A DNA stretch of 64,000 nt from Engelhardtia mirabilis (GTDB taxonomy: Bacteria > Planctomycetota > UBA1135 > GCA-002686595), in the NCBI GenBank assembly GCA_007751255.1, contig CP036296.1, forward strand, positions 5,146,001 through 5,210,000, read 5' to 3'. Below are positions 1-64,000 of this stretch, piece by piece (position 1 is the stretch's first letter; each line of letters starts with the position of its first letter). Below the pieces are notes generated by a model that saw only the letters and a list, made by a program, of their open reading frames with translations, ran no database searches and was not told the DNA's origin. A program made the position numbers and the translations under genes.

Positions 1-413
1 TCGCTCTGGTCCAGGAGCACCCGCGCCGCGACCTCGGAGGGGGCGTCGGCCAGGAGCTGCCGCGCGCGGTCCTCGAGGGACTCGGATGCGAGGGACGCCC
101 CGCCGAGCTCCAGACGGAGGCGCTCGACCACGGCCGGGCTGCCGTGCAGGTGCAGCTCGAAGCGCTGGCGATCGACGCCGACAACCAGGGCTTCGTCGAG
201 GACCTCACGCTCGCCCGCGAGCCCGCGCGACTCGAGGCGCGCCAGGCGGATCCGCCCCGGAGCGGGGGGCGCCACCCCCAACGAGCGCAGGGCCGCCTCG
301 GAGCCGGCGCCCTCGAGCGCGAGCACGGCGACCGCGCCGCTGGACCGCGCGGTGAGTTCGGTGACCGCCAAGGCGATCCAGTCCTGTCGGCTTGTGGGAG
401 GCGAGTCGGACAT
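1..413 (-). CDS. MnmE/TrmE-like tRNA-modification GTPase, N-terminal part (cut by window edge)
   Basis: Translating the minus strand from the ATG that follows the coaX stop gives 137 codons open to the window edge. The reading resembles the TrmE N-terminal (tetrahydrofolate-binding) domain: a stretch like VAVLALEGAGSEAALRSLG near residues 28-46, a DEALVV strand at about 73-78, then RFELHLHGSPAVVERL at about 84-99, matching the family's ELH-HGG motif with Ser for the second Gly. A helical segment follows, as in MnmE. The FTGED-type motif before it is not recognisable, so this is a divergent member. The family modifies wobble uridines of tRNA with MnmG; the G domain would lie beyond the window. 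It starts 4 nt after coaX and is probably cotranscribed with it. Family assignment is by motif reading only. Confidence 0.58.
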   Translation of the reverse strand, partial: MSDSPPTSRQDWIALAVTELTARSSGAVAVLALEGAGSEAALRSLGVAPPAPGRIRLARLESRGLAGEREVLDEALVVGVDRQRFELHLHGSPAVVERLRLELGGASLASESLEDRARQLLADAPSEVAARVLLDQS

Positions 414-417
414 CAGC

Positions 418-1272
418 TCAAGCGCCGACGCGCTCCAGTAGGGCCGCGAGCACACCGCGCAGCACCAGGTCCGGGTCCTCGCGCAGGTCGCCGGTCCAGA
501 AGGGCTCGGGATCCAAGAGCAGACCGCGCGCGCCGCCGGTGACCACCCGCACCGAGTCCGCCAGCCCCGCCTCGGCCCCCACCCGTCGCGCCAACTCGAA
601 GGCCGCGCCGCGCAAGCCGTGGACGACACCCGACTCGAGCGCCGCCCCCGTGACCTGCCCGAGGGCGGGCACACCGGCGCGGGGCTCGATCAACTTGAGC
701 TGGGCCCCGCCCGTGGCCAGGGCCTGGGCCAGGAGCCACGGCCCCGGAGCGATCGCGCCGCCTAGGAAGCGCCCGCGAGGCTCGGTGGCGTCGGGATCGC
801 CGGCGACGACCGCGTCGACCGTCATGGCGGAGCCCACGTCGATCACCACGCATCCGCGCCCGAGCAGCTCGAGCGCCCCGCGCGCCGCGAAGAGCCGATC
901 GGCCCCCACCGTGTGCGGCTCGTCGCACAGGTTCGCCAAGCCGTGGTCGGGACCGCAGTACAGCTCGACGCCGCGCGTCTTCAGCACGGCCGAGAGGGTC
1001 TCGACCAGCGGCGCCGTGCGTTCGGGCCCGGCGACGCTGGAGAGGGCCGCGACCTGGACAGCCGCTCCCGACGCGGCAGCTTGGTCAAGGAAGGCGGCGA
1101 GTCCCTCCACCAGCCTGCCCGGATCGTCACCCTTGCCGTGCTCGAGGGTCGCCCGCGCCGCGGGGTGGGCTGCGCCGATCGCTCCGCGCTCCAGCGGACG
1201 CCAGGCGGCGAGCTTGAGCGCGCTGTTGCCCAGGTCCGCGGTCAGGGCGGCGGGGTGTCGATTGGCCTTCAC
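418..1272 (-). CDS. coaX: type III pantothenate kinase
   Basis: Phosphorylates pantothenate, the first step of coenzyme A synthesis, in the cytoplasm. The 284-residue protein has the ASKHA-fold landmarks of CoaX: DLGNS at 13-17 (phosphate loop 1), GADRLFAARGA at 123-133 containing the GxDR catalytic Asp125, VIDVGSAMTVD at 143-153 (phosphate loop 2) and GGAIAPG at 171-177. Length is slightly above the usual 250-260 residues. The start is GTG, chosen because DLGNS then falls at the usual distance from the N terminus; no clear Shine-Dalgarno is visible. The MnmE-like gene begins 4 nt downstream, so the two probably form one transcript. Confidence 0.9.
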   Translation of the reverse strand: MKANRHPAALTADLGNSALKLAAWRPLERGAIGAAHPAARATLEHGKGDDPGRLVEGLAAFLDQAAASGAAVQVAALSSVAGPERTAPLVETLSAVLKTRGVELYCGPDHGLANLCDEPHTVGADRLFAARGALELLGRGCVVIDVGSAMTVDAVVAGDPDATEPRGRFLGGAIAPGPWLLAQALATGGAQLKLIEPRAGVPALGQVTGAALESGVVHGLRGAAFELARRVGAEAGLADSVRVVTGGARGLLLDPEPFWTGDLREDPDLVLRGVLAALLERVGA

Positions 1273-1409
1273 TTGCGGGGCTGCTTGGTAAACGGCCCAC
1301 GGGCCCGGGGCGCTCGTCGCGCCACCGGGCCCGCGGTGATTCAGATCGGTTGCGCGACATCGCCGGCGCCGGTCGCGGCGTCGCGGCCGCGATCACGGCG
1401 CGAGGTTCG

Positions 1410-2429
1410 TCACGGCTTCTGGTAGGTGACCGTGCGCGTCTTGCCGGAGTTCTCGACCACCACGGTCCAGACGTCGTACGCGTCCGCGTTGTTCTTGACG
1501 TACTGGATCGCCTCCTGGACCGAGTTGACCGGGGTGCCGTTGATGCTCTTGATCACGTCGCCGGACTTGGCCCCGTGCTGCGCGGCGATGGAGCCGGGCG
1601 TCACGGAGAGGATCTCGACCCCGCTCCAAGTGCCCGTACGCGGATCCCGGTAGGGCCGGTGGCGAACCTCGTTGGACAGGATCTCGAGGTAGTTCTCGTT
1701 GATCGCCACGAGGTCCTCGTCGCCGAAGACGAAGTTGTTCGGGCTGCGCTCGATCGTGCGCTGGGGACGCGTGGGAACGAAGCCCTCGCGCGCCGCGGGA
1801 ATGAACTCGCGCACCGGCATCATCGCGCCGTCCTCGCCGACCTCGACGATCAAGTCGCCGTCGCTGGCCCGGGCCGGGCGCGCGGTCTGCGGCTCCTCGT
1901 CGTCGTCCTCGGACACGCGGCGGAAGACCACCCCCTCCTCGGTCATGGAGTCGACGATCCAGCCGTTCTGGGGCGAGGGCAGGGTGTCGCCGATGTAGAG
2001 GTTGACCGGCTCCTTGAAGCGCGAGGTCAGGGCCGCCAGCTTGTACTTGACCAGGGCCACCGAGTGCTGGGGCGCGGTGGTGTCCACCTGCAGGTAGAGC
2101 ACCTTGAGGATGTCGGCGATGGGCGTCGCCTTGACCTTGGCCGGGGTGCCGGGGTCGACCGGCTTGTCGACCACTACCGGCGGCGGCTCTTTGCCGGTCC
2201 ACTCGAGGGCGAAGAAGTTGGCCTCGACCCGCTCGTAGGGATAGATGTCCTGCTTGGGCGGCTCCGGACGCGGGATGTCGTCCAAAAGGTCCTGCTGCAT
2301 CTGCCGCGTGACCTGGGCAGTCAACTTCTCCCCTTCGGTCTGCGTCCAGTCGTACAGGGTGTAGCCCAGGGTCCCCAGGGCGCCGAGGTTGGCGACCCAG
2401 AGCACGGCTTTGACGGTCGAGATGCTCAT
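1410..2429 (-). CDS. GspC-like inner-membrane protein with C-terminal PDZ domain
   Basis: A 339-residue protein with an N-terminal transmembrane helix (about residues 6-26), a long periplasmic region with an acidic linker (EDDDEE) and a C-terminal PDZ domain over roughly the last 75 residues (EILSVTPGSIAAQHGAKSGD, SINGTPVNSVQEAI). This single TM plus homology region plus PDZ order is that of GspC of type II secretion, which links the inner-membrane platform to the secretin. Here it lies beside pilT and a few kilobases from a PilQ-type secretin, so a role in the pilus or a T2S-like system is likely; the substrate is unknown. The ATG before SISTVKAV is preferred because translation from upstream adds only a low-complexity stretch. 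A generic PDZ protein is the alternative. Confidence 0.65.
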   Translation of the reverse strand: MSISTVKAVLWVANLGALGTLGYTLYDWTQTEGEKLTAQVTRQMQQDLLDDIPRPEPPKQDIYPYERVEANFFALEWTGKEPPPVVVDKPVDPGTPAKVKATPIADILKVLYLQVDTTAPQHSVALVKYKLAALTSRFKEPVNLYIGDTLPSPQNGWIVDSMTEEGVVFRRVSEDDDEEPQTARPARASDGDLIVEVGEDGAMMPVREFIPAAREGFVPTRPQRTIERSPNNFVFGDEDLVAINENYLEILSNEVRHRPYRDPRTGTWSGVEILSVTPGSIAAQHGAKSGDVIKSINGTPVNSVQEAIQYVKNNADAYDVWTVVVENSGKTRTVTYQKP

Positions 2430-2736
2430 GATTGATCGTGGGCGAGCGGCGCGCGCGCCCCTTCGCTGGGGGGGCGATGCTAACCGTCCGGATGGTGTTC
2501 TTGCACTCCCGGGCCCCGCGAGGGGGTCTGGCGGGGGCCGACCGACCTCATCGAGCAACCTCGGCGTGGACCTCGAGGGGAGCCGGCAAGGGCCTGAACG
2601 GGTCTACGACCGCGGCGCCGCCGTCTTCCCGCGAGCCAGGCCGAACGGCTGCGCGGGACACCGGGCGAGTTCGCCCGGCGCCCCGCGCCACCCCCCTGCC
2701 TGCCCGGTCGGGCCTCGCCATCGGCCCCGCGCCGGC
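2430..2736. other. intergenic region with a GC-rich hairpin
   Basis: No gene is supported between pilT and the GspC-like gene. A perfect hairpin (ccgggcg / cgcccgg around agtt) lies at 2661-2678, with outer pairing gcggg (2653-2657) to cccgc (2682-2686). No U-tract follows on the minus strand, so it may be a transcript-end or processing structure rather than a classical terminator. Confidence 0.35.
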
Positions 2737-4365
2737 TCAGTGTTGGCGGCGCCTTCCGGGCTCCATGTCCAGGTCCGTGTTGCTCTCCAGGCGCAGGTGG
2801 CTCTTGCCCTCGCTCTGCTCCTGGGCCTGGCGGCCGCGGCCGCCGGCGGTGGTGAAGCCACGCAGGGCCAGGAGCAGCTCGTCCGGACGGTCGCTGGCGG
2901 CCAAGGCCGTCTCGAGCTCGATCAGGCCGGCCTCCACGAGCTGGCGCAGGGACTGGTTGAAGGAGATCAGACCCTTCCCGTCGCCGGACTCGATGACCTT
3001 GCCGAGTTCGGCTGTGCGGCCCTCGCCCAGCAGCTCGCGCACCCGCGGGGTGGACGTCATCAGCTCCAGGGCCGGAACCATCCCCGTGCCCTCGCGGCGC
3101 GGCACCAGGCGCTGGCTGAGCACCGCCGCCAGGTTGTCGGCCAGGCGCGAGCGGATCTGCGTGTGCTGCTCGCTGGGGAAGAAGCTGATGATCCGATCGA
3201 CCGTCTGGGCCGCGTTGACCGTGTGCAGGGTCGACATCACCAGGTGACCGGTCTCGGTCGCGTCGAGGGCCGCCTGGACCGTCTCGGCATCCCGCATCTC
3301 GCCGATCAGGATCACGTCCGGGCTCTGGCGCAGGGCGTGGCGCAGACCCTCCGAGAAGGTCGACACGTCGGTGCCGATCTCGCGCTGGCTGATCACGCAG
3401 CGGTCCTCGCGGAAGATCAGCTCGACCGGATCCTCGAGCGTGATGATGTGCCGCTCGGCGGTGGTGTTCATGTGCTGGATCACCGCCGAGAGGGTGGTCG
3501 ACTTGCCCGAACCGGCGACGCCGGTGACGAGCACGATCCCGCGCCGACGCTTGGCCAGCTTCTGCAGCTCGCCGGTGGGCAGGCAGAGGGTCTCGAGCCT
3601 GGGCGGCGTGTCGGCCACGCGGCGCAGGACCAGGGCCGGGTCCCCCATCTGGCGGTAGGCGTTGAGGCGGAAGCGCCCCAGCCCGTCGAGCTGCAGGGCC
3701 ACGTCGGCGGAGCCCTGGTTGCGCCACTGGACCATGCGGTCCTCGCCGATGATGCCGGTCATCACCTCGGCCAGGGGTCCCGCCGCAGGCACGCGCCCGG
3801 GCAGGAAGATGATCCGGCCGTCGACGCGGCACGAGGGCCGTCCGCCGGCGCGCAGGATCAGGTCGCTGGCCTCGACCTTGACCATCTCCGCCAGCCAGGC
3901 TTCGAGCTGGTGGCGCGGCGAGAGTCCGGTCTCGGCCAGGGTGTGGAGGTCGGGACCGGGAAGGTCGGTGCGACGGCGCCCGGAACGACCCGAGTGGTCG
4001 CCGACGCGCCGCTCACCGCTGCCGAGGGCATCGAGGGCGGCCACCGCGTCGCTGTCGGCGGGCTCGAGCGGCTGCGGCGCCGCCGACTGCTCCTCGGGCA
4101 CCGGCGCGGAGTCCTCAGCGGGAGCGACCTCGGATGGGTCGACCCCCATGTTGCTCCTGGGCGGACCCAGGGGAGCGCCAGGAGCGTGGCCGCGCGGAAG
4201 CGGCGCCTGGGGACCTGGGTGAGCTGCCGGCGCCTGCCCAGGCTGGGGATCGAGCGCCTCCAACTCCAGTGCCGGGGGCCCCGGCTCCGCGGGCGGGGTG
4301 TCCAGGTCGAACTCGAGGGGCTCGCCCCCGAGGGGGCCGTCGGGCTGATGGTCGTGGGTGGTCAC
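2737..4365 (-). CDS. pilT: type IV pilus retraction ATPase PilT/PilU family
   Basis: Hexameric secretion ATPase powering pilus retraction at the cytoplasmic face. The conserved core begins near residue 150. Walker A is GVAGSGKST at 282-290, the Asp box is EDPVE at 311-315, Walker B is VILIGEMRD at 351-359 and the His box is HLVMSTLHT at 374-382; GEMRD and the core length are PilT-like rather than PilB-like. At 542 residues it is much longer than usual PilT (about 345), because of a 150-residue N-terminal extension rich in Pro, Ala, Asp and Glu that looks disordered, plus a C-terminal tail. An AGGAG motif sits 10 nt before the ATG. PilU or a T2S-type role is the alternative, since the extension and partner genes are unusual. 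Confidence 0.88.
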   Translation of the reverse strand: MTTHDHQPDGPLGGEPLEFDLDTPPAEPGPPALELEALDPQPGQAPAAHPGPQAPLPRGHAPGAPLGPPRSNMGVDPSEVAPAEDSAPVPEEQSAAPQPLEPADSDAVAALDALGSGERRVGDHSGRSGRRRTDLPGPDLHTLAETGLSPRHQLEAWLAEMVKVEASDLILRAGGRPSCRVDGRIIFLPGRVPAAGPLAEVMTGIIGEDRMVQWRNQGSADVALQLDGLGRFRLNAYRQMGDPALVLRRVADTPPRLETLCLPTGELQKLAKRRRGIVLVTGVAGSGKSTTLSAVIQHMNTTAERHIITLEDPVELIFREDRCVISQREIGTDVSTFSEGLRHALRQSPDVILIGEMRDAETVQAALDATETGHLVMSTLHTVNAAQTVDRIISFFPSEQHTQIRSRLADNLAAVLSQRLVPRREGTGMVPALELMTSTPRVRELLGEGRTAELGKVIESGDGKGLISFNQSLRQLVEAGLIELETALAASDRPDELLLALRGFTTAGGRGRQAQEQSEGKSHLRLESNTDLDMEPGRRRQH

Positions 4366-4477
4366 GGATGCTTCTCCTGGGTCGGTCGTCCACGGGGCGT
4401 GGACAGACCCTGCGGCTGACTTCGGGCCGCGCGGAGAGCAGGCTTGAGCGGATCCGGACTCGCTCGAAGAGGATGGC

Positions 4478-5479
4478 CTAGAAGACCTCCTGGGTCCCCC
4501 TGACCCGCTCCCTGGCCGCCAGCAGGAGTTCCTCGACGCCCCTGCCGGTGGAGGCCGAGAGGCGCCAAACGGGACGGCCGATGCTGGCCTCGAGGGCCGC
4601 GGCGCGCTCTTCGGACTCGTCGCTCTCGACCTTGGTCGCGACGATCAGGCGCTCGCGCCCGGCGAGCTCCGGCGAGTACTGCTGGAGCTCGGACTCGATC
4701 GTCCGCAGCGCCGTCTCGGGCTCTTCGGAAGCCGACTCGGACACGTCGACCAGGTGCAAGAGCACCTGGCAGCGCTCCACGTGACGCAGGAACTGGTGCC
4801 CGAGGCCGTGGCCCTCGGCCGCGCCCTCGATCAGTCCGGGCAGGTCAGCCACGACCAGGGTGTCGAAGTCCCCCACGGCGGCGATGCCGACCTGGGGCTG
4901 GAGGGTCGTGAAGGGATAGTCCGCGATCTTTGGCGTGGCGCGGCTAATCGCCGAGAGGAAGGTCGACTTGCCCGCGTTGGGCAGGCCCACGAGACCGACC
5001 TCGGCCACCAGCTTCAACTCGAGGGTCACCCGGCGCACCTCCCCCGGTCGGCCCTCCTCGTAGCGACGCGGTGTCTGGTGCGTCGGCGTGGCGAAGGCGG
5101 TGTTGCCGCGCCCGCCCTTGCCGCCCCGGGCCAGGACCAGCCTCTGGCCGTCCTGGTCGAGGTCACGCAGCAGGTTGCCGTGCTCGGCATCGCGGATCTG
5201 GGTGCCGACCGGGACCTCGATCACCAGGTCGGCACCGCCGCGACCGGTGCTCAGGCGAGAGCCGCCCGGCTGCCCGTTCTTGGCGGCGTGCTTGGGCTGA
5301 CGGGAGAGCTTGAGCAGCGAGTTGATCGAAGAGTCCGCGACCAGGATCACGCTGCCGCCATCGCCGCCGTCGCCGCCGTCCGGCCCGCCCTTAGGGACGT
5401 ACTTCTCGCGCCGGAAGGAACAGAGGCCGTCGCCTCCGCGCCCGGCTGTGACCGTGATCTCACACTCGTCGCGGAACAT
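4478..5479 (-). CDS. obgE: Obg-family GTPase, ribosome large-subunit assembly
   Basis: Binds 50S precursors and links GTP level to growth. Residues 1-157 are the Gly-rich Obg fold (GGDGGDGG at 35-42), followed by the G domain: P-loop GLPNAGKST 165-173, G3 DLPGLIEGA 212-220 and G5 near LSAST 307-311. The G4 motif, normally NKxD, reads TKVE at 282-285, which is unusual. At 333 residues it has no C-terminal OCT domain. The ATG before FRDECEITV was chosen because Obg proteins start at this strand; an upstream in-frame ATG would add 11 residues. Downstream of rpmA and rplU, the common rplU-rpmA-obg order, but a hairpin and a 22-bp duplication separate it from rpmA. Confidence 0.93.
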   Translation of the reverse strand: MFRDECEITVTAGRGGDGLCSFRREKYVPKGGPDGGDGGDGGSVILVADSSINSLLKLSRQPKHAAKNGQPGGSRLSTGRGGADLVIEVPVGTQIRDAEHGNLLRDLDQDGQRLVLARGGKGGRGNTAFATPTHQTPRRYEEGRPGEVRRVTLELKLVAEVGLVGLPNAGKSTFLSAISRATPKIADYPFTTLQPQVGIAAVGDFDTLVVADLPGLIEGAAEGHGLGHQFLRHVERCQVLLHLVDVSESASEEPETALRTIESELQQYSPELAGRERLIVATKVESDESEERAAALEASIGRPVWRLSASTGRGVEELLLAARERVRGTQEVF

Positions 5480-5512
5480 TGGATGATGGGTCGGGGTCGT
5501 CCGTGCACGCAA

Positions 5513-5543
5513 ACAGCCCGCCGGGTGGTCCCCGTCGGGCTGT
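5513..5543 (-). terminator. hairpin between rpmA and obgE
   Basis: An 8-bp perfect stem (acagcccg at 5513-5520 with cgggctgt at 5536-5543) closes a 15-nt GC-rich loop. On the minus strand it is followed by TTTGCG, only a short U-run, so it may be a partial terminator or attenuator lowering obgE expression relative to rplU-rpmA. Confidence 0.45.
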
Positions 5544-5588
5544 CAGGCAGTCTCTCGGGACCCGTCTTCTCGGAGCCCGTGTCACGCA

Positions 5589-5632
5589 GGACTAGGCCCC
5601 CCCGGACAGGGGACTAGGCCCCCCCGGACAGG
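5589..5632. repeat. exact tandem duplication of 22 bp
   Basis: Two identical adjacent copies (5589-5610 and 5611-5632) of a unit beginning ggactaggccc and ending cggacagg. It lies in the leader between rpmA and obgE, 10 bp from the rpmA stop. It looks like a recent slippage duplication; no function is evident. Confidence 0.85.
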
Positions 5633-5642
5633 GTTAGCCGTT

Positions 5643-5891
5643 TCAGGCGGTCATCGGGTCGATGTGCACGCGGCGACCGGTTTGGAAGCGCACCGTGCCG
5701 GGCACCAGGGCGAACAGGGTGTAGTCCTTGCCCTGCCCGACGTTGTGACCTGCCTTGTAGCGAGTGCCGCACTGACGGACGAGGATCGTCCCGGCGGTGA
5801 CGGTCTGTCCCCCGTAGCGCTTCACACCCCGGAACTGGGGGTTGGAGTCGCGTCCGTTGCGGGTAGAGCCTTGACCCTTCTTATGTGCCAT
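5643..5891 (-). CDS. rpmA: 50S ribosomal protein L27
   Basis: Large-subunit protein whose N-terminal tail reaches the peptidyl-transferase centre. The 82-residue sequence starts [16 protein letters not shown], the conserved tail without the Firmicutes-type N-terminal cleavage extension, and continues with [20 protein letters not shown] and [20 protein letters not shown]. Length is close to the E. coli protein (85). It follows rplU by 25 bp and precedes obgE, the standard order. Confidence 0.97.
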
Positions 5892-5916
5892 CGTTCTTTT
5901 TGGTTCGGGCTGCTGC

Positions 5917-6231
5917 TCAGCCGTTGATGCCGAGGATCTCGACCTGGGTGTAGGTCTGGCGGTGGCCGCGCTTGACGCGCACGTTCTTGCGGCGCTTGAA
6001 GCGGAAAACGACCAGCTTCTTGCCGCGCGAGTCGCCGATCACCTTGGCGGTGACCGAGGCTCCGTCGACGGTCGGGGTGCCGATGCGGGCTCCGCCCTCG
6101 CCTCCGACGAGCAGCACCTTGTCGAAGGTGATCTCGGATCCGGGCTCGGCGCTCGACTGCAGGTCGACGTTGACGACGTCGCCGACGCGGACGGTCGACT
6201 GGCGACCTCGATCGGAGATGACTGCGTACAC
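5917..6231 (-). CDS. rplU: 50S ribosomal protein L21
   Basis: Binds 23S rRNA during large-subunit assembly. The 104-residue protein runs from [20 protein letters not shown] to the conserved C-terminal [23 protein letters not shown] start is chosen because L21 proteins begin M-YAVI; the open frame extends far upstream but that part is low-complexity and not conserved. First gene of rplU-rpmA-obgE. No strong Shine-Dalgarno is visible. Confidence 0.95.
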
Positions 6232-6644
6232 GGGTTCGTGGAGGGTTGGATGAACTCGGGGGCCGGCGGCGACGCCCCATGGTCGGAGCCTCGAGCCGGG
6301 TGATCGGATCGGGAGCAGAGGGCCTCCCGAGGTACTGCGTGGACCGGGGTCGAGCTGCGACGGATCGAACTCCGTCGCGCGGGACCCACGCGCTCGGCGC
6401 AGCGGGCCGAGAATCATAGCGACGCTCGGTGGCCCTGGGAAGAGCCTGGGAGTCGGCCCGGACCCGAGCAGTCGCCGGCCGGGGCCGGTGGAGGTGCGGT
6501 CCGGCCGAGGCAGGTCCGCTGGAGGCCGGGCCCGACGACGCTGCGCCTGCCGAGGCAGGCCCGACCCAGCCGCCGTTCCGAACGGGGCCCCGGCCCCGGC
6601 CTCCCCCGCCGGGGGAGGCGCCGAGGCCGGGGTCCGGCGGCGGC
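6232..6644. other. intergenic region between rng and rplU
   Basis: No gene is supported. It contains the hairpin downstream of rng (listed separately) and two near-copies of a gaggcagg(t/c)ccg motif around 6505 and 6555. The rplU promoter is expected here, but no convincing -35/-10 pair was found. Confidence 0.4.
6594..6632 (-). terminator. strong GC hairpin downstream of rng
   Basis: Just beyond the rng stop in the direction of transcription, an inner stem gcctccccc (6599-6607) pairs with gggggaggc (6611-6619); alternatively ccccggcct (6594-6602) pairs with aggccgggg (6624-6632). There is no U-tract, so intrinsic termination is uncertain, but the position fits a 3'-end structure of the rng transcript. 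Confidence 0.45.
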
Positions 6645-9419
6645 TCAGCGCTTGCGGCGCCCGCCCGGGCGCACTTCGCGCCCGTCGGCTCGCAGGTAGT
6701 GGAAGATCGAGTCCTCGGTCTGGTCGTCGACCGCCCGGAAGATCAGCTCGCGCTTGTGCTTGTCTTCCAGGGCCTCGAGTTGGGCCCGGTCCTTCTTCTT
6801 GAGCCACTCGATCGTGTCGGTGTGGGTCAGAACCTCGATCTTGCTGAAGCCCTTCTGCGTCAGGGCCGAGCCCAGTCGCCGCAGCAGAGCCTGGGCCCGG
6901 GACTGGGCCGTGCGGCGCCGGCCAGTACCGCGGCAGGAGGGGCAGGCGTCGTAGACCAGGTTCGAGAGACCCGGGCCCAGGCGCTGACGGGTCAGCTCGA
7001 GCAGGCCGAACTGGGAGATTCGACCCAACTTGCTGCGCGCGCGGTCCTCGGCGATGGCGTCGCGCAGGGCGCGCTCCACGTGCCGGCGACTCGCGGGGCG
7101 CATCATGTCGATGAAGTCGAGCACCAGGATGCCGCCCATGTCGCGCAGACGGATCTGACGTGCGATCTCGGGCGCCGCCTCGAGGTTCGTCTTGAGGGCG
7201 ATGTCCTCGAAGTCGGCCCCGTCGTCGCGGGTCCGGCCCGAGTTGACGTCGATGGCCACCAGGGCCTCGGTCTGGTCGATCACGATCGAACCACCCGAAG
7301 GCAACTCGACGCGGCGCGAGAAGATCTTCTCGAAGTCCTGCTCGATCGAATAGGTGTGGAACAGGGGCCGCGGCCCGTCGTGGAGCACCACGCGGTCGGT
7401 GTGCTCGGGCATGAGCTGCTTGGTGAACTCCACCATGCGATCGAAGACCTCGGGGTCGTCGACCAGGACCTTCTCCGTTCGCGACGAGAACAGGTCTCGC
7501 ATGGTGCGGATGGCCACGTCCGACTCCTGATAGAGGGGCGCCGGATTGCGCCCCAGGACCAGCTTCTCGGAGAAGGTGGTCCAGACCGCCAGCAGGTAGT
7601 CCAGGTCGCGACGGATGTCGGACTTGGTCTTGCCGATGCCGGCCGTGCGCACGATCACGCCCATCCCGTCCGGGATGTCGAGGGACTGCAGGATGCGCTT
7701 CAACCGGCGCCGTTCCTTGTCGTCCTCGATCTTGCGGCTGACGCCTGTGCGCTCGAGCGAGGGCATCAGAACCAGGTAGCGACCGGGGATCGAGATGTAG
7801 GTGGTCAGCGTCGGCCCCTTGTCGCCGATCGCGTCCTTGGTGATCTGACCGACCACCAATTGGCCCTTCTTGAGCACCTCGTCCACGGACGGACGCCTAC
7901 GCATGCGACCGCGACGCCGACCGTCCTGGGCCTTGGCTTTCGACTTGCCCTTGGCCTTCGACTTGCCACCGGAGTCCTCTCGCTCGGCGTCGTCGCCGTC
8001 GAACTCCTCCGGCTTGGGCCCCTTGTCCTCCCAATCCTCGACATCGGTTCGGGCGGCGAGCAGCTTCTCCAGCGCCCAGTCGTCCTCGCCGTAGCAATCC
8101 ATCACGTCCGAGACGTGCAGGAAGCCGTTGCGTCCCTGGCCGAAGTCGACGAAGGCGGCCCCGATGGCCGACTCGATGTTGACGACTCGACCGCGGTAGA
8201 TGTCGTTGACGTAGTTCTTGTGCTGGTCGACCGTCATCTGCAGGTCGACGATCTTCTGGCCCTCGACCACGACGACGCGCGTCTCCTCGGGGTCGACGGC
8301 GTTGACCAGGATCACCTGGTCACGCTTCGGCTCGGGGATCGACGGGGCGTCCTGACGGTCGGACCGGTCCGCCCTGTCCGCTTTGGTGGCCTTCGAGGTC
8401 TTGCCAGCCTTCTTCTTGGCTGCCTTGCCCTTCTTCTTGGAGCGGCCCGATCGCACAGGCTCGACCTCGGGCAGGTCATCGTCCAATTCGCCGGGGATGA
8501 CCTCGATCGACACGGCACCGCGCTCATTGGACCGGTCGTCCGAGTCGCCGTCGTCCGCGTCGTCATCAGCAGCCTCCTCGCCCGAGCGCCCCTTGCGCTT
8601 GCGCCGACCGCCGCGGGAGCCCCGGCGGCGGGAGCGCTTGCGAGCGGCCTCGTCGAGGTCGACAGCGGAATCGGCCGAGTCGCGCTCGCCGTCTTCTTCG
8701 TCGTCGTCGTCCAGATCGGACCCGCTCCGAGCGGAACTCCCCCGACCGGCGCCCCCTCGCGAGGGCTCGGAGCGACTGGCCCGGTCACCGCCTCGCTCAC
8801 TTCCGCGGGACGCACGGGTGCCTTCGGATTCGACCTCTTCGTCCTCGTCGTCGGCGTGGGGCTGCGTCTCCGCCGCCGTCCCAGCGGTGCGGCGTCGGCT
8901 GCGCCGGCGCGGACGCTTCTTGCGGGCGGGTGACTCGGACTCGGCTTCGGCCGTAGCCCCCACATCGCCGCTCGAGGCCCTTGCCTCGTCCGACTCGCGC
9001 TCGGCGCCCGCGCTGCGACTGCGGCGCTTGCGGCGCCTGGCTGGAGTGCGGTGCCCCCCGTCGTCGTCGGCCACTACGGTGCGCTCACGAACTGCCGGCT
9101 CGTCGTCCGGGGCCTCCCGCCGCGCCTCAGGGCGCCGCCCGTCGGAGCGATCGCCGCTCGAATGCTCGCCCTCGGGCGAGGTCGCCTCCGAACTGCGGTC
9201 GCTGCGACCCAGGGTTCGCCGGCGGCGGGGCCTGCGGCGACGGGCGCGTCCTGCGCCGTCTTCGTCGCTCCGCCCTTCGGTGTCGCGTCCCTCGATGGGA
9301 CGGTCGGTGGCGGAGTCGCCCCTCGCTTCGCGAGGGGCAGCCGATTCTCGGGGCGCGCTGTCGTGCGCTGCCGCCGGTCCCGGGATCTCGAAGTCACCCG
9401 GGTTGGGCTGGTCGGTCAT
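6645..9419 (-). CDS. rng: ribonuclease E/G family endoribonuclease with long disordered N terminus
   Basis: Cleaves single-stranded AU-rich RNA in mRNA decay and rRNA/tRNA processing. The catalytic core runs from about residue 366: S1 domain (DIYRGRVVNIESAIGAAFVD, 406-425, then FGQGRNGFLHVSD), the Mg-binding Asp724 in AIDVNSG and Asp768 in LDFIDM, and the Zn-link Cys826/Cys829 (CPSC). Two features are odd. Residues 1-365 are a low-complexity tract of Arg/Lys, Asp/Glu and Ser, and the S1 domain is interrupted at about 445-510 by an acidic then Lys/Ala-rich insert (KSKAKGKSKAKA) and an Arg-rich block. The core itself is RNase G-like in length. The charged N terminus could scaffold a degradosome or bind RNA; that is inference. 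Confidence 0.92.
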   Translation of the reverse strand: MTDQPNPGDFEIPGPAAAHDSAPRESAAPREARGDSATDRPIEGRDTEGRSDEDGAGRARRRRPRRRRTLGRSDRSSEATSPEGEHSSGDRSDGRRPEARREAPDDEPAVRERTVVADDDGGHRTPARRRKRRSRSAGAERESDEARASSGDVGATAEAESESPARKKRPRRRSRRRTAGTAAETQPHADDEDEEVESEGTRASRGSERGGDRASRSEPSRGGAGRGSSARSGSDLDDDDEEDGERDSADSAVDLDEAARKRSRRRGSRGGRRKRKGRSGEEAADDDADDGDSDDRSNERGAVSIEVIPGELDDDLPEVEPVRSGRSKKKGKAAKKKAGKTSKATKADRADRSDRQDAPSIPEPKRDQVILVNAVDPEETRVVVVEGQKIVDLQMTVDQHKNYVNDIYRGRVVNIESAIGAAFVDFGQGRNGFLHVSDVMDCYGEDDWALEKLLAARTDVEDWEDKGPKPEEFDGDDAEREDSGGKSKAKGKSKAKAQDGRRRGRMRRRPSVDEVLKKGQLVVGQITKDAIGDKGPTLTTYISIPGRYLVLMPSLERTGVSRKIEDDKERRRLKRILQSLDIPDGMGVIVRTAGIGKTKSDIRRDLDYLLAVWTTFSEKLVLGRNPAPLYQESDVAIRTMRDLFSSRTEKVLVDDPEVFDRMVEFTKQLMPEHTDRVVLHDGPRPLFHTYSIEQDFEKIFSRRVELPSGGSIVIDQTEALVAIDVNSGRTRDDGADFEDIALKTNLEAAPEIARQIRLRDMGGILVLDFIDMMRPASRRHVERALRDAIAEDRARSKLGRISQFGLLELTRQRLGPGLSNLVYDACPSCRGTGRRRTAQSRAQALLRRLGSALTQKGFSKIEVLTHTDTIEWLKKKDRAQLEALEDKHKRELIFRAVDDQTEDSIFHYLRADGREVRPGGRRKR

Positions 9420-10000
9420 GGATTGTTCTTTTCAGTGCGCGTCGGGCAAGTCCGACGCGGCGCGGCGGCGGCTCGCGGTCGGAAGTCTTCCGACCCGTAC
9501 GCGCCTGCGCGTGTGCTGGTCAGCGCGGATCTGGCCGCGCGGGATTGGATCCTGGCGAATCGATCGCAAGGAGGATGAGACGTGACCGCCTCGTGGCGCC
9601 GCGGCCGGCCGAGCGGGGCTGCAGGGAACCCGATGGGTCCGCGCGGCCGCCGTCGTACCCGACAACGCCGTCCCGGGGCGTCGCGCCCTCGCTGCGGCGG
9701 CTGGCGGGGTCCCCAGAAAGGACTGCCCCCCCTCGCACGTCGCGTGCGGGTCGCGCTCGAGTCCGGTGCCCGAGCACCCACCTAGGGCACCAGGACGGGC
9801 CTGACTCGGGTGGCATGGTCGCTGAATCGACGGTCGAAAGCGAACGCGAGAGGACAAATCGACCGCGATCGGAGCCGGCCGGGGCACTTCCCGTCGATCG
9901 GACCCCCGTCCCCCCCCCTTCCCCCGAACGCAGGGCGGGCGCCCCGCCCCCCGTTCCCGGGGGGGCGGAGCGCCCGTTCACGCTGACCCTGGAGGTCGCC
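9420..10000. other. 581-bp intergenic region between pilQ and rng
   Basis: No gene is supported: the open frames are Arg/Pro/Gly-rich without recognisable motifs or conserved starts. It contains poly-C runs near 9901-9925 and a hairpin after pilQ (listed separately). The rng promoter and 5' leader should lie at the left end, but no clear promoter motif was found. RNase E genes elsewhere are autoregulated through long 5' leaders, so a structured leader is possible here; that is inference. Confidence 0.4.
9937..9975 (-). terminator. GC-rich hairpin downstream of pilQ
   Basis: Arms 9937-9952 and 9960-9975 form a 16-position stem with one C/A mismatch around a 7-nt loop, 26 bp past the pilQ stop. 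No U-tract follows on the minus strand. A transcript-end structure for pilMNOQ is likely; an intrinsic terminator in the strict sense is not shown. Confidence 0.45.
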
Positions 10001-11872
10001 TCAGGAGCCCGGGGTGGGTTCCACGAAGGGCGTCAGATCCACGTCCTGGCCAGGGGCGACCGGGTCATGCAGCGAGCTCTGAACATCGTTCGCGTTGCTG
10101 ATCTCGTCGCCGATCAGCTCGCGCAGCTCATCGGAGTAGGCGGCCGTGCGTCGCTCCATCTCCCGCTTGAGGATCGACTGGGTGTCCTGGGCCGAGCGCA
10201 CGATCGTGGGCGTGATGAAGACCATCAGGCTGCGACGCTCCTTGGTCTTCTCCTTGTACTTGAAGAAGAAGCTCAGGATCGGGATGTCGCCCAGGAAGGG
10301 CACCTTGCTCACGCGGTTGAGCTCGATGTCGGTGGACAGGCCACCGATCACCGCGGTCTGCCCGCTCTGCAGCAGCATCGAAGTGACGATCGTCGAGGAG
10401 CGCACGCGCGGCAGGGCGATGGAGCCCGAGGCGCCCGCTGCGCCGACCGTGAACACGTCGAAGCCGGCCGGAGCCAGGGAGCTGTCGCCCTGACCGGAGA
10501 GGCTGGTCTCCTTCGGGATCACGTCCATGGTCAACGAATTCGTGCCCGGGATGATGTTCGGCACCACCAGGAGCTGGAAACCGACCTCGACCGGCGAGCC
10601 CGAAGCCTCGACCACCGACAGGTTCAAGCCACCAGCCTGGCCCTGCTCGGTTTTGGCCTCGGCGTAGCGGATGGTCTCGCCGACGAAGATCGTCGCTTCA
10701 CGACCGTCGAGGGCGATGATCTTGGGCGCCTGCACCACCTGGGTGCGGGTATCGCGCTGCAGCATCCGCAGGGTCGCGGTGACCCCGGTGAAGGACAGCG
10801 CCCCGAAGATCGTCTCCGGCACCACGGTGGTCGAACCCGCGTTGAGCAGCGGGTCGGTGAACGGACCCTGGCCCGAGTCGTTGGCGATGATGCCATCTTC
10901 CCAGCCGCCGTCGCCCAGGTCGAAGGGCAGCTTGATCGGGATCTGACCCATGGTCAGTCCGACACTGGGACCGAAGTCGCCGTAGTCGACGCCCAAGTTG
11001 AGCAGGTCGTCGTTGGTGGTGCTGACGAACTTCACGTCGACGAAGACCTGCATCGGCTCCACGTCGAGGCGCTCGATCATCTCGGCGATCTCCGCGTGCA
11101 CCTGGGCGGTGTCGCGCACGATCAACACGTTCTGGTCGACCACGTAGTCGAGGTCACCGCCGGTGCTCAGCGCGTTGCGCATGGCCTCGATGATCGGGAA
11201 GTCCTTCTCGATCTCGCCGGTCGGCGCCTTGGCGGAGCCCGCGACGAACTCCGAGTTGATCACGGGTACGTAGTTGCCGCGCGGGCGCAGGTAGCGGAGT
11301 TGGTAGCTGCGCGTCTCGAGCTGCGCCTGGAGGGTCAGCGGGTCGACGACCCGCATGATCCCGCGGCCTTCCTCGACCACTGCGTAGCCCAGGGTCTTGA
11401 CCGCCACGTCGAGGGCGTCGCGCCACGGCACGTTGGTCAGGCGCAGGGTCAGCGTTCCGCTGACCTCGGGCGCGACCACGATGTTGGCGCCGGAGACCTT
11501 GCCGATGGCGTCGATCACCTCGGTCAGGTCCGTGTCCTTGAAGCTGAAGGTGACGCGCGGCGGTCTGGTGAGCGTGAGCACGCCAGCGGTGCGCTCCTCG
11601 ACCACGCAGCCCGCGAGCTCGGCGGCCAGCTCGAGCGCTTCGCGCCACGGAACGTCGGTGAGGTCCAGGGAGATCGCGTCGGACGCGGCTTCCTTGTCGA
11701 GGATGACGATGTTGGCGCCGGACTCGTCGCGGAGGAAGTCCACGACTTCCTGGAGCTGACGGCCCTCGAGCCGCAGCGACACGCGCGCGTCGGGGCTCTG
11801 CGCCTGCCCGAATGCCGGCGCAGCGATCGGGAGTGCGGCCGCAGCGGCGACCAGCAGGTGATGGAGCTTCAT
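10001..11872 (-). CDS. pilQ: type IV pilus secretin PilQ
   Basis: Outer-membrane multimeric channel through which the pilus passes. The 623-residue precursor has a signal peptide (about 1-22, cut after APAFG or nearby), two successive STN/N0-like repeats (about 30-100 and 107-175; note the repeated VPWR(E/D)AL), an N1-type domain with IAEMIERLDVEP at about 260-275, and the C-terminal secretin domain with VQAPKIIALDGREA, VGFQLLVVPNI, GGLSTDIE and VPFLGDIPILSFFFK. No AMIN domain is seen, making it shorter at the N terminus than gammaproteobacterial PilQ. A weak AGGAA precedes the ATG. Last gene of pilM-N-O(P)-Q; the stop is followed by a strong hairpin. Confidence 0.93.
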   Translation of the reverse strand: MKLHHLLVAAAAALPIAAPAFGQAQSPDARVSLRLEGRQLQEVVDFLRDESGANIVILDKEAASDAISLDLTDVPWREALELAAELAGCVVEERTAGVLTLTRPPRVTFSFKDTDLTEVIDAIGKVSGANIVVAPEVSGTLTLRLTNVPWRDALDVAVKTLGYAVVEEGRGIMRVVDPLTLQAQLETRSYQLRYLRPRGNYVPVINSEFVAGSAKAPTGEIEKDFPIIEAMRNALSTGGDLDYVVDQNVLIVRDTAQVHAEIAEMIERLDVEPMQVFVDVKFVSTTNDDLLNLGVDYGDFGPSVGLTMGQIPIKLPFDLGDGGWEDGIIANDSGQGPFTDPLLNAGSTTVVPETIFGALSFTGVTATLRMLQRDTRTQVVQAPKIIALDGREATIFVGETIRYAEAKTEQGQAGGLNLSVVEASGSPVEVGFQLLVVPNIIPGTNSLTMDVIPKETSLSGQGDSSLAPAGFDVFTVGAAGASGSIALPRVRSSTIVTSMLLQSGQTAVIGGLSTDIELNRVSKVPFLGDIPILSFFFKYKEKTKERRSLMVFITPTIVRSAQDTQSILKREMERRTAAYSDELRELIGDEISNANDVQSSLHDPVAPGQDVDLTPFVEPTPGS

Positions 11873-11947
11873 GGGTGGTTCCTGGGTGCGTGAATCGGAC
11901 CCGCGCGCAGACCGAGGTGTCGGTGGCCCGCGCGCGGAGTGCTGGGA

Positions 11948-13354
11948 TCAGAAGGGCAGGGTCAGCAAGACCCCACGGAAGATGAAGTCGAGCTCGCCGT
12001 CACGGACGGCGTAGAGGATCAGGTCGGAGCCGACCAGGTCGTTGGGCGAGAAGGCGTCGCCGTTGATCAGGGCCACGCGCTGACCGGGACCGAGATCCAC
12101 GACCCCGTTCACCACCAGCTCCAGCTGCCCGAAGTCGATCACGGTCTCGGTCTTCTTGCGCAGGTCGTCGATGCGGTCGACCAGGGGGCGACGGAACTCG
12201 TCGATCCCAGCGATCTCGAGCCTCGGCTCGACGTTGCGGTAGGCCTCGAGTGCCATGCCGTACTCACCCGCCGCCATGTGCGTCTGCATCGACTCCACGG
12301 TCGAGCGCAGCACCTCCACCGGCAGCAGTTCGTCGTCGACTTCGTCGAGGACCGAGCGGATCTCGACCATTCGCTCGAGCACCCGGCTGCGGAAGCGCTG
12401 CTCGGCCGAGACGAAGCTGAGCGACCCCTCCTGCTCCAATCGACGGGCGTCGACCTCGAGCAGTGCCAGGTGCTCTTCGAGCGCCCTGCGGGCCTTCATC
12501 TCCGCAATCAGGTTGGGGGCGTTCTCCCAGGCCTGCAGCAACTCCTCGGCGGTGTCGACCCGGATCTCGAGGGCGTCGACCAGCTCGAGCTGCTCGGGGA
12601 TCGGAACCCGCGTCGGCTCGTTGACGCTCAGTCGCGGATCGACCCAAGGGTCGCGGCGGTTGCCAGAGCCCATGTACTCGTAGGCCGGAATCTGCAGCTC
12701 GCGCTCGCGCGCCGCAATGGCGCCAGCCAGGCGGTCGCGCTTGCGGTCGTAGTTGTCGATCTCGACCGCCTTGATCCCGCTCTGCGGCGAGTAGACGTAG
12801 GTCTCGACTTCCATCTGGACCGAGTGATCCGCCTGGGACACACCGTCCTCGCCGGAGCCACGCTTGGCGGCGCGCAGCTTGAAGCTGGGCACTCGCATGA
12901 AGCGCTGGTGGCTCTCGATCAGGTCGAGGAAGGTCAGCATCTCGAAGCCGTCGGCCTCGAACTGGATGTTGTAGGCGACCCGCTGGAAGTCCTCCTTGTC
13001 CTTGGTCTTCTTGGACGTCCCCGGCGTCGTGTCGCGGATCGAGCTGATGACCACGCCCGAGTCCTGCTCGAAGTCGCGCAGGGTCCGGACGAAGTTCAGG
13101 ATCTCGTCGTCGTTGGGCAGGATCGTCGCGATGATCTCGTCGGTCTCGCGGGCCAGGATGACCTCGTGCTCGACCTCGGGGGTCGTACGCACCAGGGCCC
13201 GGTCGCGGGCGATCTGGGACTCGAGGTCCTCGATGCGCTGACGCTTGGTGTCGAGCGACCCGCTCTGCATGTAGAGCAGGCCACCCAGGGCGAGGGCGAT
13301 GCCGGTGCCCGAGGCGACGGCGATCGCAAGCTGCTTCTTCTCTTCCATGGCCAT
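11948..13354 (-). CDS. pilO: PilO-like alignment protein with PilP-like C-terminal part (apparent fusion)
   Basis: Inner-membrane component of the pilus alignment complex with PilM and PilN. One TM helix (about 9-29) is followed by a short coiled coil (33-55) and a PilO-type ferredoxin-like segment (about 85-190; FEADGFEMLTFLDLIESHQR). At 468 residues it is twice the usual PilO (about 200). After the PilO part come RRDPWVDPRLS at 233-243, resembling the RDPF landmark of PilP, a helical region, and a C-terminal beta segment (residues 400-468; VVDLGPGQRVALINGD) resembling the PilP core. No separate pilP lies between it and pilQ, which supports a fusion. AAGGAGG lies about 10 nt before the ATG. 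The PilP part is inference from motif and position. Confidence 0.7.
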   Translation of the reverse strand: MAMEEKKQLAIAVASGTGIALALGGLLYMQSGSLDTKRQRIEDLESQIARDRALVRTTPEVEHEVILARETDEIIATILPNDDEILNFVRTLRDFEQDSGVVISSIRDTTPGTSKKTKDKEDFQRVAYNIQFEADGFEMLTFLDLIESHQRFMRVPSFKLRAAKRGSGEDGVSQADHSVQMEVETYVYSPQSGIKAVEIDNYDRKRDRLAGAIAARERELQIPAYEYMGSGNRRDPWVDPRLSVNEPTRVPIPEQLELVDALEIRVDTAEELLQAWENAPNLIAEMKARRALEEHLALLEVDARRLEQEGSLSFVSAEQRFRSRVLERMVEIRSVLDEVDDELLPVEVLRSTVESMQTHMAAGEYGMALEAYRNVEPRLEIAGIDEFRRPLVDRIDDLRKKTETVIDFGQLELVVNGVVDLGPGQRVALINGDAFSPNDLVGSDLILYAVRDGELDFIFRGVLLTLPF

Positions 13355-13358
13355 GGGA

Positions 13359-14036
13359 TCAGCCCTCCTTCTTCTCGGCCGGCTTCTTGGCCGCCGCGAC
13401 GGTTTGGGGCGGTTCCATCTCGTAGTCGAGGGTGAAGGAGAAGACCTCTGCGGGGATCAAGTCGGGGTCCTTGGTGTTGCGCTGCCCCTCGGGCGGCGCG
13501 GGCTCCTGGAAGCTCTCCGCGAAGGGCGAGTTCTGCAGGTCCTCGAAGAAGTTCGCGACCAGGCCGAAGTCTCCGTCGCCCGAGTGGGCGTTGGCGCGCA
13601 GGTTGCCGCCACTGGTGGCGCCCTTCTTGAGCTTGGTGGCGTCCGTCTGGACCACGTTCAGGTCGTCCATCCAGATCAGGTAGCGTTCGTCGCCGTCGCC
13701 GCCGCGGTTGATCACGTCGACGAGCTGGTCGATCTTCTCGGTCCAGCTGATGCGTTGGCTGACGATCTCGTCGAGGGTGCCCTCGCGAGACTCGAACAAG
13801 CGCTTCTCCTTCTCGAGCGACTTGTGGAAGTCCACCAGCGGCCCGAGGGTCGAGGCGTCGGACTCGAGCACCTCGAGTTGGCTCTCGGCCTCGGCCACGG
13901 GGCCGAAGGCGTTCCAGATCCAGAAGGAGAGCAGGCTGACGTTGATCGTCACGCCAGCGGCCACGGCGCCCATCAGGCGGATCGGGGTCCGCCGCGCGCG
14001 GCGGTACTCGTCGGGCAGTAGGTTGATTGAGATCAC
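13359..14036 (-). CDS. pilN: type IV pilus assembly protein PilN
   Basis: Inner-membrane partner of PilM and PilO. It begins MISINLLPDEYRRARR: the INLLP motif in the cytoplasmic N terminus is the PilM-binding signature. One TM helix follows (about 21-44), then a coiled coil (about 48-85) and a PilN periplasmic fold; the C terminus is Lys/Ala-rich. At 225 residues it is slightly long, owing to an insert around 120-190 and the tail. The start is GTG and overlaps the pilM stop as GTGA, indicating translational coupling; the pilO gene starts 4 nt after its stop. Confidence 0.92.
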   Translation of the reverse strand: MISINLLPDEYRRARRTPIRLMGAVAAGVTINVSLLSFWIWNAFGPVAEAESQLEVLESDASTLGPLVDFHKSLEKEKRLFESREGTLDEIVSQRISWTEKIDQLVDVINRGGDGDERYLIWMDDLNVVQTDATKLKKGATSGGNLRANAHSGDGDFGLVANFFEDLQNSPFAESFQEPAPPEGQRNTKDPDLIPAEVFSFTLDYEMEPPQTVAAAKKPAEKKEG

Positions 14037-15148
14037 GCGACCCTCACTCGGCTGGCGAGCCCGATGGCGACGGCCAGCGTCGATGCGCAGGCCTCGAGTT
14101 CTTCGACGTCGACGCGGCTGGCGTCAACACGCAGCCCGTCCAGGGGATTCCAGGTGCGAGTCGGGCGACCGGTGCCCTGCTCGACCGCATTCACGAAGCC
14201 GGGGGCGAGGATCCCGCCGCCGGAGAGCAGGATCTCGTCGACGCGCACACCCTCGCGGTTCTCGACGAAGTCGAGCGACAGCGAGAGCTCGGAGACAAGG
14301 TCCTCGATCACGGGCGCGATCGCGCGACCGACTTCGACCTCGCGATCGCCGCTGTCGCGCTTGATCGCCTCGGCCTCGAAGGGCTCCAGGCCCAAGCGGC
14401 GCGCGGTGGCCTTGGTCATGTCGCTGCCGCCGATGCCGATCTCGCGGCTGAAGCAGGTCTCTCCGCCACGCAGCACGTTGATCTGGGTGCGGGTCGAGCC
14501 GACGTCCACCAGGGCGGTGGCGACGTCCTCTTCGCCCCGGGCCTGCTCGCCTTCGCACAGCTCCCAGGCGTTGCCCAGAGCGAAGACGTCCACGTCGACC
14601 ACGACGGGGCTCAGGCCGTTGACGACCAGGTCGTCGAGCTGTCGGTGGACGACGCCCTTCTGGCAGGCGACGAGGACGACGCCCATCTGCGGCTCGCCGT
14701 TCTCACCCTCGAGGGAGCCGTTGCTGTCGAGCCGGTGGCAGTCCAAGAGGACCTCGTCCGGATCGAAGGGCAGGTACTTGTCCGACTCGAAGCGGATGGC
14801 CTGGGCCAACTCGGAGTCCGACATGGGGACCATCGAGATGTAGCGCACGACCACCGCCTGGCCCGCGACGGAGGTCGCCACCTGCTTGGAGCGAAACTCT
14901 CCCTTCGAGAGCAGTTCGGCGACCGCTTCGGCGCGCTCGCCCTCGGGGGGCAACTCGATGCGGGCGAAACCGGTGATGACCGGTTCGGGCCCGTCCATCG
15001 TGATCTCGACCGCCTTCAGGGCCTGGCTGCCGAGGTCCAGACCGATGACGCTCTTGGCTCTGCGGAACAAGTGGGACTCCCCGTGGGATGGGCCCGCGCC
15101 TTGCTTGGGCGGCGTCGGGCCGGTGAAGAACCTGCGCAGGGGCGCCAA
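14033..15148 (-). CDS. pilM: type IV pilus assembly protein PilM (actin-like ATPase)
   Basis: Cytoplasmic actin-like protein that binds ATP and the PilN tail at the pilus base. ASKHA motifs: GLDLGSQALKAVEI at 36-49 (phosphate 1), ALVDVGSTRTQINVLRGGE in the middle (phosphate 2) and EILLSGGGILAPGFVNAVEQ near the C terminus (adenosine motif). At 371 residues it is within the family range. The start is uncertain: the listed TTG gives about 28 residues before LFRRAKSVIGLDLG, and no in-frame ATG exists before the core. First gene of the pilMNO(P)Q set, 245 bp from the HPr gene. Confidence 0.92.
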   Translation of the reverse strand: MAPLRRFFTGPTPPKQGAGPSHGESHLFRRAKSVIGLDLGSQALKAVEITMDGPEPVITGFARIELPPEGERAEAVAELLSKGEFRSKQVATSVAGQAVVVRYISMVPMSDSELAQAIRFESDKYLPFDPDEVLLDCHRLDSNGSLEGENGEPQMGVVLVACQKGVVHRQLDDLVVNGLSPVVVDVDVFALGNAWELCEGEQARGEEDVATALVDVGSTRTQINVLRGGETCFSREIGIGGSDMTKATARRLGLEPFEAEAIKRDSGDREVEVGRAIAPVIEDLVSELSLSLDFVENREGVRVDEILLSGGGILAPGFVNAVEQGTGRPTRTWNPLDGLRVDASRVDVEELEACASTLAVAIGLASRVRVA

Positions 15149-15392
15149 TGAGGACGCTCCCGTCGCGGTTTGTCTTCGACCCGGGTCTCGGGGGAGATTG
15201 AGGGCGCTCCGGAAAAGGGGCGGCCTGAGAGCCGATCTGGGTCAGCCGCTCGAAGGCCGTGACCGAACGGCGGGACAACGAGATCGGACAGAGAAACAAT
15301 TGCCCGGAAGTCCTTTCCGAGCCCAACGGCGGACCACGTTCGCGCCGCACCGCGCAGGCCACCCGCTCGCTGTCGTGGCGCTGGCGCGACCC

Positions 15393-15668
15393 TCAGTCGA
15401 GCTCGCCGAAACCCGCCGAGAACAACCCGGACACGGCGCTCAGCAGACTCTCGGCGTCCTCACCGCTGGCGAAGAGTTCGAGGCGCGCGCCATAGGCGGC
15501 ATTCAAGGTCATCAGCTCGAGGATGCTCTTGCCGTTGACCGTACGCCCGTCGTAGGCGACCCGCAGTTCGGACCGGAACCCCAGGGCCGTGGACACGACC
15601 GCGTGACAGGGACGCGCATGCAGTCCCTGGGAGTTGCAGACCTCGACCTCGAGCTTCTGGCTCGTCAC
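15393..15668 (-). CDS. HPr-family phosphocarrier (NPr-like)
   Basis: Small phosphocarrier of the phosphotransferase system. The 91-residue protein contains GLHARP with the phosphorylated His at residue 17 and VNGKSILELMTL with the regulatory-type Ser at residue 48. Context (ptsN, hpf and rpoN just upstream) matches the nitrogen PTS, so it is probably NPr/PtsO rather than sugar HPr. A Ser at the HPr kinase position is present, but no hprK gene is in the window. The GTG start is chosen by homology; an in-frame ATG 75 nt upstream would add 25 non-conserved residues. No EI gene is seen here. Confidence 0.88.
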   Translation of the reverse strand: MTSQKLEVEVCNSQGLHARPCHAVVSTALGFRSELRVAYDGRTVNGKSILELMTLNAAYGARLELFASGEDAESLLSAVSGLFSAGFGELD

Positions 15669-15775
15669 GTCTCGTTTGGATCCGAACACGCGGTGCTTCT
15701 CGGGTTGCGACCCCGGCCCCGGCAGCGCCTCTCTGGCGCCCATGGCACGGGGGGACGACCGGCCACGATCGACGC

Positions 15776-16270
15776 TCAGACGACCGACATCTCTTTCAGG
15801 AGATCGACCAGCTCGGTGCGGTTCTTGGCGCTGATCGCAAAGCGACGGAAGTCGTCGTGGCGCCCCAGGCGTGAGATCCAGCGCATCATCTCGAGATGGC
15901 GCTCGGGGTCGTGCTCGTCGGTCGCCTCGGCCGGCCGCAGCACCATGAAGAAAAGCTGGACCGGGGCGCCGTCGATGGCGCGCCAATCGACACCATCCGG
16001 ATGGACCGAGAGGCTGCAGAGCGCCCGATCGAGGCCCTCGAGCTTGACGTGCGGAATGGCCACGCCCATTCCGACTCCGGTGGAGGCCAACTTCTCACGG
16101 GCGACCAGGGCCTCGATCGCCGGCTCGGCCAGGGCGCTCTCCAGTTGGTCCGACTTGATCAGTCCGTCGACGAGCTCACCGAAGATCGACTCGTGATCGG
16201 TTCCCTTCAGCTTCAGGATGCAGGCCTTGGGCTTGAAGAGCTTCCAGGCGGCTTGGACGCGGATCGTCAT
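15776..16270 (-). CDS. ptsN: PTS EIIA-Ntr (PtsN)
   Basis: Regulatory phosphoacceptor of the nitrogen PTS, not a sugar transporter component. The 164-residue EIIA type-2 domain has the phosphorylatable His74 in GVAIPHVKL and the downstream LFFMVLRPAE strand. Family members bind and regulate K+ transporters, KdpD and other partners; which apply here is unknown. It lies 227 bp after hpf and 107 bp before the HPr-like gene, all on one strand. No Shine-Dalgarno is seen before the ATG. No transmembrane EIIB/EIIC genes are near, supporting the Ntr assignment. Confidence 0.92.
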   Translation of the reverse strand: MTIRVQAAWKLFKPKACILKLKGTDHESIFGELVDGLIKSDQLESALAEPAIEALVAREKLASTGVGMGVAIPHVKLEGLDRALCSLSVHPDGVDWRAIDGAPVQLFFMVLRPAEATDEHDPERHLEMMRWISRLGRHDDFRRFAISAKNRTELVDLLKEMSVV

Positions 16271-16381
16271 CGGGTTGGGGCTGGGCAGCGTGAATCTGGA
16301 CTTCGGGCGACGGTGGCGAATCGGAAGAGACTAGCAGATCGGCCGCAGTCCTGCCCCGGGGGCCCTGGAGGGCTGAATTGG

Positions 16382-16419
16382 GGCGCGCCCACGCCCCACC
16401 AGGGGTGCGTGGGCGCGCC
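16382..16419 (-). terminator. 13-bp perfect hairpin between hpf and ptsN
   Basis: Arms ggcgcgcccacgc (16382-16394) and gcgtgggcgcgcc (16407-16419) pair perfectly around a 12-nt loop, 79 bp past the hpf stop. No U-tract follows on the minus strand. It may end the hpf transcript in part or protect the 3' end, letting hpf and ptsN levels differ. Confidence 0.45.
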
Positions 16420-16497
16420 GCGGAAGGGATCCGGGCTCCTCCAGGGACCCGGGCCCGCCTGCCGGGGGTCGGCTGCCAGCCGCGCCCCCCCGGGGAC

Positions 16498-16815
16498 TCA
16501 TTCCTCCTCGGACCGTCCCTGCCGGCGGCTGCCGGAGAGCTTCTCCTTGTGCTTGCGCAGCGCGCGAGCCATGCGATCCACCGACTCGTCGAGGGCCTGA
16601 CTCAGGGTCGGCGCCTTGGAGTCCACCACTAGCACGACCCCGCGCCGGGCATTGGCGACGAGCTCGACTCGGTGAGAATCCGGCTCCTGGTCGAGTACGG
16701 CACGAATGGACTGGGTCCGATCGAAGAAACGGGCGAGACCCTGGAGCTTGTCCTCGACCTGCTCGCGCACGTTCGTCGGATAGCTGGAGTGGGGGATCGA
16801 CACTTCGACGTTCAT
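16498..16815 (-). CDS. hpf: short ribosome hibernation promoting factor (HPF/RaiA family)
   Basis: Binds the 30S decoding region in stationary phase and promotes inactive ribosome dimers or monomers. At 105 residues it is the short form: only the beta-alpha-beta-beta-beta-alpha domain (MNVEVSIPHSSYPTNVREQV at the start, KAPTLSQALDESVDRMARALRKHKEKL near the end) and no long-HPF dimerisation domain. The ATG before NVEVS is supported by GGGAG 5 nt upstream; the open frame upstream is not conserved. It sits between truA and ptsN as in the proteobacterial rpoN-hpf-ptsN order. Confidence 0.9.
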   Translation of the reverse strand: MNVEVSIPHSSYPTNVREQVEDKLQGLARFFDRTQSIRAVLDQEPDSHRVELVANARRGVVLVVDSKAPTLSQALDESVDRMARALRKHKEKLSGSRRQGRSEEE

Positions 16816-17237
16816 CGAGACTCCCGATGTTGGGCTGGCATACGCCGCGTAGCGCGGTCCTGCCGGCATCTTGCTTGCTCCGGTTCGCGCGGGCCCCTTG
16901 CCCCCCCGATCCCGCGCTCCTCCCCTTCGGTCGCGACCCGCGCCGGGCTCGACCTTCAAACCGGGATTCACCCCGGGAAGCGAGCGCGGGGTGGGTGCGA
17001 CCAGCCGGGGCTCGGCGGGCTGCGGCTGACGCCTGGGGGGAGAGGCTCATCGTGCGGACCGCTCCGGTGGTCGCAGTCCCTGTCCGCGGGGTCGCGGACG
17101 CGCGGGGACCCGGCCCTCGGAGATCGGCTCCACCCTAGCAGGCCGCCGCGGACCTGGTGCGCGGCCCGACGTCCTGTCTCGAAACTGCCCAGGGACAGCC
17201 CTCGGGCGGGCACGTAGGGCCCAGCGACGCCCCGCCG
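16816..17237. other. 422-bp intergenic region between truA and hpf
   Basis: No gene, repeat or RNA is recognised. Its length suggests that hpf has its own promoter, as expected for a stationary-phase gene. Neither a sigma-70 nor a GG-N10-GC sigma-54 element was found convincingly by eye. Confidence 0.35.
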
Positions 17238-18035
17238 TCAGCCCTGGAACAGCCCGGCGGCCCCGCGTGGGCCGGCCAGGCGTCCCGTGAAACAGCGCTC
17301 CGGATAGCGGACCCGCAGTAGCCACAGGCCCCCCGCGGGCGCGGTGGCACCCGCCCGCCGCCGGTCGCCCGAGGCCAGGATCGCATCCACGTCGCTCGGC
17401 ACGAGGCGCCCCCGCCCCACATCGATCAGCGTGCCGGCGATGGTGCGGACCATGTTGTAGAGGAAGCCGTTGCCTTGGACGACGATGGCGAAGCGGTCGC
17501 GACGGGCCACCAGGCGCACGTGCTCGACCGTGCGCACGGTCGAGGTGCGGGGCGAGCCCGAGCTCGCCAGGGCCGCAAAGTCCCGCTGGCCCAGGAACCT
17601 CGATGCCGCGTCGCGCATGGCGGCCTGGTCGAGGGGCTCACGGGTCCAATGGAATTGCCCCTCGGCGAAGGGCGGGCGAAAGGGGGTGGTGACGGTCAGG
17701 TAGAGGTAGCGCTTGCCGGTGGCGCTGAAGCGCGCGTGAAAATCGTCGGGGCAGGTCTCCACCCGACGCACCACCACGCCCTCGTCCAGGTGAGCGTTCA
17801 GGGCGTGGCACAGGCGCTGGTCGTCGAGGGACGTGTCCACGTGGCAGCTCGCCACTTGGCCCAGGGCGTGGACCCCGGTGTCGGTTCGGCCAGCGCCGTG
17901 CACGACCACCCGGTCACCGAGCAACGACTCGAGCCCCTCCTCGACGGCCTGTTGCACGGAACCGAAGCCCTCCTGGCGCTGCCAGCCGAAGAAGCGCGAG
18001 CCGTCGTAGGCGATCAACAGGCGGACGTTTCGCAT
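17238..18035 (-). CDS. truA: tRNA pseudouridine(38-40) synthase
   Basis: Converts U38-U40 of the tRNA anticodon arm to pseudouridine. The 265-residue protein has the TruA landmarks: AYDGSRFFGWQRQ at 9-21, the catalytic Asp52 in GAGRTDTGVHALGQ, HARFSATGKRYLY in the middle and NGFLYNMVRTIAGTLIDVGRG near residue 195-215. Length matches the family (about 245-270). It starts 38 bp after rpoN and is likely in the same transcript, an insertion compared with the Proteobacteria rpoN-hpf order. Confidence 0.95.
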   Translation of the reverse strand: MRNVRLLIAYDGSRFFGWQRQEGFGSVQQAVEEGLESLLGDRVVVHGAGRTDTGVHALGQVASCHVDTSLDDQRLCHALNAHLDEGVVVRRVETCPDDFHARFSATGKRYLYLTVTTPFRPPFAEGQFHWTREPLDQAAMRDAASRFLGQRDFAALASSGSPRTSTVRTVEHVRLVARRDRFAIVVQGNGFLYNMVRTIAGTLIDVGRGRLVPSDVDAILASGDRRRAGATAPAGGLWLLRVRYPERCFTGRLAGPRGAAGLFQG

Positions 18036-18073
18036 CGCGCCGGGAGTCTACCCATCGACGCGGCGAGCTCGGG

Positions 18074-19432
18074 TCAGTTGAAGCGTCGGCGCCGGTAGGA
18101 GCTGGGGATGCCCAGTTCCTGGCGGTACTTCGCCACGGTGCGTCGGGCCAGGTGCACCCCGCCCGCGGCCAGGCGGGCCACGGCCTCGTCGTCGGACAGG
18201 GGCGCGGCCGGATCTTCGCCGGCGAACAGGACGCGCACGCGCTCGCGCACCTCGTCGGCGGCGCTGCCCTGGCCCTCGCCGCCACCGGCGGAGGCCTGGA
18301 AGAAGCGCCGCAGGGGCTCGATGCCCCAGGGTGTTTGGGCGTACTTGCCGGCCACGGCGCGGCTGATCGTGCTGACGTGCAGCTCGAGCTCGTCGGCCAC
18401 GTCGGTCATGGACAGGGGCGTGAGAGCGCTGGGCCCCTGCTCGAGGTAGGCGTGTTGGTGGGCGAAGACGGTGCGCGCCACCCGCTCGAGGGTCGCCTGG
18501 CGCTGGTCGAGCGCATCGATCAGCGCGCGCGCCTCCCCCACCTTGCCCCGGGCGTAGGCGCGCACCTCCTTGGGCTGCGCCCGATCGGTGGCCAGCCCCA
18601 CCAGCTCGGGGTCGAGGGCGACCGTGGGGAGGTGACTGCGCGGGAACTCGATCGCGAAGCCGGCGCCGTCCAGCGCCAACACGACCACGTCCGGCGCCAC
18701 GGATGGCACCGACTCGGTCTCCACCGCGGCGATCGGCCGCGGTTGCAGCTCCCCCAGGCGGCCGACCAGGCGGTTGATCTCGCCCACGTCGAGTCCCAGC
18801 CGCTTGGCGACCTGGGGCAACTTGTTGCGGTAGACCTCGTCGAGGAAGCGCTCGATCAGAGCGCACAGTCGGCCGTAGTCCGGATCGGCGGGCTCGAGCT
18901 GCAGGAGCAGGGCTTCGGTGGCATCGCGCCCGCCCAGGCCGCGCGGTTCGAGTCGCTGTAGGGCCGCGATGGCATCGGCGAGTTCGCCCAGACCACCTGG
19001 GAGTCCGTCGCGCAGGCCATCGGTCAGGAGCGCCTCGTCCGAATCGGTCAAGAGCCCGTCGCCGTCGAGCCGGTCCACCAGCCAGCCGGCCCAGGCCGCG
19101 GTCGCCGCGCGCAGATCGAGCCAGCCGAGCTGCTCGAGCACGCCCTCGCGCCAATGCTCCCCCTGGGCTTCCTGGGAGGCGAGCCACTCCGCGTGGCGGT
19201 CACTCGCGCCAGTTCGGGCGCGGGGCCCGACGTTGCGCTCGGTCGGTCGGGGCGGCCCCTCGGGCTCCTCGACCACGAGGGCCGCATTCGACTCGAAAGC
19301 CTCGCGCAGCCAGGTGGAGAGCTCCATCGAGGGCAGCTGCAAGAGCTCGATCGCCTGCAGCATCTTCGGCAGCATCAACTGCTGTTGCTGTGCCGACTGT
19401 GTGAGTCGCGGTCCGTTGCCTCCGATGGCCAT
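18074..19432 (-). CDS. rpoN: RNA polymerase sigma-54 factor
   Basis: Directs RNA polymerase to GG-N10-GC promoters that need an AAA+ activator. Region I (Gln/Leu-rich, QSAQQQQLMLPKMLQAIELLQ near residues 12-32) contacts activators. The core-binding domain follows an acidic/Pro linker, then the HTH (TDVADELELHVSTISRAVAGKY) and the C-terminal RpoN box ARRTVAKYRQELGIPSS at 429-445 that reads the -24 element. At 452 residues it has normal length. The ATG is placed at MAIGGNGPRL just before region I; the frame stays open upstream but that part is Gly/Arg-rich noise. It heads the rpoN-truA-hpf-ptsN-HPr set. Confidence 0.95.
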   Translation of the reverse strand: MAIGGNGPRLTQSAQQQQLMLPKMLQAIELLQLPSMELSTWLREAFESNAALVVEEPEGPPRPTERNVGPRARTGASDRHAEWLASQEAQGEHWREGVLEQLGWLDLRAATAAWAGWLVDRLDGDGLLTDSDEALLTDGLRDGLPGGLGELADAIAALQRLEPRGLGGRDATEALLLQLEPADPDYGRLCALIERFLDEVYRNKLPQVAKRLGLDVGEINRLVGRLGELQPRPIAAVETESVPSVAPDVVVLALDGAGFAIEFPRSHLPTVALDPELVGLATDRAQPKEVRAYARGKVGEARALIDALDQRQATLERVARTVFAHQHAYLEQGPSALTPLSMTDVADELELHVSTISRAVAGKYAQTPWGIEPLRRFFQASAGGGEGQGSAADEVRERVRVLFAGEDPAAPLSDDEAVARLAAGGVHLARRTVAKYRQELGIPSSYRRRRFN

Positions 19433-19536
19433 GCCGGTGGCTATCGACCGGCCCAGGCGAGGGATTGAGGGCGGCGCCGCGCCGTCGTCCCAGCCGGGTC
19501 TCCCGATCCCGAGCGGGACCCGGGACCCACGGAGAC

Positions 19537-20160
19537 TCAGGAGCCGTCGTCGGGGCGACGCGTGCGCACGGCGGTCCGGCCCTCGAGGGCGTCCTCGAGC
19601 ACGCCGCGGTGCAGGTACTCGAGCGCGGAGCCCGCGGGCAGGCCGCGAGCCAAGCGCGTGACCCGCACCGGCAGCCCGGCCCGCTCGACGGCCTCGAGCA
19701 CCAGCATCGCCGTGGCCTCGCCCTCCGCGTCCGGGTCCGTACCCAGGATCACCTCGCGCACGGCACCCTCGCGCAGTCGTTCGACCAGGCGGCCGAGGTT
19801 CAAGTGCTCCGAGTCCGAGCCCTCCGCCGGCTGCAGCGAGCCCATCAGCACGTGGTACAGCCCACCGTGGGCCCCCGACCGCTCCACGGCCTCGACCGCC
19901 CGCGGCTCCTCGACCACCAAGAGTTGGCTGCGGTCGCGGCCCTCGTCCGAGCAAATCGCACAGGGGTCCCCCTCCGACAGGTTCCCGCACACCGAGCAGA
20001 AGAGCGTCTCGCCCCGCGCCCGCCCGATGGCCTCCGCCAGTCGCCCACCGTCCGCGTTCCGCAGGACGTGGAACGCCAGCCGCTCCGCCGTGCGTCGCCC
20101 GATCCCCGGAAAACGCTCGAACGCCTCCACCAACTCCTCGAGCGCCTTCGGATAAGCCAT
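19537..20160 (-). CDS. recR: recombination protein RecR
   Basis: With RecO (and RecF) loads RecA at gaps in DNA repair. The 207-residue protein has an N-terminal HhH (FPGIGRRTAERLAFH, 17-31), a C4 zinc motif (Cys55, Cys58, Cys67, Cys70), a Toprim domain starting near VVEEPRAVEA (82-91) with ILGTDPDAEGEATA, and a C-terminal Walker-B-like region (TRLARGLPAGSALEYL). Length is standard (about 200). It is the last of dnaX-ybaB-recR, but a 269-bp spacer with a long inverted repeat separates it from ybaB. Confidence 0.96.
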   Translation of the reverse strand: MAYPKALEELVEAFERFPGIGRRTAERLAFHVLRNADGGRLAEAIGRARGETLFCSVCGNLSEGDPCAICSDEGRDRSQLLVVEEPRAVEAVERSGAHGGLYHVLMGSLQPAEGSDSEHLNLGRLVERLREGAVREVILGTDPDAEGEATAMLVLEAVERAGLPVRVTRLARGLPAGSALEYLHRGVLEDALEGRTAVRTRRPDDGS

Positions 20161-20278
20161 GCCTTGTTCCCGCTGAGCCTACCGCCCAGGAACTCCCGCG
20201 TCCCGCCTCGCCTGATCCCGCGGTACCCCGTCGCCCCCGACATCGCCCCCGTCCCGACCAAGCCCCAGCGGAGGGTGG

Positions 20279-20419
20279 CGGGGGATCAGCGGGCGCGCAG
20301 CGCGTCGGTAGTCGCCGCTGGCAAGGCGCGCCGACGACCGCGTGCCCCCTGGACACGCCGAGGAGGCGCAACGCAGCCAGCGGCGACTACCGGCGCGCTG
20401 CGCGCCCGCTGATCCCCCG
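20279..20419. repeat. long inverted repeat with 43-bp arms between ybaB and recR
   Basis: The left arm 20279-20321 (cgggggatcagcgggcgcgc and on) and the right arm 20377-20419 are reverse complements with one mismatch; one further pair (20322/20376) extends the stem, leaving a 53-nt loop. It lies 10 bp from the ybaB stop. The extent is far above a normal terminator and there is no U-tract. It resembles a MITE/REP-type palindromic element; whether it recurs in the genome cannot be seen here. RNA from it would form a strong hairpin between ybaB and recR. Confidence 0.85.
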
Positions 20420-20429
20420 ACGCCCGTAG

Positions 20430-20753
20430 CTAGAACATGCCCGGGAGCTGCATGCCTCCGGTGACCTTGGTCATGGTCTGCTCGGCGAGCTGCTCGGCCT
20501 TGGTCAGGCCGTCCTGCACCGCGCTCAGGACCAGGTCCTCGATCATGGACTTGTCACCGGTCTTGATGACCTCGTCGCTGATCGACAGGGACTGCACCCG
20601 GCGGTCGCCGGTGACTTCGACGCGCACCGCCCCCCCGCCGGCGGTGCCTTCGACCACGGCTTCGGCCAGCTCGCTGCGAATCCGCTCGAGCTGGCGCTGC
20701 ATCTCTTGGGCCTGCTTGAGCAGGTTCCCCATCTCGCCGAATGATCCGGCCAT
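20430..20753 (-). CDS. ybaB: YbaB/EbfC nucleoid-associated protein
   Basis: Small DNA-binding dimer of the nucleoid. The 107-residue protein shows the family pattern: N-terminal GNLLKQAQEMQRQLERIRSE, a Gly-rich turn (EGTAGGGAVRVEVTGD) and the C-terminal helix with LVLSAVQDGLTKAE, ending with QLPGMF. Its ATG abuts the dnaX TAG with no gap, so it is translationally coupled to dnaX. It is followed by the long inverted repeat before recR. Confidence 0.94.
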   Translation of the reverse strand: MAGSFGEMGNLLKQAQEMQRQLERIRSELAEAVVEGTAGGGAVRVEVTGDRRVQSLSISDEVIKTGDKSMIEDLVLSAVQDGLTKAEQLAEQTMTKVTGGMQLPGMF

Positions 20754-22433
20754 CTACGGTTCCTCGATGTGTCCGTCGAACAGGTCCGCGACCTGTCTGG
20801 TGAAGGGGTCCTGTTCGACCTTGGGAGGTGGAGGGGTCGCGGCATCGCCGACGACGAACTCCACCGTGATTTCTCGGCCCATGGCTCCCGAGAGGGCGCG
20901 CTCGCACGCTCGCCGACTGCGCTTGTCGGCCAAGAGGGCCTGCTCGTCCGCGCTGGCCTTGGAGACCAGGATACGCGCCATGGAGCCGGAGCCTTGGAGC
21001 TTGCCGCTGCGACGCAACAGGTCGGCCAGGGTCCGATGGCGCGCATCGAGAGCGCCGACGAGAGCCTTCCAGGGCTCGAGTGCCGGGGCTGCCGCGGGAC
21101 CGGGGGCCGGCTGGGGGGTGTCCGGCGACCGCGGCGCGGCGCCTGGCGCGGTCGCGGGCCCAGTGGCGGGGCCCGTCGGCTGTTGAACCGATCGGGTAGC
21201 GCTCGCGCCGACCGGGGGCGGTGTCGGCTGGATCGAAACGGGAAGTTGACCGCCACTCGCCGGCCCAGCCGTGTGCCCAGCCACGGAGGCACCGCCCAAA
21301 CGCGCCTCCAACGAAGCCAAGCGAGCCTCGAGCTCAGCCAGCGACATGGTCGCCTCGAGGGTGCAGAGCTCGAGCAGCGCCGATTCGAGCACCACACGCT
21401 CGCTGCCGGCCAGGTGGCGCATGCGCTCGCGGGCGCGGATCAGGTCGGCGAGCATCAGCTCGAGCCGGCCGCGCCCCAGGGCCTTGGCCCGGGCCAGCAG
21501 GGCCTCGCCGGCCGCGGGACCGCCCTCCAGGTGCGGCGAGCCCGCGCCGCACACGCCGGCCACCACGATCGATCGGACCACGTCGAGTAGAGCACCGGCC
21601 AGCTCGCCCTCGCGACCGGCCCAAGCCGCCACCGCGTCGAGGGCAGCGGCGCGGTCGCCGGCGCCGAGTGCGTCCACCAAACCGAGCAGCTCCTGCAGGC
21701 CGGCGCCGCCGGAGAGGCGCGCCAGGTCGGCCAGCTGGGGCGAATTGCCAGCCAGGGCCAGGAGCTGATCGGCCAGGGACAGTGCGTCGCGCATGCCGCC
21801 GCGCGCGCGCCGCGCCAGCTCGGCGGCGACGCCGTCGGCGGCCGTGACGCCCTCCGCGTCGAAGACCGTCGCCAGGCGTCCGGCGATCTGCTCCTCGCGG
21901 ATCGGCGACAGGCGCATGACCTGGCAGCGCGAGAGGATCGTGTCGGGGACCTTGTGCAGCTCGGTCGTCGCGAAGAGGAACTTGACGTGCGACGGCGGCT
22001 CTTCGAGGGTCTTGAGCAGCGCGTTGAACGCCGCCCGCGAGAGCATGTGGACCTCGTCCACGATGTAGACCTTGTAGCGTGAATCGACCGGCGCGTAGCC
22101 CACGGATTCGCGCAGCTCGCGCACGTCGTTGACCGAGGTGTTCGACGCGGCGTCGATCTCGATCACGTCGAACTCGGCGCCCTCGTCGGAGGCCAGGCAG
22201 CGCTCGCACTCACCGCAGGGATCCGGCGTCGGGCCCTTCACGCAGTTGAGCGCCTTGGCCAGGATCCGCGCGGTGGTCGTCTTGCCCGTCCCGCGCGGTC
22301 CGGCGAAGAGGTAGGCGTGGCCGACCCGGTCGTCCTCGATCGCGCCGCGCAGGACGCCGGTCACGACCTCCTGCCCCACCATGTCCTCGAAGCGGCGAGG
22401 GCGGTACTTGCGGGCGAGGACCAGGTAGCTCAT
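20754..22433 (-). CDS. dnaX: DNA polymerase III subunit gamma/tau
   Basis: Clamp-loader ATPase of the replicase. The 559-residue protein has the P-loop GPRGTGKT at 45-52, the zinc module Cys64, Cys73, Cys76 and Cys79, Walker B VDEVHMLS near 125-132, the SRC sensor motif (ILSRCQ), domain III and a Pro/Ala-rich linker (about 375-440) before a C-terminal domain that could be tau domain V. No A-rich slippery sequence for a programmed frameshift was noticed. It is coupled to ybaB, and the SRP RNA gene lies upstream. Confidence 0.95.
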   Translation of the reverse strand: MSYLVLARKYRPRRFEDMVGQEVVTGVLRGAIEDDRVGHAYLFAGPRGTGKTTTARILAKALNCVKGPTPDPCGECERCLASDEGAEFDVIEIDAASNTSVNDVRELRESVGYAPVDSRYKVYIVDEVHMLSRAAFNALLKTLEEPPSHVKFLFATTELHKVPDTILSRCQVMRLSPIREEQIAGRLATVFDAEGVTAADGVAAELARRARGGMRDALSLADQLLALAGNSPQLADLARLSGGAGLQELLGLVDALGAGDRAAALDAVAAWAGREGELAGALLDVVRSIVVAGVCGAGSPHLEGGPAAGEALLARAKALGRGRLELMLADLIRARERMRHLAGSERVVLESALLELCTLEATMSLAELEARLASLEARLGGASVAGHTAGPASGGQLPVSIQPTPPPVGASATRSVQQPTGPATGPATAPGAAPRSPDTPQPAPGPAAAPALEPWKALVGALDARHRTLADLLRRSGKLQGSGSMARILVSKASADEQALLADKRSRRACERALSGAMGREITVEFVVGDAATPPPPKVEQDPFTRQVADLFDGHIEEP

Positions 22434-22459
22434 GTCGGGGCCAAGTAGCTCGTGACGAT

Positions 22460-22549
22460 TGCGGTGCGGGGGTTCCCGCAGTCCATGCGGTGCGGGGGAT
22501 CCCCGGGAGTTTGGCCACCCCTGCGAAACGGGCCTTGCGAAACGGGCCC
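22460..22549. repeat. short direct repeats upstream of dnaX
   Basis: A 13-bp motif tgcggtgcggggg occurs at 22460-22472 and 22486-22498, and a 14-bp tandem pair (tgcgaaacgggcc plus t or c) at 22522-22535 and 22536-22549. They lie in the 268-bp spacer between the SRP RNA gene and dnaX. Function is unknown; they could be slippage products. Confidence 0.6.
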
Positions 22550-22701
22550 AGCCCGGCGCCGTCGGCTACACAGGACCCGGTCTGGTCGAGCCCGCACTGG
22601 CTTGTGTGGCCGGCGGCACCAGTCCGTCAGTCCCAGGGCCGACGGGCCAGCCCAGGAGACCCGAAGAGGCCCGAAGTGAGTGGCCCGGTGTCGGTCGCCC
22701 C

Positions 22702-22847
22702 GGGCGCGTCCGGGCGAGCGCGCCAGTGGGTCCGGGCCGACCGCGCTTGGCAGACGATCCTTAGGGCTGCTCCGTTTCCGGCCTGACCCGGTTCGAATCA
22801 CTCCCACCGCGGGGGACCGAACCCACTGTCGCGCTCGCCGCGCGCCC
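22702..22847 (-). ncRNA. ffs: signal recognition particle RNA (4.5S-like)
   Basis: On the minus strand, around 22760-22790, the sequence GGGTCAGGCCGGAAACGGAG followed by CAGCCC is the conserved SRP domain IV: the Ffh-binding GGTCAGG / AGCAGCC internal loop capped by a GAAA tetraloop closed by CCG/CGG. Flanking arms pair at a distance: 22821-22839 with 22713-22731 (one mismatch in 19) and, further out, 22841-22847 with 22702-22708, giving a single hairpin of about 127-146 nt. That is the short bacterial form without an Alu domain. The ends are inferred from the pairing. Position just upstream of dnaX and downstream of tRNA-Ser matches Bacillus scr. Confidence 0.85.
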
Positions 22848-23011
22848 GTGTTGGACGGCCAACTCGGGCCGCCCATCATAGATGACCGCGGCGCCGATGG
22901 CCGCTGCTAGATCGAGCTGTCCCGACGACCGCGGCTCGCGACGGCGACCCGTCGCTTCAGCCGTCACTACAGTCCGCATCGGAACGGCGCCGCTCGCGTC
23001 GACGGAAGTGG

Positions 23012-23101
23012 CGGAGAGGGAGGGATTCGAACCCTCGATGCCGGGGATACCGACATACGCGCTTTCCAAGCGCGCTCCTTAAGCCGCTCGGACACCTCTC
23101 C
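23012..23101 (-). tRNA. tRNA-Ser(GGA)
   Basis: A complete type II tRNA. Acceptor GGAGAGG pairs with CCTCTCC, discriminator G, anticodon stem GCGCG..CGCGC with loop containing GGA, a long variable arm, and a T arm with GTTCGAATC. CCA is encoded (23009-23011). It reads UCU/UCC codons. It lies between tRNA-Ser(CGA) and the SRP RNA gene. Confidence 0.96.
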
Positions 23102-23169
23102 GCTCGATTCCGTTGCTCTTGTTCGCTCGTGTTGCTCACCCACGGGCCGCGGCGCGCGCGGCCGGTGGT

Positions 23170-23259
<90 letters not shown>

Positions 23260-23391
23260 GTCCTGTGGCGGGGAAGTGTAGCGTCCGGGCCCACGGCGCA
23301 AAAGGGGCCCCGCGAGGTCGATGGATCCCCGGGCTCAATCGAAGCACGGGCCGGCCTCGCCGCGCTTGGCGGGCCGGGCGAGGCGCGACCC

Positions 23392-24069
23392 TCAGCGATC
23401 GGCGGACTCGCCGGGGGAGTCCTCGGCAGCGTTGCCTCCGACGTCAGCCCCATCCGCGCCGACGGTGCCGCCGGCAGCTCCTGCGCGCCGGGCCCGACGC
23501 CGCTCCCGCAGACCCTCGCGGTGGCGCCGGAAGAAGCCCACCAGCAGTGCCGCCGAGTCCTGCGCCCGTAGTCCCTCGTCGACCTCCGCCCGGTGGTTCA
23601 GGCGCGGGTCGGTCAGCACTTGGCCGAGGGATACGGCCGCGCCGAACTTGGGGTCGCGCGCGGCCCAGACGACCCGCGCGACGCGGGCCTGGGAGATGGC
23701 TCCGGCGCACAGGAAGCAGGGCTCCACGGTCGTGTAGAGGGTCGTGCCCGGCAGCCTCAGGTCGCCGCTCGAGCGGCAGGCGGCGCGGATTGCGAGCACC
23801 TCCGCGTGGGCCGTCGGGTCGACCAGAGCTCGTGTTCGGTTGTGGGCGCGGGCCAGGATCTGGTCCCCTCGCACCAGCACTGCGCCGATCGGCACCTCGT
23901 CCTCGGCTGCGGCCGCACGGGCCTCGGCCAGGGCCAGGTCCATGAAGTGGAGGTCGCGGTCCCGTGCCCCCTCCGGTTCATCCTCGCGGGAGGTTCCGGG
24001 GGTGGCCCCGGATGCGTCCCCACGCCCTTCGAACGGGTCACGGGGTCGGGCGTCGTCGGAAGCGCACAT
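23392..24069 (-). CDS. tadA: tRNA-specific adenosine-34 deaminase
   Basis: Converts A34 to inosine in the wobble position of tRNA-Arg(ACG). The 225-residue protein has the zinc-deaminase motifs: His88 and the proton-shuttling Glu90 in TAHAEVLAIRAA, and PCFLCAGA with Cys118 and Cys121; EVPIGAVLV (58-66) precedes them. The ATG at MCASDD is preferred; a second ATG 42 residues later would remove the usual HxxFM helix start. It carries a low-complexity N-terminal extension of about 35 residues and an Arg/Ala/Gly-rich C-terminal tail. Its substrate tRNA gene is 270 bp upstream. Confidence 0.94.
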   Translation of the reverse strand: MCASDDARPRDPFEGRGDASGATPGTSREDEPEGARDRDLHFMDLALAEARAAAAEDEVPIGAVLVRGDQILARAHNRTRALVDPTAHAEVLAIRAACRSSGDLRLPGTTLYTTVEPCFLCAGAISQARVARVVWAARDPKFGAAVSLGQVLTDPRLNHRAEVDEGLRAQDSAALLVGFFRRHREGLRERRRARRAGAAGGTVGADGADVGGNAAEDSPGESADR

Positions 24070-24339
24070 GGCTGGCGGAGATTGTCGCCGATCCCCCCCC
24101 GCGGTCGCTCGATCCCGTGCGGGGCCGGCCGATCGGTGTCCCGAGGGCTGCAATGTCTCGCGGGCCGGTCTACCGCGAACGGCAAACGCCCCCGTGCAGT
24201 CGACGTGCGTCGATCCGTCGCGGGGGCGCTGCGGTTCCACGGATCGGAGCCGCGATCGAGCCCCGTCCGAAGAGCCCCGTCCGAAGAGCCCCGTCCAACG
24301 AGCCCGCCCGGTCGACGATGCTGCCATCGATGAGGGTGG

Positions 24340-24413
24340 TACACCCCACAGGATTCGAACCTGTAACCTCCTGATCCGTAGTCAGGTGCTCTATCCAGTT
24401 GAGCTAGGGGTGC
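24340..24413 (-). tRNA. tRNA-Arg(ACG), the TadA substrate
   Basis: Acceptor GCACCCC/GGGGTGT (a G-U pair at the end), discriminator A, CCA encoded (24337-24339). Anticodon stem CCTGA/TCAGG with loop CTACGGA gives anticodon ACG, which after A34-to-I editing reads CGU, CGC and CGA. It lies directly upstream of tadA on the same strand. Confidence 0.96.
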
Positions 24414-24630
24414 CCGTTGGGGCGAGGATTAGAGCGGGTCACGGGGGGAGTGTCAAGACGACCGAAGGCCCTGGGTCGACCCATCCGCCGATCGGCACCT
24501 CTCGGGCCGCGACCGCCGGGGCGGGGCCGGCGATGCGACGACCGCGCGGGGTGGTCTCGGCGCTGGCCCGTGCCGCGCTGACCGCGCGCCGCTGTGGGAC
24601 AGGACGCCTCCGACCGCTAACCTCTCCCCC

Positions 24631-25650
24631 ATGGCCACCGACGCCGCCCGCACCCCCCAGCACTTCATTCGCCTCGAGGACCTGACCAGGGAGCAGCTCG
24701 ACGACCTGCTCGACCTGGCCGCACGCCTGAAGGCGCGACCGACCAACGACGCTCTCCTGGCCAAGTCCGTGGGGATGCTCTTCTTCAGGGGCTCGCTGCG
24801 CACGCGCGTCTCGCTCGAGGCTGCCATGAACCAGCTCGGCGGTCGCACGATCGAGCTGACCGCCGCCAGCGACGCCTGGGAACTCGAGACCCGCGAGGGC
24901 ACGGTCATGGACGGGCGCGCGCCGGAGCACGTGCGCGACGCCGCCGCGGTCCTGTCGACCTATGTCGACGCGCTCGCGGTGCGGCCGGCTCCCGAGGGGC
25001 AGTCCTGGGACATCGACCGCCGTGACGCCCAGATCAGTGCCTGGGCCAAGCACGCGCGCGTGCCCGTGATCAACATGGACAGCGCCCAGTGGCACCCGCT
25101 GCAGGCGCTGGCCGACGTGATGACCCTGCGCGAGACGTTCAAGCGGCCGGCCGGGCGCAAGCTGGCCCTGGTGTGGGTGCACTCGCCGCGCCCCGCGAGC
25201 GTCAGCGTGGCCCACTCGCTGCTGCTCGCCGCCCTGCGCGAGGGTCTCGATGTCTCGGTCGCACACCCGGCCGGCTTCGACCTCGATGAGGGCGTGCTCG
25301 ACGAGGCTCGATCGGTGGCCAACGAGCGCGGAACGTCGCTCGAGATGACCGGCGACATGGAGTCCGCCGTTCGCGGCGCCCACGTGGTCTACGCCCGCTC
25401 CTGGGAGTCCTTGGCCGACTACGGCAATCCGACCCTCGGAGCGAACCGTCGTGGTCGACACGCCGAGTGGACCGTCGACGAGCGACGCATGGCTCTGGGC
25501 GACGACGCGCGCCTGATGCACGCCATGCCCATCCGCCGCAACGTCGAAGTCACCGACGAAGTGCTCGATGGACCGCGGTCGTTGGTCTACGAGCAGGCGG
25601 CCAACCGACTGCACGCGCAGAAGGCTCTGTTGAGCCGTCTGCTGCGCTGA
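24631..25650 (+). CDS. ornithine-type carbamoyltransferase, probably N-acetylornithine carbamoyltransferase
   Basis: Transfers a carbamoyl group from carbamoyl phosphate to (acyl)ornithine in arginine synthesis. The 339-residue protein has the carbamoyl-phosphate site FFRGSLRTR (51-59), HPLQALADVMTL (155-166) and a C-terminal HAMPIRRNVEVTDEV (297-311). GSLRTR in place of OTCase STRTR, Trp83 after the 80s loop, and PIRRNV after the final His point to the N-acetyl or N-succinyl-ornithine branch. OTCases usually have HCLP where this has HAMP, so the usual Cys is Ala. No other arginine gene is adjacent. Plain OTCase or a family member of other specificity remains possible. Confidence 0.72.
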   Translation: MATDAARTPQHFIRLEDLTREQLDDLLDLAARLKARPTNDALLAKSVGMLFFRGSLRTRVSLEAAMNQLGGRTIELTAASDAWELETREGTVMDGRAPEHVRDAAAVLSTYVDALAVRPAPEGQSWDIDRRDAQISAWAKHARVPVINMDSAQWHPLQALADVMTLRETFKRPAGRKLALVWVHSPRPASVSVAHSLLLAALREGLDVSVAHPAGFDLDEGVLDEARSVANERGTSLEMTGDMESAVRGAHVVYARSWESLADYGNPTLGANRRGRHAEWTVDERRMALGDDARLMHAMPIRRNVEVTDEVLDGPRSLVYEQAANRLHAQKALLSRLLR

Positions 25651-25940
25651 CACCGCATTAGTCCGGATCCCGTGGCCGGCCTGGCCAAGGTCGCGAGATT
25701 CCTCGATTCGCCGAGCAACCGGCCGCGCCGACTTCCGTGGCCTCCTGCGACCACGATCCCCGCGCCAGGGTCGCAGTCGACCGGTCTTCGATCGCCCAAC
25801 CTCCGCTGACCCAGCCCTGGCCCATCGGGCGGTGACGGCCCGACCTGCGGCCCACGGTATCGGCGCCTCAGCGCTGTTGCCCACGTCCCTCGCTGCCCCT
25901 AGCCGCTCAAGCTCGCCCGTGCCCCGGGCGACGCGTTCCG

Positions 25941-28900
25941 ATGACTGCCAACGACTTCGTCCACCTCCACGTCCACTCGGAGTACAGCCTCCTGGACGGC
26001 GCGAACCGCATCGGCAACCTGGTCAAGGCCTGCGTCGACGATGGGCAGACGGCCCTCGCGTTGACCGACCACGGGAACATGTTCGGCGCGATCGAGCTGT
26101 ACAAGAAGTGTCGCGCTGCGGAGATCAAGCCCATCATCGGGTGTGAGGTCTACATCGCGCGCAAGTCGCGGCTCGAGCCCCACAACCGCAGCGACAACCC
26201 CTACAGCCACTTGACGCTGCTGGCCCGCACCAACGAGGGCTACCAGAACCTGATCAAGCTCGCCTCGCGGTCCTACCTCGAGGGCTTCCACGTCCGCCCG
26301 CGGATCGACATGGAGATCCTGGCCGAGCACGCGGCTGGAATCAGTTGCCTCTCCGGTTGCCTGTCGGGCGAGATGAACCAACTCATCCGCAAGGACAAGG
26401 AATCCGAGGCCGAGGGCCTGGCGGTTCGCCTGCGAGACATGTTCGGGCCCGAGCACTTCTGGCTGGAGCTGCAGCGCAACGGCATCAAGATCCAGGAGGA
26501 CTGCAACGAGTCTCTGGTCCGGATCAACCAGCGCACGGGCATCCCGCTTGTCGGCACCAACGACATCCACTACCTGCGCCACGAGGACTGCGCCGTCCAG
26601 GACGTGCTGCTCTGTATCAACACCGGTGCGAAGCGATCGGACGAGAAGCGCTTCAAGATGGACACGGACACGCTGTTCTTCCGCACCCGGGAAGAGATGG
26701 CGCACGTGTTCCGTGACCTGCCCCAGTGCTTGCCCGCGACCGTCGACGTCGCCGAGCAAGTCAACGTGGAGATCGAGTTCGGCAAGTACCACGTGCCGGT
26801 CTACGACAGCGGCCCGGACGAGACCCCGGACCAGCTCTTCGACCGGCTGCTGGAGGCGGGCCTGCTGCGCTTCTACGGCGAGGGCCACACCAAGGCGCGC
26901 GAGCGCCTCGAGTACGAGAAGCGGGTGATTCGCGAGCTGGGCTTCGTCTCGTACTTCCTGATCGTCTGGGACCTGATCAAGTGGGCCCGCGATCATGGGA
27001 TCCCGGTTGGTCCAGGGCGCGGTTCGGCGGCGGGCTCGATGGTCGCCTACCTGCTCGAGATCACCAAGGTCTGCCCCCTGCGCTACGACCTGCTGTTCGA
27101 GCGCTTCCTCAACGCCGCGCGGGTCTCGATGCCCGACATCGACATCGACTTCTGCAAGGAGGGCCGCGAGCGCGTGATGCAGTACACGCGCGACAAGTAC
27201 GGCGAGGCGTACGTGGCCCAAATCGTCACCTTCGGGACCATGGCCTCGCGCACGGTGGTGCGCGACGTCGGGCGGGTCCTCGACGTGCCCCTGGGAGACG
27301 TCAACAAGGTCGCCAAGAAGATCCCCGCCGGCCCCGGCGCTCCGTCCCTGCGCAAGGCGATCGAGACCGACGACGACCTGATCCAGGTCAAGAAGGACAT
27401 GCCCGAGTTGGCCGAGTTGTTCGACCTCTCGGTCGAGCTCGAAGGCCAGGTGCGGCACATCTCGACCCACGCCGCCGGCGTGATCATCGCCGACAAGCCG
27501 GTTACCGAGTACGTCCCCTTGTGCACCCAGGGCGAGGACATCTCGACCCAGTGGCCTGCCCCGCAACTCGAGGAGCTGGGGCTGCTCAAGATGGACTACC
27601 TGGGTCTGCGGACCCTGACCATCCTCGAGCGCGCCCAGGCCAACATCCGAAAGCGTGGCGGTACCCCGCCCGACCTCGACGACCTGCCCGAGGGCGATCC
27701 GGCCACGTACGCGATGCTGATGCGTGGGGACACGTTGGGCGTCTTCCAGCTCGAATCGGAGGGCATGCGGAAGCTGCTCGCGCGCCTCAAGCCCGACGTG
27801 TTCGAGGACCTGATCGCCGTGCTCGCCCTGTACCGACCGGGCCCCCTGGAGTCGGGGATGGACGAGATGTTCATCCGCCGCAAGCACGGCATGGAGCCGA
27901 TCGAGTACCCCCACCCGGTCCTCGAGCCAATCCTGGACGACACCTACGGGTGCATCGTCTACCAGGAACAGGTGATGTTGATCTCCAACCACCTGGGCGA
28001 CTTCTCCCTCAACGAAGCGGACAACCTCCGCAAGGCGATGGGGAAGAAGAAGCCGGAGATCATGCAGAAGTTCGCGGCGCAGTTCATCGACGGCGCCGCC
28101 ACCAAGGGCTGCGCCCGCGAGACCTCGCAGGAGATCTGGGACAACATCGTCAAGTTCGGTGGCTACGGCTTCAACAAGTCGCACTCCACCGCCTACGCGA
28201 TGATCACGTACCAGACCGCGTACCTGAAGGCCAACCACCGGCTCTCGTTCCTGGCCGGAAACATGTCCTGCGAGATGCAGGACTCCGACAAGATCAAGGC
28301 CTTCATCGACGACTGCAAGAAGAGCGGCATCGCCGTCCTGCAGCCGGACTCGCGCTACTCCACCTGGGAGTTCGAGCCCGAGGGCGAGCAGACCATTCGC
28401 TTCGGCTTCGGTGCGGTCAAGGGCACCGGCAAGAAGGCCATCGAGGCCATCTGCGCCGCCCGCACTGGCCTCGAGAAGGAGCCCGATCTGATCAATCTGG
28501 CCGCCGTCGTGGACCCGCAGGAGGTCAACAAGTCCACCTGGGAAGCCCTGGTCAAGGCCGGCGCCTTCGACTGGACCGGCTCCAACCGCGGAGCGCTGAT
28601 CGAACGCCTCGAGCGCATGCTGGCGACGGCGGCACAGGAGTTCGCCGACAAGCAGTCCGGCCAGGGCTCGATGTTCGAGATGTTCGGCGGCGAGGACGCC
28701 GCCGCCGCCGCGACGGGCCCCGCGAAGAACGCGCCCGACACCCGCGAGGTTTGGGACCAGACCGAGATCCTGAAGAACGAACGCGAGGTCCTGGGTCTGT
28801 ACCTCTCCGGTCACCCCCTGGAGGGCAACGCCGGGCTGCTCGCGCTGCTCTCCAACACCAGCACCACGCGGCTCGAGACCCTCGAGGCGGAGGCGGTGGT

Positions 28901-29399
28901 GACGATCGCCGGCCTGGTCGTCGGCCTGACCGAGAACACCGTCAAGAACGGCCGCTACGCGGGATCGAAGATGGCGCGCTTCAACCTCGAAGACCTGGAA
29001 GGCGCGGTTCAGGTCACCGTGTTCCCAAGGACCTTCGAGCAGGTGCGCGAGAAGCTGACCGACGACACCATCATCGTCGCCAAGGCCAAGGTCGAAGACC
29101 GCGGCGAGTCCATGGCGTTGATCCTCGACGACCTGATGACCGTCGAAGACGCAATCGGGCAGTTCCAGGGCGCGTTGGTGATCAAGGTCGACCAGCGCGA
29201 CGAACCTCGGCTCGCGGAACTGCGCGGCCTGATCGATCGGCGCAAGGGATCGAGTGCGCTCTACCTGGACGTGGAGGGAACCGACGGGAACACGCGGCGC
29301 GTGCGCGCCAACCGCCTCAGTGTCGACGTCGGCCCCGACCTGATTCGGGAGCTCGACGCGCTCCTGGAGCCCGGCCGAGCGAGCTTGGCCCGGCACTGA
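25941..29399 (+). CDS. dnaE: DNA polymerase III subunit alpha
   Basis: Replicative polymerase catalytic subunit. The 1152-residue protein has an N-terminal PHP domain (HLHVHSEYSLLDG at 8-20, TDHGNMFG), the palm with GPGRGSAAGS and the catalytic acidic triplet PDIDIDF (Asp401 and Asp403), fingers, a beta-clamp-binding region (SMFEMFGG near 913-920) and a C-terminal OB fold (VTIAGLVVGLTE near 990). Length matches DnaE1 (about 1160). The PHP metal ligands HxH are kept, so PHP exonuclease activity is possible. A 290-bp spacer without recognisable features separates it from the carbamoyltransferase gene; a convergent terminator follows. Confidence 0.97.
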   Translation: MTANDFVHLHVHSEYSLLDGANRIGNLVKACVDDGQTALALTDHGNMFGAIELYKKCRAAEIKPIIGCEVYIARKSRLEPHNRSDNPYSHLTLLARTNEGYQNLIKLASRSYLEGFHVRPRIDMEILAEHAAGISCLSGCLSGEMNQLIRKDKESEAEGLAVRLRDMFGPEHFWLELQRNGIKIQEDCNESLVRINQRTGIPLVGTNDIHYLRHEDCAVQDVLLCINTGAKRSDEKRFKMDTDTLFFRTREEMAHVFRDLPQCLPATVDVAEQVNVEIEFGKYHVPVYDSGPDETPDQLFDRLLEAGLLRFYGEGHTKARERLEYEKRVIRELGFVSYFLIVWDLIKWARDHGIPVGPGRGSAAGSMVAYLLEITKVCPLRYDLLFERFLNAARVSMPDIDIDFCKEGRERVMQYTRDKYGEAYVAQIVTFGTMASRTVVRDVGRVLDVPLGDVNKVAKKIPAGPGAPSLRKAIETDDDLIQVKKDMPELAELFDLSVELEGQVRHISTHAAGVIIADKPVTEYVPLCTQGEDISTQWPAPQLEELGLLKMDYLGLRTLTILERAQANIRKRGGTPPDLDDLPEGDPATYAMLMRGDTLGVFQLESEGMRKLLARLKPDVFEDLIAVLALYRPGPLESGMDEMFIRRKHGMEPIEYPHPVLEPILDDTYGCIVYQEQVMLISNHLGDFSLNEADNLRKAMGKKKPEIMQKFAAQFIDGAATKGCARETSQEIWDNIVKFGGYGFNKSHSTAYAMITYQTAYLKANHRLSFLAGNMSCEMQDSDKIKAFIDDCKKSGIAVLQPDSRYSTWEFEPEGEQTIRFGFGAVKGTGKKAIEAICAARTGLEKEPDLINLAAVVDPQEVNKSTWEALVKAGAFDWTGSNRGALIERLERMLATAAQEFADKQSGQGSMFEMFGGEDAAAAATGPAKNAPDTREVWDQTEILKNEREVLGLYLSGHPLEGNAGLLALLSNTSTTRLETLEAEAVVTIAGLVVGLTENTVKNGRYAGSKMARFNLEDLEGAVQVTVFPRTFEQVREKLTDDTIIVAKAKVEDRGESMALILDDLMTVEDAIGQFQGALVIKVDQRDEPRLAELRGLIDRRKGSSALYLDVEGTDGNTRRVRANRLSVDVGPDLIRELDALLEPGRASLARH

Positions 29400-29752
29400 G
29401 ACGCCGGCTCCTGGGCCATGGCGATCGGACGGCGCTTCAAGCGCAGCCGGCAGGTCGAGGCCCCCTCTGGCAAACCCTCGAGTGGCAACCAGCACTGCGC
29501 CGGCCCCCTCCGAACTCGCTTGCTCAGATGTTGATCAGACAGATCTCGGCCGTCCGACGACGCGCGGATCTCTCATCCGCGTTCAGCGCATCCTGAGCAC
29601 CAGGCTCGCCCGATGCTCACGAATGGCCCGCTTCAGAACGCCCCGACCGTTGCCGGGCAGGCCTCGTGATGAAACGACGCGGCCCGGCTCCCCCCGAGGA
29701 GGAAGCCGGGCCGCGCTGTGAAACTCACGCCGCCTTCCGGGGCGGCAGTCGA
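29400..29752. other. convergent intergenic region between dnaE and rplQ
   Basis: No gene is supported in the 353 bp. It contains the hairpin at 29679-29714, which can end transcripts from both sides. The remainder shows no repeat or RNA that could be recognised. Confidence 0.4.
29679..29714. terminator. bidirectional hairpin terminator between dnaE and rplQ
   Basis: An 11-bp perfect stem, gcggcccggct (29679-29689) with agccgggccgc (29704-29714), encloses a 14-nt loop between convergent genes. On the minus strand it is followed by GTCGTTTCA, a poor U-tract. Position makes termination of the alpha operon, and perhaps dnaE, likely. Confidence 0.6.
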
Positions 29753-30136
29753 TCACTCTTCGTCCGTGTCAACCTCGGTCCGTTCGACGAACTCGATGAT
29801 CGCGCGGGGGCTGTTGTCCCCCAGGCGCGGCTTCGAGAGCTTCAGGATCCGGGTGTAGCCGCCGGCGCGCTCCTTGAAGCGCGGGCCGAGGGTGTCGAAC
29901 AGCTTCGACACGGCCTCGTCGTCGCGCAGCTTGGCGAAGGCGCGGCGGCGGTTGTGCACACTGGACTCCTTGGCGAGCGTTACGAGACGCTCGACGTAGG
30001 GCCGCAGGTGCTTGGCTTTGGGAAGGGTGGTTGTGATCCGCTCGTGCTCGATCAACGACGCAGCCATGTTCCGGGTCATCGCGATCCGGTGGCTGGTGGT
30101 TCGATTGAGCTTGCGGCCCGCTACTCTGTGTCGCAT
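29753..30136 (-). CDS. rplQ: 50S ribosomal protein L17
   Basis: Large-subunit protein near the exit tunnel. The 127 residues begin [20 protein letters not shown], the canonical L17 start, and include [16 protein letters not shown] and [16 protein letters not shown]. The C-terminal 20 residues are acidic. Last gene of the alpha operon, 25 bp after rpoA, followed by the convergent terminator hairpin. Confidence 0.97.
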
Positions 30137-30161
30137 CGGTTCGTCCCGGGCGTTATGCCCT

Positions 30162-31157
30162 TCAGGCCTGCATGCCCAGGTTCAGATCGAGCTCGGCCAA
30201 CTTGTTCTTGATCTCGGTCAGGCTCGTCTTCCCGAGGTTCTTGAGCTTCATGACCTCGGCCTCCGAGAGGGTCACAAGGTCACGCAGCGTTTGGAGATTC
30301 GCGCTGTCCAGGCAGTTGCGCGCGCGCACCGAGAGCTCCAGGTCGGAGAGCGGCCGGTCGAGCATGCGGTTCAGCTCGTCGGACTCCCGGTTCTGCTGGT
30401 GCAGCTCGGACGCGGCGGGGTCGCCGGCCAGCGGAAGGTCACCCGGCTCGGGCTGGAACAGCACGAAGGGGTTGAGGTGCTTGCGGTAGATCTTCGCGGC
30501 CTCGGTCAGCGCCAACTCGGGCGTGATCGTGCCGTCGGTCCAGACCTCGATCACAAGGCGGTCGTAGTTCGTGAACTTCCCGACCCGAGTCGCCTCGATC
30601 GAGTAGCGAACACGGTGCACGGGAGAGTAGATCGAGTCGACGGCAATCGTGCCGAGCTCCTGCTCCTCGCTGCGGTTCTCCTCCGCCGGAACGTAGCCGC
30701 GCCCGCGCCGCACGTCGAGCTCGATGACCAGGTCGCGGTCGAGCGTCAACGTTGCGATGTGGAGGTCCTTGTTGACCACATAGGCATCGCCCGGGCAGTG
30801 CACGTCAGCCCCGGTTACCGCACCCTTGCCGCTCTTGCGGATGGTGCAGGTGAACGACCCCGTCCCGGAGCCCTTCGACTTGATGCGGACGCGCTTCAGG
30901 TTGAGGATGATGTCGGTGACGTCCTCATAGATGCCTTCGAGCGAGTCGAATTCATGGTTCGCCCCCTCGATGCGGACCGCGGTGACGGCGGTGCCCTCGA
31001 TCGACGAGAGCAGGACGCGGCGGAGGCCGTTCCCGATCGTGTTGCCGAAGCCACGCTCGAACGGCTCGACCACGAAGCGGCCGTATTCACCGGTCAGGGT
31101 GTCGTGGTGCGGTTGAACTCGGCTGGGGAGTTCGAAGTTACGCCAACGGATGCGCAT
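30162..31157 (-). CDS. rpoA: RNA polymerase subunit alpha
   Basis: Assembles RNA polymerase and contacts UP elements and activators. The 331-residue protein has the N-terminal dimerisation domain ([20 protein letters not shown] near 32-51; GYVPAEENR) and a C-terminal domain with two HhH-like segments ([35 protein letters not shown]), so the CTD is intact. AGGAG lies 5 nt before the ATG, one of the clearest ribosome-binding sites in the window. It is separated from rpsD by 179 bp, longer than usual in the alpha operon. Confidence 0.98.
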
Positions 31158-31336
31158 GGGTTCTCCTGGTGGGCTCTGGGGCTGACCGGGCTGCGGTGCT
31201 TGCCTGGGTCGCTGTCTTGGCTAGATCAGCCTGTTGGGGCCGACGACGGATTCGCCGGCCCGGAGCCAACGCCTTCTGGCGTGGGCCAACAGTCACTGAG
31301 CCGATTGGGCTGATCGGGTGAGAAGGTTCTCCGAGA

Positions 31337-31966
31337 TCAGCGCGAGCAGAGCTCGATGATCATCTGCAGCTGAATCGGGTGCATGAAGTGCTCCCGCGTC
31401 GGCAGCGACGAGACGGTCGTGGACGGCTTGGTGCGATCGACGCTGAGCCAATCCGGAACCGCCTGGGACTTGTTGAACTCGAGCGCCTCGCCGACCACCT
31501 TGGCCGTCTTCTCGTTCTCGCGCAGGGTGACGATGTCACCGGCACGCACTTGGAACGAGGCGATGTCGACCCGACGCCCGTTGACCCGGAAGTGGCCGTG
31601 GGCGATCAGGTGGCGAGCGTGGGGCCGCGAGAAGGCGAGCCCCGAGGCGATCACCACGGAGTCCAAACGGCGCTCGAGCAGCGACACCAGGTTGTCCCCG
31701 GTGTTGCCGGCCATGCGCTCGGCCTTCTTGAAGTAGAGGCGGAACTGGCGCTCCACGATGTTGCCGTAGATGCGCTTCAGCTTCTGCTTCTCACGCAGGC
31801 GCAGGCCGTAGTCCGTGGCCTTGCTACGCCGTTGGGCGTGCTGACCCGGCGGGTAGTTGCGCTTGGCAACGCCACACTTGTCGGAGAAGCAGCGCTGCCC
31901 CTTCAGGAAGAGCTGCATGCCTTCGCGGCGGCACAGCTTGCAGACGGGTCCGGTATATCGAGCCAT
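31337..31966 (-). CDS. rpsD: 30S ribosomal protein S4 (zinc-binding form)
   Basis: Primary binder of the 16S 5' domain and, in many bacteria, translational repressor of the alpha operon. The 209-residue protein keeps four cysteines (Cys9, Cys12, Cys26, Cys31) as a zinc ribbon, the C+ form. The S4 RNA-binding domain (ERRLDSVVIASGLAFSRPHA, GHFRVNGRRVDIASF) follows. It sits between rpsK and rpoA, 19 bp after rpsK, as in the standard alpha operon. Confidence 0.97.
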   Translation of the reverse strand: MARYTGPVCKLCRREGMQLFLKGQRCFSDKCGVAKRNYPPGQHAQRRSKATDYGLRLREKQKLKRIYGNIVERQFRLYFKKAERMAGNTGDNLVSLLERRLDSVVIASGLAFSRPHARHLIAHGHFRVNGRRVDIASFQVRAGDIVTLRENEKTAKVVGEALEFNKSQAVPDWLSVDRTKPSTTVSSLPTREHFMHPIQLQMIIELCSR

Positions 31967-31985
31967 CGATCAGTTCTCTTGTTTC

Positions 31986-32366
31986 TCAGACGCGGCGGCG
32001 CTTCCTAGCGCGACACCCGTTGTGCGGAAGCGGCGTGACGTCTTCGATCAGGGTGATCTTGAGGCCCGCGTTGGACATGGCCCGGACGGCCGACTCGCGA
32101 CCGGAGCCGACGCCCTTGACGCGAACCTCGATCTCCTTCATCCCGTTGCGAATCGCGGCAGTCGCCGCGCGGTCGCCGGCCCGCTGGGCAGCGTACGGAG
32201 TGCTCTTCCGCGTGCCCTTGAAGCCGACTGCGCCAGCGGTGCCCCAGGAGATGGTTGCTCCTGAAGGGTCGGTGATCGTGACGTGGGTGTTGTTGAACGT
32301 CGCCTTCACGTAGGCGATGCCACGTACGACGTTCTTGCGCGTTTTGCGCTTGGGTGCCTTGGCCAT
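31986..32366 (-). CDS. rpsK: 30S ribosomal protein S11
   Basis: Platform protein near the 3' end of 16S rRNA. The 126 residues include [32 protein letters not shown] and the C-terminal [20 protein letters not shown], all canonical. The N terminus is short and Lys/Arg-rich. It follows rpsM by 77 bp and precedes rpsD. Confidence 0.97.
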
Positions 32367-32443
32367 AGTGCTGAACTTTCAGCGCGGCGCTTCGCGACCC
32401 GACCGCCATCAGGCGGCCCGAGCCGAGTCTGCGCCACGGTGGA

Positions 32444-32827
32444 CTACTTCATCCCCTTCACGGACTTCTTGCCGGCGACCGTCTTACGCGGCCCCTTGCG
32501 GGTGCGAGCGTTCGTCCGGGTGCGCTGGCCACGAACCGGCAGGCCGCGCCGATGGCGCAGGCCACGGTAGCAGCCGATGTCCCTCAGGCGCCCGATCGCG
32601 GAGGCGATCTGACGACGCAGGGAACCCTCGACGATCAAGTCGTCTTGAAGGTGGGCAGCCAGTTGGGTGATCTGCTCGTCGGTCAAATCGCGCGCCTTCA
32701 TGCCCGGTTCGAGCTTGAGGTGCGTGCAGATCTGATCCGCTGTAGTGCGACCCACACCGTAGATGTAGGTCAACGAGATCTCCAACCGCTTGTTGGGCGG
32801 AATGTCGACGCCGAGTACGCGGGGCAT
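32444..32827 (-). CDS. rpsM: 30S ribosomal protein S13
   Basis: Head protein that contacts tRNA and forms intersubunit bridges. The 127 residues include [51 protein letters not shown] and a Lys-rich tail slightly longer than in E. coli. An AGGAG element lies 9 nt before the ATG. It follows rpmJ, with 18 bp between them. Confidence 0.97.
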
Positions 32828-32845
32828 CTTGATGGTCTCCTGAGG

Positions 32846-32965
32846 TCAGCGGCCTTGGCGCTGCTTATGGGTGGGCTCTGCCTTGCAGATGACCCGGACA
32901 ACGCCCCGCCGCTTGACGACTTTGCAGTGGAGGCAGATACGACGGACGCTTGATCGAACTTTCAT
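32846..32965 (-). CDS. rpmJ: 50S ribosomal protein L36
   Basis: Smallest large-subunit protein. The 39-residue peptide starts [20 protein letters not shown] and ends with HKQRQGR. The zinc ligands are Cys11, Cys14, Cys27 and His33, so this is the zinc-binding (C+) paralogue. Its ATG overlaps the infA stop as ATGA, showing coupling. It was found by direct reading between infA and rpsM, the usual place. Confidence 0.97.
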
Positions 32966-33207
32966 CGGGAGCGGGTATCCCTTCTGCGACGGTCCCCACG
33001 CCACACAATGCGGCCCTTCGTGAGGTCGTACGGGGACATCTCAACGGTGATGGTGTCGCCGGGGAGGATCCGGATGTATCGCATCCGCATCTTTCCGCTG
33101 ACGTGAGCCAGGATCTCGTGCCCTGACTCGAGTTTGGCGCGGAAGCGAGCGTTCGGGAGTGACTCCGTTACGACCGCTTCAACGGTGATCGGTTCTTCCT
33201 TGGCCAT
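32962..33207 (-). CDS. infA: translation initiation factor IF-1
   Basis: Binds the 30S A site during initiation. The 81-residue OB-fold protein includes [39 protein letters not shown] and [17 protein letters not shown]. The ATG at MAKEEPIT is chosen; an in-frame upstream ATG adds 11 residues not seen in the family. The C terminus is about 7 residues longer than E. coli IF-1 and Arg-rich. Overlaps rpmJ by 4 nt. Confidence 0.96.
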
Positions 33208-33247
33208 CTGGGGTGTTCCTCTGTTGGTGCTGAGCGGCATGCGCCGT

Positions 33248-33904
33248 TCAGCTCCGAGCTTCCCCTCGGAGGGCCGAACGGAGCGAGGCGAAGACCTCGT
33301 CCGGGGTGAGACTGCCGTCGACCGTAGTCAGAACCCCGCGCTCCCCATAGAAGCGCGAGACCGGCTCGGTCTCACGGTGATAGACGTTGAGTCGCTCTCG
33401 CACGACGTCCGGCTGATCGTCATCGCGCTGGTAGAGCTCTCCCCCACAGGCGTCGCACTTGCCGGCTACGGCCGGGGGCGCGAAGGCGCGGTGGTGAATG
33501 TTGGTGCAGTTCCGGCAGAGAAGGCGCCCCGCCGCGCGCTCGACGATCGATGAGTCCGGAACCGCGAGCTCGAGGGCTCGCACCTGGGTCTCGCCGAGCG
33601 CCTTCGAGAGTGCTTCTGCCTGGGGCAGGGTGCGCGGGAAGCCGTCGAGCAGGTAGCCGTCTCGGCAGTCGTCCTGAGAGACCCGATCGAAGAGCATCTC
33701 GATCACCAGGTCGTCCGGCACGAGCTCGCCGGCATCCATGAACTTCTTCGCACGATCCCCCAGGGCCGTGCCCCGGGAAAGGTTGGCGCGAAAGAGGTCC
33801 CCGGTAGCCACGTGCGGGAGGCCCTCGGCCTCGGCCAAACGCCGAGCCTGGGTGCCCTTGCCCGCTCCGGGAGCGCCGAGGAGGATGACGACGGTCTTCG
33901 ACAT
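33248..33904 (-). CDS. adk: adenylate kinase (zinc-containing LID)
   Basis: Interconverts AMP + ATP and 2 ADP. The 218-residue protein has the P-loop GAPGAGKGT at 10-18, the AMP-site ATGDLFR (33-39), DGFPRT (87-92) and a long LID with Cys130, Cys133, Cys150 and Cys153, a tetra-Cys zinc site as in Gram-positive enzymes. It lies between secY and infA; no map gene follows, although secY-adk-map-infA is common. Confidence 0.96.
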
Positions 33905-33916
33905 CAGATCAGGGCC

Positions 33917-35251
33917 TCACTTCTTGCCCCAGCCGGTCGCAGATCCGGTGCCGCTGCCACCAGGACCACCCTTCATGAATCCCTCGTAGTTGCGCATTAC
34001 GAGCTGCGCGTTCAGGCGGTCGACCATGTCCAGGGCGACGCCAACCACGATCAGGACGGAAGTGCCGCCGAGGAAGTAGGCCAAGCTGCCACTCAGCCCG
34101 GGGATCCGACCGGTGATGAAGTTCGGGACTACCGCGATCAGAGCAAGGAAGAGCGCACCAGCCAGGGTGATCCGGCTGAGCACGCGCTTGATGTGTTCAG
34201 CGGTCCGCACGCCGGGTCGAATCCCCGGGATGAAGGAGCCGTGCTCTCTCAGGTTGTTCGCGATGTCATCCGGCTGGAACATGAGGTTGTTCCAGAAGAA
34301 GCAGAAGAAGAACACCAGGACCATGTACAGCGAGACATAGACGAACCCGTCCGTGTCGCTGAACAGCGACTGCAGGATCTGCCAGTCCATGGCGCTGAAG
34401 ACCAGCGAAGGCAGCATGAAGAGCGCAGAAGCGAAGATGATCGGCATGACGCCGGCCATGTTGACCTTCAGCGGAAGGTAGTGCTTCTGGCCGCCGTAGA
34501 CGCGACGACCTCGTGTCAGTCGAGCGTATTGGATCGGAATCCGGCGCTCGCCCTTCTGGATGAAAACGATCGTCATCACGATCCCGATCCAGATGCCCAC
34601 CAGCGTCAGGACGGTGTTGTAGGCGTCCCCCGAGTTGGTGCTGGTCTGGAAGACCTGACCCAAGCTCTCCGGCATGGTGGCGACGATGTTGGCCATGATC
34701 AGCAGCGATGCGCCGTTGCCGATGCCATGCTCGGTGATCAGCTCGCCGATCCACATCACGGCAATGGCACCGGCCGTCAGACCGACGATGATCACCAGCG
34801 CGGTTCCCAGAGTCGCACCACCCGCACCGAGGACATCGGGGTTCGGTGTCAGCACCGCCACCCAAATCAACAGGGCCTGGATCACCGCCAAGGGCACGGT
34901 GATCAGGCGCGTCCACTGGCTGATCTTCTTCTGACCCGATGCGCCTTCCTTCTGGATGGCCTCCAGGCGCGGCGACACCTTGGTCAGGATCGAGAAAATG
35001 ATCGATGCCGAGATGTACGGCATGATCCCCAGTGAGAAAACAGCGGCCTGGCTCCAGGCGCCCCCGGAGAAGGCGCTCATCATGCCGAGCCAGTTCCCAC
35101 CACCGCTCACTTGCTCCGCAAGGGCATCCAGGTTCACGCCAGGCAGCGGAATCTTGAAGCCGATCCGGAATGCGAACAGAAGCCCGAGAGTCGCAGTGAT
35201 CCGACTACGGGTCTCCTCGTTCTTGAAGAGATGGAAGATGGGGTGATCCAC
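33917..35251 (-). CDS. secY: protein translocase subunit SecY
   Basis: Channel subunit of the general secretion translocon. The 444-residue protein has about ten hydrophobic TM segments, the N-terminal ATLGLLFAFRIGFKIPLPGV, the plug/TM2 region with SIIFSILTKVSPRLEAIQKE, the conserved GERRIPIQYARL loop and the PGIRPG motif near the C5 loop. A GTG start matches the expected N terminus. It follows rplO by 23 bp; adk begins 12 bp later. Confidence 0.97.
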   Translation of the reverse strand: MDHPIFHLFKNEETRSRITATLGLLFAFRIGFKIPLPGVNLDALAEQVSGGGNWLGMMSAFSGGAWSQAAVFSLGIMPYISASIIFSILTKVSPRLEAIQKEGASGQKKISQWTRLITVPLAVIQALLIWVAVLTPNPDVLGAGGATLGTALVIIVGLTAGAIAVMWIGELITEHGIGNGASLLIMANIVATMPESLGQVFQTSTNSGDAYNTVLTLVGIWIGIVMTIVFIQKGERRIPIQYARLTRGRRVYGGQKHYLPLKVNMAGVMPIIFASALFMLPSLVFSAMDWQILQSLFSDTDGFVYVSLYMVLVFFFCFFWNNLMFQPDDIANNLREHGSFIPGIRPGVRTAEHIKRVLSRITLAGALFLALIAVVPNFITGRIPGLSGSLAYFLGGTSVLIVVGVALDMVDRLNAQLVMRNYEGFMKGGPGGSGTGSATGWGKK

Positions 35252-35274
35252 TGGTGCTTGCCTCTGGGGTGGCC

Positions 35275-35763
35275 TCAGGCCTGCGCTTCGGATCCGTCAG
35301 TCACTTCGTTGCCCCGAGCGTCGATCACGACGCAGGTGCCCCCCGCGCCTTCGATCTTGGCGACCGCGGTCTTGCTGAACTTCTGCGCTTGCACGGTCAG
35401 CTTGCGCGTCAGCTCGCCGTTCCCCAGCAACTTGAAGAGCGGCGTGTTGATGCTGACCAGACCACGCTCGAGCACGGCCTTCATCGTCACGACCGCGCCG
35501 TCCTCGAAGACATCGAGGGCACCAACGTTGATGGTCGTGTAGTCCGTGCGGAAACGAGCGTTCTTGAAGCCACGCTTGGGCACGCGACGGTAGATCGGCA
35601 TCTGACCGCCTTCGTAGCCGGGACGGCGACTCGATCCCGAGCGCTGACCCAGTCCCTTGTGGCCTCGACCAGACGTCTTGCCGTTGCCGCTGCCGACGCC
35701 GCGTCCGACACGGTTGCGGGTCTTGTACTTGGTGCCCTTCTGGCAGACCTCTCGAAGATCCAT
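35275..35763 (-). CDS. rplO: 50S ribosomal protein L15
   Basis: Late-assembly 23S-binding protein. The 162-residue protein has the Gly/Arg-rich N terminus (RVGRGVGSGNGKTSGRGHKG), PGYEGGQMPIYRRVPKRGF and the C-terminal alpha/beta domain. It is somewhat longer than the E. coli protein (144). It starts only 5 bp after the rpsE stop: the rpmD (L30) gene normally between them is absent. Confidence 0.97.
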   Translation of the reverse strand: MDLREVCQKGTKYKTRNRVGRGVGSGNGKTSGRGHKGLGQRSGSSRRPGYEGGQMPIYRRVPKRGFKNARFRTDYTTINVGALDVFEDGAVVTMKAVLERGLVSINTPLFKLLGNGELTRKLTVQAQKFSKTAVAKIEGAGGTCVVIDARGNEVTDGSEAQA

Positions 35764-35768
35764 AGTGC

Positions 35769-36281
35769 TCAGAGCTCCACGCCGCGCAGCGCGGCAACTT
35801 CTTCAGGCGTCCGCAGCTGCGAGAATGCAGCGAAGGTTGCCTTGATCAGGTTGATCGGATTGGTCGACCCGTAGGCCTTGGTCAACACGTTGCGGATGCC
35901 GGCCATCTCGCACACGTTCCGGGCGGCGGCTCCGGCGATGATTCCGGTGCCCTCTGACGCGGGCAACAGCCGGACCATCGCGCCGCAGTAGCGTCCGGTC
36001 ACCTCGTGGGGGATGGTCCCGTGCTGGTTGAGCGGCACGCGCATGAGATGCTTGCGTGCGTCCTTGTTGCCCTTCTCGATCGCAGCCGGGACCTGGCGAG
36101 CCTTGCCGTAGCCATGGCCCACGATGCCCGCTCGATCACCAGCGATGGTGAGGGCCGAGAAGGAGAAGCGGCGCCCGCCTTTGACCACCGCTGCAGAGCG
36201 GTTGATCTTGACCAGCACCTCGGTCAGATTCTGGATCTCGGCTGCTTCGGCCGTGTCCAGGTAGGCGATTCCGTCGTTCAT
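35769..36281 (-). CDS. rpsE: 30S ribosomal protein S5
   Basis: Contributes to decoding fidelity with S4. The 170-residue protein has the N-terminal dsRBD-like domain (VLVKINRSAAVVKGGRRFSF, VGHGYGKARQVPAAIEKG) and the C-terminal domain with ASEGTGIIAGAAARNVCEMAGI. The length is normal. Between rplR and rplO; no rpmD follows. Confidence 0.97.
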   Translation of the reverse strand: MNDGIAYLDTAEAAEIQNLTEVLVKINRSAAVVKGGRRFSFSALTIAGDRAGIVGHGYGKARQVPAAIEKGNKDARKHLMRVPLNQHGTIPHEVTGRYCGAMVRLLPASEGTGIIAGAAARNVCEMAGIRNVLTKAYGSTNPINLIKATFAAFSQLRTPEEVAALRGVEL

Positions 36282-36353
36282 CAGTCGTTCCGTCGTTCGT
36301 CGTGCGGGAGGGGGGTCTCTCGGAGGAGCATGGGACTCAAGGCTCTGTGGAGA

Positions 36354-36722
36354 TCAGAACTTGAGCCCGGCCTCCCGGGCGGCGTCGGCCAGCGCCTTGA
36401 CGCGGCCGTGGTAGCGGGCTGCGCCGCGATCGAGCACGACGGCTTCGACACCGGCGTCCAGCGAGCGCTTCGCGATCTCCGCCCCGATCAGCGCAGCTCG
36501 CTCGGTCTTGGTCTTGCCGGGGTTCTCCGCGGCGAACGCCTTCGAGCTGCTCGAGACGGAGGCGACCGTGCGGCCGGCTGCGTCGTCGATGATCTGGGCG
36601 TAGATGTGTTTCGATGAGCGGAACACGCTCAAGCGGGGCTTCGACGCCGTGCGACGCAGCTTGGCGCGCACCGACATCTTGCGGCGACTCTTGCGAGCCT
36701 GCTTCTGGAGTGCTTCTTTCAT
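36354..36722 (-). CDS. rplR: 50S ribosomal protein L18
   Basis: Binds 5S rRNA in the central protuberance. The 122-residue protein has a basic N terminus ([16 protein letters not shown]), [20 protein letters not shown] and [20 protein letters not shown] near the end. The ATG at MKEALQKQ is chosen; the longer open frame upstream overlaps rplF in another phase. It is 5 bp from rplF and 72 bp from rpsE. Confidence 0.96.
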
Positions 36723-36727
36723 GACGA

Positions 36728-37276
36728 TCAGCTGCCGAAGCTCTTGCCGGACTTGCGGCGAACATGCTCGCCCACGTAGCGGATGCCCTTGCCCTTGTAG
36801 GGTTCGGGGGGACGGACTGCGCGGATGCGAGCGGCGACCTGGCCGACCGCCTGCTTGTCGACGCCCCGCAGGACGATCTGCGTCGGGACGGGCGTCTCGG
36901 CGTCGATCCCATCGGGGAGCGCGATCTCCACCTGGTGGCAGAAGCCGATATTGAGGACCACCTTGCGTCCCTGGGCCTGCGCGTTCCAACCGACGCCCAC
37001 GATCTCGAGACCCTTCTCGAAGCCGGTCGACACGCCCACCACCATGTTGTTGATGAGGGCACGGGTCAGACCGTGATAGGCCCCCGACTCGCGGTCGGGA
37101 CCGCTGCCATTCGTGGAGACCTGGACGTTGTTGTCCTCGAGGGCCACGTCGATTTCGGGCCGAACCTGAATTTCCAGGGTCCCCTTGGGTCCCTTCACGC
37201 GCACCTGGCGCGGATCCGGGAACTCGACCGTGACACCCGAGGGGATCGGGACCGGTGCTTTGCCGATTCGGGACAT
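36728..37276 (-). CDS. rplF: 50S ribosomal protein L6
   Basis: Near the sarcin-ricin loop. The 182-residue protein starts [18 protein letters not shown] and has two related domains. The second ends with the signature [20 protein letters not shown] and a short tail. Normal length. Starts 3 bp after the rpsH stop, so coupling is likely. Confidence 0.97.
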
Positions 37277-37279
37277 GGC

Positions 37280-37675
37280 TCAGTAGACCTTGCAGAGGAC
37301 CTCGCCGCCGACGTTCTCACGTCGAGCGGTCCGATCCGAAACGATGCCCTTGGGAGTCGAGAGGACGTAGATGCCGAGGCCTCGCACGACGCGCGGGATG
37401 TCCCTCGCGCCGCGGTACTTCCGGCAGCCAGGCTTGCTGACCCGGTCGATGGCGCGAATCACGCGCTCACCGTCGGGGCCGTATTTGAGATTGATCACCA
37501 GCGTGCTGGAGGGCGTCGCAGGCTGAACCTCGTATCCGTCGATGAAGCCCTCAGCTTTGAGCGCTTCGGCGATCCCCACCTTCATTCGAGAGGCGGGCAT
37601 CTTGGTCTGTGCGGCACGGTTCGAATTCGCGTTGCGAATCCGAGTCAGCATGTCCGCGATCGGGTCGGTCATCAT
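37280..37675 (-). CDS. rpsH: 30S ribosomal protein S8
   Basis: Binds the central domain of 16S rRNA and represses the spc operon in E. coli. The 131 residues include [33 protein letters not shown] and the C-terminal GEVLCKVY. Two consecutive Met codons are possible starts. It follows rplE after only 49 bp: the rpsN (S14) gene usually found between rplE and rpsH is missing. Confidence 0.97.
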
Positions 37676-37724
37676 GGTGCGTGTCTCCGGTCGGTCTTGG
37701 TCGAGGAGTGGCAGGACGACCCGC

Positions 37725-38282
37725 TCAGGCGGAGATGGCCTCGGGACGGCGGAAGGGCATACCGAACTCGGTCAACAGCGCAGTTGCCTGCTCGTCGTTG
37801 GCGGCGTTGGTCACGAAGGTGATGTCCATGCCCTGATGGTGCTGGACCTTGTCCAACTCGATCTCGGGGAAGACGGTCTGGTCGCTGAGGCCGAGGGTGT
37901 AGTTGCCGCGCCCGTCGAGGTTGGTTCCGACACCGCGGAAGTCGCGGATGCGGGGCAGGACCAAGCTGATCAGTCGGTCCGCGAACTCCCACATGTGGTT
38001 GCCACGCAGGGTCACCGCACAACCGATGGGCATGCCCTGGCGCAGCTTGAAGCCGGCGATAGAACGACGAGCAAGCCGGATCGTCGGCCGCTGGCCGGTG
38101 ATCAGCCCGAGGTCCTTGGCGGCCATCTCGACCAGCGCCTTGTTCTCGACAGCGCCCTTGACGCCCATGTTGACGACGATCTTCAGCAACTTCGGAGCTG
38201 CCATGACGTTGTTGATGCCGTAGTCGGCCATCAGCTTCGCGCGGATCTCGTCGTCGTACTGTTTCTTGAGCCGGGGTTGCAT
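37725..38282 (-). CDS. rplE: 50S ribosomal protein L5
   Basis: 5S rRNA-binding protein that contacts the P-site tRNA. The 185-residue protein has MQPRLKKQYDDEIRAKLM at the start, KIVVNMGVKGAVENKALVE, GQRPTIRLARRSIAGFKLRQ and GRGNYTLGLSDQTVFPEIEL. The ATG start has GAGGG 5 nt upstream; a GTG 12 nt further up would overlap rplX. Downstream, rpsN is absent. Confidence 0.96.
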   Translation of the reverse strand: MQPRLKKQYDDEIRAKLMADYGINNVMAAPKLLKIVVNMGVKGAVENKALVEMAAKDLGLITGQRPTIRLARRSIAGFKLRQGMPIGCAVTLRGNHMWEFADRLISLVLPRIRDFRGVGTNLDGRGNYTLGLSDQTVFPEIELDKVQHHQGMDITFVTNAANDEQATALLTEFGMPFRRPEAISA

Positions 38283-38283
38283 T

Positions 38284-38550
38284 TCAGCCCTCACTGCTGG
38301 GCCGCTTGCGGGTGCCCTTGCCGGTGCTCGGATCGAGCAGCATCACGTTACTTGCGTGGACGGAGCAGGCCTCCTGGACCCGCTCACCCTTGGGGTTCTG
38401 CGGATCGGTGGACTTGCGATGCTTCCAGCGCAGGTTCACGCCATCGACGATCACACGCCCGTTCTCCCGATCGACGAGCAGGATCTCGCCGTTCGCGCCC
38501 TTGTTGTTGCCGGCGATGACGACAACCTTGTCACCTCTCTTGAACTTCAT
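38284..38550 (-). CDS. rplX: 50S ribosomal protein L24
   Basis: Assembly-initiator protein with a KOW motif (KRGDKVVVIAGNNKGANGEI, residues 4-23). At 88 residues it is shorter than E. coli L24 (104), lacking part of the C-terminal extension. Its ATG overlaps the rplN stop by one base (TGATG), and rplE starts one base after its own stop, so the three are tightly coupled. Confidence 0.96.
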   Translation of the reverse strand: MKFKRGDKVVVIAGNNKGANGEILLVDRENGRVIVDGVNLRWKHRKSTDPQNPKGERVQEACSVHASNVMLLDPSTGKGTRKRPSSEG

Positions 38551-38918
38551 CAGACGACCTCCTGGGCCAAGGAGACGATCTTCATGTAGTTCCGCTCCCG
38601 GAGCTCACGAGCGACCGCTCCGAAGATGCGAGTTCCACGCGGGTTCCCCTCGGCATCGATGATGACGAGCGCGTTCCGGTCGAACTTGACGTAGGAGCCG
38701 TCACTACGGCGCGTGTTCTTGCGAACTCGGACGATCACCCCGCGCACCACTGTCCCGGGCTTGAGCTCCGAACCGGGGATGGCGCGGCGAATCGAACACA
38801 CGACGACATCACCCAGGCCGGCGTAACGACGGTGAGTTCCGCCGAGCACCTTGATACACATCGCCCGCTTGGCGCCGGTGTTGTCGGCGACGTCGAGGAT
38901 GGTCTGCATCTGAATCAC
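38550..38918 (-). CDS. rplN: 50S ribosomal protein L14
   Basis: Forms an intersubunit bridge. The 122 residues begin [20 protein letters not shown] and include [20 protein letters not shown] and [16 protein letters not shown], all canonical. The start is GTG and overlaps the rpsQ stop as GTGA. Overlaps rplX by one base. Confidence 0.97.
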
Positions 38919-39259
38919 GCGTCACCCCCTTCGACCTCGGAAGTCATGGACTCGGCACCCGTCTCGGCCGCAGTCGGGTCGGTACGCAGTGCGGGCGACT
39001 CGAGGATGCGAACCAACCGCCAGCGCTTGGTCTTCGAGAGCGGCCGGGTCGCGGCCACTTCGACGGTGTCCCCCACGTGCGCTTCGTTGAGCTCATCGTG
39101 GGCGTGGTACTTCTTGTGGCTCCGGACGAACTTGCCGTACTTCGGGTGCGCGAAGCGGCGTTCGACGAGGACGGTGATGGACTTGTCCATCTTGTCGCTC
39201 GTCACCACTCCCTGAAGCAACCGGCGGCGGTTCCGGGTCTGTGTTTGGGTATCGGACAT
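38915..39259 (-). CDS. rpsQ: 30S ribosomal protein S17
   Basis: Early 16S-binding protein. The OB fold contains [39 protein letters not shown] and [20 protein letters not shown]. At 114 residues it is longer than E. coli S17 (84) because of an acidic C-terminal tail of about 30 residues that is not part of the fold. It overlaps rplN by 4 nt and follows rpmC by 68 bp. Confidence 0.95.
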
Positions 39260-39327
39260 GGGCCGTTTCCTGTGTTCTCTGGGGCGCCGACTGGTCGGAG
39301 CCGCGGGTCGCTCGCGCTCCGCTGCGG

Positions 39328-39543
39328 TCAGTTGCGGGGTTCTTGACCGCGAACGCCGCTCGTGCGCTCGTGGAGGACGGTGTTGATGCGGGCGATAGCC
39401 CGACGGACGGCCCGTACCCGCGACGGAGTCGCGTTGGCCTCGGTGGACGAGCGGAACCGCAGTTCGAAGAGCTCCTTCTGCAGGTTGCCCTTGTCGAACT
39501 TCAGCTCGGCGTCCGTCTTGCTGCGCACCTCTTCGGCGTTCAT
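39328..39543 (-). CDS. rpmC: 50S ribosomal protein L29
   Basis: Exit-tunnel protein near the SRP docking site. The 71-residue two-helix protein starts [14 protein letters not shown] and contains [20 protein letters not shown] and [18 protein letters not shown]. The length is slightly above E. coli (63). Eighty bases separate it from rplP, more than usual. Confidence 0.95.
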
Positions 39544-39623
39544 CGAACTAATCCAGCGCTTTGTACTGCTGCGTGTATTGCGGCTGCGGGGAATGCGGCT
39601 GCGTTGATTGCGGTCGGTGTCGA

Positions 39624-40043
39624 TCAGTGGGTCGGGAGGCGCCGAACCATGCGGACCTTGATCGGCATCTTGTGCGCGACCCGCTTGAAGGCCAGCTTGG
39701 CCTTCTCTTCGGGGACGCCACCCAGTTCGTAGAGAATCGTCCCGGGCTTCACGACGGCGGCCCAGAAGTCGACGTCGCCCTTGCCCTTACCCATTCGGGT
39801 CTCGGCCGGCTTCGCCGAGATCGGCTTGTGGGGGAAGACGCGGATCCAGATCTTCGCGGCGCCGCCGGTAGCGCGGTTGGCCGCGACACGTCCAGCCTCG
39901 ATCTGCCGCCCGGTGATCCAGGCGGCATCGAGCGCCTGGAGGCCGAACTCACCGAAAGAGACGCGGTTGCCGCGGGTGGCGAAGCCCTTCACGCGGCCTC
40001 GGAATGATTTGCGGTACTTCGACCGCTTGGGCATGAGGGCCAT
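39624..40043 (-). CDS. rplP: 50S ribosomal protein L16
   Basis: Organises the A-site region of 23S rRNA. The 139 residues include [20 protein letters not shown], the central [20 protein letters not shown] and [20 protein letters not shown]. The basic Arg-loop region is intact. It is 9 bp downstream of rpsC. Confidence 0.97.
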
Positions 40044-40052
40044 GGCGCTCTC

Positions 40053-40814
40053 CTACTCTCGCTTGGCGCCGCGCGAGCGGTCGCCTCCACGTCCACGGCG
40101 ATCGCCACCACCCGTTCCGACGAGTCCGTCGTTGCGCTCATCGCGCGCGACGCCGCCGAGGGGGAAGCGGTAGTCCAGTTTCTTGCCGACGTCTACGTCG
40201 CCCTTGTAGATCCAGACCTTGACGCCGATGACGCCGTAGGTGGTCTTGGCCAGCGCGGTTCCGTAGTCGACGTAGCTTCGCAGGGTCGAGAGCGGCACAC
40301 GCCCCTCTCGCTCCTTCGCGGTCCGAGCCATCTCAGCGCCACCAAGGCGACCGTTCATCTCGACCTTGATGCCCTTGGCACCGGCCTGAACCGTGGTCTG
40401 AATGGCCTTCTTCATCGCGCGACGGAAGGCCATGCGCTTCTCGAGAGCCTCGGCGATCATCTCGGCGACCAGGGTCGCCTCGAGCTCGGGGCGCTTGATC
40501 TCCCGCACTGTCAGGTGGCAGGTCATCTGAGTGATGCGCTGGAGCTCCTTCTTGAGGGCATCCACGCGCACCCCCTTGCGACCGACGAGGACGCCGGGTC
40601 GCGCGGTGTGCACGATCACGTTGACCGCCTCACTCGTGCGTTCGATCTCGATACGCGGAATACCGGCCGCCTTGAACTCCTTGCGGATGTAGCGACGGAT
40701 CTTCTGATCCTCCGCCAGAAGGCGGGGGTAGTCCTTCTTGTTGGCGTACCAGCGCGATCGCCACGGTTCGATGACCGCGATGCGATAGCCGGTGGGGTGA
40801 ACCTTTTGTCCCAT
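40053..40814 (-). CDS. rpsC: 30S ribosomal protein S3
   Basis: Part of the mRNA entry helicase. The 253-residue protein starts [14 protein letters not shown], has a KH domain ([20 protein letters not shown]) and the C-terminal [20 protein letters not shown] region. The last 25-30 residues form an Arg/Gly/Asp-rich tail longer than in E. coli. It follows rplV by 24 bp. Confidence 0.97.
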
Positions 40815-40838
40815 TCGTTAGTTCTCTAGCTTCGGGAG

Positions 40839-41210
40839 TCAGGCGTCGGCTTCGCGGACGACGACGGTCAGATGACTGGTGCGCTTGCGGAACGGCATGG
40901 CTCGGCCCTGGGGGCCGGGACGCCAGCGCATACGGTTGTTGAGCAGGGGCCCGTCGTCGGCGCGGCAATCGCAGATCACCAGCCGGTTGACGTTGACGTT
41001 GGGGTCCTGAGACGCGTTTGCAACGGCGGACTTGAGCACCTTCAAGTAGTAGGCGGCCGCGCGCTGCGGGGCGAACTCGAGGAACTGAAGGGCCGTGTTG
41101 ACGTCCTTGCCGCGGATCGCGTCAGCGACGAGTCGGCCCTTGCGGGCCGTCATACGCGCGTAGCGATGAAGGGCCCGAAACTCGGGCTTGGCTGCGGTTG
41201 TGGTTGCCAT
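40839..41210 (-). CDS. rplV: 50S ribosomal protein L22
   Basis: Lines the exit tunnel; its beta-hairpin is at residues about 85-105. The 123-residue protein includes RYARMTARKGRLVADAIRGK, AAYYLKVLKSAVANASQDPN and the C-terminal hairpin RWRPGPQGRAMPFRKRTSHL. Normal macrolide-site features were not examined further. It follows rpsS by 1 bp. Confidence 0.97.
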   Translation of the reverse strand: MATTTAAKPEFRALHRYARMTARKGRLVADAIRGKDVNTALQFLEFAPQRAAAYYLKVLKSAVANASQDPNVNVNRLVICDCRADDGPLLNNRMRWRPGPQGRAMPFRKRTSHLTVVVREADA

Positions 41211-41211
41211 G

Positions 41212-41493
41212 TCAGCGTCCCTTCTTGCTTTCCTTCTTGTTGGTGTGGCCGCGGAACTGGCGGGTCGGAGAGAACTCCCCCAGCTTGTGACCGACCATGT
41301 CCTCGGTGACCTGCACCTTCAGGTGGTGTCGCCCGTTGTGGACCATGAAGGTGTGGCCGATGAAGTCGGGCGAGATCATGCTCGCGCGCGCCCATGTCTT
41401 GATGGGTTGGCGCGAACCGGAATCGTTCGCCTTGGCGACCTTGATCGCCAGCTTCGGGTCGATGTAGGGGCCCTTGCGGATGCTGCGTCCCAA
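41212..41493 (-). CDS. rpsS: 30S ribosomal protein S19
   Basis: Head protein forming a pair with S13. The 93 residues include [35 protein letters not shown] and [22 protein letters not shown] start is used in this reading; GAGG lies 5 nt upstream, and the canonical N terminus supports it. The gap to rplB upstream is 68 bp. Confidence 0.96.
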
Positions 41494-41561
41494 TGGATCC
41501 TCGTTGTGTCTCGGTGCGTTGCGGGTCTTCGGCGTCTACCTGGAGCTGCTCAGCCCTAGGC

Positions 41562-42395
41562 TCAGCGACCCGACTTGCGGCGACGGAGGATGAACTTGTC
41601 CGTCGGGTTGTTCTTGCGACGGGTACGACCACCCTTGGACAGGACCGCGGTCGGTCCACAGGGGTGACGACCACCAGCGGTACGCCCTTCACCACCACCC
41701 ATGGGGTGGTCGACCGGGTTCATGGCAGTACCACGAACTTCGGGGCGGCGGCCCTTGTGACGCTTGCGTCCGGCCTTGCCGAGCTTGACGTTCTGGTGGT
41801 CCGTGTTACCGACCCGACCGATGGTCGCTCGGCACTGGATGTGGACTCTGCGCAGCTCGCCTGAGGGCAGCGAAACGATCGCGTAGTCTCCATCGCGGGC
41901 GGTCAGCTGCGCGGAGCTTCCGGCGCTGCGGCAGACCTGGGCGCCGCGGCCGATCTTGAGCTCGATGTTGTGGATCGTGAGGCCGATCGGGATGTCCGCC
42001 AGCTTCATCGCCACGCCCGGGTTGGGGTCGGACCCTGCGCCCGACACGATGGTCTGGCCGGCCTTGAGGCCCAGGGGCGCGATGATGTAGCGCTTCTCGC
42101 CGTCCGCGTAGTGCAGCAGCGCGATGTTGGCCGTGCGGTTGGGGTCGTACTCGATGGTCGCGACCTTGGCCGGCACGCCGTCCTTGTTGCGCTTCCAGTC
42201 GATCAGGCGGTAGCGGCGCTTGTGCCCCCCACCGCGGCGGCGGGAGGTGATGCGGCCATGGTTGTTGCGACCGCCGGTCTTCTTAAGCGGCCGGAGAAGA
42301 CTCTTCTCCGGCTTGGAAGACGTCAACTCCTCGAAGTCGAGGACGTTGCCGTGGCGACGCCCCGGCGAGGTCGGCTTGTAGCTCTTGATACCCAT
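41562..42395 (-). CDS. rplB: 50S ribosomal protein L2
   Basis: Essential for subunit association and peptidyl transfer. The 277-residue protein starts [14 protein letters not shown] and ends with the conserved region [18 protein letters not shown], in which the catalytically implicated His lies. Length is standard (273-277). It lies between rplW and rpsS. Confidence 0.98.
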
Positions 42396-42416
42396 TAGAA
42401 GAACTCTGTTCCTACC

Positions 42417-42707
42417 TCAGATGACGTCGATGGACTGACCGTCGGCGAGCTTGACCATGGCCTTTTTCCAGTCAGGCTTCTTGCCGGCAACATAGCCGCG
42501 GCGGCGGGTCTTGCCCCGCACATGGAGCGTGTTGACGCTCTCGACCTTGACCTCGAAGAGGGCCTCGACTGCCTGCCGGATCTCGACCTTGTTGGCGTCG
42601 ACCGGGACTCGGAAGTGATAGGCGTTGCGCTCCGCCATGTCGCCCGAGGACTTCTCGGTCACGACAGGCTTGCGGAGGACTCGGTAGTGGCGGTCGAGAG
42701 CAGTCAC
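42417..42707 (-). CDS. rplW: 50S ribosomal protein L23
   Basis: Exit-tunnel protein and docking point for SRP and trigger factor. The 96-residue protein includes VLRKPVVTEKSSGDMAERNA, NKVEIRQAVEALFEVKVESV and KTRRRGYVAGKKPDWKKAMV. The GTG start overlaps the rplD stop as GTGA and has GGAGGT 6 nt upstream, so the start is well supported. Confidence 0.96.
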   Translation of the reverse strand: MTALDRHYRVLRKPVVTEKSSGDMAERNAYHFRVPVDANKVEIRQAVEALFEVKVESVNTLHVRGKTRRRGYVAGKKPDWKKAMVKLADGQSIDVI

Positions 42708-43360
42708 GCGGCACCTCCGTCAGTGCTCGAGCTTGCGGCTTCGGGCTTGCCAACGCGGGCGATCAAGGCATCCATGGCCGACGCTTCGGCGATGATCAGG
42801 CCGCCGGCGACGACGTCGTGGGCGCACAGGTCTTGGGCCGTGGAGACCCGAACCCCGGCGAAGTTCCGGAAGGACTTCCACACGTTCTGGTCGGCTTCAC
42901 CGAGCACCACCACCGCGCGGCGGGGGTTGCCGAGGTCAGTCAGGATCTTGCGGGCCACCTTGGACGAGGGGCTCGAGAACTGACCGAGGTCAGCGATCAC
43001 GACCTCTTCGTCGCGCAACTTGCCGGCGATGGCGGATCGCAGGGCAACCCGGCGAGCCTTCACGGGCATGTGGTAGCTGAAGTCGCGGGGTTTGGGCCCG
43101 AAGACCGTCCCACCACCACGCCAGATGGGCGACTTGCGGTCACCGGCGCGAGCCCGACCGGTGTGCTTCTGCTTCCAGGGCTTCGCGTTGCTGCCTTTGA
43201 CCTCGGAGCGGCCACGGGTGCTCGCGTTGCCCTGACGCTGGTTCGCCTGGTACATGACCACGGCGTCCTTCAGGGTGCGGTAGAGCACGGAGCCGCCGAA
43301 GGGCGCCTCGTCGAACTCCACCTGACCGACGGCGCCGGCCTTGTAGCTCTTGAGCTGCAT
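42704..43360 (-). CDS. rplD: 50S ribosomal protein L4
   Basis: Exit-tunnel protein and, in E. coli, autogenous regulator of the S10 operon. The 218 residues include the tunnel loop with [20 protein letters not shown] and [20 protein letters not shown], and the C-terminal Rossmann-like domain. Slightly longer than E. coli (201). Its start overlaps the rplC stop by one base. Confidence 0.97.
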
Positions 43361-43998
43361 CAGTTCTTCCTCCCGCCGGTGCGGGCCGTGCGGACCTGGA
43401 CCAGGCCGCCGGTGGGACCGGGGATCGAGCCCTTGACGAAGAGCAGGTTGCGCTCGAGGTCGACCCGCACGATGGGCAGGTTCTTGGTGGTCTTGCGCGA
43501 GGCGCCGTAGTGGCCGGCCATGCGCTTGCCCTTGAAGACGCGGCCGGGGTAGGCCGATGCACCGATCGAGCCGGGCTCGCGGTAGTTCATGCAGCCGTGC
43601 GTCTTGTTACCGCGCTGGAAGCCATGGCGCTTGATCGTGCCGGCGAACCCGCGCCCCTTGCTGGTGCCGGTGACGTCGACCACGTCGCCGCGGGTGAAGA
43701 CGTCGGCGGCGATCACGTCCCCCACCGAGAGCTCGGGCGAAGCCGTCAGGCGCTCCTCGCGGAGGAAGCGCTTCGGGGTCACGTTGGCCTTGGCGAAATG
43801 GCCACGACGGGGCTTGGAGGCCCGGGAGTCGGGCACGTCCTCGAAGCCCAGCTGGACGGCGTTGTAGCCGTCGGACTCCTCTGTCCGAACCTGGCATACC
43901 ACGCACGGACCAGCCTCGACGACGGTCACGGGCACGACGGTTCCGTCGTCCTCGAAGACCTGCGTCATGCCGCGTTTGCGTCCTAGGAGCAGCGTCAT
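43360..43998 (-). CDS. rplC: 50S ribosomal protein L3
   Basis: Nucleates 50S assembly; its loop reaches the peptidyl-transferase centre. The 212 residues include LGRKRGMTQVFEDDGTVVPV, GTSKGRGFAGTIKRHGFQRG and the central loop SIGASAYPGRVFKGKRMAGH. Normal length. The 402-bp gap to rpsJ upstream is unusual for the S10 operon. Confidence 0.97.
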   Translation of the reverse strand: MTLLLGRKRGMTQVFEDDGTVVPVTVVEAGPCVVCQVRTEESDGYNAVQLGFEDVPDSRASKPRRGHFAKANVTPKRFLREERLTASPELSVGDVIAADVFTRGDVVDVTGTSKGRGFAGTIKRHGFQRGNKTHGCMNYREPGSIGASAYPGRVFKGKRMAGHYGASRKTTKNLPIVRVDLERNLLFVKGSIPGPTGGLVQVRTARTGGRKN

Positions 43999-44400
43999 TG
44001 TCCTGCGAACGGGGTGGTGTCGGGCGAGCGCTCAGCGGAGAGCGGTCGGTCGACGGGTTGATCGTCTGTGCCGGTTCGACCAGGTGGTCCGAGGATCGGA
44101 CCGAGACGCCTGGCCACGCGGCGTTGAACGTGGGGGGTGAGGCCGACTGGTCGACGATCGCGCAGGGCGGATCGAGTCAATCGGGGGGGTCTGGTTGTCG
44201 TCGCCCTTCGGAGCGGTGCTCCTGGGGCGACTTGCTCCCCGCGAGGAGCGGCCCCCCGAAGGGGACCATTGACCCCCTCGCTCGAGGAGGTCGCGCGGGT
44301 CTCGGCGGCCGAACCCTCGCGTCGCTGTGCGGCGCTCAGGTGAGGCGAATCCAACGCTGCGACTCACCCCTCGAAGGGGCGCTTGCAGCGCTCGAGGCGG
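43999..44400 (-). other. 402-bp structured gap between rpsJ and rplC
   Basis: No gene is supported; the open frames here are Arg/Pro-rich without motifs. The minus-strand RNA can form several GC-rich hairpins in series: 44379-44391 (gcgct/agcgc), 44367-44379 (cccc/gggg), 44250-44267 with a C(UUCG)G loop, and 44234-44249 (gctcc/ggagc). In E. coli rpsJ and rplC are close together, so a leader-like regulatory element or internal terminator/promoter is plausible. No known riboswitch or r-protein leader consensus was recognised. Confidence 0.5.
44250..44267 (-). promoter_or_regulatory. UUCG-capped hairpin in the rpsJ-rplC gap
   Basis: On the minus strand GGTCCCC pairs with GGGGGCC (one T-G pair) around a TTCG loop closed by C-G, the very stable cUUCGg tetraloop. 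The next hairpin (44234-44249) follows directly. It is about 130 nt after the rpsJ stop. No U-tract follows, so it is not a textbook terminator. Confidence 0.55.
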
Positions 44401-44706
44401 TCAGGCCTTGATGCGGATGTCGACGCCGGCGGGCATGTTGAGGCTACTCAGAGCGTCGACCGTTTGACTGGTGGGCTCCGAGATGTAGATCAGTCGTTTG
44501 TGGGTCCGGATCTCGAACTGCTCCCGCGACTTCTTGTCGATGAAGGGCGAGCGCAGAACGGTGTAGCGCTCGATCCGCGTCGGCAGCGGGATCGGCCCGT
44601 TGACGAGAGCGCCGGTCCGCTTGGCCGTCTCCACGATGTCGGCGGCCGACGTGTCGAGCGCCTCGTGGTCGTAGGCCTCCATGCGGATTTGAATGCGGTC
44701 GCTCAT
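44401..44706 (-). CDS. rpsJ: 30S ribosomal protein S10
   Basis: Head protein and, as NusE, transcription antitermination partner of NusB. The 101 residues include [40 protein letters not shown] and [17 protein letters not shown]. Normal length. It is followed by an unusually long structured gap before rplC and preceded by a 250-bp gap after fusA, so it may be expressed separately from both. Confidence 0.97.
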
Positions 44707-44956
44707 CGGCGGGGGGGGCGGGACCGAGGAACTCGGTCCGATCGTCGGGGGTCTAGCTGGGTACAGACAGAAGTCCGGGGCGACCCACAGACTCGCTGCA
44801 GGGCGCCCTCCGGGCGAAACGGGCGGAGATGGTAGCAGCGACCCCCAGGGCGGTCAACGTGGCTGCCGGGCCTTTTTGTCGGGGAGTGCCCGGAAGGGTC
44901 CGAGGAGTTGCGGGAGCACTCCCCCGACCGTTCTGGAGGCCAGCCCCGACGGACGC

Positions 44957-47008
44957 TCACCACGACAGGCCCAAGGCCTCGAGCTCAGAGGCCGGCACGG
45001 GCCTGAAACCGGCCGGCTTGAGGCTGAACTGGGCTCGCCCCTGGGACAGGGAGCGCAGCTCGGTGGAGAAGCCGGACATCGCTGCGAGCCGGGCGCGACC
45101 ACTGATCACCTGCCAGGTGCCCTCCCCCACGGATTCGCCGATGCTTGCGCGCTGGCTCTTCATGAGCGCGAGCGCCGATCCGGCGTAGTTGGCAGGCGTC
45201 CGCACCTCGAGGTCGACCATCGGCTCGAGCAACTCGACCGATACCCCCTGCATGGCTTCCCGGGCGGCGATCGAGGCGCATTGACCGAGTGCGTGCTCGG
45301 CCCCATCGGCGAGCTCCGCCCTAGCCACCAGGATTCTCATCCTGGAGTCGATCAACGGGAATCCGAAGCGCGGGCCCACCTGAGCCAGGCGTCGCAGGTT
45401 GGCCTCGACGGACTCTCGCAGGTGGGCCGCCAGCTCGACCCCCGGGGCCCAGTCGATGGTCAAGCGTCCGGAGGTCGGGTCGGGGGCGAGCTCGATCTCG
45501 AGCAGGCCCTTCAGACGCCGGGCCCCCGCCTCGCGCTCGACTTCGGCCCGCCCTCGAGCACTGGTCAGGACCGCCTCCCGGTAGGCCACGCTGGGGACTC
45601 CGAAGCGGGCCTTGATCCCGAATTGCTCCCGCAGGCGGTTCTCGACCACCTCCAGATGCAGCTCCCCCATGCCCGAGACCTGGTACTGCCCGGTCTCGGC
45701 GTCCACGAGGACCCGCAGGGTCGGGTCTTCGCGCCCGAGGCGGGCCAGAGAGTCCGCCAAGACGGCCCGGTCGATCTCGCGCTCGGGCTCGACGATTGCC
45801 GTGAGCACCGGCTCGGAGAAAGTCTGGGACTCGAGCACCAAGCCCGGCGCCGTACCGCAAAGAGTGTCGCCCGTGGTCGCACCGACGGTGTCCGGCAGAG
45901 CCACGATCTCGCCCGGGCCGGCCGCGTAGACCTCGTGGGTGCTGTCGGCGTGCAGGCGGTAGAGCGCCTCGACCGGCAGGTGAGTGGCGAGCCGAGGAAT
46001 CCACAGACGGGCCCCGCGCTCGATGATCCCCGCATAGACGCGCACGAAGAGCAGCGGCGGACCACCATCCAGGGACTGCACCTTGAAGACGAGGGCGCAG
46101 ACGTCGGCGAGCGGATCGGGCGGGACCAGATGTGGAGAACCATCGGAGAGGAACTCCGCCCGAGGGGGCTCGCGGTCGTCGGGTCCGGGCAGAAACTCCA
46201 CCACCGCGTCAAGCAGGCGCTGCATCCCGATGTTCCGCAACGCAGCCCCGCACAGCACCGGCTGAAGCTCGCCGGCAAGGGTGGCTCGGCGAACGGCGGC
46301 GACCAGGGTGGCCCGATCGGGACGACGGTCTGCAGCCAGGTCGTCGAGAACCGCCTCGTCCATCTCCGCCAGTCGCTCGACAAGCTCGGCATGCAGGACA
46401 CCGGCCTCGTCGGCAACCTCCGGGGGAAGCTCGATGCGGGACTCACGACCCTGGGCGTCGTAGACCCACGCGGTCAGGTCCAGCAGGTCCACCACCCCGC
46501 GCAGGTCCGGCCCTTCGCCCAGGGGGTAGTGCACCGGCAAGGCCTCGACCTCTAGCCGCGCCTCCAGGTCGGCCACCGCCACCAAGTAGTCGGCTCCCGG
46601 ACGGTCGCACTGGTTGACCAGGGTGATGGTGGGCACGCCGAAACGCCGGGCCTGACGCCATACGGCTTCGGACTGCGCCTGCACCCCGCCGATCGCACTG
46701 AGCACCAACACCGCACCGTCCAGGACGCGCAGGCAGCGCTCGACCTCGACCGTGAAGTCCACGTGCCCGGGGGTGTCGATCAGATTGAGCAGGTGATCGC
46801 GCCAGGGCAGGCAGGTCGCCGCAGCCGTGATCGTGATCCCGCGCCGGCGCTCCTCCGGCATCCAGTCGAGCACGGTGGACCCTTCGTGAACCTCCCCGAA
46901 TCGCGCCTCAACGCCTGAGAAGTAGAGCAGGCGCTCGGACACCGTGGTCTTGCCCGCATCGATGTGCGCGACGATACCGATGTTGCGAAGCGCGCTGAGC
47001 TCGACCAC
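44957..47008 (-). CDS. fusA: divergent elongation factor G family GTPase
   Basis: Translational GTPase for translocation or ribosome recycling. The 683-residue protein has all five EF-G domains. G1 is AHIDAGKT (14-21), RRRGITI (54-60) marks switch I, G3 is DTPGH (78-82), and the C-terminal part ends with GRAQFSLKPAGF. The guanine-recognition motif reads NQCD (132-135) rather than NKxD, and the domain IV tip region deviates from the usual pattern. It occupies the fusA slot between rpsG and rpsJ, with no tuf following. It may be the main EF-G or an EF-G2/spdEFG-type paralogue specialised for one step; no second fusA is in the window. The start is GTG. Confidence 0.85.
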   Translation of the reverse strand: MVELSALRNIGIVAHIDAGKTTVSERLLYFSGVEARFGEVHEGSTVLDWMPEERRRGITITAAATCLPWRDHLLNLIDTPGHVDFTVEVERCLRVLDGAVLVLSAIGGVQAQSEAVWRQARRFGVPTITLVNQCDRPGADYLVAVADLEARLEVEALPVHYPLGEGPDLRGVVDLLDLTAWVYDAQGRESRIELPPEVADEAGVLHAELVERLAEMDEAVLDDLAADRRPDRATLVAAVRRATLAGELQPVLCGAALRNIGMQRLLDAVVEFLPGPDDREPPRAEFLSDGSPHLVPPDPLADVCALVFKVQSLDGGPPLLFVRVYAGIIERGARLWIPRLATHLPVEALYRLHADSTHEVYAAGPGEIVALPDTVGATTGDTLCGTAPGLVLESQTFSEPVLTAIVEPEREIDRAVLADSLARLGREDPTLRVLVDAETGQYQVSGMGELHLEVVENRLREQFGIKARFGVPSVAYREAVLTSARGRAEVEREAGARRLKGLLEIELAPDPTSGRLTIDWAPGVELAAHLRESVEANLRRLAQVGPRFGFPLIDSRMRILVARAELADGAEHALGQCASIAAREAMQGVSVELLEPMVDLEVRTPANYAGSALALMKSQRASIGESVGEGTWQVISGRARLAAMSGFSTELRSLSQGRAQFSLKPAGFRPVPASELEALGLSW

Positions 47009-47017
47009 CGCCGGAGA

Positions 47018-47470
47018 TTAGCCCGCCAACTCTGGATTCAGGTCGAGGAACTCCCGCGCGAAGTGGTAGCCCTCGAGTAGCTGCGGGTCCGCATGACCCA
47101 GGAAGTGGCAGGCCGCGAAGAGGGCCTCGATCGACGCAAGGCCCGCCTCCGGATCGTCAAAAGTCCGACTACGGCGAGGGTAGGCGGTGCGCATCGGCGG
47201 CAGGGACCTCGCTACGGGGTGCCCCACCACGGTCGAGCGCAGGGCGGCCAGTCGGCGCCAGCTGGAGTCGATCAGGAACAGCCTTCGACCCCGATCCGAC
47301 TCCCCCAGCTCGGGTGCCGCCGGATCCAGCAGCACTCGGTCCCCGACGTCCAACCGTAGGTCGGGCCGGTAGCTCACGAAGCGAACCCCCTCCAAGGCAC
47401 GCAAGGGCGCGAGAGAGCACCGCTTCCACGACTCCTTCGGGTCGCGCAGAATCAAGATGTCGCGCTGCAT
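47018..47470 (-). CDS. Tsr3/DUF367-like protein, probable rRNA aminocarboxypropyltransferase
   Basis: A 150-residue protein matching the Tsr3 pattern: ILILRDPKESWKRCSLAPL at the start, VLLDPAAPELGESD (about 46-59), LFLIDSSWRR (64-73; the family has vDCSW), SLPPMRTAYPRRS (89-101; compare LPxLxAANPxNYG), LASIEALFAACHFLG (111-125) and HFAREFLDLNPEL (136-148). Archaeal and eukaryotic Tsr3 transfer the aminocarboxypropyl group of SAM to a hypermodified uridine of small-subunit rRNA; DTW-domain proteins do a similar reaction on tRNA. Its place between rpsG and fusA suggests ribosome modification. The substrate is inference. The ATG has GGAGGT 6 nt upstream; its stop is 9 bp before fusA. Confidence 0.68.
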   Translation of the reverse strand: MQRDILILRDPKESWKRCSLAPLRALEGVRFVSYRPDLRLDVGDRVLLDPAAPELGESDRGRRLFLIDSSWRRLAALRSTVVGHPVARSLPPMRTAYPRRSRTFDDPEAGLASIEALFAACHFLGHADPQLLEGYHFAREFLDLNPELAG

Positions 47471-47585
47471 CGGTCACCTCCCATCCTCCCCTCTTTCACG
47501 CCGGCTGCCCCCGAACGAGCCAGGGCCGCGCCCTCTGGAGGATCGCGGCCCTGACCTTGGTCTCAGCTCCACCGGCCTGCTCGCC

Positions 47586-47851
47586 CCAACGGCGCCAGCC
47601 ATTGGGCCAACCACACTTTCGCGCGCACTAGCGAGCCCGCTCCAACGGCGCCAGCCGTTCGGCCGACCACACTTTCGCGCGCGCTAGCGAGCCCGCTCCA
47701 ACGGCGCCAGCCGTTGGGCCAACCACACTTTCGCGCGCACTAGCGAGCCCGCTCCAACGGCGCCAGCCGTTGGGCCAACAACACTTTCGCGCGCACTAGC
47801 GAGCCCGCTCCAACGGCACCAGCCGTTGGGCCAACCACACTTTCGCTCGCA

Positions 47852-47865
<14 letters not shown>
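47586..47865. repeat. five tandem 56-bp repeats between rpsG and the Tsr3-like gene
   Basis: Unit starts at 47586, 47642, 47698, 47754 and 47810 give a constant 56-bp period. Each begins with an 8-bp inverted repeat, ccaacggc-gcca-gccgttgg, followed by a stretch like ccacactttcgcgcgcacta and gcgagcccgct. Copies differ by a few bases (attgg in copy 1, ttcgg in copy 2, acca loop in copy 5). The last copy runs into the 3' end of rpsG and contains its TAG stop, so the array may have arisen by duplication of the rpsG 3' region. On the transcript it would give five serial hairpins. There are no spacers, so it is not CRISPR. The rest of the 381-bp gap, 47471-47585, shows nothing recognisable. Confidence 0.92.
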
Positions 47866-48328
<463 letters not shown>

Positions 48329-48366
48329 CGTTGATTCTCAGATCGCGCGGCGTTGGCCGACGTCGG

Positions 48367-48741
<375 letters not shown>

Positions 48742-49024
48742 CAGAGAGTCTTGAATCGGCGGGTCTGAGAAGCCTGGGGGGCCTTCCGCGCTGGAAGGTC
48801 AGGGCCCCACGGCGGCTGCCGCCGGTGGATGGTCTAGTGGTCGTCGGTCAGCTCTGGCCGACGGACGGGCGGAGCATTCTAGGGATCTGTGATTCGCCGT
48901 CAAGGACGGCGCTGGACTCGGTCCAGCTCCGGGTTAGCTCGGCGTCCGCCGGCGGCCCCGGAGCCATCGGCTCCGACCGCGCGATGGGCGGCCGGACCCG
49001 ATCGGGGGTCAGTCGTGGACGGGA

Positions 49025-53410
<4,386 letters not shown>

Positions 53411-53422
53411 GGCGAGGTGCCC

Positions 53423-56400
53423 CTAGAGGGTGGCCTTCTTCTGGAGTTCGATGTTGAGGCCGAGACCCTTGATCTCGTTGCAAAGCACTTCGAAGGAGAC
53501 CGGCGTACCGGGTTCCAAGATGTTCAGGCCCTTGACCATCGATTCGTAGATCTTGGTCCGGCCATCGACATCGTCCGACTTGACGGTCAGGAGTTCCTGC
53601 AGGATGGCCGCGGCGCCGTAGGCCTCGAGGGCCCAGACTTCCATCTCCCCGAAGCGCTGGCCGCCGAAGCGGGCCTTGCCCCCCAGCGGCTGCTGGGTGA
53701 TCAGCGAGTAGGGGCCGGTTGCCCGAGCGTGCACCTTCTCGTCAACGAGGTGGTGCAGCTTCAGCATGTACATGACACCGACGGTGACGTCCTGCTCGAA
53801 GCGCGAGCCCGAGCGGCCGTCGTAGAGTGCGAACTTGCCGGTGGTCGGCAGGCCAGCCTCCTCGAGCGCAGCTTCGATCTCGAATTCCTTCGCGCCGTCG
53901 AAGGCGGGAGTGTGGAAGCGCACGCCGAGCTTCTTGCCCGCGAGACCCAGGTGGGTCTCGAGGATCTGGCCCACGTTCATCCGGCTCGGCACACCGAGCG
54001 GGTTGAGCACGATGTCGACGGGCGTACCGTCCTCCATGTACGGCATGTCCTCCTCGGGGAGGATCTTCGACACCACACCCTTGTTGCCGTGGCGGCCGGC
54101 CATCTTGTCCCCCACTGAGAGGTGACGCTTGGTGGCGACGTAGACCTTGACCATCTCGAGCACGCCGGTGGGCAGCTCGTCACCTCGGCTGAGGCGGTTG
54201 ACGACCTTGTTCTTCTCGCTCTCGCGGTTCTCGATGCGGGCCTGGAACTCGTTGATGGCGCGCAGGGTTCGATCGCGAACGTCCTTCTCCGTGACGTCGT
54301 CCGCCGCCGCCATGCACAGCAGCTTGATGCGCTTGAGTTCGTCGAAGGTCGCGGTGTCGTCGAACACGACCGGCTGCCCGGTTTGCGTATCCATCACATC
54401 GGCACCGAGGGCGACGACGACCTCCTTGAGCATCGAGGCCGTGTAGTCGCGGAAGGCCCGCAGGAAGTCCTTCTCGGCGTCCCGGATCTGCCCGAGCACC
54501 TTGGTGCGCTCGATGTCGGTCAAGTTGACGCGGCGCGAGAACTTCTGCGCGTCGATCACGACCCCGGTGGTGCCGGGGGGCATGGTCAGCGAGGCGTTCT
54601 TCACGTCTACGCCGGCCCGACCGAAGATCGCGTGCAGCAGCTTCTCTTCCGGAGTGAGCTCGCTCTTGCTCTTGGGTGCGACCTTGCCGACGAGGATGTC
54701 GCCGGCTTCGACGTAGGTCCCGATGCGCACGATGCCGCTCTCGTCGAGCTGGCCGAGAGCCTTCTCGCCGACGTTGGGGATGTCGCGGGTGAACTCTTCC
54801 TTGCCGAGCTTGGTCTCCCGAATCTCGACCTCGTACTCCTCGATGTGGATCGAGGTGAAGACGTCCTCGCGCACCAGGCGGTCGGAAACGAGGATCGCGT
54901 CCTCGTAGTTGAAGCCGTCCCAGGTCATGAAGGCCACGACCAGGTTCCGACCGAGCGCCAGCTCACCGAGGTGAGTCGCCGCTCCGTCGGCCAGCAGGTC
55001 GCCGGCCTTGACCTCTTGCCCCTCCACCACCCGCGGGCGGTGATTCTGGGCGGTGCGCTCATTGAGACCGCGGTACTTCGTCAGGCGATACTCCTCGTCG
55101 TCGACCAGGATCACCTGGCTATCGACGTAGGTCACCGTGCCGGCCTGCTTGGCCCGCATCATCATCTCGGAGTTCGCCGCGACGATCTCCTCCATGCCCG
55201 TACCGACGATCGGCGGGTCGGTCCGCAACAGCGGAACGGCCTGACGCTGCATGTTCGAGCCCATCAGCGCCCGGTTGGCGTCGTCGTGCTCTAGGAACGG
55301 GATCAGCGCCGCGGAGACACCGACGATCTGCTTCGGGGAAACGTCAACGTAGTCGACCTCCTTCGGATCGACCTCGTAGTTGTCGCCGTCGCGCCGCACC
55401 AGCACCCGGGTGCCCGTCAGCTTGCCCTCGGCGCCGAGCGCAGCGTCTGCGGGGGCAATGACCTTGCCGACTTCTTCGTCCGCTCGCAGGTAGACCACCT
55501 CTTCCGTCAGGTCGCCGTTGTTGACCTTGCGGTAGGGCGAGCAGAGGAAGCCGTAGTCGTCCAGCTTCGAGTAGAGAGCCAAGGACGAGATCAGACCGAT
55601 GTTCGAGCCTTCCGGCGTCTCGATCGGGCAGAGGCGGCCATAGTGCGACAGGTGCACGTCGCGCACGTCGAAGCCGGCGCGCTTGCGGTTCAGACCACCC
55701 GGCCCGAGGGCCGAGAGACGACGCTCGTGCGTCAACTGGCTCAGCGGGTTGGTCTGGTCGACGACCTGGCTGAGCTCACCCCGACCGAAGAAGTACTCGA
55801 CGGCGCTCGAGAAGGTCTTCGAGTTGATCAGGTTGCGCGGCGAGATGCTGTCGGGGCTCTCCAGGTTCATTCGCTCCTGGGCAGTCCGACGCAGCTTGAG
55901 CAGGCCCTTGCGGAACTCCTCACCGGCCAGCTCGGCGATCGTGCGCACGCGCCGGTTGCCGAGGTTGTCGATGTCGTCCAACTCGCCGGTGCCGTTACGC
56001 AGCGACAGCAGGTACTTGATCGAGTTGACGATGTCCTCGGGCTGCAGGACCTGAGTCTCTTCGGGGATGTCCTGATTGAACTTGCGGTTCAGGCGGAAGC
56101 GCCCGACACGACCGAGGCGGTAGCGCTGGCTGTCGAAGAACTTCTCGTGGAAGAGTTCGCGCGCCTTCTCGAGCTGCGCGGGGTTGCCCGGGCGCAGGCG
56201 GCTGTAGATCTTGATCAGCGAATCCTCGTGGGACTCGCAGGGATCGTCGGCCAGGGAGTTCAGGATCAGCGGATCCAGCTCGTCCGGCGACTCGGAGATG
56301 ATCTCGACCTGGGCCAGCTCGGAGGCTGCGATCTCGATCGCGGCCGACTCGGAAATCTGTGTTCCTGAGGGAACCAGCACTTCGCCGGTCTTGAGCACGA

Positions 56401-57133
56401 CCACGTCGCCCACCGCGTAGTGCCCGGTGAGGGCCTTGGCGAAGGCGTTCTCAGTCTGCGTCTTGCCCTTCTTCTGGATCTTCGTCTTGTAGAAGTGGCG
56501 CAGGATCTGCTGGTCGGTTCCGAGGTTCTCGTCCAGAGCGCGCAGCAGCGTCGTGGCCGAGAACTTGCCCGACTGGTCGATGCGGACCGTCAGCAGGTCC
56601 TTCTTGGTCACGTTCAGCTCGATCCACGAGCCGCGCTCGGGGATGATCCAGCAGCTGTGCAGCTTCTTGTCGATCGTCGACGCATCGACCGAAAAGTCGA
56701 CGCCCGGCGAGCGGTGGAGCTGGCTGACGATGACCCGCTCGGAGCCATTGATGATGAACTCGCCGCCCCCGATCATGATCGGGATCTCACCGAGGTAGAC
56801 CTCTTCCTCGACCGGCTCCGGCTTGACCAACCGCAGTCGGACCTTGAAGGGGTACCCGAAGGTGAGTCGGAGCTTGCGACACTCGTCGATCGTGTAGCGC
56901 GGGCGCCCCAACTCGTAGCCGACGTACTCGAGGCACATCGTCTTGTCGTACGAGAAAATCGGGAACACCTCCCGCAGCAGGGCTTCGAGCCCGAGGTCGT
57001 CCCGTCCCCCTTGGGGGACCTCGACCATCAGGAACTCGTGGTAGGCCTTGCGCTGGATCTCGACGAGGTCGGGGACTTCGACGATGTCCTTGTAGCGGGC
57101 GAACTTGCGGACGGGATTCTTCGTCGTCGTCAT
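53423..57133 (-). CDS. rpoB: RNA polymerase subunit beta
   Basis: The 1236-residue protein has the usual beta domains, including [30 protein letters not shown] and [17 protein letters not shown]. The rifampicin-pocket cluster reads [11 protein letters not shown] where E. coli has GSSQLSQFMDQ, so positions equivalent to Phe514 and Met515 are both Val; Asp516, His526 and Ser531 equivalents are kept. There are no large lineage inserts. The ATG at MTTTKNP is chosen because the conserved N terminus ([18 protein letters not shown]) starts soon after; an upstream in-frame ATG adds 11 residues. It is cotranscribed with rpoC and preceded by an 837-bp gap. Confidence 0.97.
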
Positions 57134-57970
57134 CGATGTCGCTCGGGTCGGCGCCGGGGTCCCCACAGGGACGCACCGGCAGCGCCGCTCGAAACTGGAC
57201 AGCTCGAGTGTGAGTTGCCGCTGGATGGATGCGCCGACCCCGGATGGGGAAGGCGTTTTGGTGCTCGAAGCCGATGGGCCCGAGTCGCTGCGGCAGTGGC
57301 GGCTCGGATGCGGGCTCGGCTGGAGCGCCTGGTCAGGTCCTTCGCCGGGAAGCCATGGTCGACGAGGTCGACGATGGCCGGAGCGGGGCGGGGACTCAGT
57401 GGGCTGTGGATGGCGAGTAGGTCACCGGGAACGATCTCCGGTGTCCTGGGTCGATTGAGTCGGGCTGTCTTCCGCGCACTGAGATTCAGGAGCGGGATCG
57501 GGTCGGGTCGGACGGTCAGCGCGGACCAGCCGAGAGTGGGCACCCAAGATCGGGGCTGTTGACGCGGGGAAGTCCCCACCGATGATCCAAGGTGCCTCGG
57601 GAGACGCCTTGTCGGCGTTGCAGGGAGGCTCGGGCAGAGGTGCGGACCGATTGCGCCACGGCCGATAGGACCGTGTGGCCGAGAGAATCAAGCCCCTGGC
57701 GACTCCGAGCGCGAAGCCCCGGCGGGACTCGTCGAAGAGGTCCGAAGAGGGCCCATCGATAGACAGACCTTCGAAGCCCCACTTCGGCCGTATCCCACCC
57801 GCGCGACACGCTCGCACGGCACGGGCGTACCGCGACCAGCGTGAGCGGGATGGAATAGCACTCAGGACCGTCGACAGTCAATGCCGCAGACGATCCTAGC
57901 GTCCCAAAGTCGCCCCCGGAGCGCCCGAGGGCGCCCCGAGATTGGGCCCGGAGACCTCCGACCTGGTCGA
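57134..57970 (-). other. 837-bp region between rplL and rpoB
   Basis: No gene is supported; open frames lack motifs and start context. A small hairpin (gcgccc/gggcgc, 57921-57934) lies 37 bp past the rplL stop. On the minus strand TTGACT (57876-57881) is followed after 18 bp by TATTCC (57852-57857), a weak sigma-70-like pair that could start rpoBC. In E. coli the rplL-rpoB gap holds an attenuator and an RNase III site and is about 320 bp, so this one is long. Confidence 0.4.
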
Positions 57971-58378
57971 TCAGTCGATCTTGACCTTGCCCCCGGCAGC
58001 CTCGAGCTTCGTCTTGAGCTCCTCAGCCTCGTCCTTGGAGCAACCCTCCTTGACGGCCTTCGGGGCGCTCTCGACGAGATCCTTGGCTTCCTTGAGGCCG
58101 AGGCCCGTGATGCCGCGGACTTCCTTGATGACCTGAATCTTCTTGTCGCCAGCCGACTCGAGGATCACGTCGAAGGAGGTCTTCTCCTCGGCGGCGGCTT
58201 CAGCGCCACCACCCGCGGGGGCGGCGGCGACGGCAACGGGGGCCGCGGCGCTGACGCCCCAGTGGTCCTCGAGGTGCTTGACCAGCTTCGAGGCTTGGAG
58301 CAGGGACAGACCGTCGAGGGTCTGGACCAGCGACTGGAGCTCGGGCTCGAGCTCGACGGTGGTGGTTTCTTCCGACAT
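57971..58378 (-). CDS. rplL: 50S ribosomal protein L7/L12
   Basis: Stalk protein that recruits translational GTPases. The 135-residue protein has an N-terminal dimerisation helix pair, an Ala/Gly-rich hinge (about 46-68) and the C-terminal factor-binding domain ([40 protein letters not shown]). It is longer than E. coli (121). The ATG at MSEETTTV has AGGAG 9 nt upstream; an upstream alternative in frame adds 19 residues. It lies 107 bp after rplJ. Confidence 0.97.
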
Positions 58379-58485
58379 CGGAACGACTCCTGAGAGTGAG
58401 GGGGTGGTTGGTCTTGGTTCGGTAGGCGCCACCAACAGTGGCGCTGATCTGAGATGCGTCGGGGAGCTTGAACGGCCTGGGCCGA

Positions 58486-59034
58486 TCAGGCGTCGCCCCC
58501 CTCTTCGCCTGCGCCACCGTCTGCGTCGATCTTGGCCTGCAGCACGCGGGCCAGAGCGCTCTGCGGCGCGTTGACGAGCAGGGCAATCTGCTGAGCGGGT
58601 CCGCTCAGGCAGCCGAGGATCTTCGAGCGCAGCGTGTCGCGGTCGGGCACGTCGGCCAGGGCCGCGGCATCCGACTCCCCCAGCACGATGCCCTCGAGGG
58701 CACCGGCGCGCAGGGTCAGCTTGCCCGACTTGCGCAGGGGGCTGCTGGTGACGACCTTCGCAGCGAGAATCGTCTGCTCCGCGTCGCCCGCGGCGACAGC
58801 GGTCGAGCCCGAGAAGACTCCCTCGGGGAACTCGAGACCGCGGTCGCCGAGCACCCTTCGGGCGATCTTGTTGGGGACCATACGCAGGCGCACGCCGTGC
58901 TCGGCGAGCTGCCCCCGCAGGGTCTCGTTCTCGGGCATGTCGAGGCCGTTGACCCCGAGGATGACGAGGCCCTCGGCGTCCTTGAAGGATTCCGTGAGTT
59001 CGCGGGAGGCGATCTTCTTGACAACGCTCGGCAT
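58486..59034 (-). CDS. rplJ: 50S ribosomal protein L10
   Basis: Anchors the L7/L12 dimers and, in E. coli, represses its operon. The 182-residue protein starts [20 protein letters not shown] and has [12 protein letters not shown] and [14 protein letters not shown], with the C-terminal helix that binds L12 ending in a Gly/Glu tail. GGAGG is 7 nt before the ATG. The longer open frame upstream overlaps rplA in another phase and is not used. Starts 2 bp after the rplA stop. Confidence 0.95.
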
Positions 59035-59036
59035 GG

Positions 59037-59723
59037 TCAGCCTCCGTAGGCGATCCAGGCGCCCGGTCCCATGGTCGTCGAGACCGAGACCTTGCGCAGA
59101 TAGGTGCCCTTCACGGCCGCAGGACGCATGCCGATCAGGTGGTCCAGGAACGCGGTGAGGTTCGCGTTGAGGTCTTCGACCGGGAAGTCGCGCTTGCCCA
59201 GGGGGGCGTGCACGTTCCCGCCGGCATCGGTGCGGAACTCGACCTTGCCGGCCTTGAACTCGCTGACGGCGTTGGCGACGTCGGGCGTGACGGTGCCGCT
59301 CTTCGGGCTGGGCATCTTGCCCTGCGGGCCGAGAACACGGCCCAGCTTGCCGACATGCTTCATCATGTCGGGGCTGGCGATCACGACGTCGAAATCCATC
59401 CAACCGCCGGCGATCTTCTCCGCCAGGTCGTCACTGCCGACGTGGTCGGCACCGGCCTCGCGGGCCGCGTCGGCCTTGTCGCCTTCGGCGAACACGGCCA
59501 CGACGACGGTCTTGCCGAGCCCCTTCGGCAGCGACACCGCACCGCGAACCAGTTGGTCCGACTTGCGGGGGTCGACACCGAGCTTGACGACGACGTCGAC
59601 GGTCTCGTTGAACTTGGCCGCAGGCAGAGCCTTCAGCAGTTCGAGAGCCTCGGTCGGATCGTACTGCCGAGAGCGGTCGATCCTCGACGCAGCCGCGTCG
59701 TAGCGTTTGCTTCGCTTGACCAT
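59037..59723 (-). CDS. rplA: 50S ribosomal protein L1
   Basis: L1-stalk protein that moves E-site tRNA and represses rplK-rplA in E. coli. The 228 residues include [40 protein letters not shown] and [20 protein letters not shown]. Length is normal (about 230). It is 2 bp from rplK and 2 bp from rplJ. Confidence 0.97.
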
Positions 59724-59725
59724 GG

Positions 59726-60151
59726 TCAGCCCTTTACCTCGATGCCTGAAGAGCGCGCCGTGCCCTCGATGATCCTGGCCGCATGCTCGATGTCGCGTGC
59801 GTTCAGGTCAGCGAGCTTGAGCTTCGCGATCTCTTCGACTTGTTCACGTGTGACTGAGCCGACGATCTCGTGCCCCACCATTCCGGAGGCCTTGTCGAGA
59901 CCAGCTGCCTTCTTCAGCAACACGGCGGCCGGCGGCGACTTCAGGATGAAGTCGAAGCTGCGGTCCTTGTAGACGGTGATCTCGACGGGAATGATCATCC
60001 CCATCTGCTCACGCGTACGGTCGTTGAACTCCTTGACGAACTGCGCGATGTTGACGCCGTGGGCGCCGAGCGCAGGGCCCACGGGGGGAGCAGGCGTGGC
60101 CTGCCCCGCGGGGCACTGGAGTTTGATCTTTCCTGTGACTTCTTTGGCCAT
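59726..60151 (-). CDS. rplK: 50S ribosomal protein L11
   Basis: GTPase-associated-centre protein, target of thiostrepton. The 141 residues include [40 protein letters not shown] and [17 protein letters not shown]; the C-terminal rRNA-binding domain is intact. It starts 3 bp after the nusG stop. Confidence 0.98.
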
Positions 60152-60154
60152 GGC

Positions 60155-60709
60155 TCAGACGGCCTCCACTTCCCAGTACTCGAGCTCGACCGGTGTCGGG
60201 CGCCCGAAGATCGTGACGATGACTTTAACGGTGCCCTTGTCTGCGTTGACTTCGTCGACTTGACCGTCGAACCCATCGAACGCACCGGACTTGATCTTGA
60301 CGGTGTCGCCCTTGGCCATGCTGATGCTGACCTGAGGGCGCTGTTCGCTATCGGACATGCGGACCAGGATGCCCTGGACCTGACTCTCGGTGAGCGGCGT
60401 CGGCGGCTGCCCGGGGCTACCCAGGAACTCACCGAAGCCGGGCGTCTCGCGCATGGTTGCGCGGGCCTTGATCGTTCGGTCGCCCTCGTTGTCCTCGAGG
60501 TCGGCCTGCACCATCAAATAGCCGGGATACAGCTTCTTCGTGACCACACGGCGCTTGCCGTTCTTGAGGTCGGTGACGCGCTCGAAGGGGACCAGAATCT
60601 GCGGAATGATGTCCTGCAGACCGGCAACGTTCAGTCGCGTCTCGAGCTGTTTGCGGACGGAGTCTTCGCGGCCTGATTGGCAGCGGACGAAGTACCAGCT
60701 GTACGTCAT
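60155..60709 (-). CDS. nusG: transcription termination/antitermination factor NusG
   Basis: Binds RNA polymerase and links it to Rho or ribosomes. The 184-residue protein has the NGN domain (MTYSWYFVRCQSGREDSVRK at the start; KKLYPGYLMVQADL) and a C-terminal KOW domain (KGDTVKIKSGAFDGFDGQVD). Normal length. It is flanked by secE and rplK, the universal order, with 3 bp gaps on both sides. Confidence 0.97.
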   Translation of the reverse strand: MTYSWYFVRCQSGREDSVRKQLETRLNVAGLQDIIPQILVPFERVTDLKNGKRRVVTKKLYPGYLMVQADLEDNEGDRTIKARATMRETPGFGEFLGSPGQPPTPLTESQVQGILVRMSDSEQRPQVSISMAKGDTVKIKSGAFDGFDGQVDEVNADKGTVKVIVTIFGRPTPVELEYWEVEAV

Positions 60710-60712
60710 GAC

Positions 60713-61150
60713 TCAGCTTCCTCCCAGGCCGAGAAGCCGCGCGAAGAAGGCGGTGAGGAACCAGTCCACGAGTGCCAAGAAGCCCATCAACACGAGCACG
60801 AAGGAGACCACCACGATGGTCGAGTTGACCACGTTCGTGAACGTCGGCCAGGTCGACTTGCGGAGCTCGCTCTCCGTGTCGATCAGGATGTCGGCGATCG
60901 CCGGCTTGGCCTGCCAGCGCAGCAGCCAGACCGCCAGAACGACGAAGGCCGTCGCACTGATCAGGAAGGCGCCGCTGACGGCGATCCCGACCACCGGTAT
61001 GACCAGGTCCGCGATGGCCGGACGCAGCGACGTGACGTGCTGGACAAGCTGGCTGTGCAGGAACGTACAGCCGTAGAGGATCACGAAGACGAGACCCCAG
61101 AACGCGAACATGCGCGCCAGGCGTCCTTGGTCTTCTTTGTAGGTCCTCAT
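60713..61150 (-). CDS. secE: protein translocase subunit SecE
   Basis: Clamp-like subunit that stabilises SecY. The 145-residue protein has three predicted membrane helices (about 13-31, 48-76 and 109-133), so it is the three-helix form as in E. coli, with the SecE signature ESELRKSTWPT at 93-103 before the last helix. The ATG at MRTYKED is preferred over a more upstream one, which would add a Pro/Arg-rich stretch. It is 222 bp downstream of tuf, with a hairpin between. Confidence 0.94.
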   Translation of the reverse strand: MRTYKEDQGRLARMFAFWGLVFVILYGCTFLHSQLVQHVTSLRPAIADLVIPVVGIAVSGAFLISATAFVVLAVWLLRWQAKPAIADILIDTESELRKSTWPTFTNVVNSTIVVVSFVLVLMGFLALVDWFLTAFFARLLGLGGS

Positions 61151-61270
61151 CGCTCGGGTGTTGCGTGGTGGTGGTTGTGGGCTCGGTCTTGGGTCGCAGC
61201 GCGGGCGGCTCACTCTGCTCGGGCCTTGGCCCTGGCTGGAGCTCGCCGCCGTGCGCGGTGCGCGGACTGC

Positions 61271-61298
61271 AGCGGGGTGGGACTGTCCCCACCCCGCT
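61271..61298 (-). terminator. hairpin between tuf and secE
   Basis: Perfect 11-bp stem agcggggtggg (61271-61281) with cccaccccgct (61288-61298), 6-nt loop. It lies 75 bp past the tuf stop. No U-tract follows. In E. coli a terminator also separates tufB from secE-nusG. Confidence 0.5.
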
Positions 61299-61372
61299 CG
61301 ATTGCTCGTCTCCCGCGGTCCCCGCGCGCGCCCCTCGAGGGGCGGCCCGAGGCCAAGGGACGACTCACTGCG

Positions 61373-62581
61373 TCACTCGAGGATCTTGGTGACGACGCCG
61401 GCGCCGACCGTGCGGCCGCCTTCGCGGATGGCGAAGCGCAGCTGCTCGTCCATGGCGACCTGGGTGCCGAGGGTGACCTTGAGCTTGACGTTGTCGCCGG
61501 GCATGCACATTTCGGCGCCGCCCATGAGATCGGCCGACCCGGTCACGTCCGTCGTCCGGAAGTAGAACTGGGGACGGTAGCCCGAGAAGAACGGGGTGTG
61601 GCGCCCGCCCTCGTCCTTGGTCAGCACGTAGACCTCACACTCGAAGGTGGTGTGCGGGGTGATGCTGCCGGGGGCGGCGAGGACCTGACCACGCTTGAGG
61701 CTGTCCTTGTCGACACCACGCAGGAGCACACCGACGTTCTCGCCGGCCTGACCCTCGTCGAGCGTCTTCTGGAACATCTCGACGCCGGTGCAGACGGTCT
61801 TGCCGATGGCTTCCTGCATCCCGACGATGTCGAGGTTGTCACCGGTGCGGACGATACCGCGCTCGATGCGGCCGGTGCCGACGGTGCCGCGACCCTTGAT
61901 CGAGAACACGTCCTCGACGGGCATCAGGAACGGCTTGTCGACGGCGCGCTCGGGCTGGGGGATGAAGCTGTCGACAGCGTCCATCAGCTCGTCGATGCAC
62001 TTGAACGCATCGTCATCGGGTCCCTTGCCGGCGTCGAGCGCCTGCTCGGCGCGCAGCGCGGAGCCGCGGATGATCGGCGTGTCGTCGCCCGGGAAGTCGT
62101 ACTTGTCGAGGAGCTCGCGGATCTCCATCTCGACCAGGTCGAGCAGCTCGTCGTCGTCGACTTGGTCGACCTTGTTCATGAAGACCACGACCGCCGGCAC
62201 GTTGACCTGGCGGGCGAGCAGGATGTGCTCACGGGTCTGGGGCATCGGACCGTCCGCCGCCGAACAGACCAGGATCGCGCCGTCCATCTGAGCGGCGCCA
62301 GTGATCATGTTCTTGACGTAGTCGGCGTGCCCGGGGCAGTCGACGTGGGCGTAGTGGCGCGTCAGGCTCTCGTACTCGACGTGGGCCGTCGAGATCGTGA
62401 TGCCGCGAGCCTTCTCCTCGGGCGCCTTGTCGATCTCGTCGAACTTCTTCGCCTGTGCGAGGCCCTTCTGGGCCTGGTGACGGCAGATCACCGCGGTGAG
62501 GGTGGTCTTGCCGTGGTCAACGTGACCGATGGTGCCGACGTTGCAGTGCGGCTTGGTCCGCTGGAAGACTTCCTTCGCCAT
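61373..62581 (-). CDS. tuf: elongation factor Tu
   Basis: Delivers aminoacyl-tRNA to the ribosome. The 402-residue protein has G1 GHVDHGKTT (19-27), switch [15 protein letters not shown]3 [13 protein letters not shown]4 NKVD and the canonical domains 2 and 3 ([37 protein letters not shown]). The ATG at [12 protein letters not shown] is canonical; the frame is open upstream through the leader and tRNA region, which is not coding. Only tuf copy in the window. It follows four tRNA genes in the Thr-Tyr-Gly-Thr-tuf arrangement. Confidence 0.98.
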
Positions 62582-62817
62582 GTTGGATCGGGGTCTAGCG
62601 GCGGGGACGACCCCGCGACGGTTGGTTGTGGATGAAGGCACCCTGCTGGGCGCGCTGAACTCGATCCCCCCCCGACGCGCCTGCGTCAGGAGAGTCCTGA
62701 GTGGATAAGTAACGATTGGACGTACGGAACGACGTGTGAACCCGAGTGCTCCAGGCGCCCGCGCGGGGGCCGGCAGCTCGCCCCGGCTCGAACCCGGCTG
62801 GGCTCGGCCCCGGTTGG

Positions 62818-62890
<73 letters not shown>

Positions 62891-62940
62891 TTGCGGGAGT
62901 CGGTGCAGTCGCGCTGGTCGAGCCGAGCAGACCAAGCTGG

Positions 62941-63011
62941 AGCGGGTGATGGGAATCGAACCCACGTTCTCAGCTTGGAAGGCTGACGTTCTACCATTGA
63001 ACTACACCCGC
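62941..63011 (-). tRNA. tRNA-Gly(TCC)
   Basis: Acceptor GCGGGTG/CACCCGC, discriminator T, CCA encoded (62938-62940). Anticodon stem TCAGC/GCTGA with loop CTTCCAA gives TCC. T loop TTCGATT. Third tRNA of the cluster. Confidence 0.96.
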
Positions 63012-63429
63012 CTCGTGAGCCCTCGCTTGCCGGTCCGGCGCCTTGCGGCGGGTCGAATCAGGCTTCTCGCGAAGGCTGAGCTTAGGGGGCGCCGGCGCCT
63101 TGCGGCTACCGAGCCTCGTTTCCAGACGGCGCGGCACTCGACCCTCCCGCTCGATCCGCTCGAGACTCGCGCTCCCGTGCATCTCCGGAGGGTGCAACTC
63201 GGAAGAGTGCAGGTGGAGGAAGAGTGCAGGTGGAGAGAGCCTCGGAAGATTCCCGAGGGAGGGGTAACCGAAAGGGCAGCCGAATCGCCGGCAGCGCCCA
63301 CATCGTGGCGCCTCCGACAGGCACGCCCAGAGGGCGCGCCGCTCGACTCTGACACACTCAGCTTGCCGGCGAAGGCTCGGATTCCCGGCCGCTCGCGAGA
63401 GCGACACCTCGAAGGCCCTGCGGTACTGG
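63012..63429. other. 418-bp spacer between tRNA-Tyr and tRNA-Gly
   Basis: No gene is supported. It contains a tandem 17-bp duplication (listed separately). In E. coli tyrU and glyT are separated by about 100 bp, so this spacer is long. No further tRNA or hairpin of note was seen. Confidence 0.4.
63201..63234. repeat. exact tandem duplication of 17 bp
   Basis: Two adjacent identical copies of ggaagagtgcaggtgga (63201-63217 and 63218-63234) within the tRNA-Tyr to tRNA-Gly spacer. Probably replication slippage; no function seen. Confidence 0.85.
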
Positions 63430-63511
63430 TGGGCGGAGCAGGATTCGAACCTGCGAAGGCTATGCCAGCAGATTTACAGTCTGCCCCCGTTGGCCGCTTG
63501 GGTATCCGCCC
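63430..63511 (-). tRNA. tRNA-Tyr(GTA)
   Basis: A type II tRNA with acceptor GGGCGGA/TCCGCCC, discriminator A and CCA encoded (63427-63429). Anticodon stem GCAGA/TCTGC with loop CTGTAAA gives GTA. The long variable arm is typical of bacterial tRNA-Tyr. Second in the cluster after tRNA-Thr(TGT). Confidence 0.96.
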
Positions 63512-63864
63512 GCTGAGTGCGCGACCCTGGCGGTCGGTCCGAGCACGAGGCTTCACCCCGCTCCCGCCCCCGAATGCTCGGTTGGGCGGAGCCGGGGAGC
63601 GAACCTCGCTCCCGACGCGTCCAGACGTCGTGTTCCGTTGAGAGTGAGCAGACCGCGCGAAGACCCGCGCGGCGGTCGCAGCCCTGGGCGCCGCGCCCCG
63701 AGGGGTGCCGCGTCCAAGATGCTGTGGCCATTGCCGTCCCCCGCGAGCCGCTGTCGAGCTGACCTCGAGGCAATCGCCCGGGGGTCAGGTCGGCCAAGGG
63801 CCGGATGGGAAACGGTTGATCTAGAGAGCGCCGGCGCGCGACCCGCGGGTCGCACTCCGGTTGG
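63512..63864. other. 353-bp spacer between tRNA-Thr(TGT) and tRNA-Tyr
   Basis: No gene, tRNA or repeat is recognised. It may hold processing sites or an internal promoter, but no motif is convincing. Confidence 0.35.
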
Positions 63865-63936
63865 AGCCAGCGGTGGGACTCGAACCCACAACCCCCTGAT
63901 TACAAATCAGGTGCTCTACCATTGAGCCACGCTGGC
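63865..63936 (-). tRNA. tRNA-Thr(TGT)
   Basis: Acceptor GCCAGCG/CGCTGGC, discriminator T, CCA encoded (63862-63864). Anticodon stem CCTGA/TCAGG with loop TTTGTAA gives TGT. First tRNA of the Thr-Tyr-Gly-Thr-tuf cluster seen in the window; a promoter would lie upstream at the window edge or beyond. Confidence 0.96.
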
Positions 63937-64000
63937 AGGAGGGCCCCGGGGGGAGCGCTGCGGACGGAGCAGGTCGAGCTAGGCGAAGTCGAGACGGCCC

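Follow-up and report, generated by a model that had tools for sequence, protein, structure and literature searches.

A Tsr3-like gene beside ribosomal protein S7 and a divergent EF-G in planctomycetes whose 16S rRNA carries G966

A Tsr3-like gene in the str region

The window analysed here is a 64,000-nucleotide stretch of the Engelhardtia mirabilis genome (contig CP036296.1). On its minus strand, an open reading frame for a 150-residue protein starts with an ATG at position 47470 and is flanked by genes for ribosomal protein S7 and an EF-G family protein. The features of the locus are:

44957..47008, minus strand: divergent EF-G paralogue, 683 aa; Pfam EF-G domains, GTG start
47018..47470, minus strand: Tsr3-like (TDD superfamily) gene, 150 aa; predicted SAM-dependent 3-amino-3-carboxypropyl (acp) transferase core
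47258..47269, minus strand: D68-S69-S70-W71 codons, predicted catalytic Asp and SAM-binding Trp motif
47474..47481, minus strand: Shine-Dalgarno sequence GGAGGTGA of the Tsr3-like gene
47570..47851, no strand: five tandem copies of a 56-bp repeat, occupying the greater part of the interval from rpsG to the Tsr3-like gene
47852..48328, minus strand: rpsG, ribosomal protein S7; Pfam Ribosomal_S7; 381 bp upstream of the Tsr3-like gene
48367..48741, minus strand: rpsL, ribosomal protein S12; Pfam Ribosom_S12_S23

The first-pass annotation had recognised a Tsr3 order of motifs in the 150-residue translation, and every motif it named was found there (DPKESW, LIDSSW, LPPMRTAYPRRS, LASIEAL and FLDLN). 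The Shine-Dalgarno sequence it had singled out indeed precedes the ATG, and the Tsr3-like stop codon is separated from the GTG of the EF-G gene by the 9 bp it had given as the distance to fusA. Because the protein is found across genomes of the order and the phylum (see below), this is no chance open reading frame. A consensus scan of positions 46950-47900 detected no sigma-70-like promoter and no intrinsic terminator. Given the 381-bp spacer and its 56-bp tandem repeats, co-transcription with rpsL-rpsG is not to be presumed.

What kind of EF-G is encoded next to the Tsr3-like gene? The name fusA was right as to family, but the neighbour is a divergent paralogue: it scores 576 bits on TIGR00484, for which the cut-off is 659, whereas another copy at C1:1430450 passes that cut-off with 918 bits. 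The str-linked protein also scores slightly higher as mitochondrial ribosome-releasing factor 2 (388 bits) than as mitochondrial EF-G (357 bits), and this order is reversed in the C1:1430450 copy (468 and 543 bits, respectively). Planctomycetes have been described as splitting EF-G functions between spdEFG1 and spdEFG2 (PMC4342817, PMC3150367). Taken with the EF-G scores, this split suggests that the Tsr3-like gene may be coupled to a recycling-type EF-G.

Distribution and gene neighbourhood

The Tsr3-like protein was found in 26 of 31 genomes of the window's order, its own included (protein search, E<=0.001); the same search gave no match in G002, G013, G015, G017 and G020, four of which are less than 90% complete. 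Across the phylum, a 25-row profile detected the gene in 94 of 294 genomes, a count that falls to 92 carriers once two weak cross-hits to DTW genes (G238 and G246) are removed. A scan of named genomes with the peptide GLAS(I/V)EAL(Y/F/H) yielded 348 confirmed relatives, and the best 80 of them were carried forward. By title, these 80 comprise 59 planctomycete, six Opitutia/Verrucomicrobia, one Myxococcales and one Deltaproteobacteria sequence, with 13 naming no phylum; the complete genomes of Pla163 and Poly30 are among the planctomycete-titled relatives. A plasmid search for the protein gave no match. One viral relative (L050, one of 12 candidate stretches) consisted of a 41-residue match in a region where open reading frames overlap on both strands, and was taken as chance.

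The arrangement seen in the window recurs. In 54 of the best 80 of the 348 loci, the gene is preceded by S7 and followed by EF-G, all on one strand, with both gaps shorter than 500 bp in 44 of these 54; three further loci have only S7, three only EF-G, and 20 (some of them on short contigs) neither gene on the same strand. Within the window's order, S7 and/or EF-G were found within 1.5 kb in 21 of 26 loci (own included; 14 of the 26 are records also present among the best 80). The neighbourhood survey proposed in the first-pass annotation thus bears out the linkage at the level of the order. The five order loci that have neither gene within 1.5 kb are L015, L016, L020, L022 and L024; L015 and L116 are one record, in which the two genes are 1.5 and 2.4 kb away. 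Families f6 and f7 of the order (four loci) show no str linkage within 1.5 kb. In other planctomycete families, none of 12 loci (one of them, L245, cut by a contig end) had any of six queried str-region genes within ~4 kb. Therefore, the S7/EF-G arrangement characterises the window's order above all, rather than the protein family as a whole.

Another recurrent neighbour is a Glyco_transf_9 (heptosyltransferase-family) gene, found directly upstream in L111, L112, L120, L121 and L126, of which L121 belongs to a member of the window's own order (genome G024). This context has no evident link to the ribosome.

As a separate observation, in L066 the Tsr3-like gene (6001-6450) lies between the S7 and EF-G genes on the opposite strand, and a palindrome followed by a T run was spotted by eye between it and S7.

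Family, fold and catalytic residues

The window protein passes the Pfam Ribo_biogen_C model (32.3 bits, gathering score 29.9) and has no match to Pfam DTW at E<=1, so that the proposed comparison of Tsr3 and DTW models falls on the side of Tsr3. NCBIfam equivalogs for DUF367/TSR3 score far below their cut-offs (37 against 152 bits and 21 against 300 bits), as would be expected of a divergent bacterial branch and not of a recent archaeal import. To describe the family, we aligned 73 sequences: the window protein, 65 of the best-80 loci (near-duplicates being dropped by eye) and seven loci from the order search. At E<=0.01, Ribo_biogen_C matched 62 of the 73 and DTW only two; DTW scores are nevertheless obtained for some of the more distant homologues in planctomycetes, the one in G258 lying just above the cut-off (34 bits). 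When the 73 sequences were made into a profile, it matched the two archaeal Tsr3 proteins of known structure (4.4e-11 and 1.2e-5), and the predicted model of the window protein has the Tsr3-type SPOUT-like fold, the outcome the first-pass annotation had anticipated from structure prediction. Membership of the Tsr3/DTW superfamily is thus supported.

The published motif is D/E-X-S/T-W, with a catalytic Asp and a SAM-binding Trp (PMC7026641). D68 and W71 are invariant in all 73 aligned sequences, as are other residues of the family, although the constancy of residues 110-117 is in part a product of picking relatives by the peptide GLAS(I/V)EAL(Y/F/H). The whole motif is present in 51 of 73 sequences; in the others the S/T position holds Ala (18/73) or Asn or Cys (4/73). 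It had been feared that DSSW in place of DCSW might compromise activity. This doubt was unfounded, because the published motif allows S or T and no other form is as common in the aligned family as DSSW (24/73). At the position equivalent to the SAM-contacting A76 of Vulcanisaeta Tsr3, 67 of 73 sequences have L or V. The window protein consists of the 150-aa core only, with two Cys and no N-terminal Cys4 zinc region.

The RNA substrate and relation to known systems

In yeast, Tsr3 acts on U1191, which corresponds to m2G966 in E. coli (PMC7005279, PMC7026641), and a U at this position of helix 31 is systematic in archaea and eukaryotes where bacteria have a G (PMC7005279). When aligned to E. coli numbering, position 966 was G in 59 of 59 planctomycete 16S sequences, the window's own genome included. 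These come from 59 genomes (five sequences are partial), 21 of them carriers from nine families and 38 genomes without a match. An exact-pattern search found the G966 helix in 48 of 294 genomes, a tally that is no frequency, since 16S may be absent from the other assemblies or diverge in another part of the searched pattern; no 16S at all was matched in several complete genomes of family f26. The window's genome also matches TIGR00095 (129 bits, cut-off 117.5), which we take to be RsmD, the G966 methylase, and G966 in this host is probably m2G made by that enzyme. No Nep1 family member was found in the order (0 of 31 genomes) by a search that did match two archaeal controls. Nep1 is the yeast partner of Tsr3, and some archaea with Tsr3 also lack it (PMC7026641).

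The first-pass annotation had proposed a bacterial 16S rRNA acp transferase. Superfamily, fold, the Asp and Trp residues and the order-level S7/EF-G linkage all speak for that proposal; the classical helix-31 residue speaks against it, being G966 in 59 of 59 sequences. Transfer to helix 31 itself, as by archaeal and eukaryotic Tsr3, would agree with the homology, the fold and the str linkage within the order, but we consider it the least probable reading of all: G966, the RsmD-family gene and the lack of Nep1 contradict it for position 966, which we regard as ruled out by the first two. Since the classical Tsr3 nucleotide is missing in the host, the enzyme probably acts on a different RNA site, and acp transfer elsewhere in 16S rRNA is possible though unproven.

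Is the substrate ribosomal RNA or tRNA? A Tsr3-fold enzyme could modify a tRNA uridine (47, 20 or another), with its str location reflecting mere co-expression, a reading to which we give a substantial but minority chance. In E. coli, acp nucleosides are described only in tRNA, with no acp modification in rRNA (PMC7026641). The window's own genome has no DTW match, and none of the 12 loci from outside the order places the gene beside str genes. In three loci, ThiF-family (L110, L125) or TatD (L115, L125) genes lie nearby; the ThiF-family neighbour could, at a guess, be the tRNA enzyme TcdA. Against a tRNA substrate, the protein is nearer to Tsr3 than to DTW in both sequence and fold, and it has no counterpart of the N-terminal zinc region on which TapT depends for tRNA (PMC7026641). 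Moreover, DTW is present in 27 of 92 carriers against 33 of 202 non-carriers (odds ratio 2.1, p 0.013, uncorrected for phylogeny; the weak cross-hit in G258 was dropped from the DTW count, as were G238 and G246 from the carriers), counts that are not independent because family f6 gives 10 of the 27 joint cases. Given this co-occurrence, a role of the Tsr3-like gene as a simple TapT replacement is unlikely. The DTW co-occurrence, the missing zinc region and the str linkage of the order make us lean towards a ribosomal substrate without proving one, and the heptosyltransferase context, which weakens the linkage argument, lowers the odds slightly. A scan of family means, which set carriers in nine families against non-carriers in 20 others and excluded G002, a non-carrier whose family contains carriers, found no 16S uridine tracking the gene: over the 29 families and at low power, the best enrichment was 0.54, below the 95% level of 0.63 for shuffled labels.

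Two further readings have small probabilities. The protein might serve 30S assembly with little or no catalytic activity, its fold being retained to bind rRNA, as the Ala, Asn or Cys at the S/T position in part of the family and the different A76 equivalent could suggest; we think this improbable, since all 73 sequences keep Asp and Trp, along with other invariant residues, and the DSSW of the window protein agrees with the published motif. Less probable still, in our estimate, is a substrate among the translation proteins (S7, S12 or the EF-G encoded next to it), by analogy with SFM1, a SPOUT enzyme that modifies a protein arginine.

Computation establishes the homology, the predicted fold, the conservation of the catalytic residues, the str linkage within the order and the absence of the classical target. 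These are best explained by a minimal Tsr3-type TDD enzyme, a reading to which we assign a probability of about 0.48. Such an enzyme would move the acp group of SAM onto N3 of an RNA uridine, with Asp68 acting as the base and Trp71 shaping SAM binding so that the acp group, and not the methyl, is presented. Its likeliest target would be a different uridine, in ribosomal RNA or in the 30S subunit during assembly, not G966 of helix 31. We infer the acp transfer, the RNA substrate and the preference for a ribosomal over a tRNA target. Several points count against this minimal Tsr3-type enzyme: E. coli rRNA is described as free of acp (PMC7026641), the classical target is absent from the host and no 16S uridine was found to vary with the gene; str linkage is not universal (0/12 in other families; f6 and f7) and five loci have the Glyco_transf_9 context; equivalog scores are low, the A76 equivalent is L or V in 67/73 and the S/T position is Ala in 18/73.

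How does the protein compare with known systems? Tsr3 (DUF367; archaeal structures 5apg and 5ap8) is the acp transferase of small-subunit rRNA helix 31, to which the window protein is 27% identical. It differs from Tsr3 in falling below the equivalog cut-offs, in the L or V of its family at the A76 equivalent, in having AYPR where archaeal Tsr3 has AANP, and in a host that lacks the substrate uridine and carries an RsmD-family gene. TapT/TuaA (YfiP, DTW family) is the tRNA U47 acp transferase; its zinc N-terminal region is missing here, the DTW model matches only 2 of 73 aligned sequences, and 27 of the 92 carriers have both genes. Burroughs and Aravind 2014 (PMC4275035) described the bacterial TDD family pc1599, which occurs chiefly in planctomycetes, verrucomicrobia and chlamydiae, and predicted that TDD proteins act as RNases. 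The window protein is likewise a bacterial TDD protein of the PVC group (59 planctomycete and six Opitutia/Verrucomicrobia titles among the best 80 of 348; 92 of 294 genomes). With the same superfamily and overlapping phyla, the window protein probably belongs to the pc1599 family. The available part of Burroughs and Aravind 2014 (PMC4275035) makes no mention of str linkage for pc1599, and the literature searched, largely open-access papers, contains no report of S7/EF-G linkage for a Tsr3-like gene. As far as that literature goes, the S7/EF-G linkage in the order and the absence of the classical substrate nucleotide from carriers are new.

We tentatively propose, at clearly less than even odds, that a bacterial lineage puts acp on rRNA outside helix 31, using an enzyme of Tsr3 fold whose gene accompanies those of S7 and a divergent EF-G. 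To our knowledge, acp hypermodification in rRNA is known only from archaea and eukaryotes. If bacterial rRNA is the substrate, acp in rRNA would no longer be an archaeal-eukaryotic trait, and the proposed LUCA history of the TDD superfamily (PMC4275035) would become testable. If tRNA is the substrate, the Tsr3 and TapT branches would not represent a clean division into rRNA and tRNA enzymes. A test should be practical, since the relatives in the complete genomes of Pla163 and Poly30 point to cultured strains; both are presumably in culture. Either outcome would reveal how the core of an acp transferase acquires a new target in a host without its classical nucleotide.
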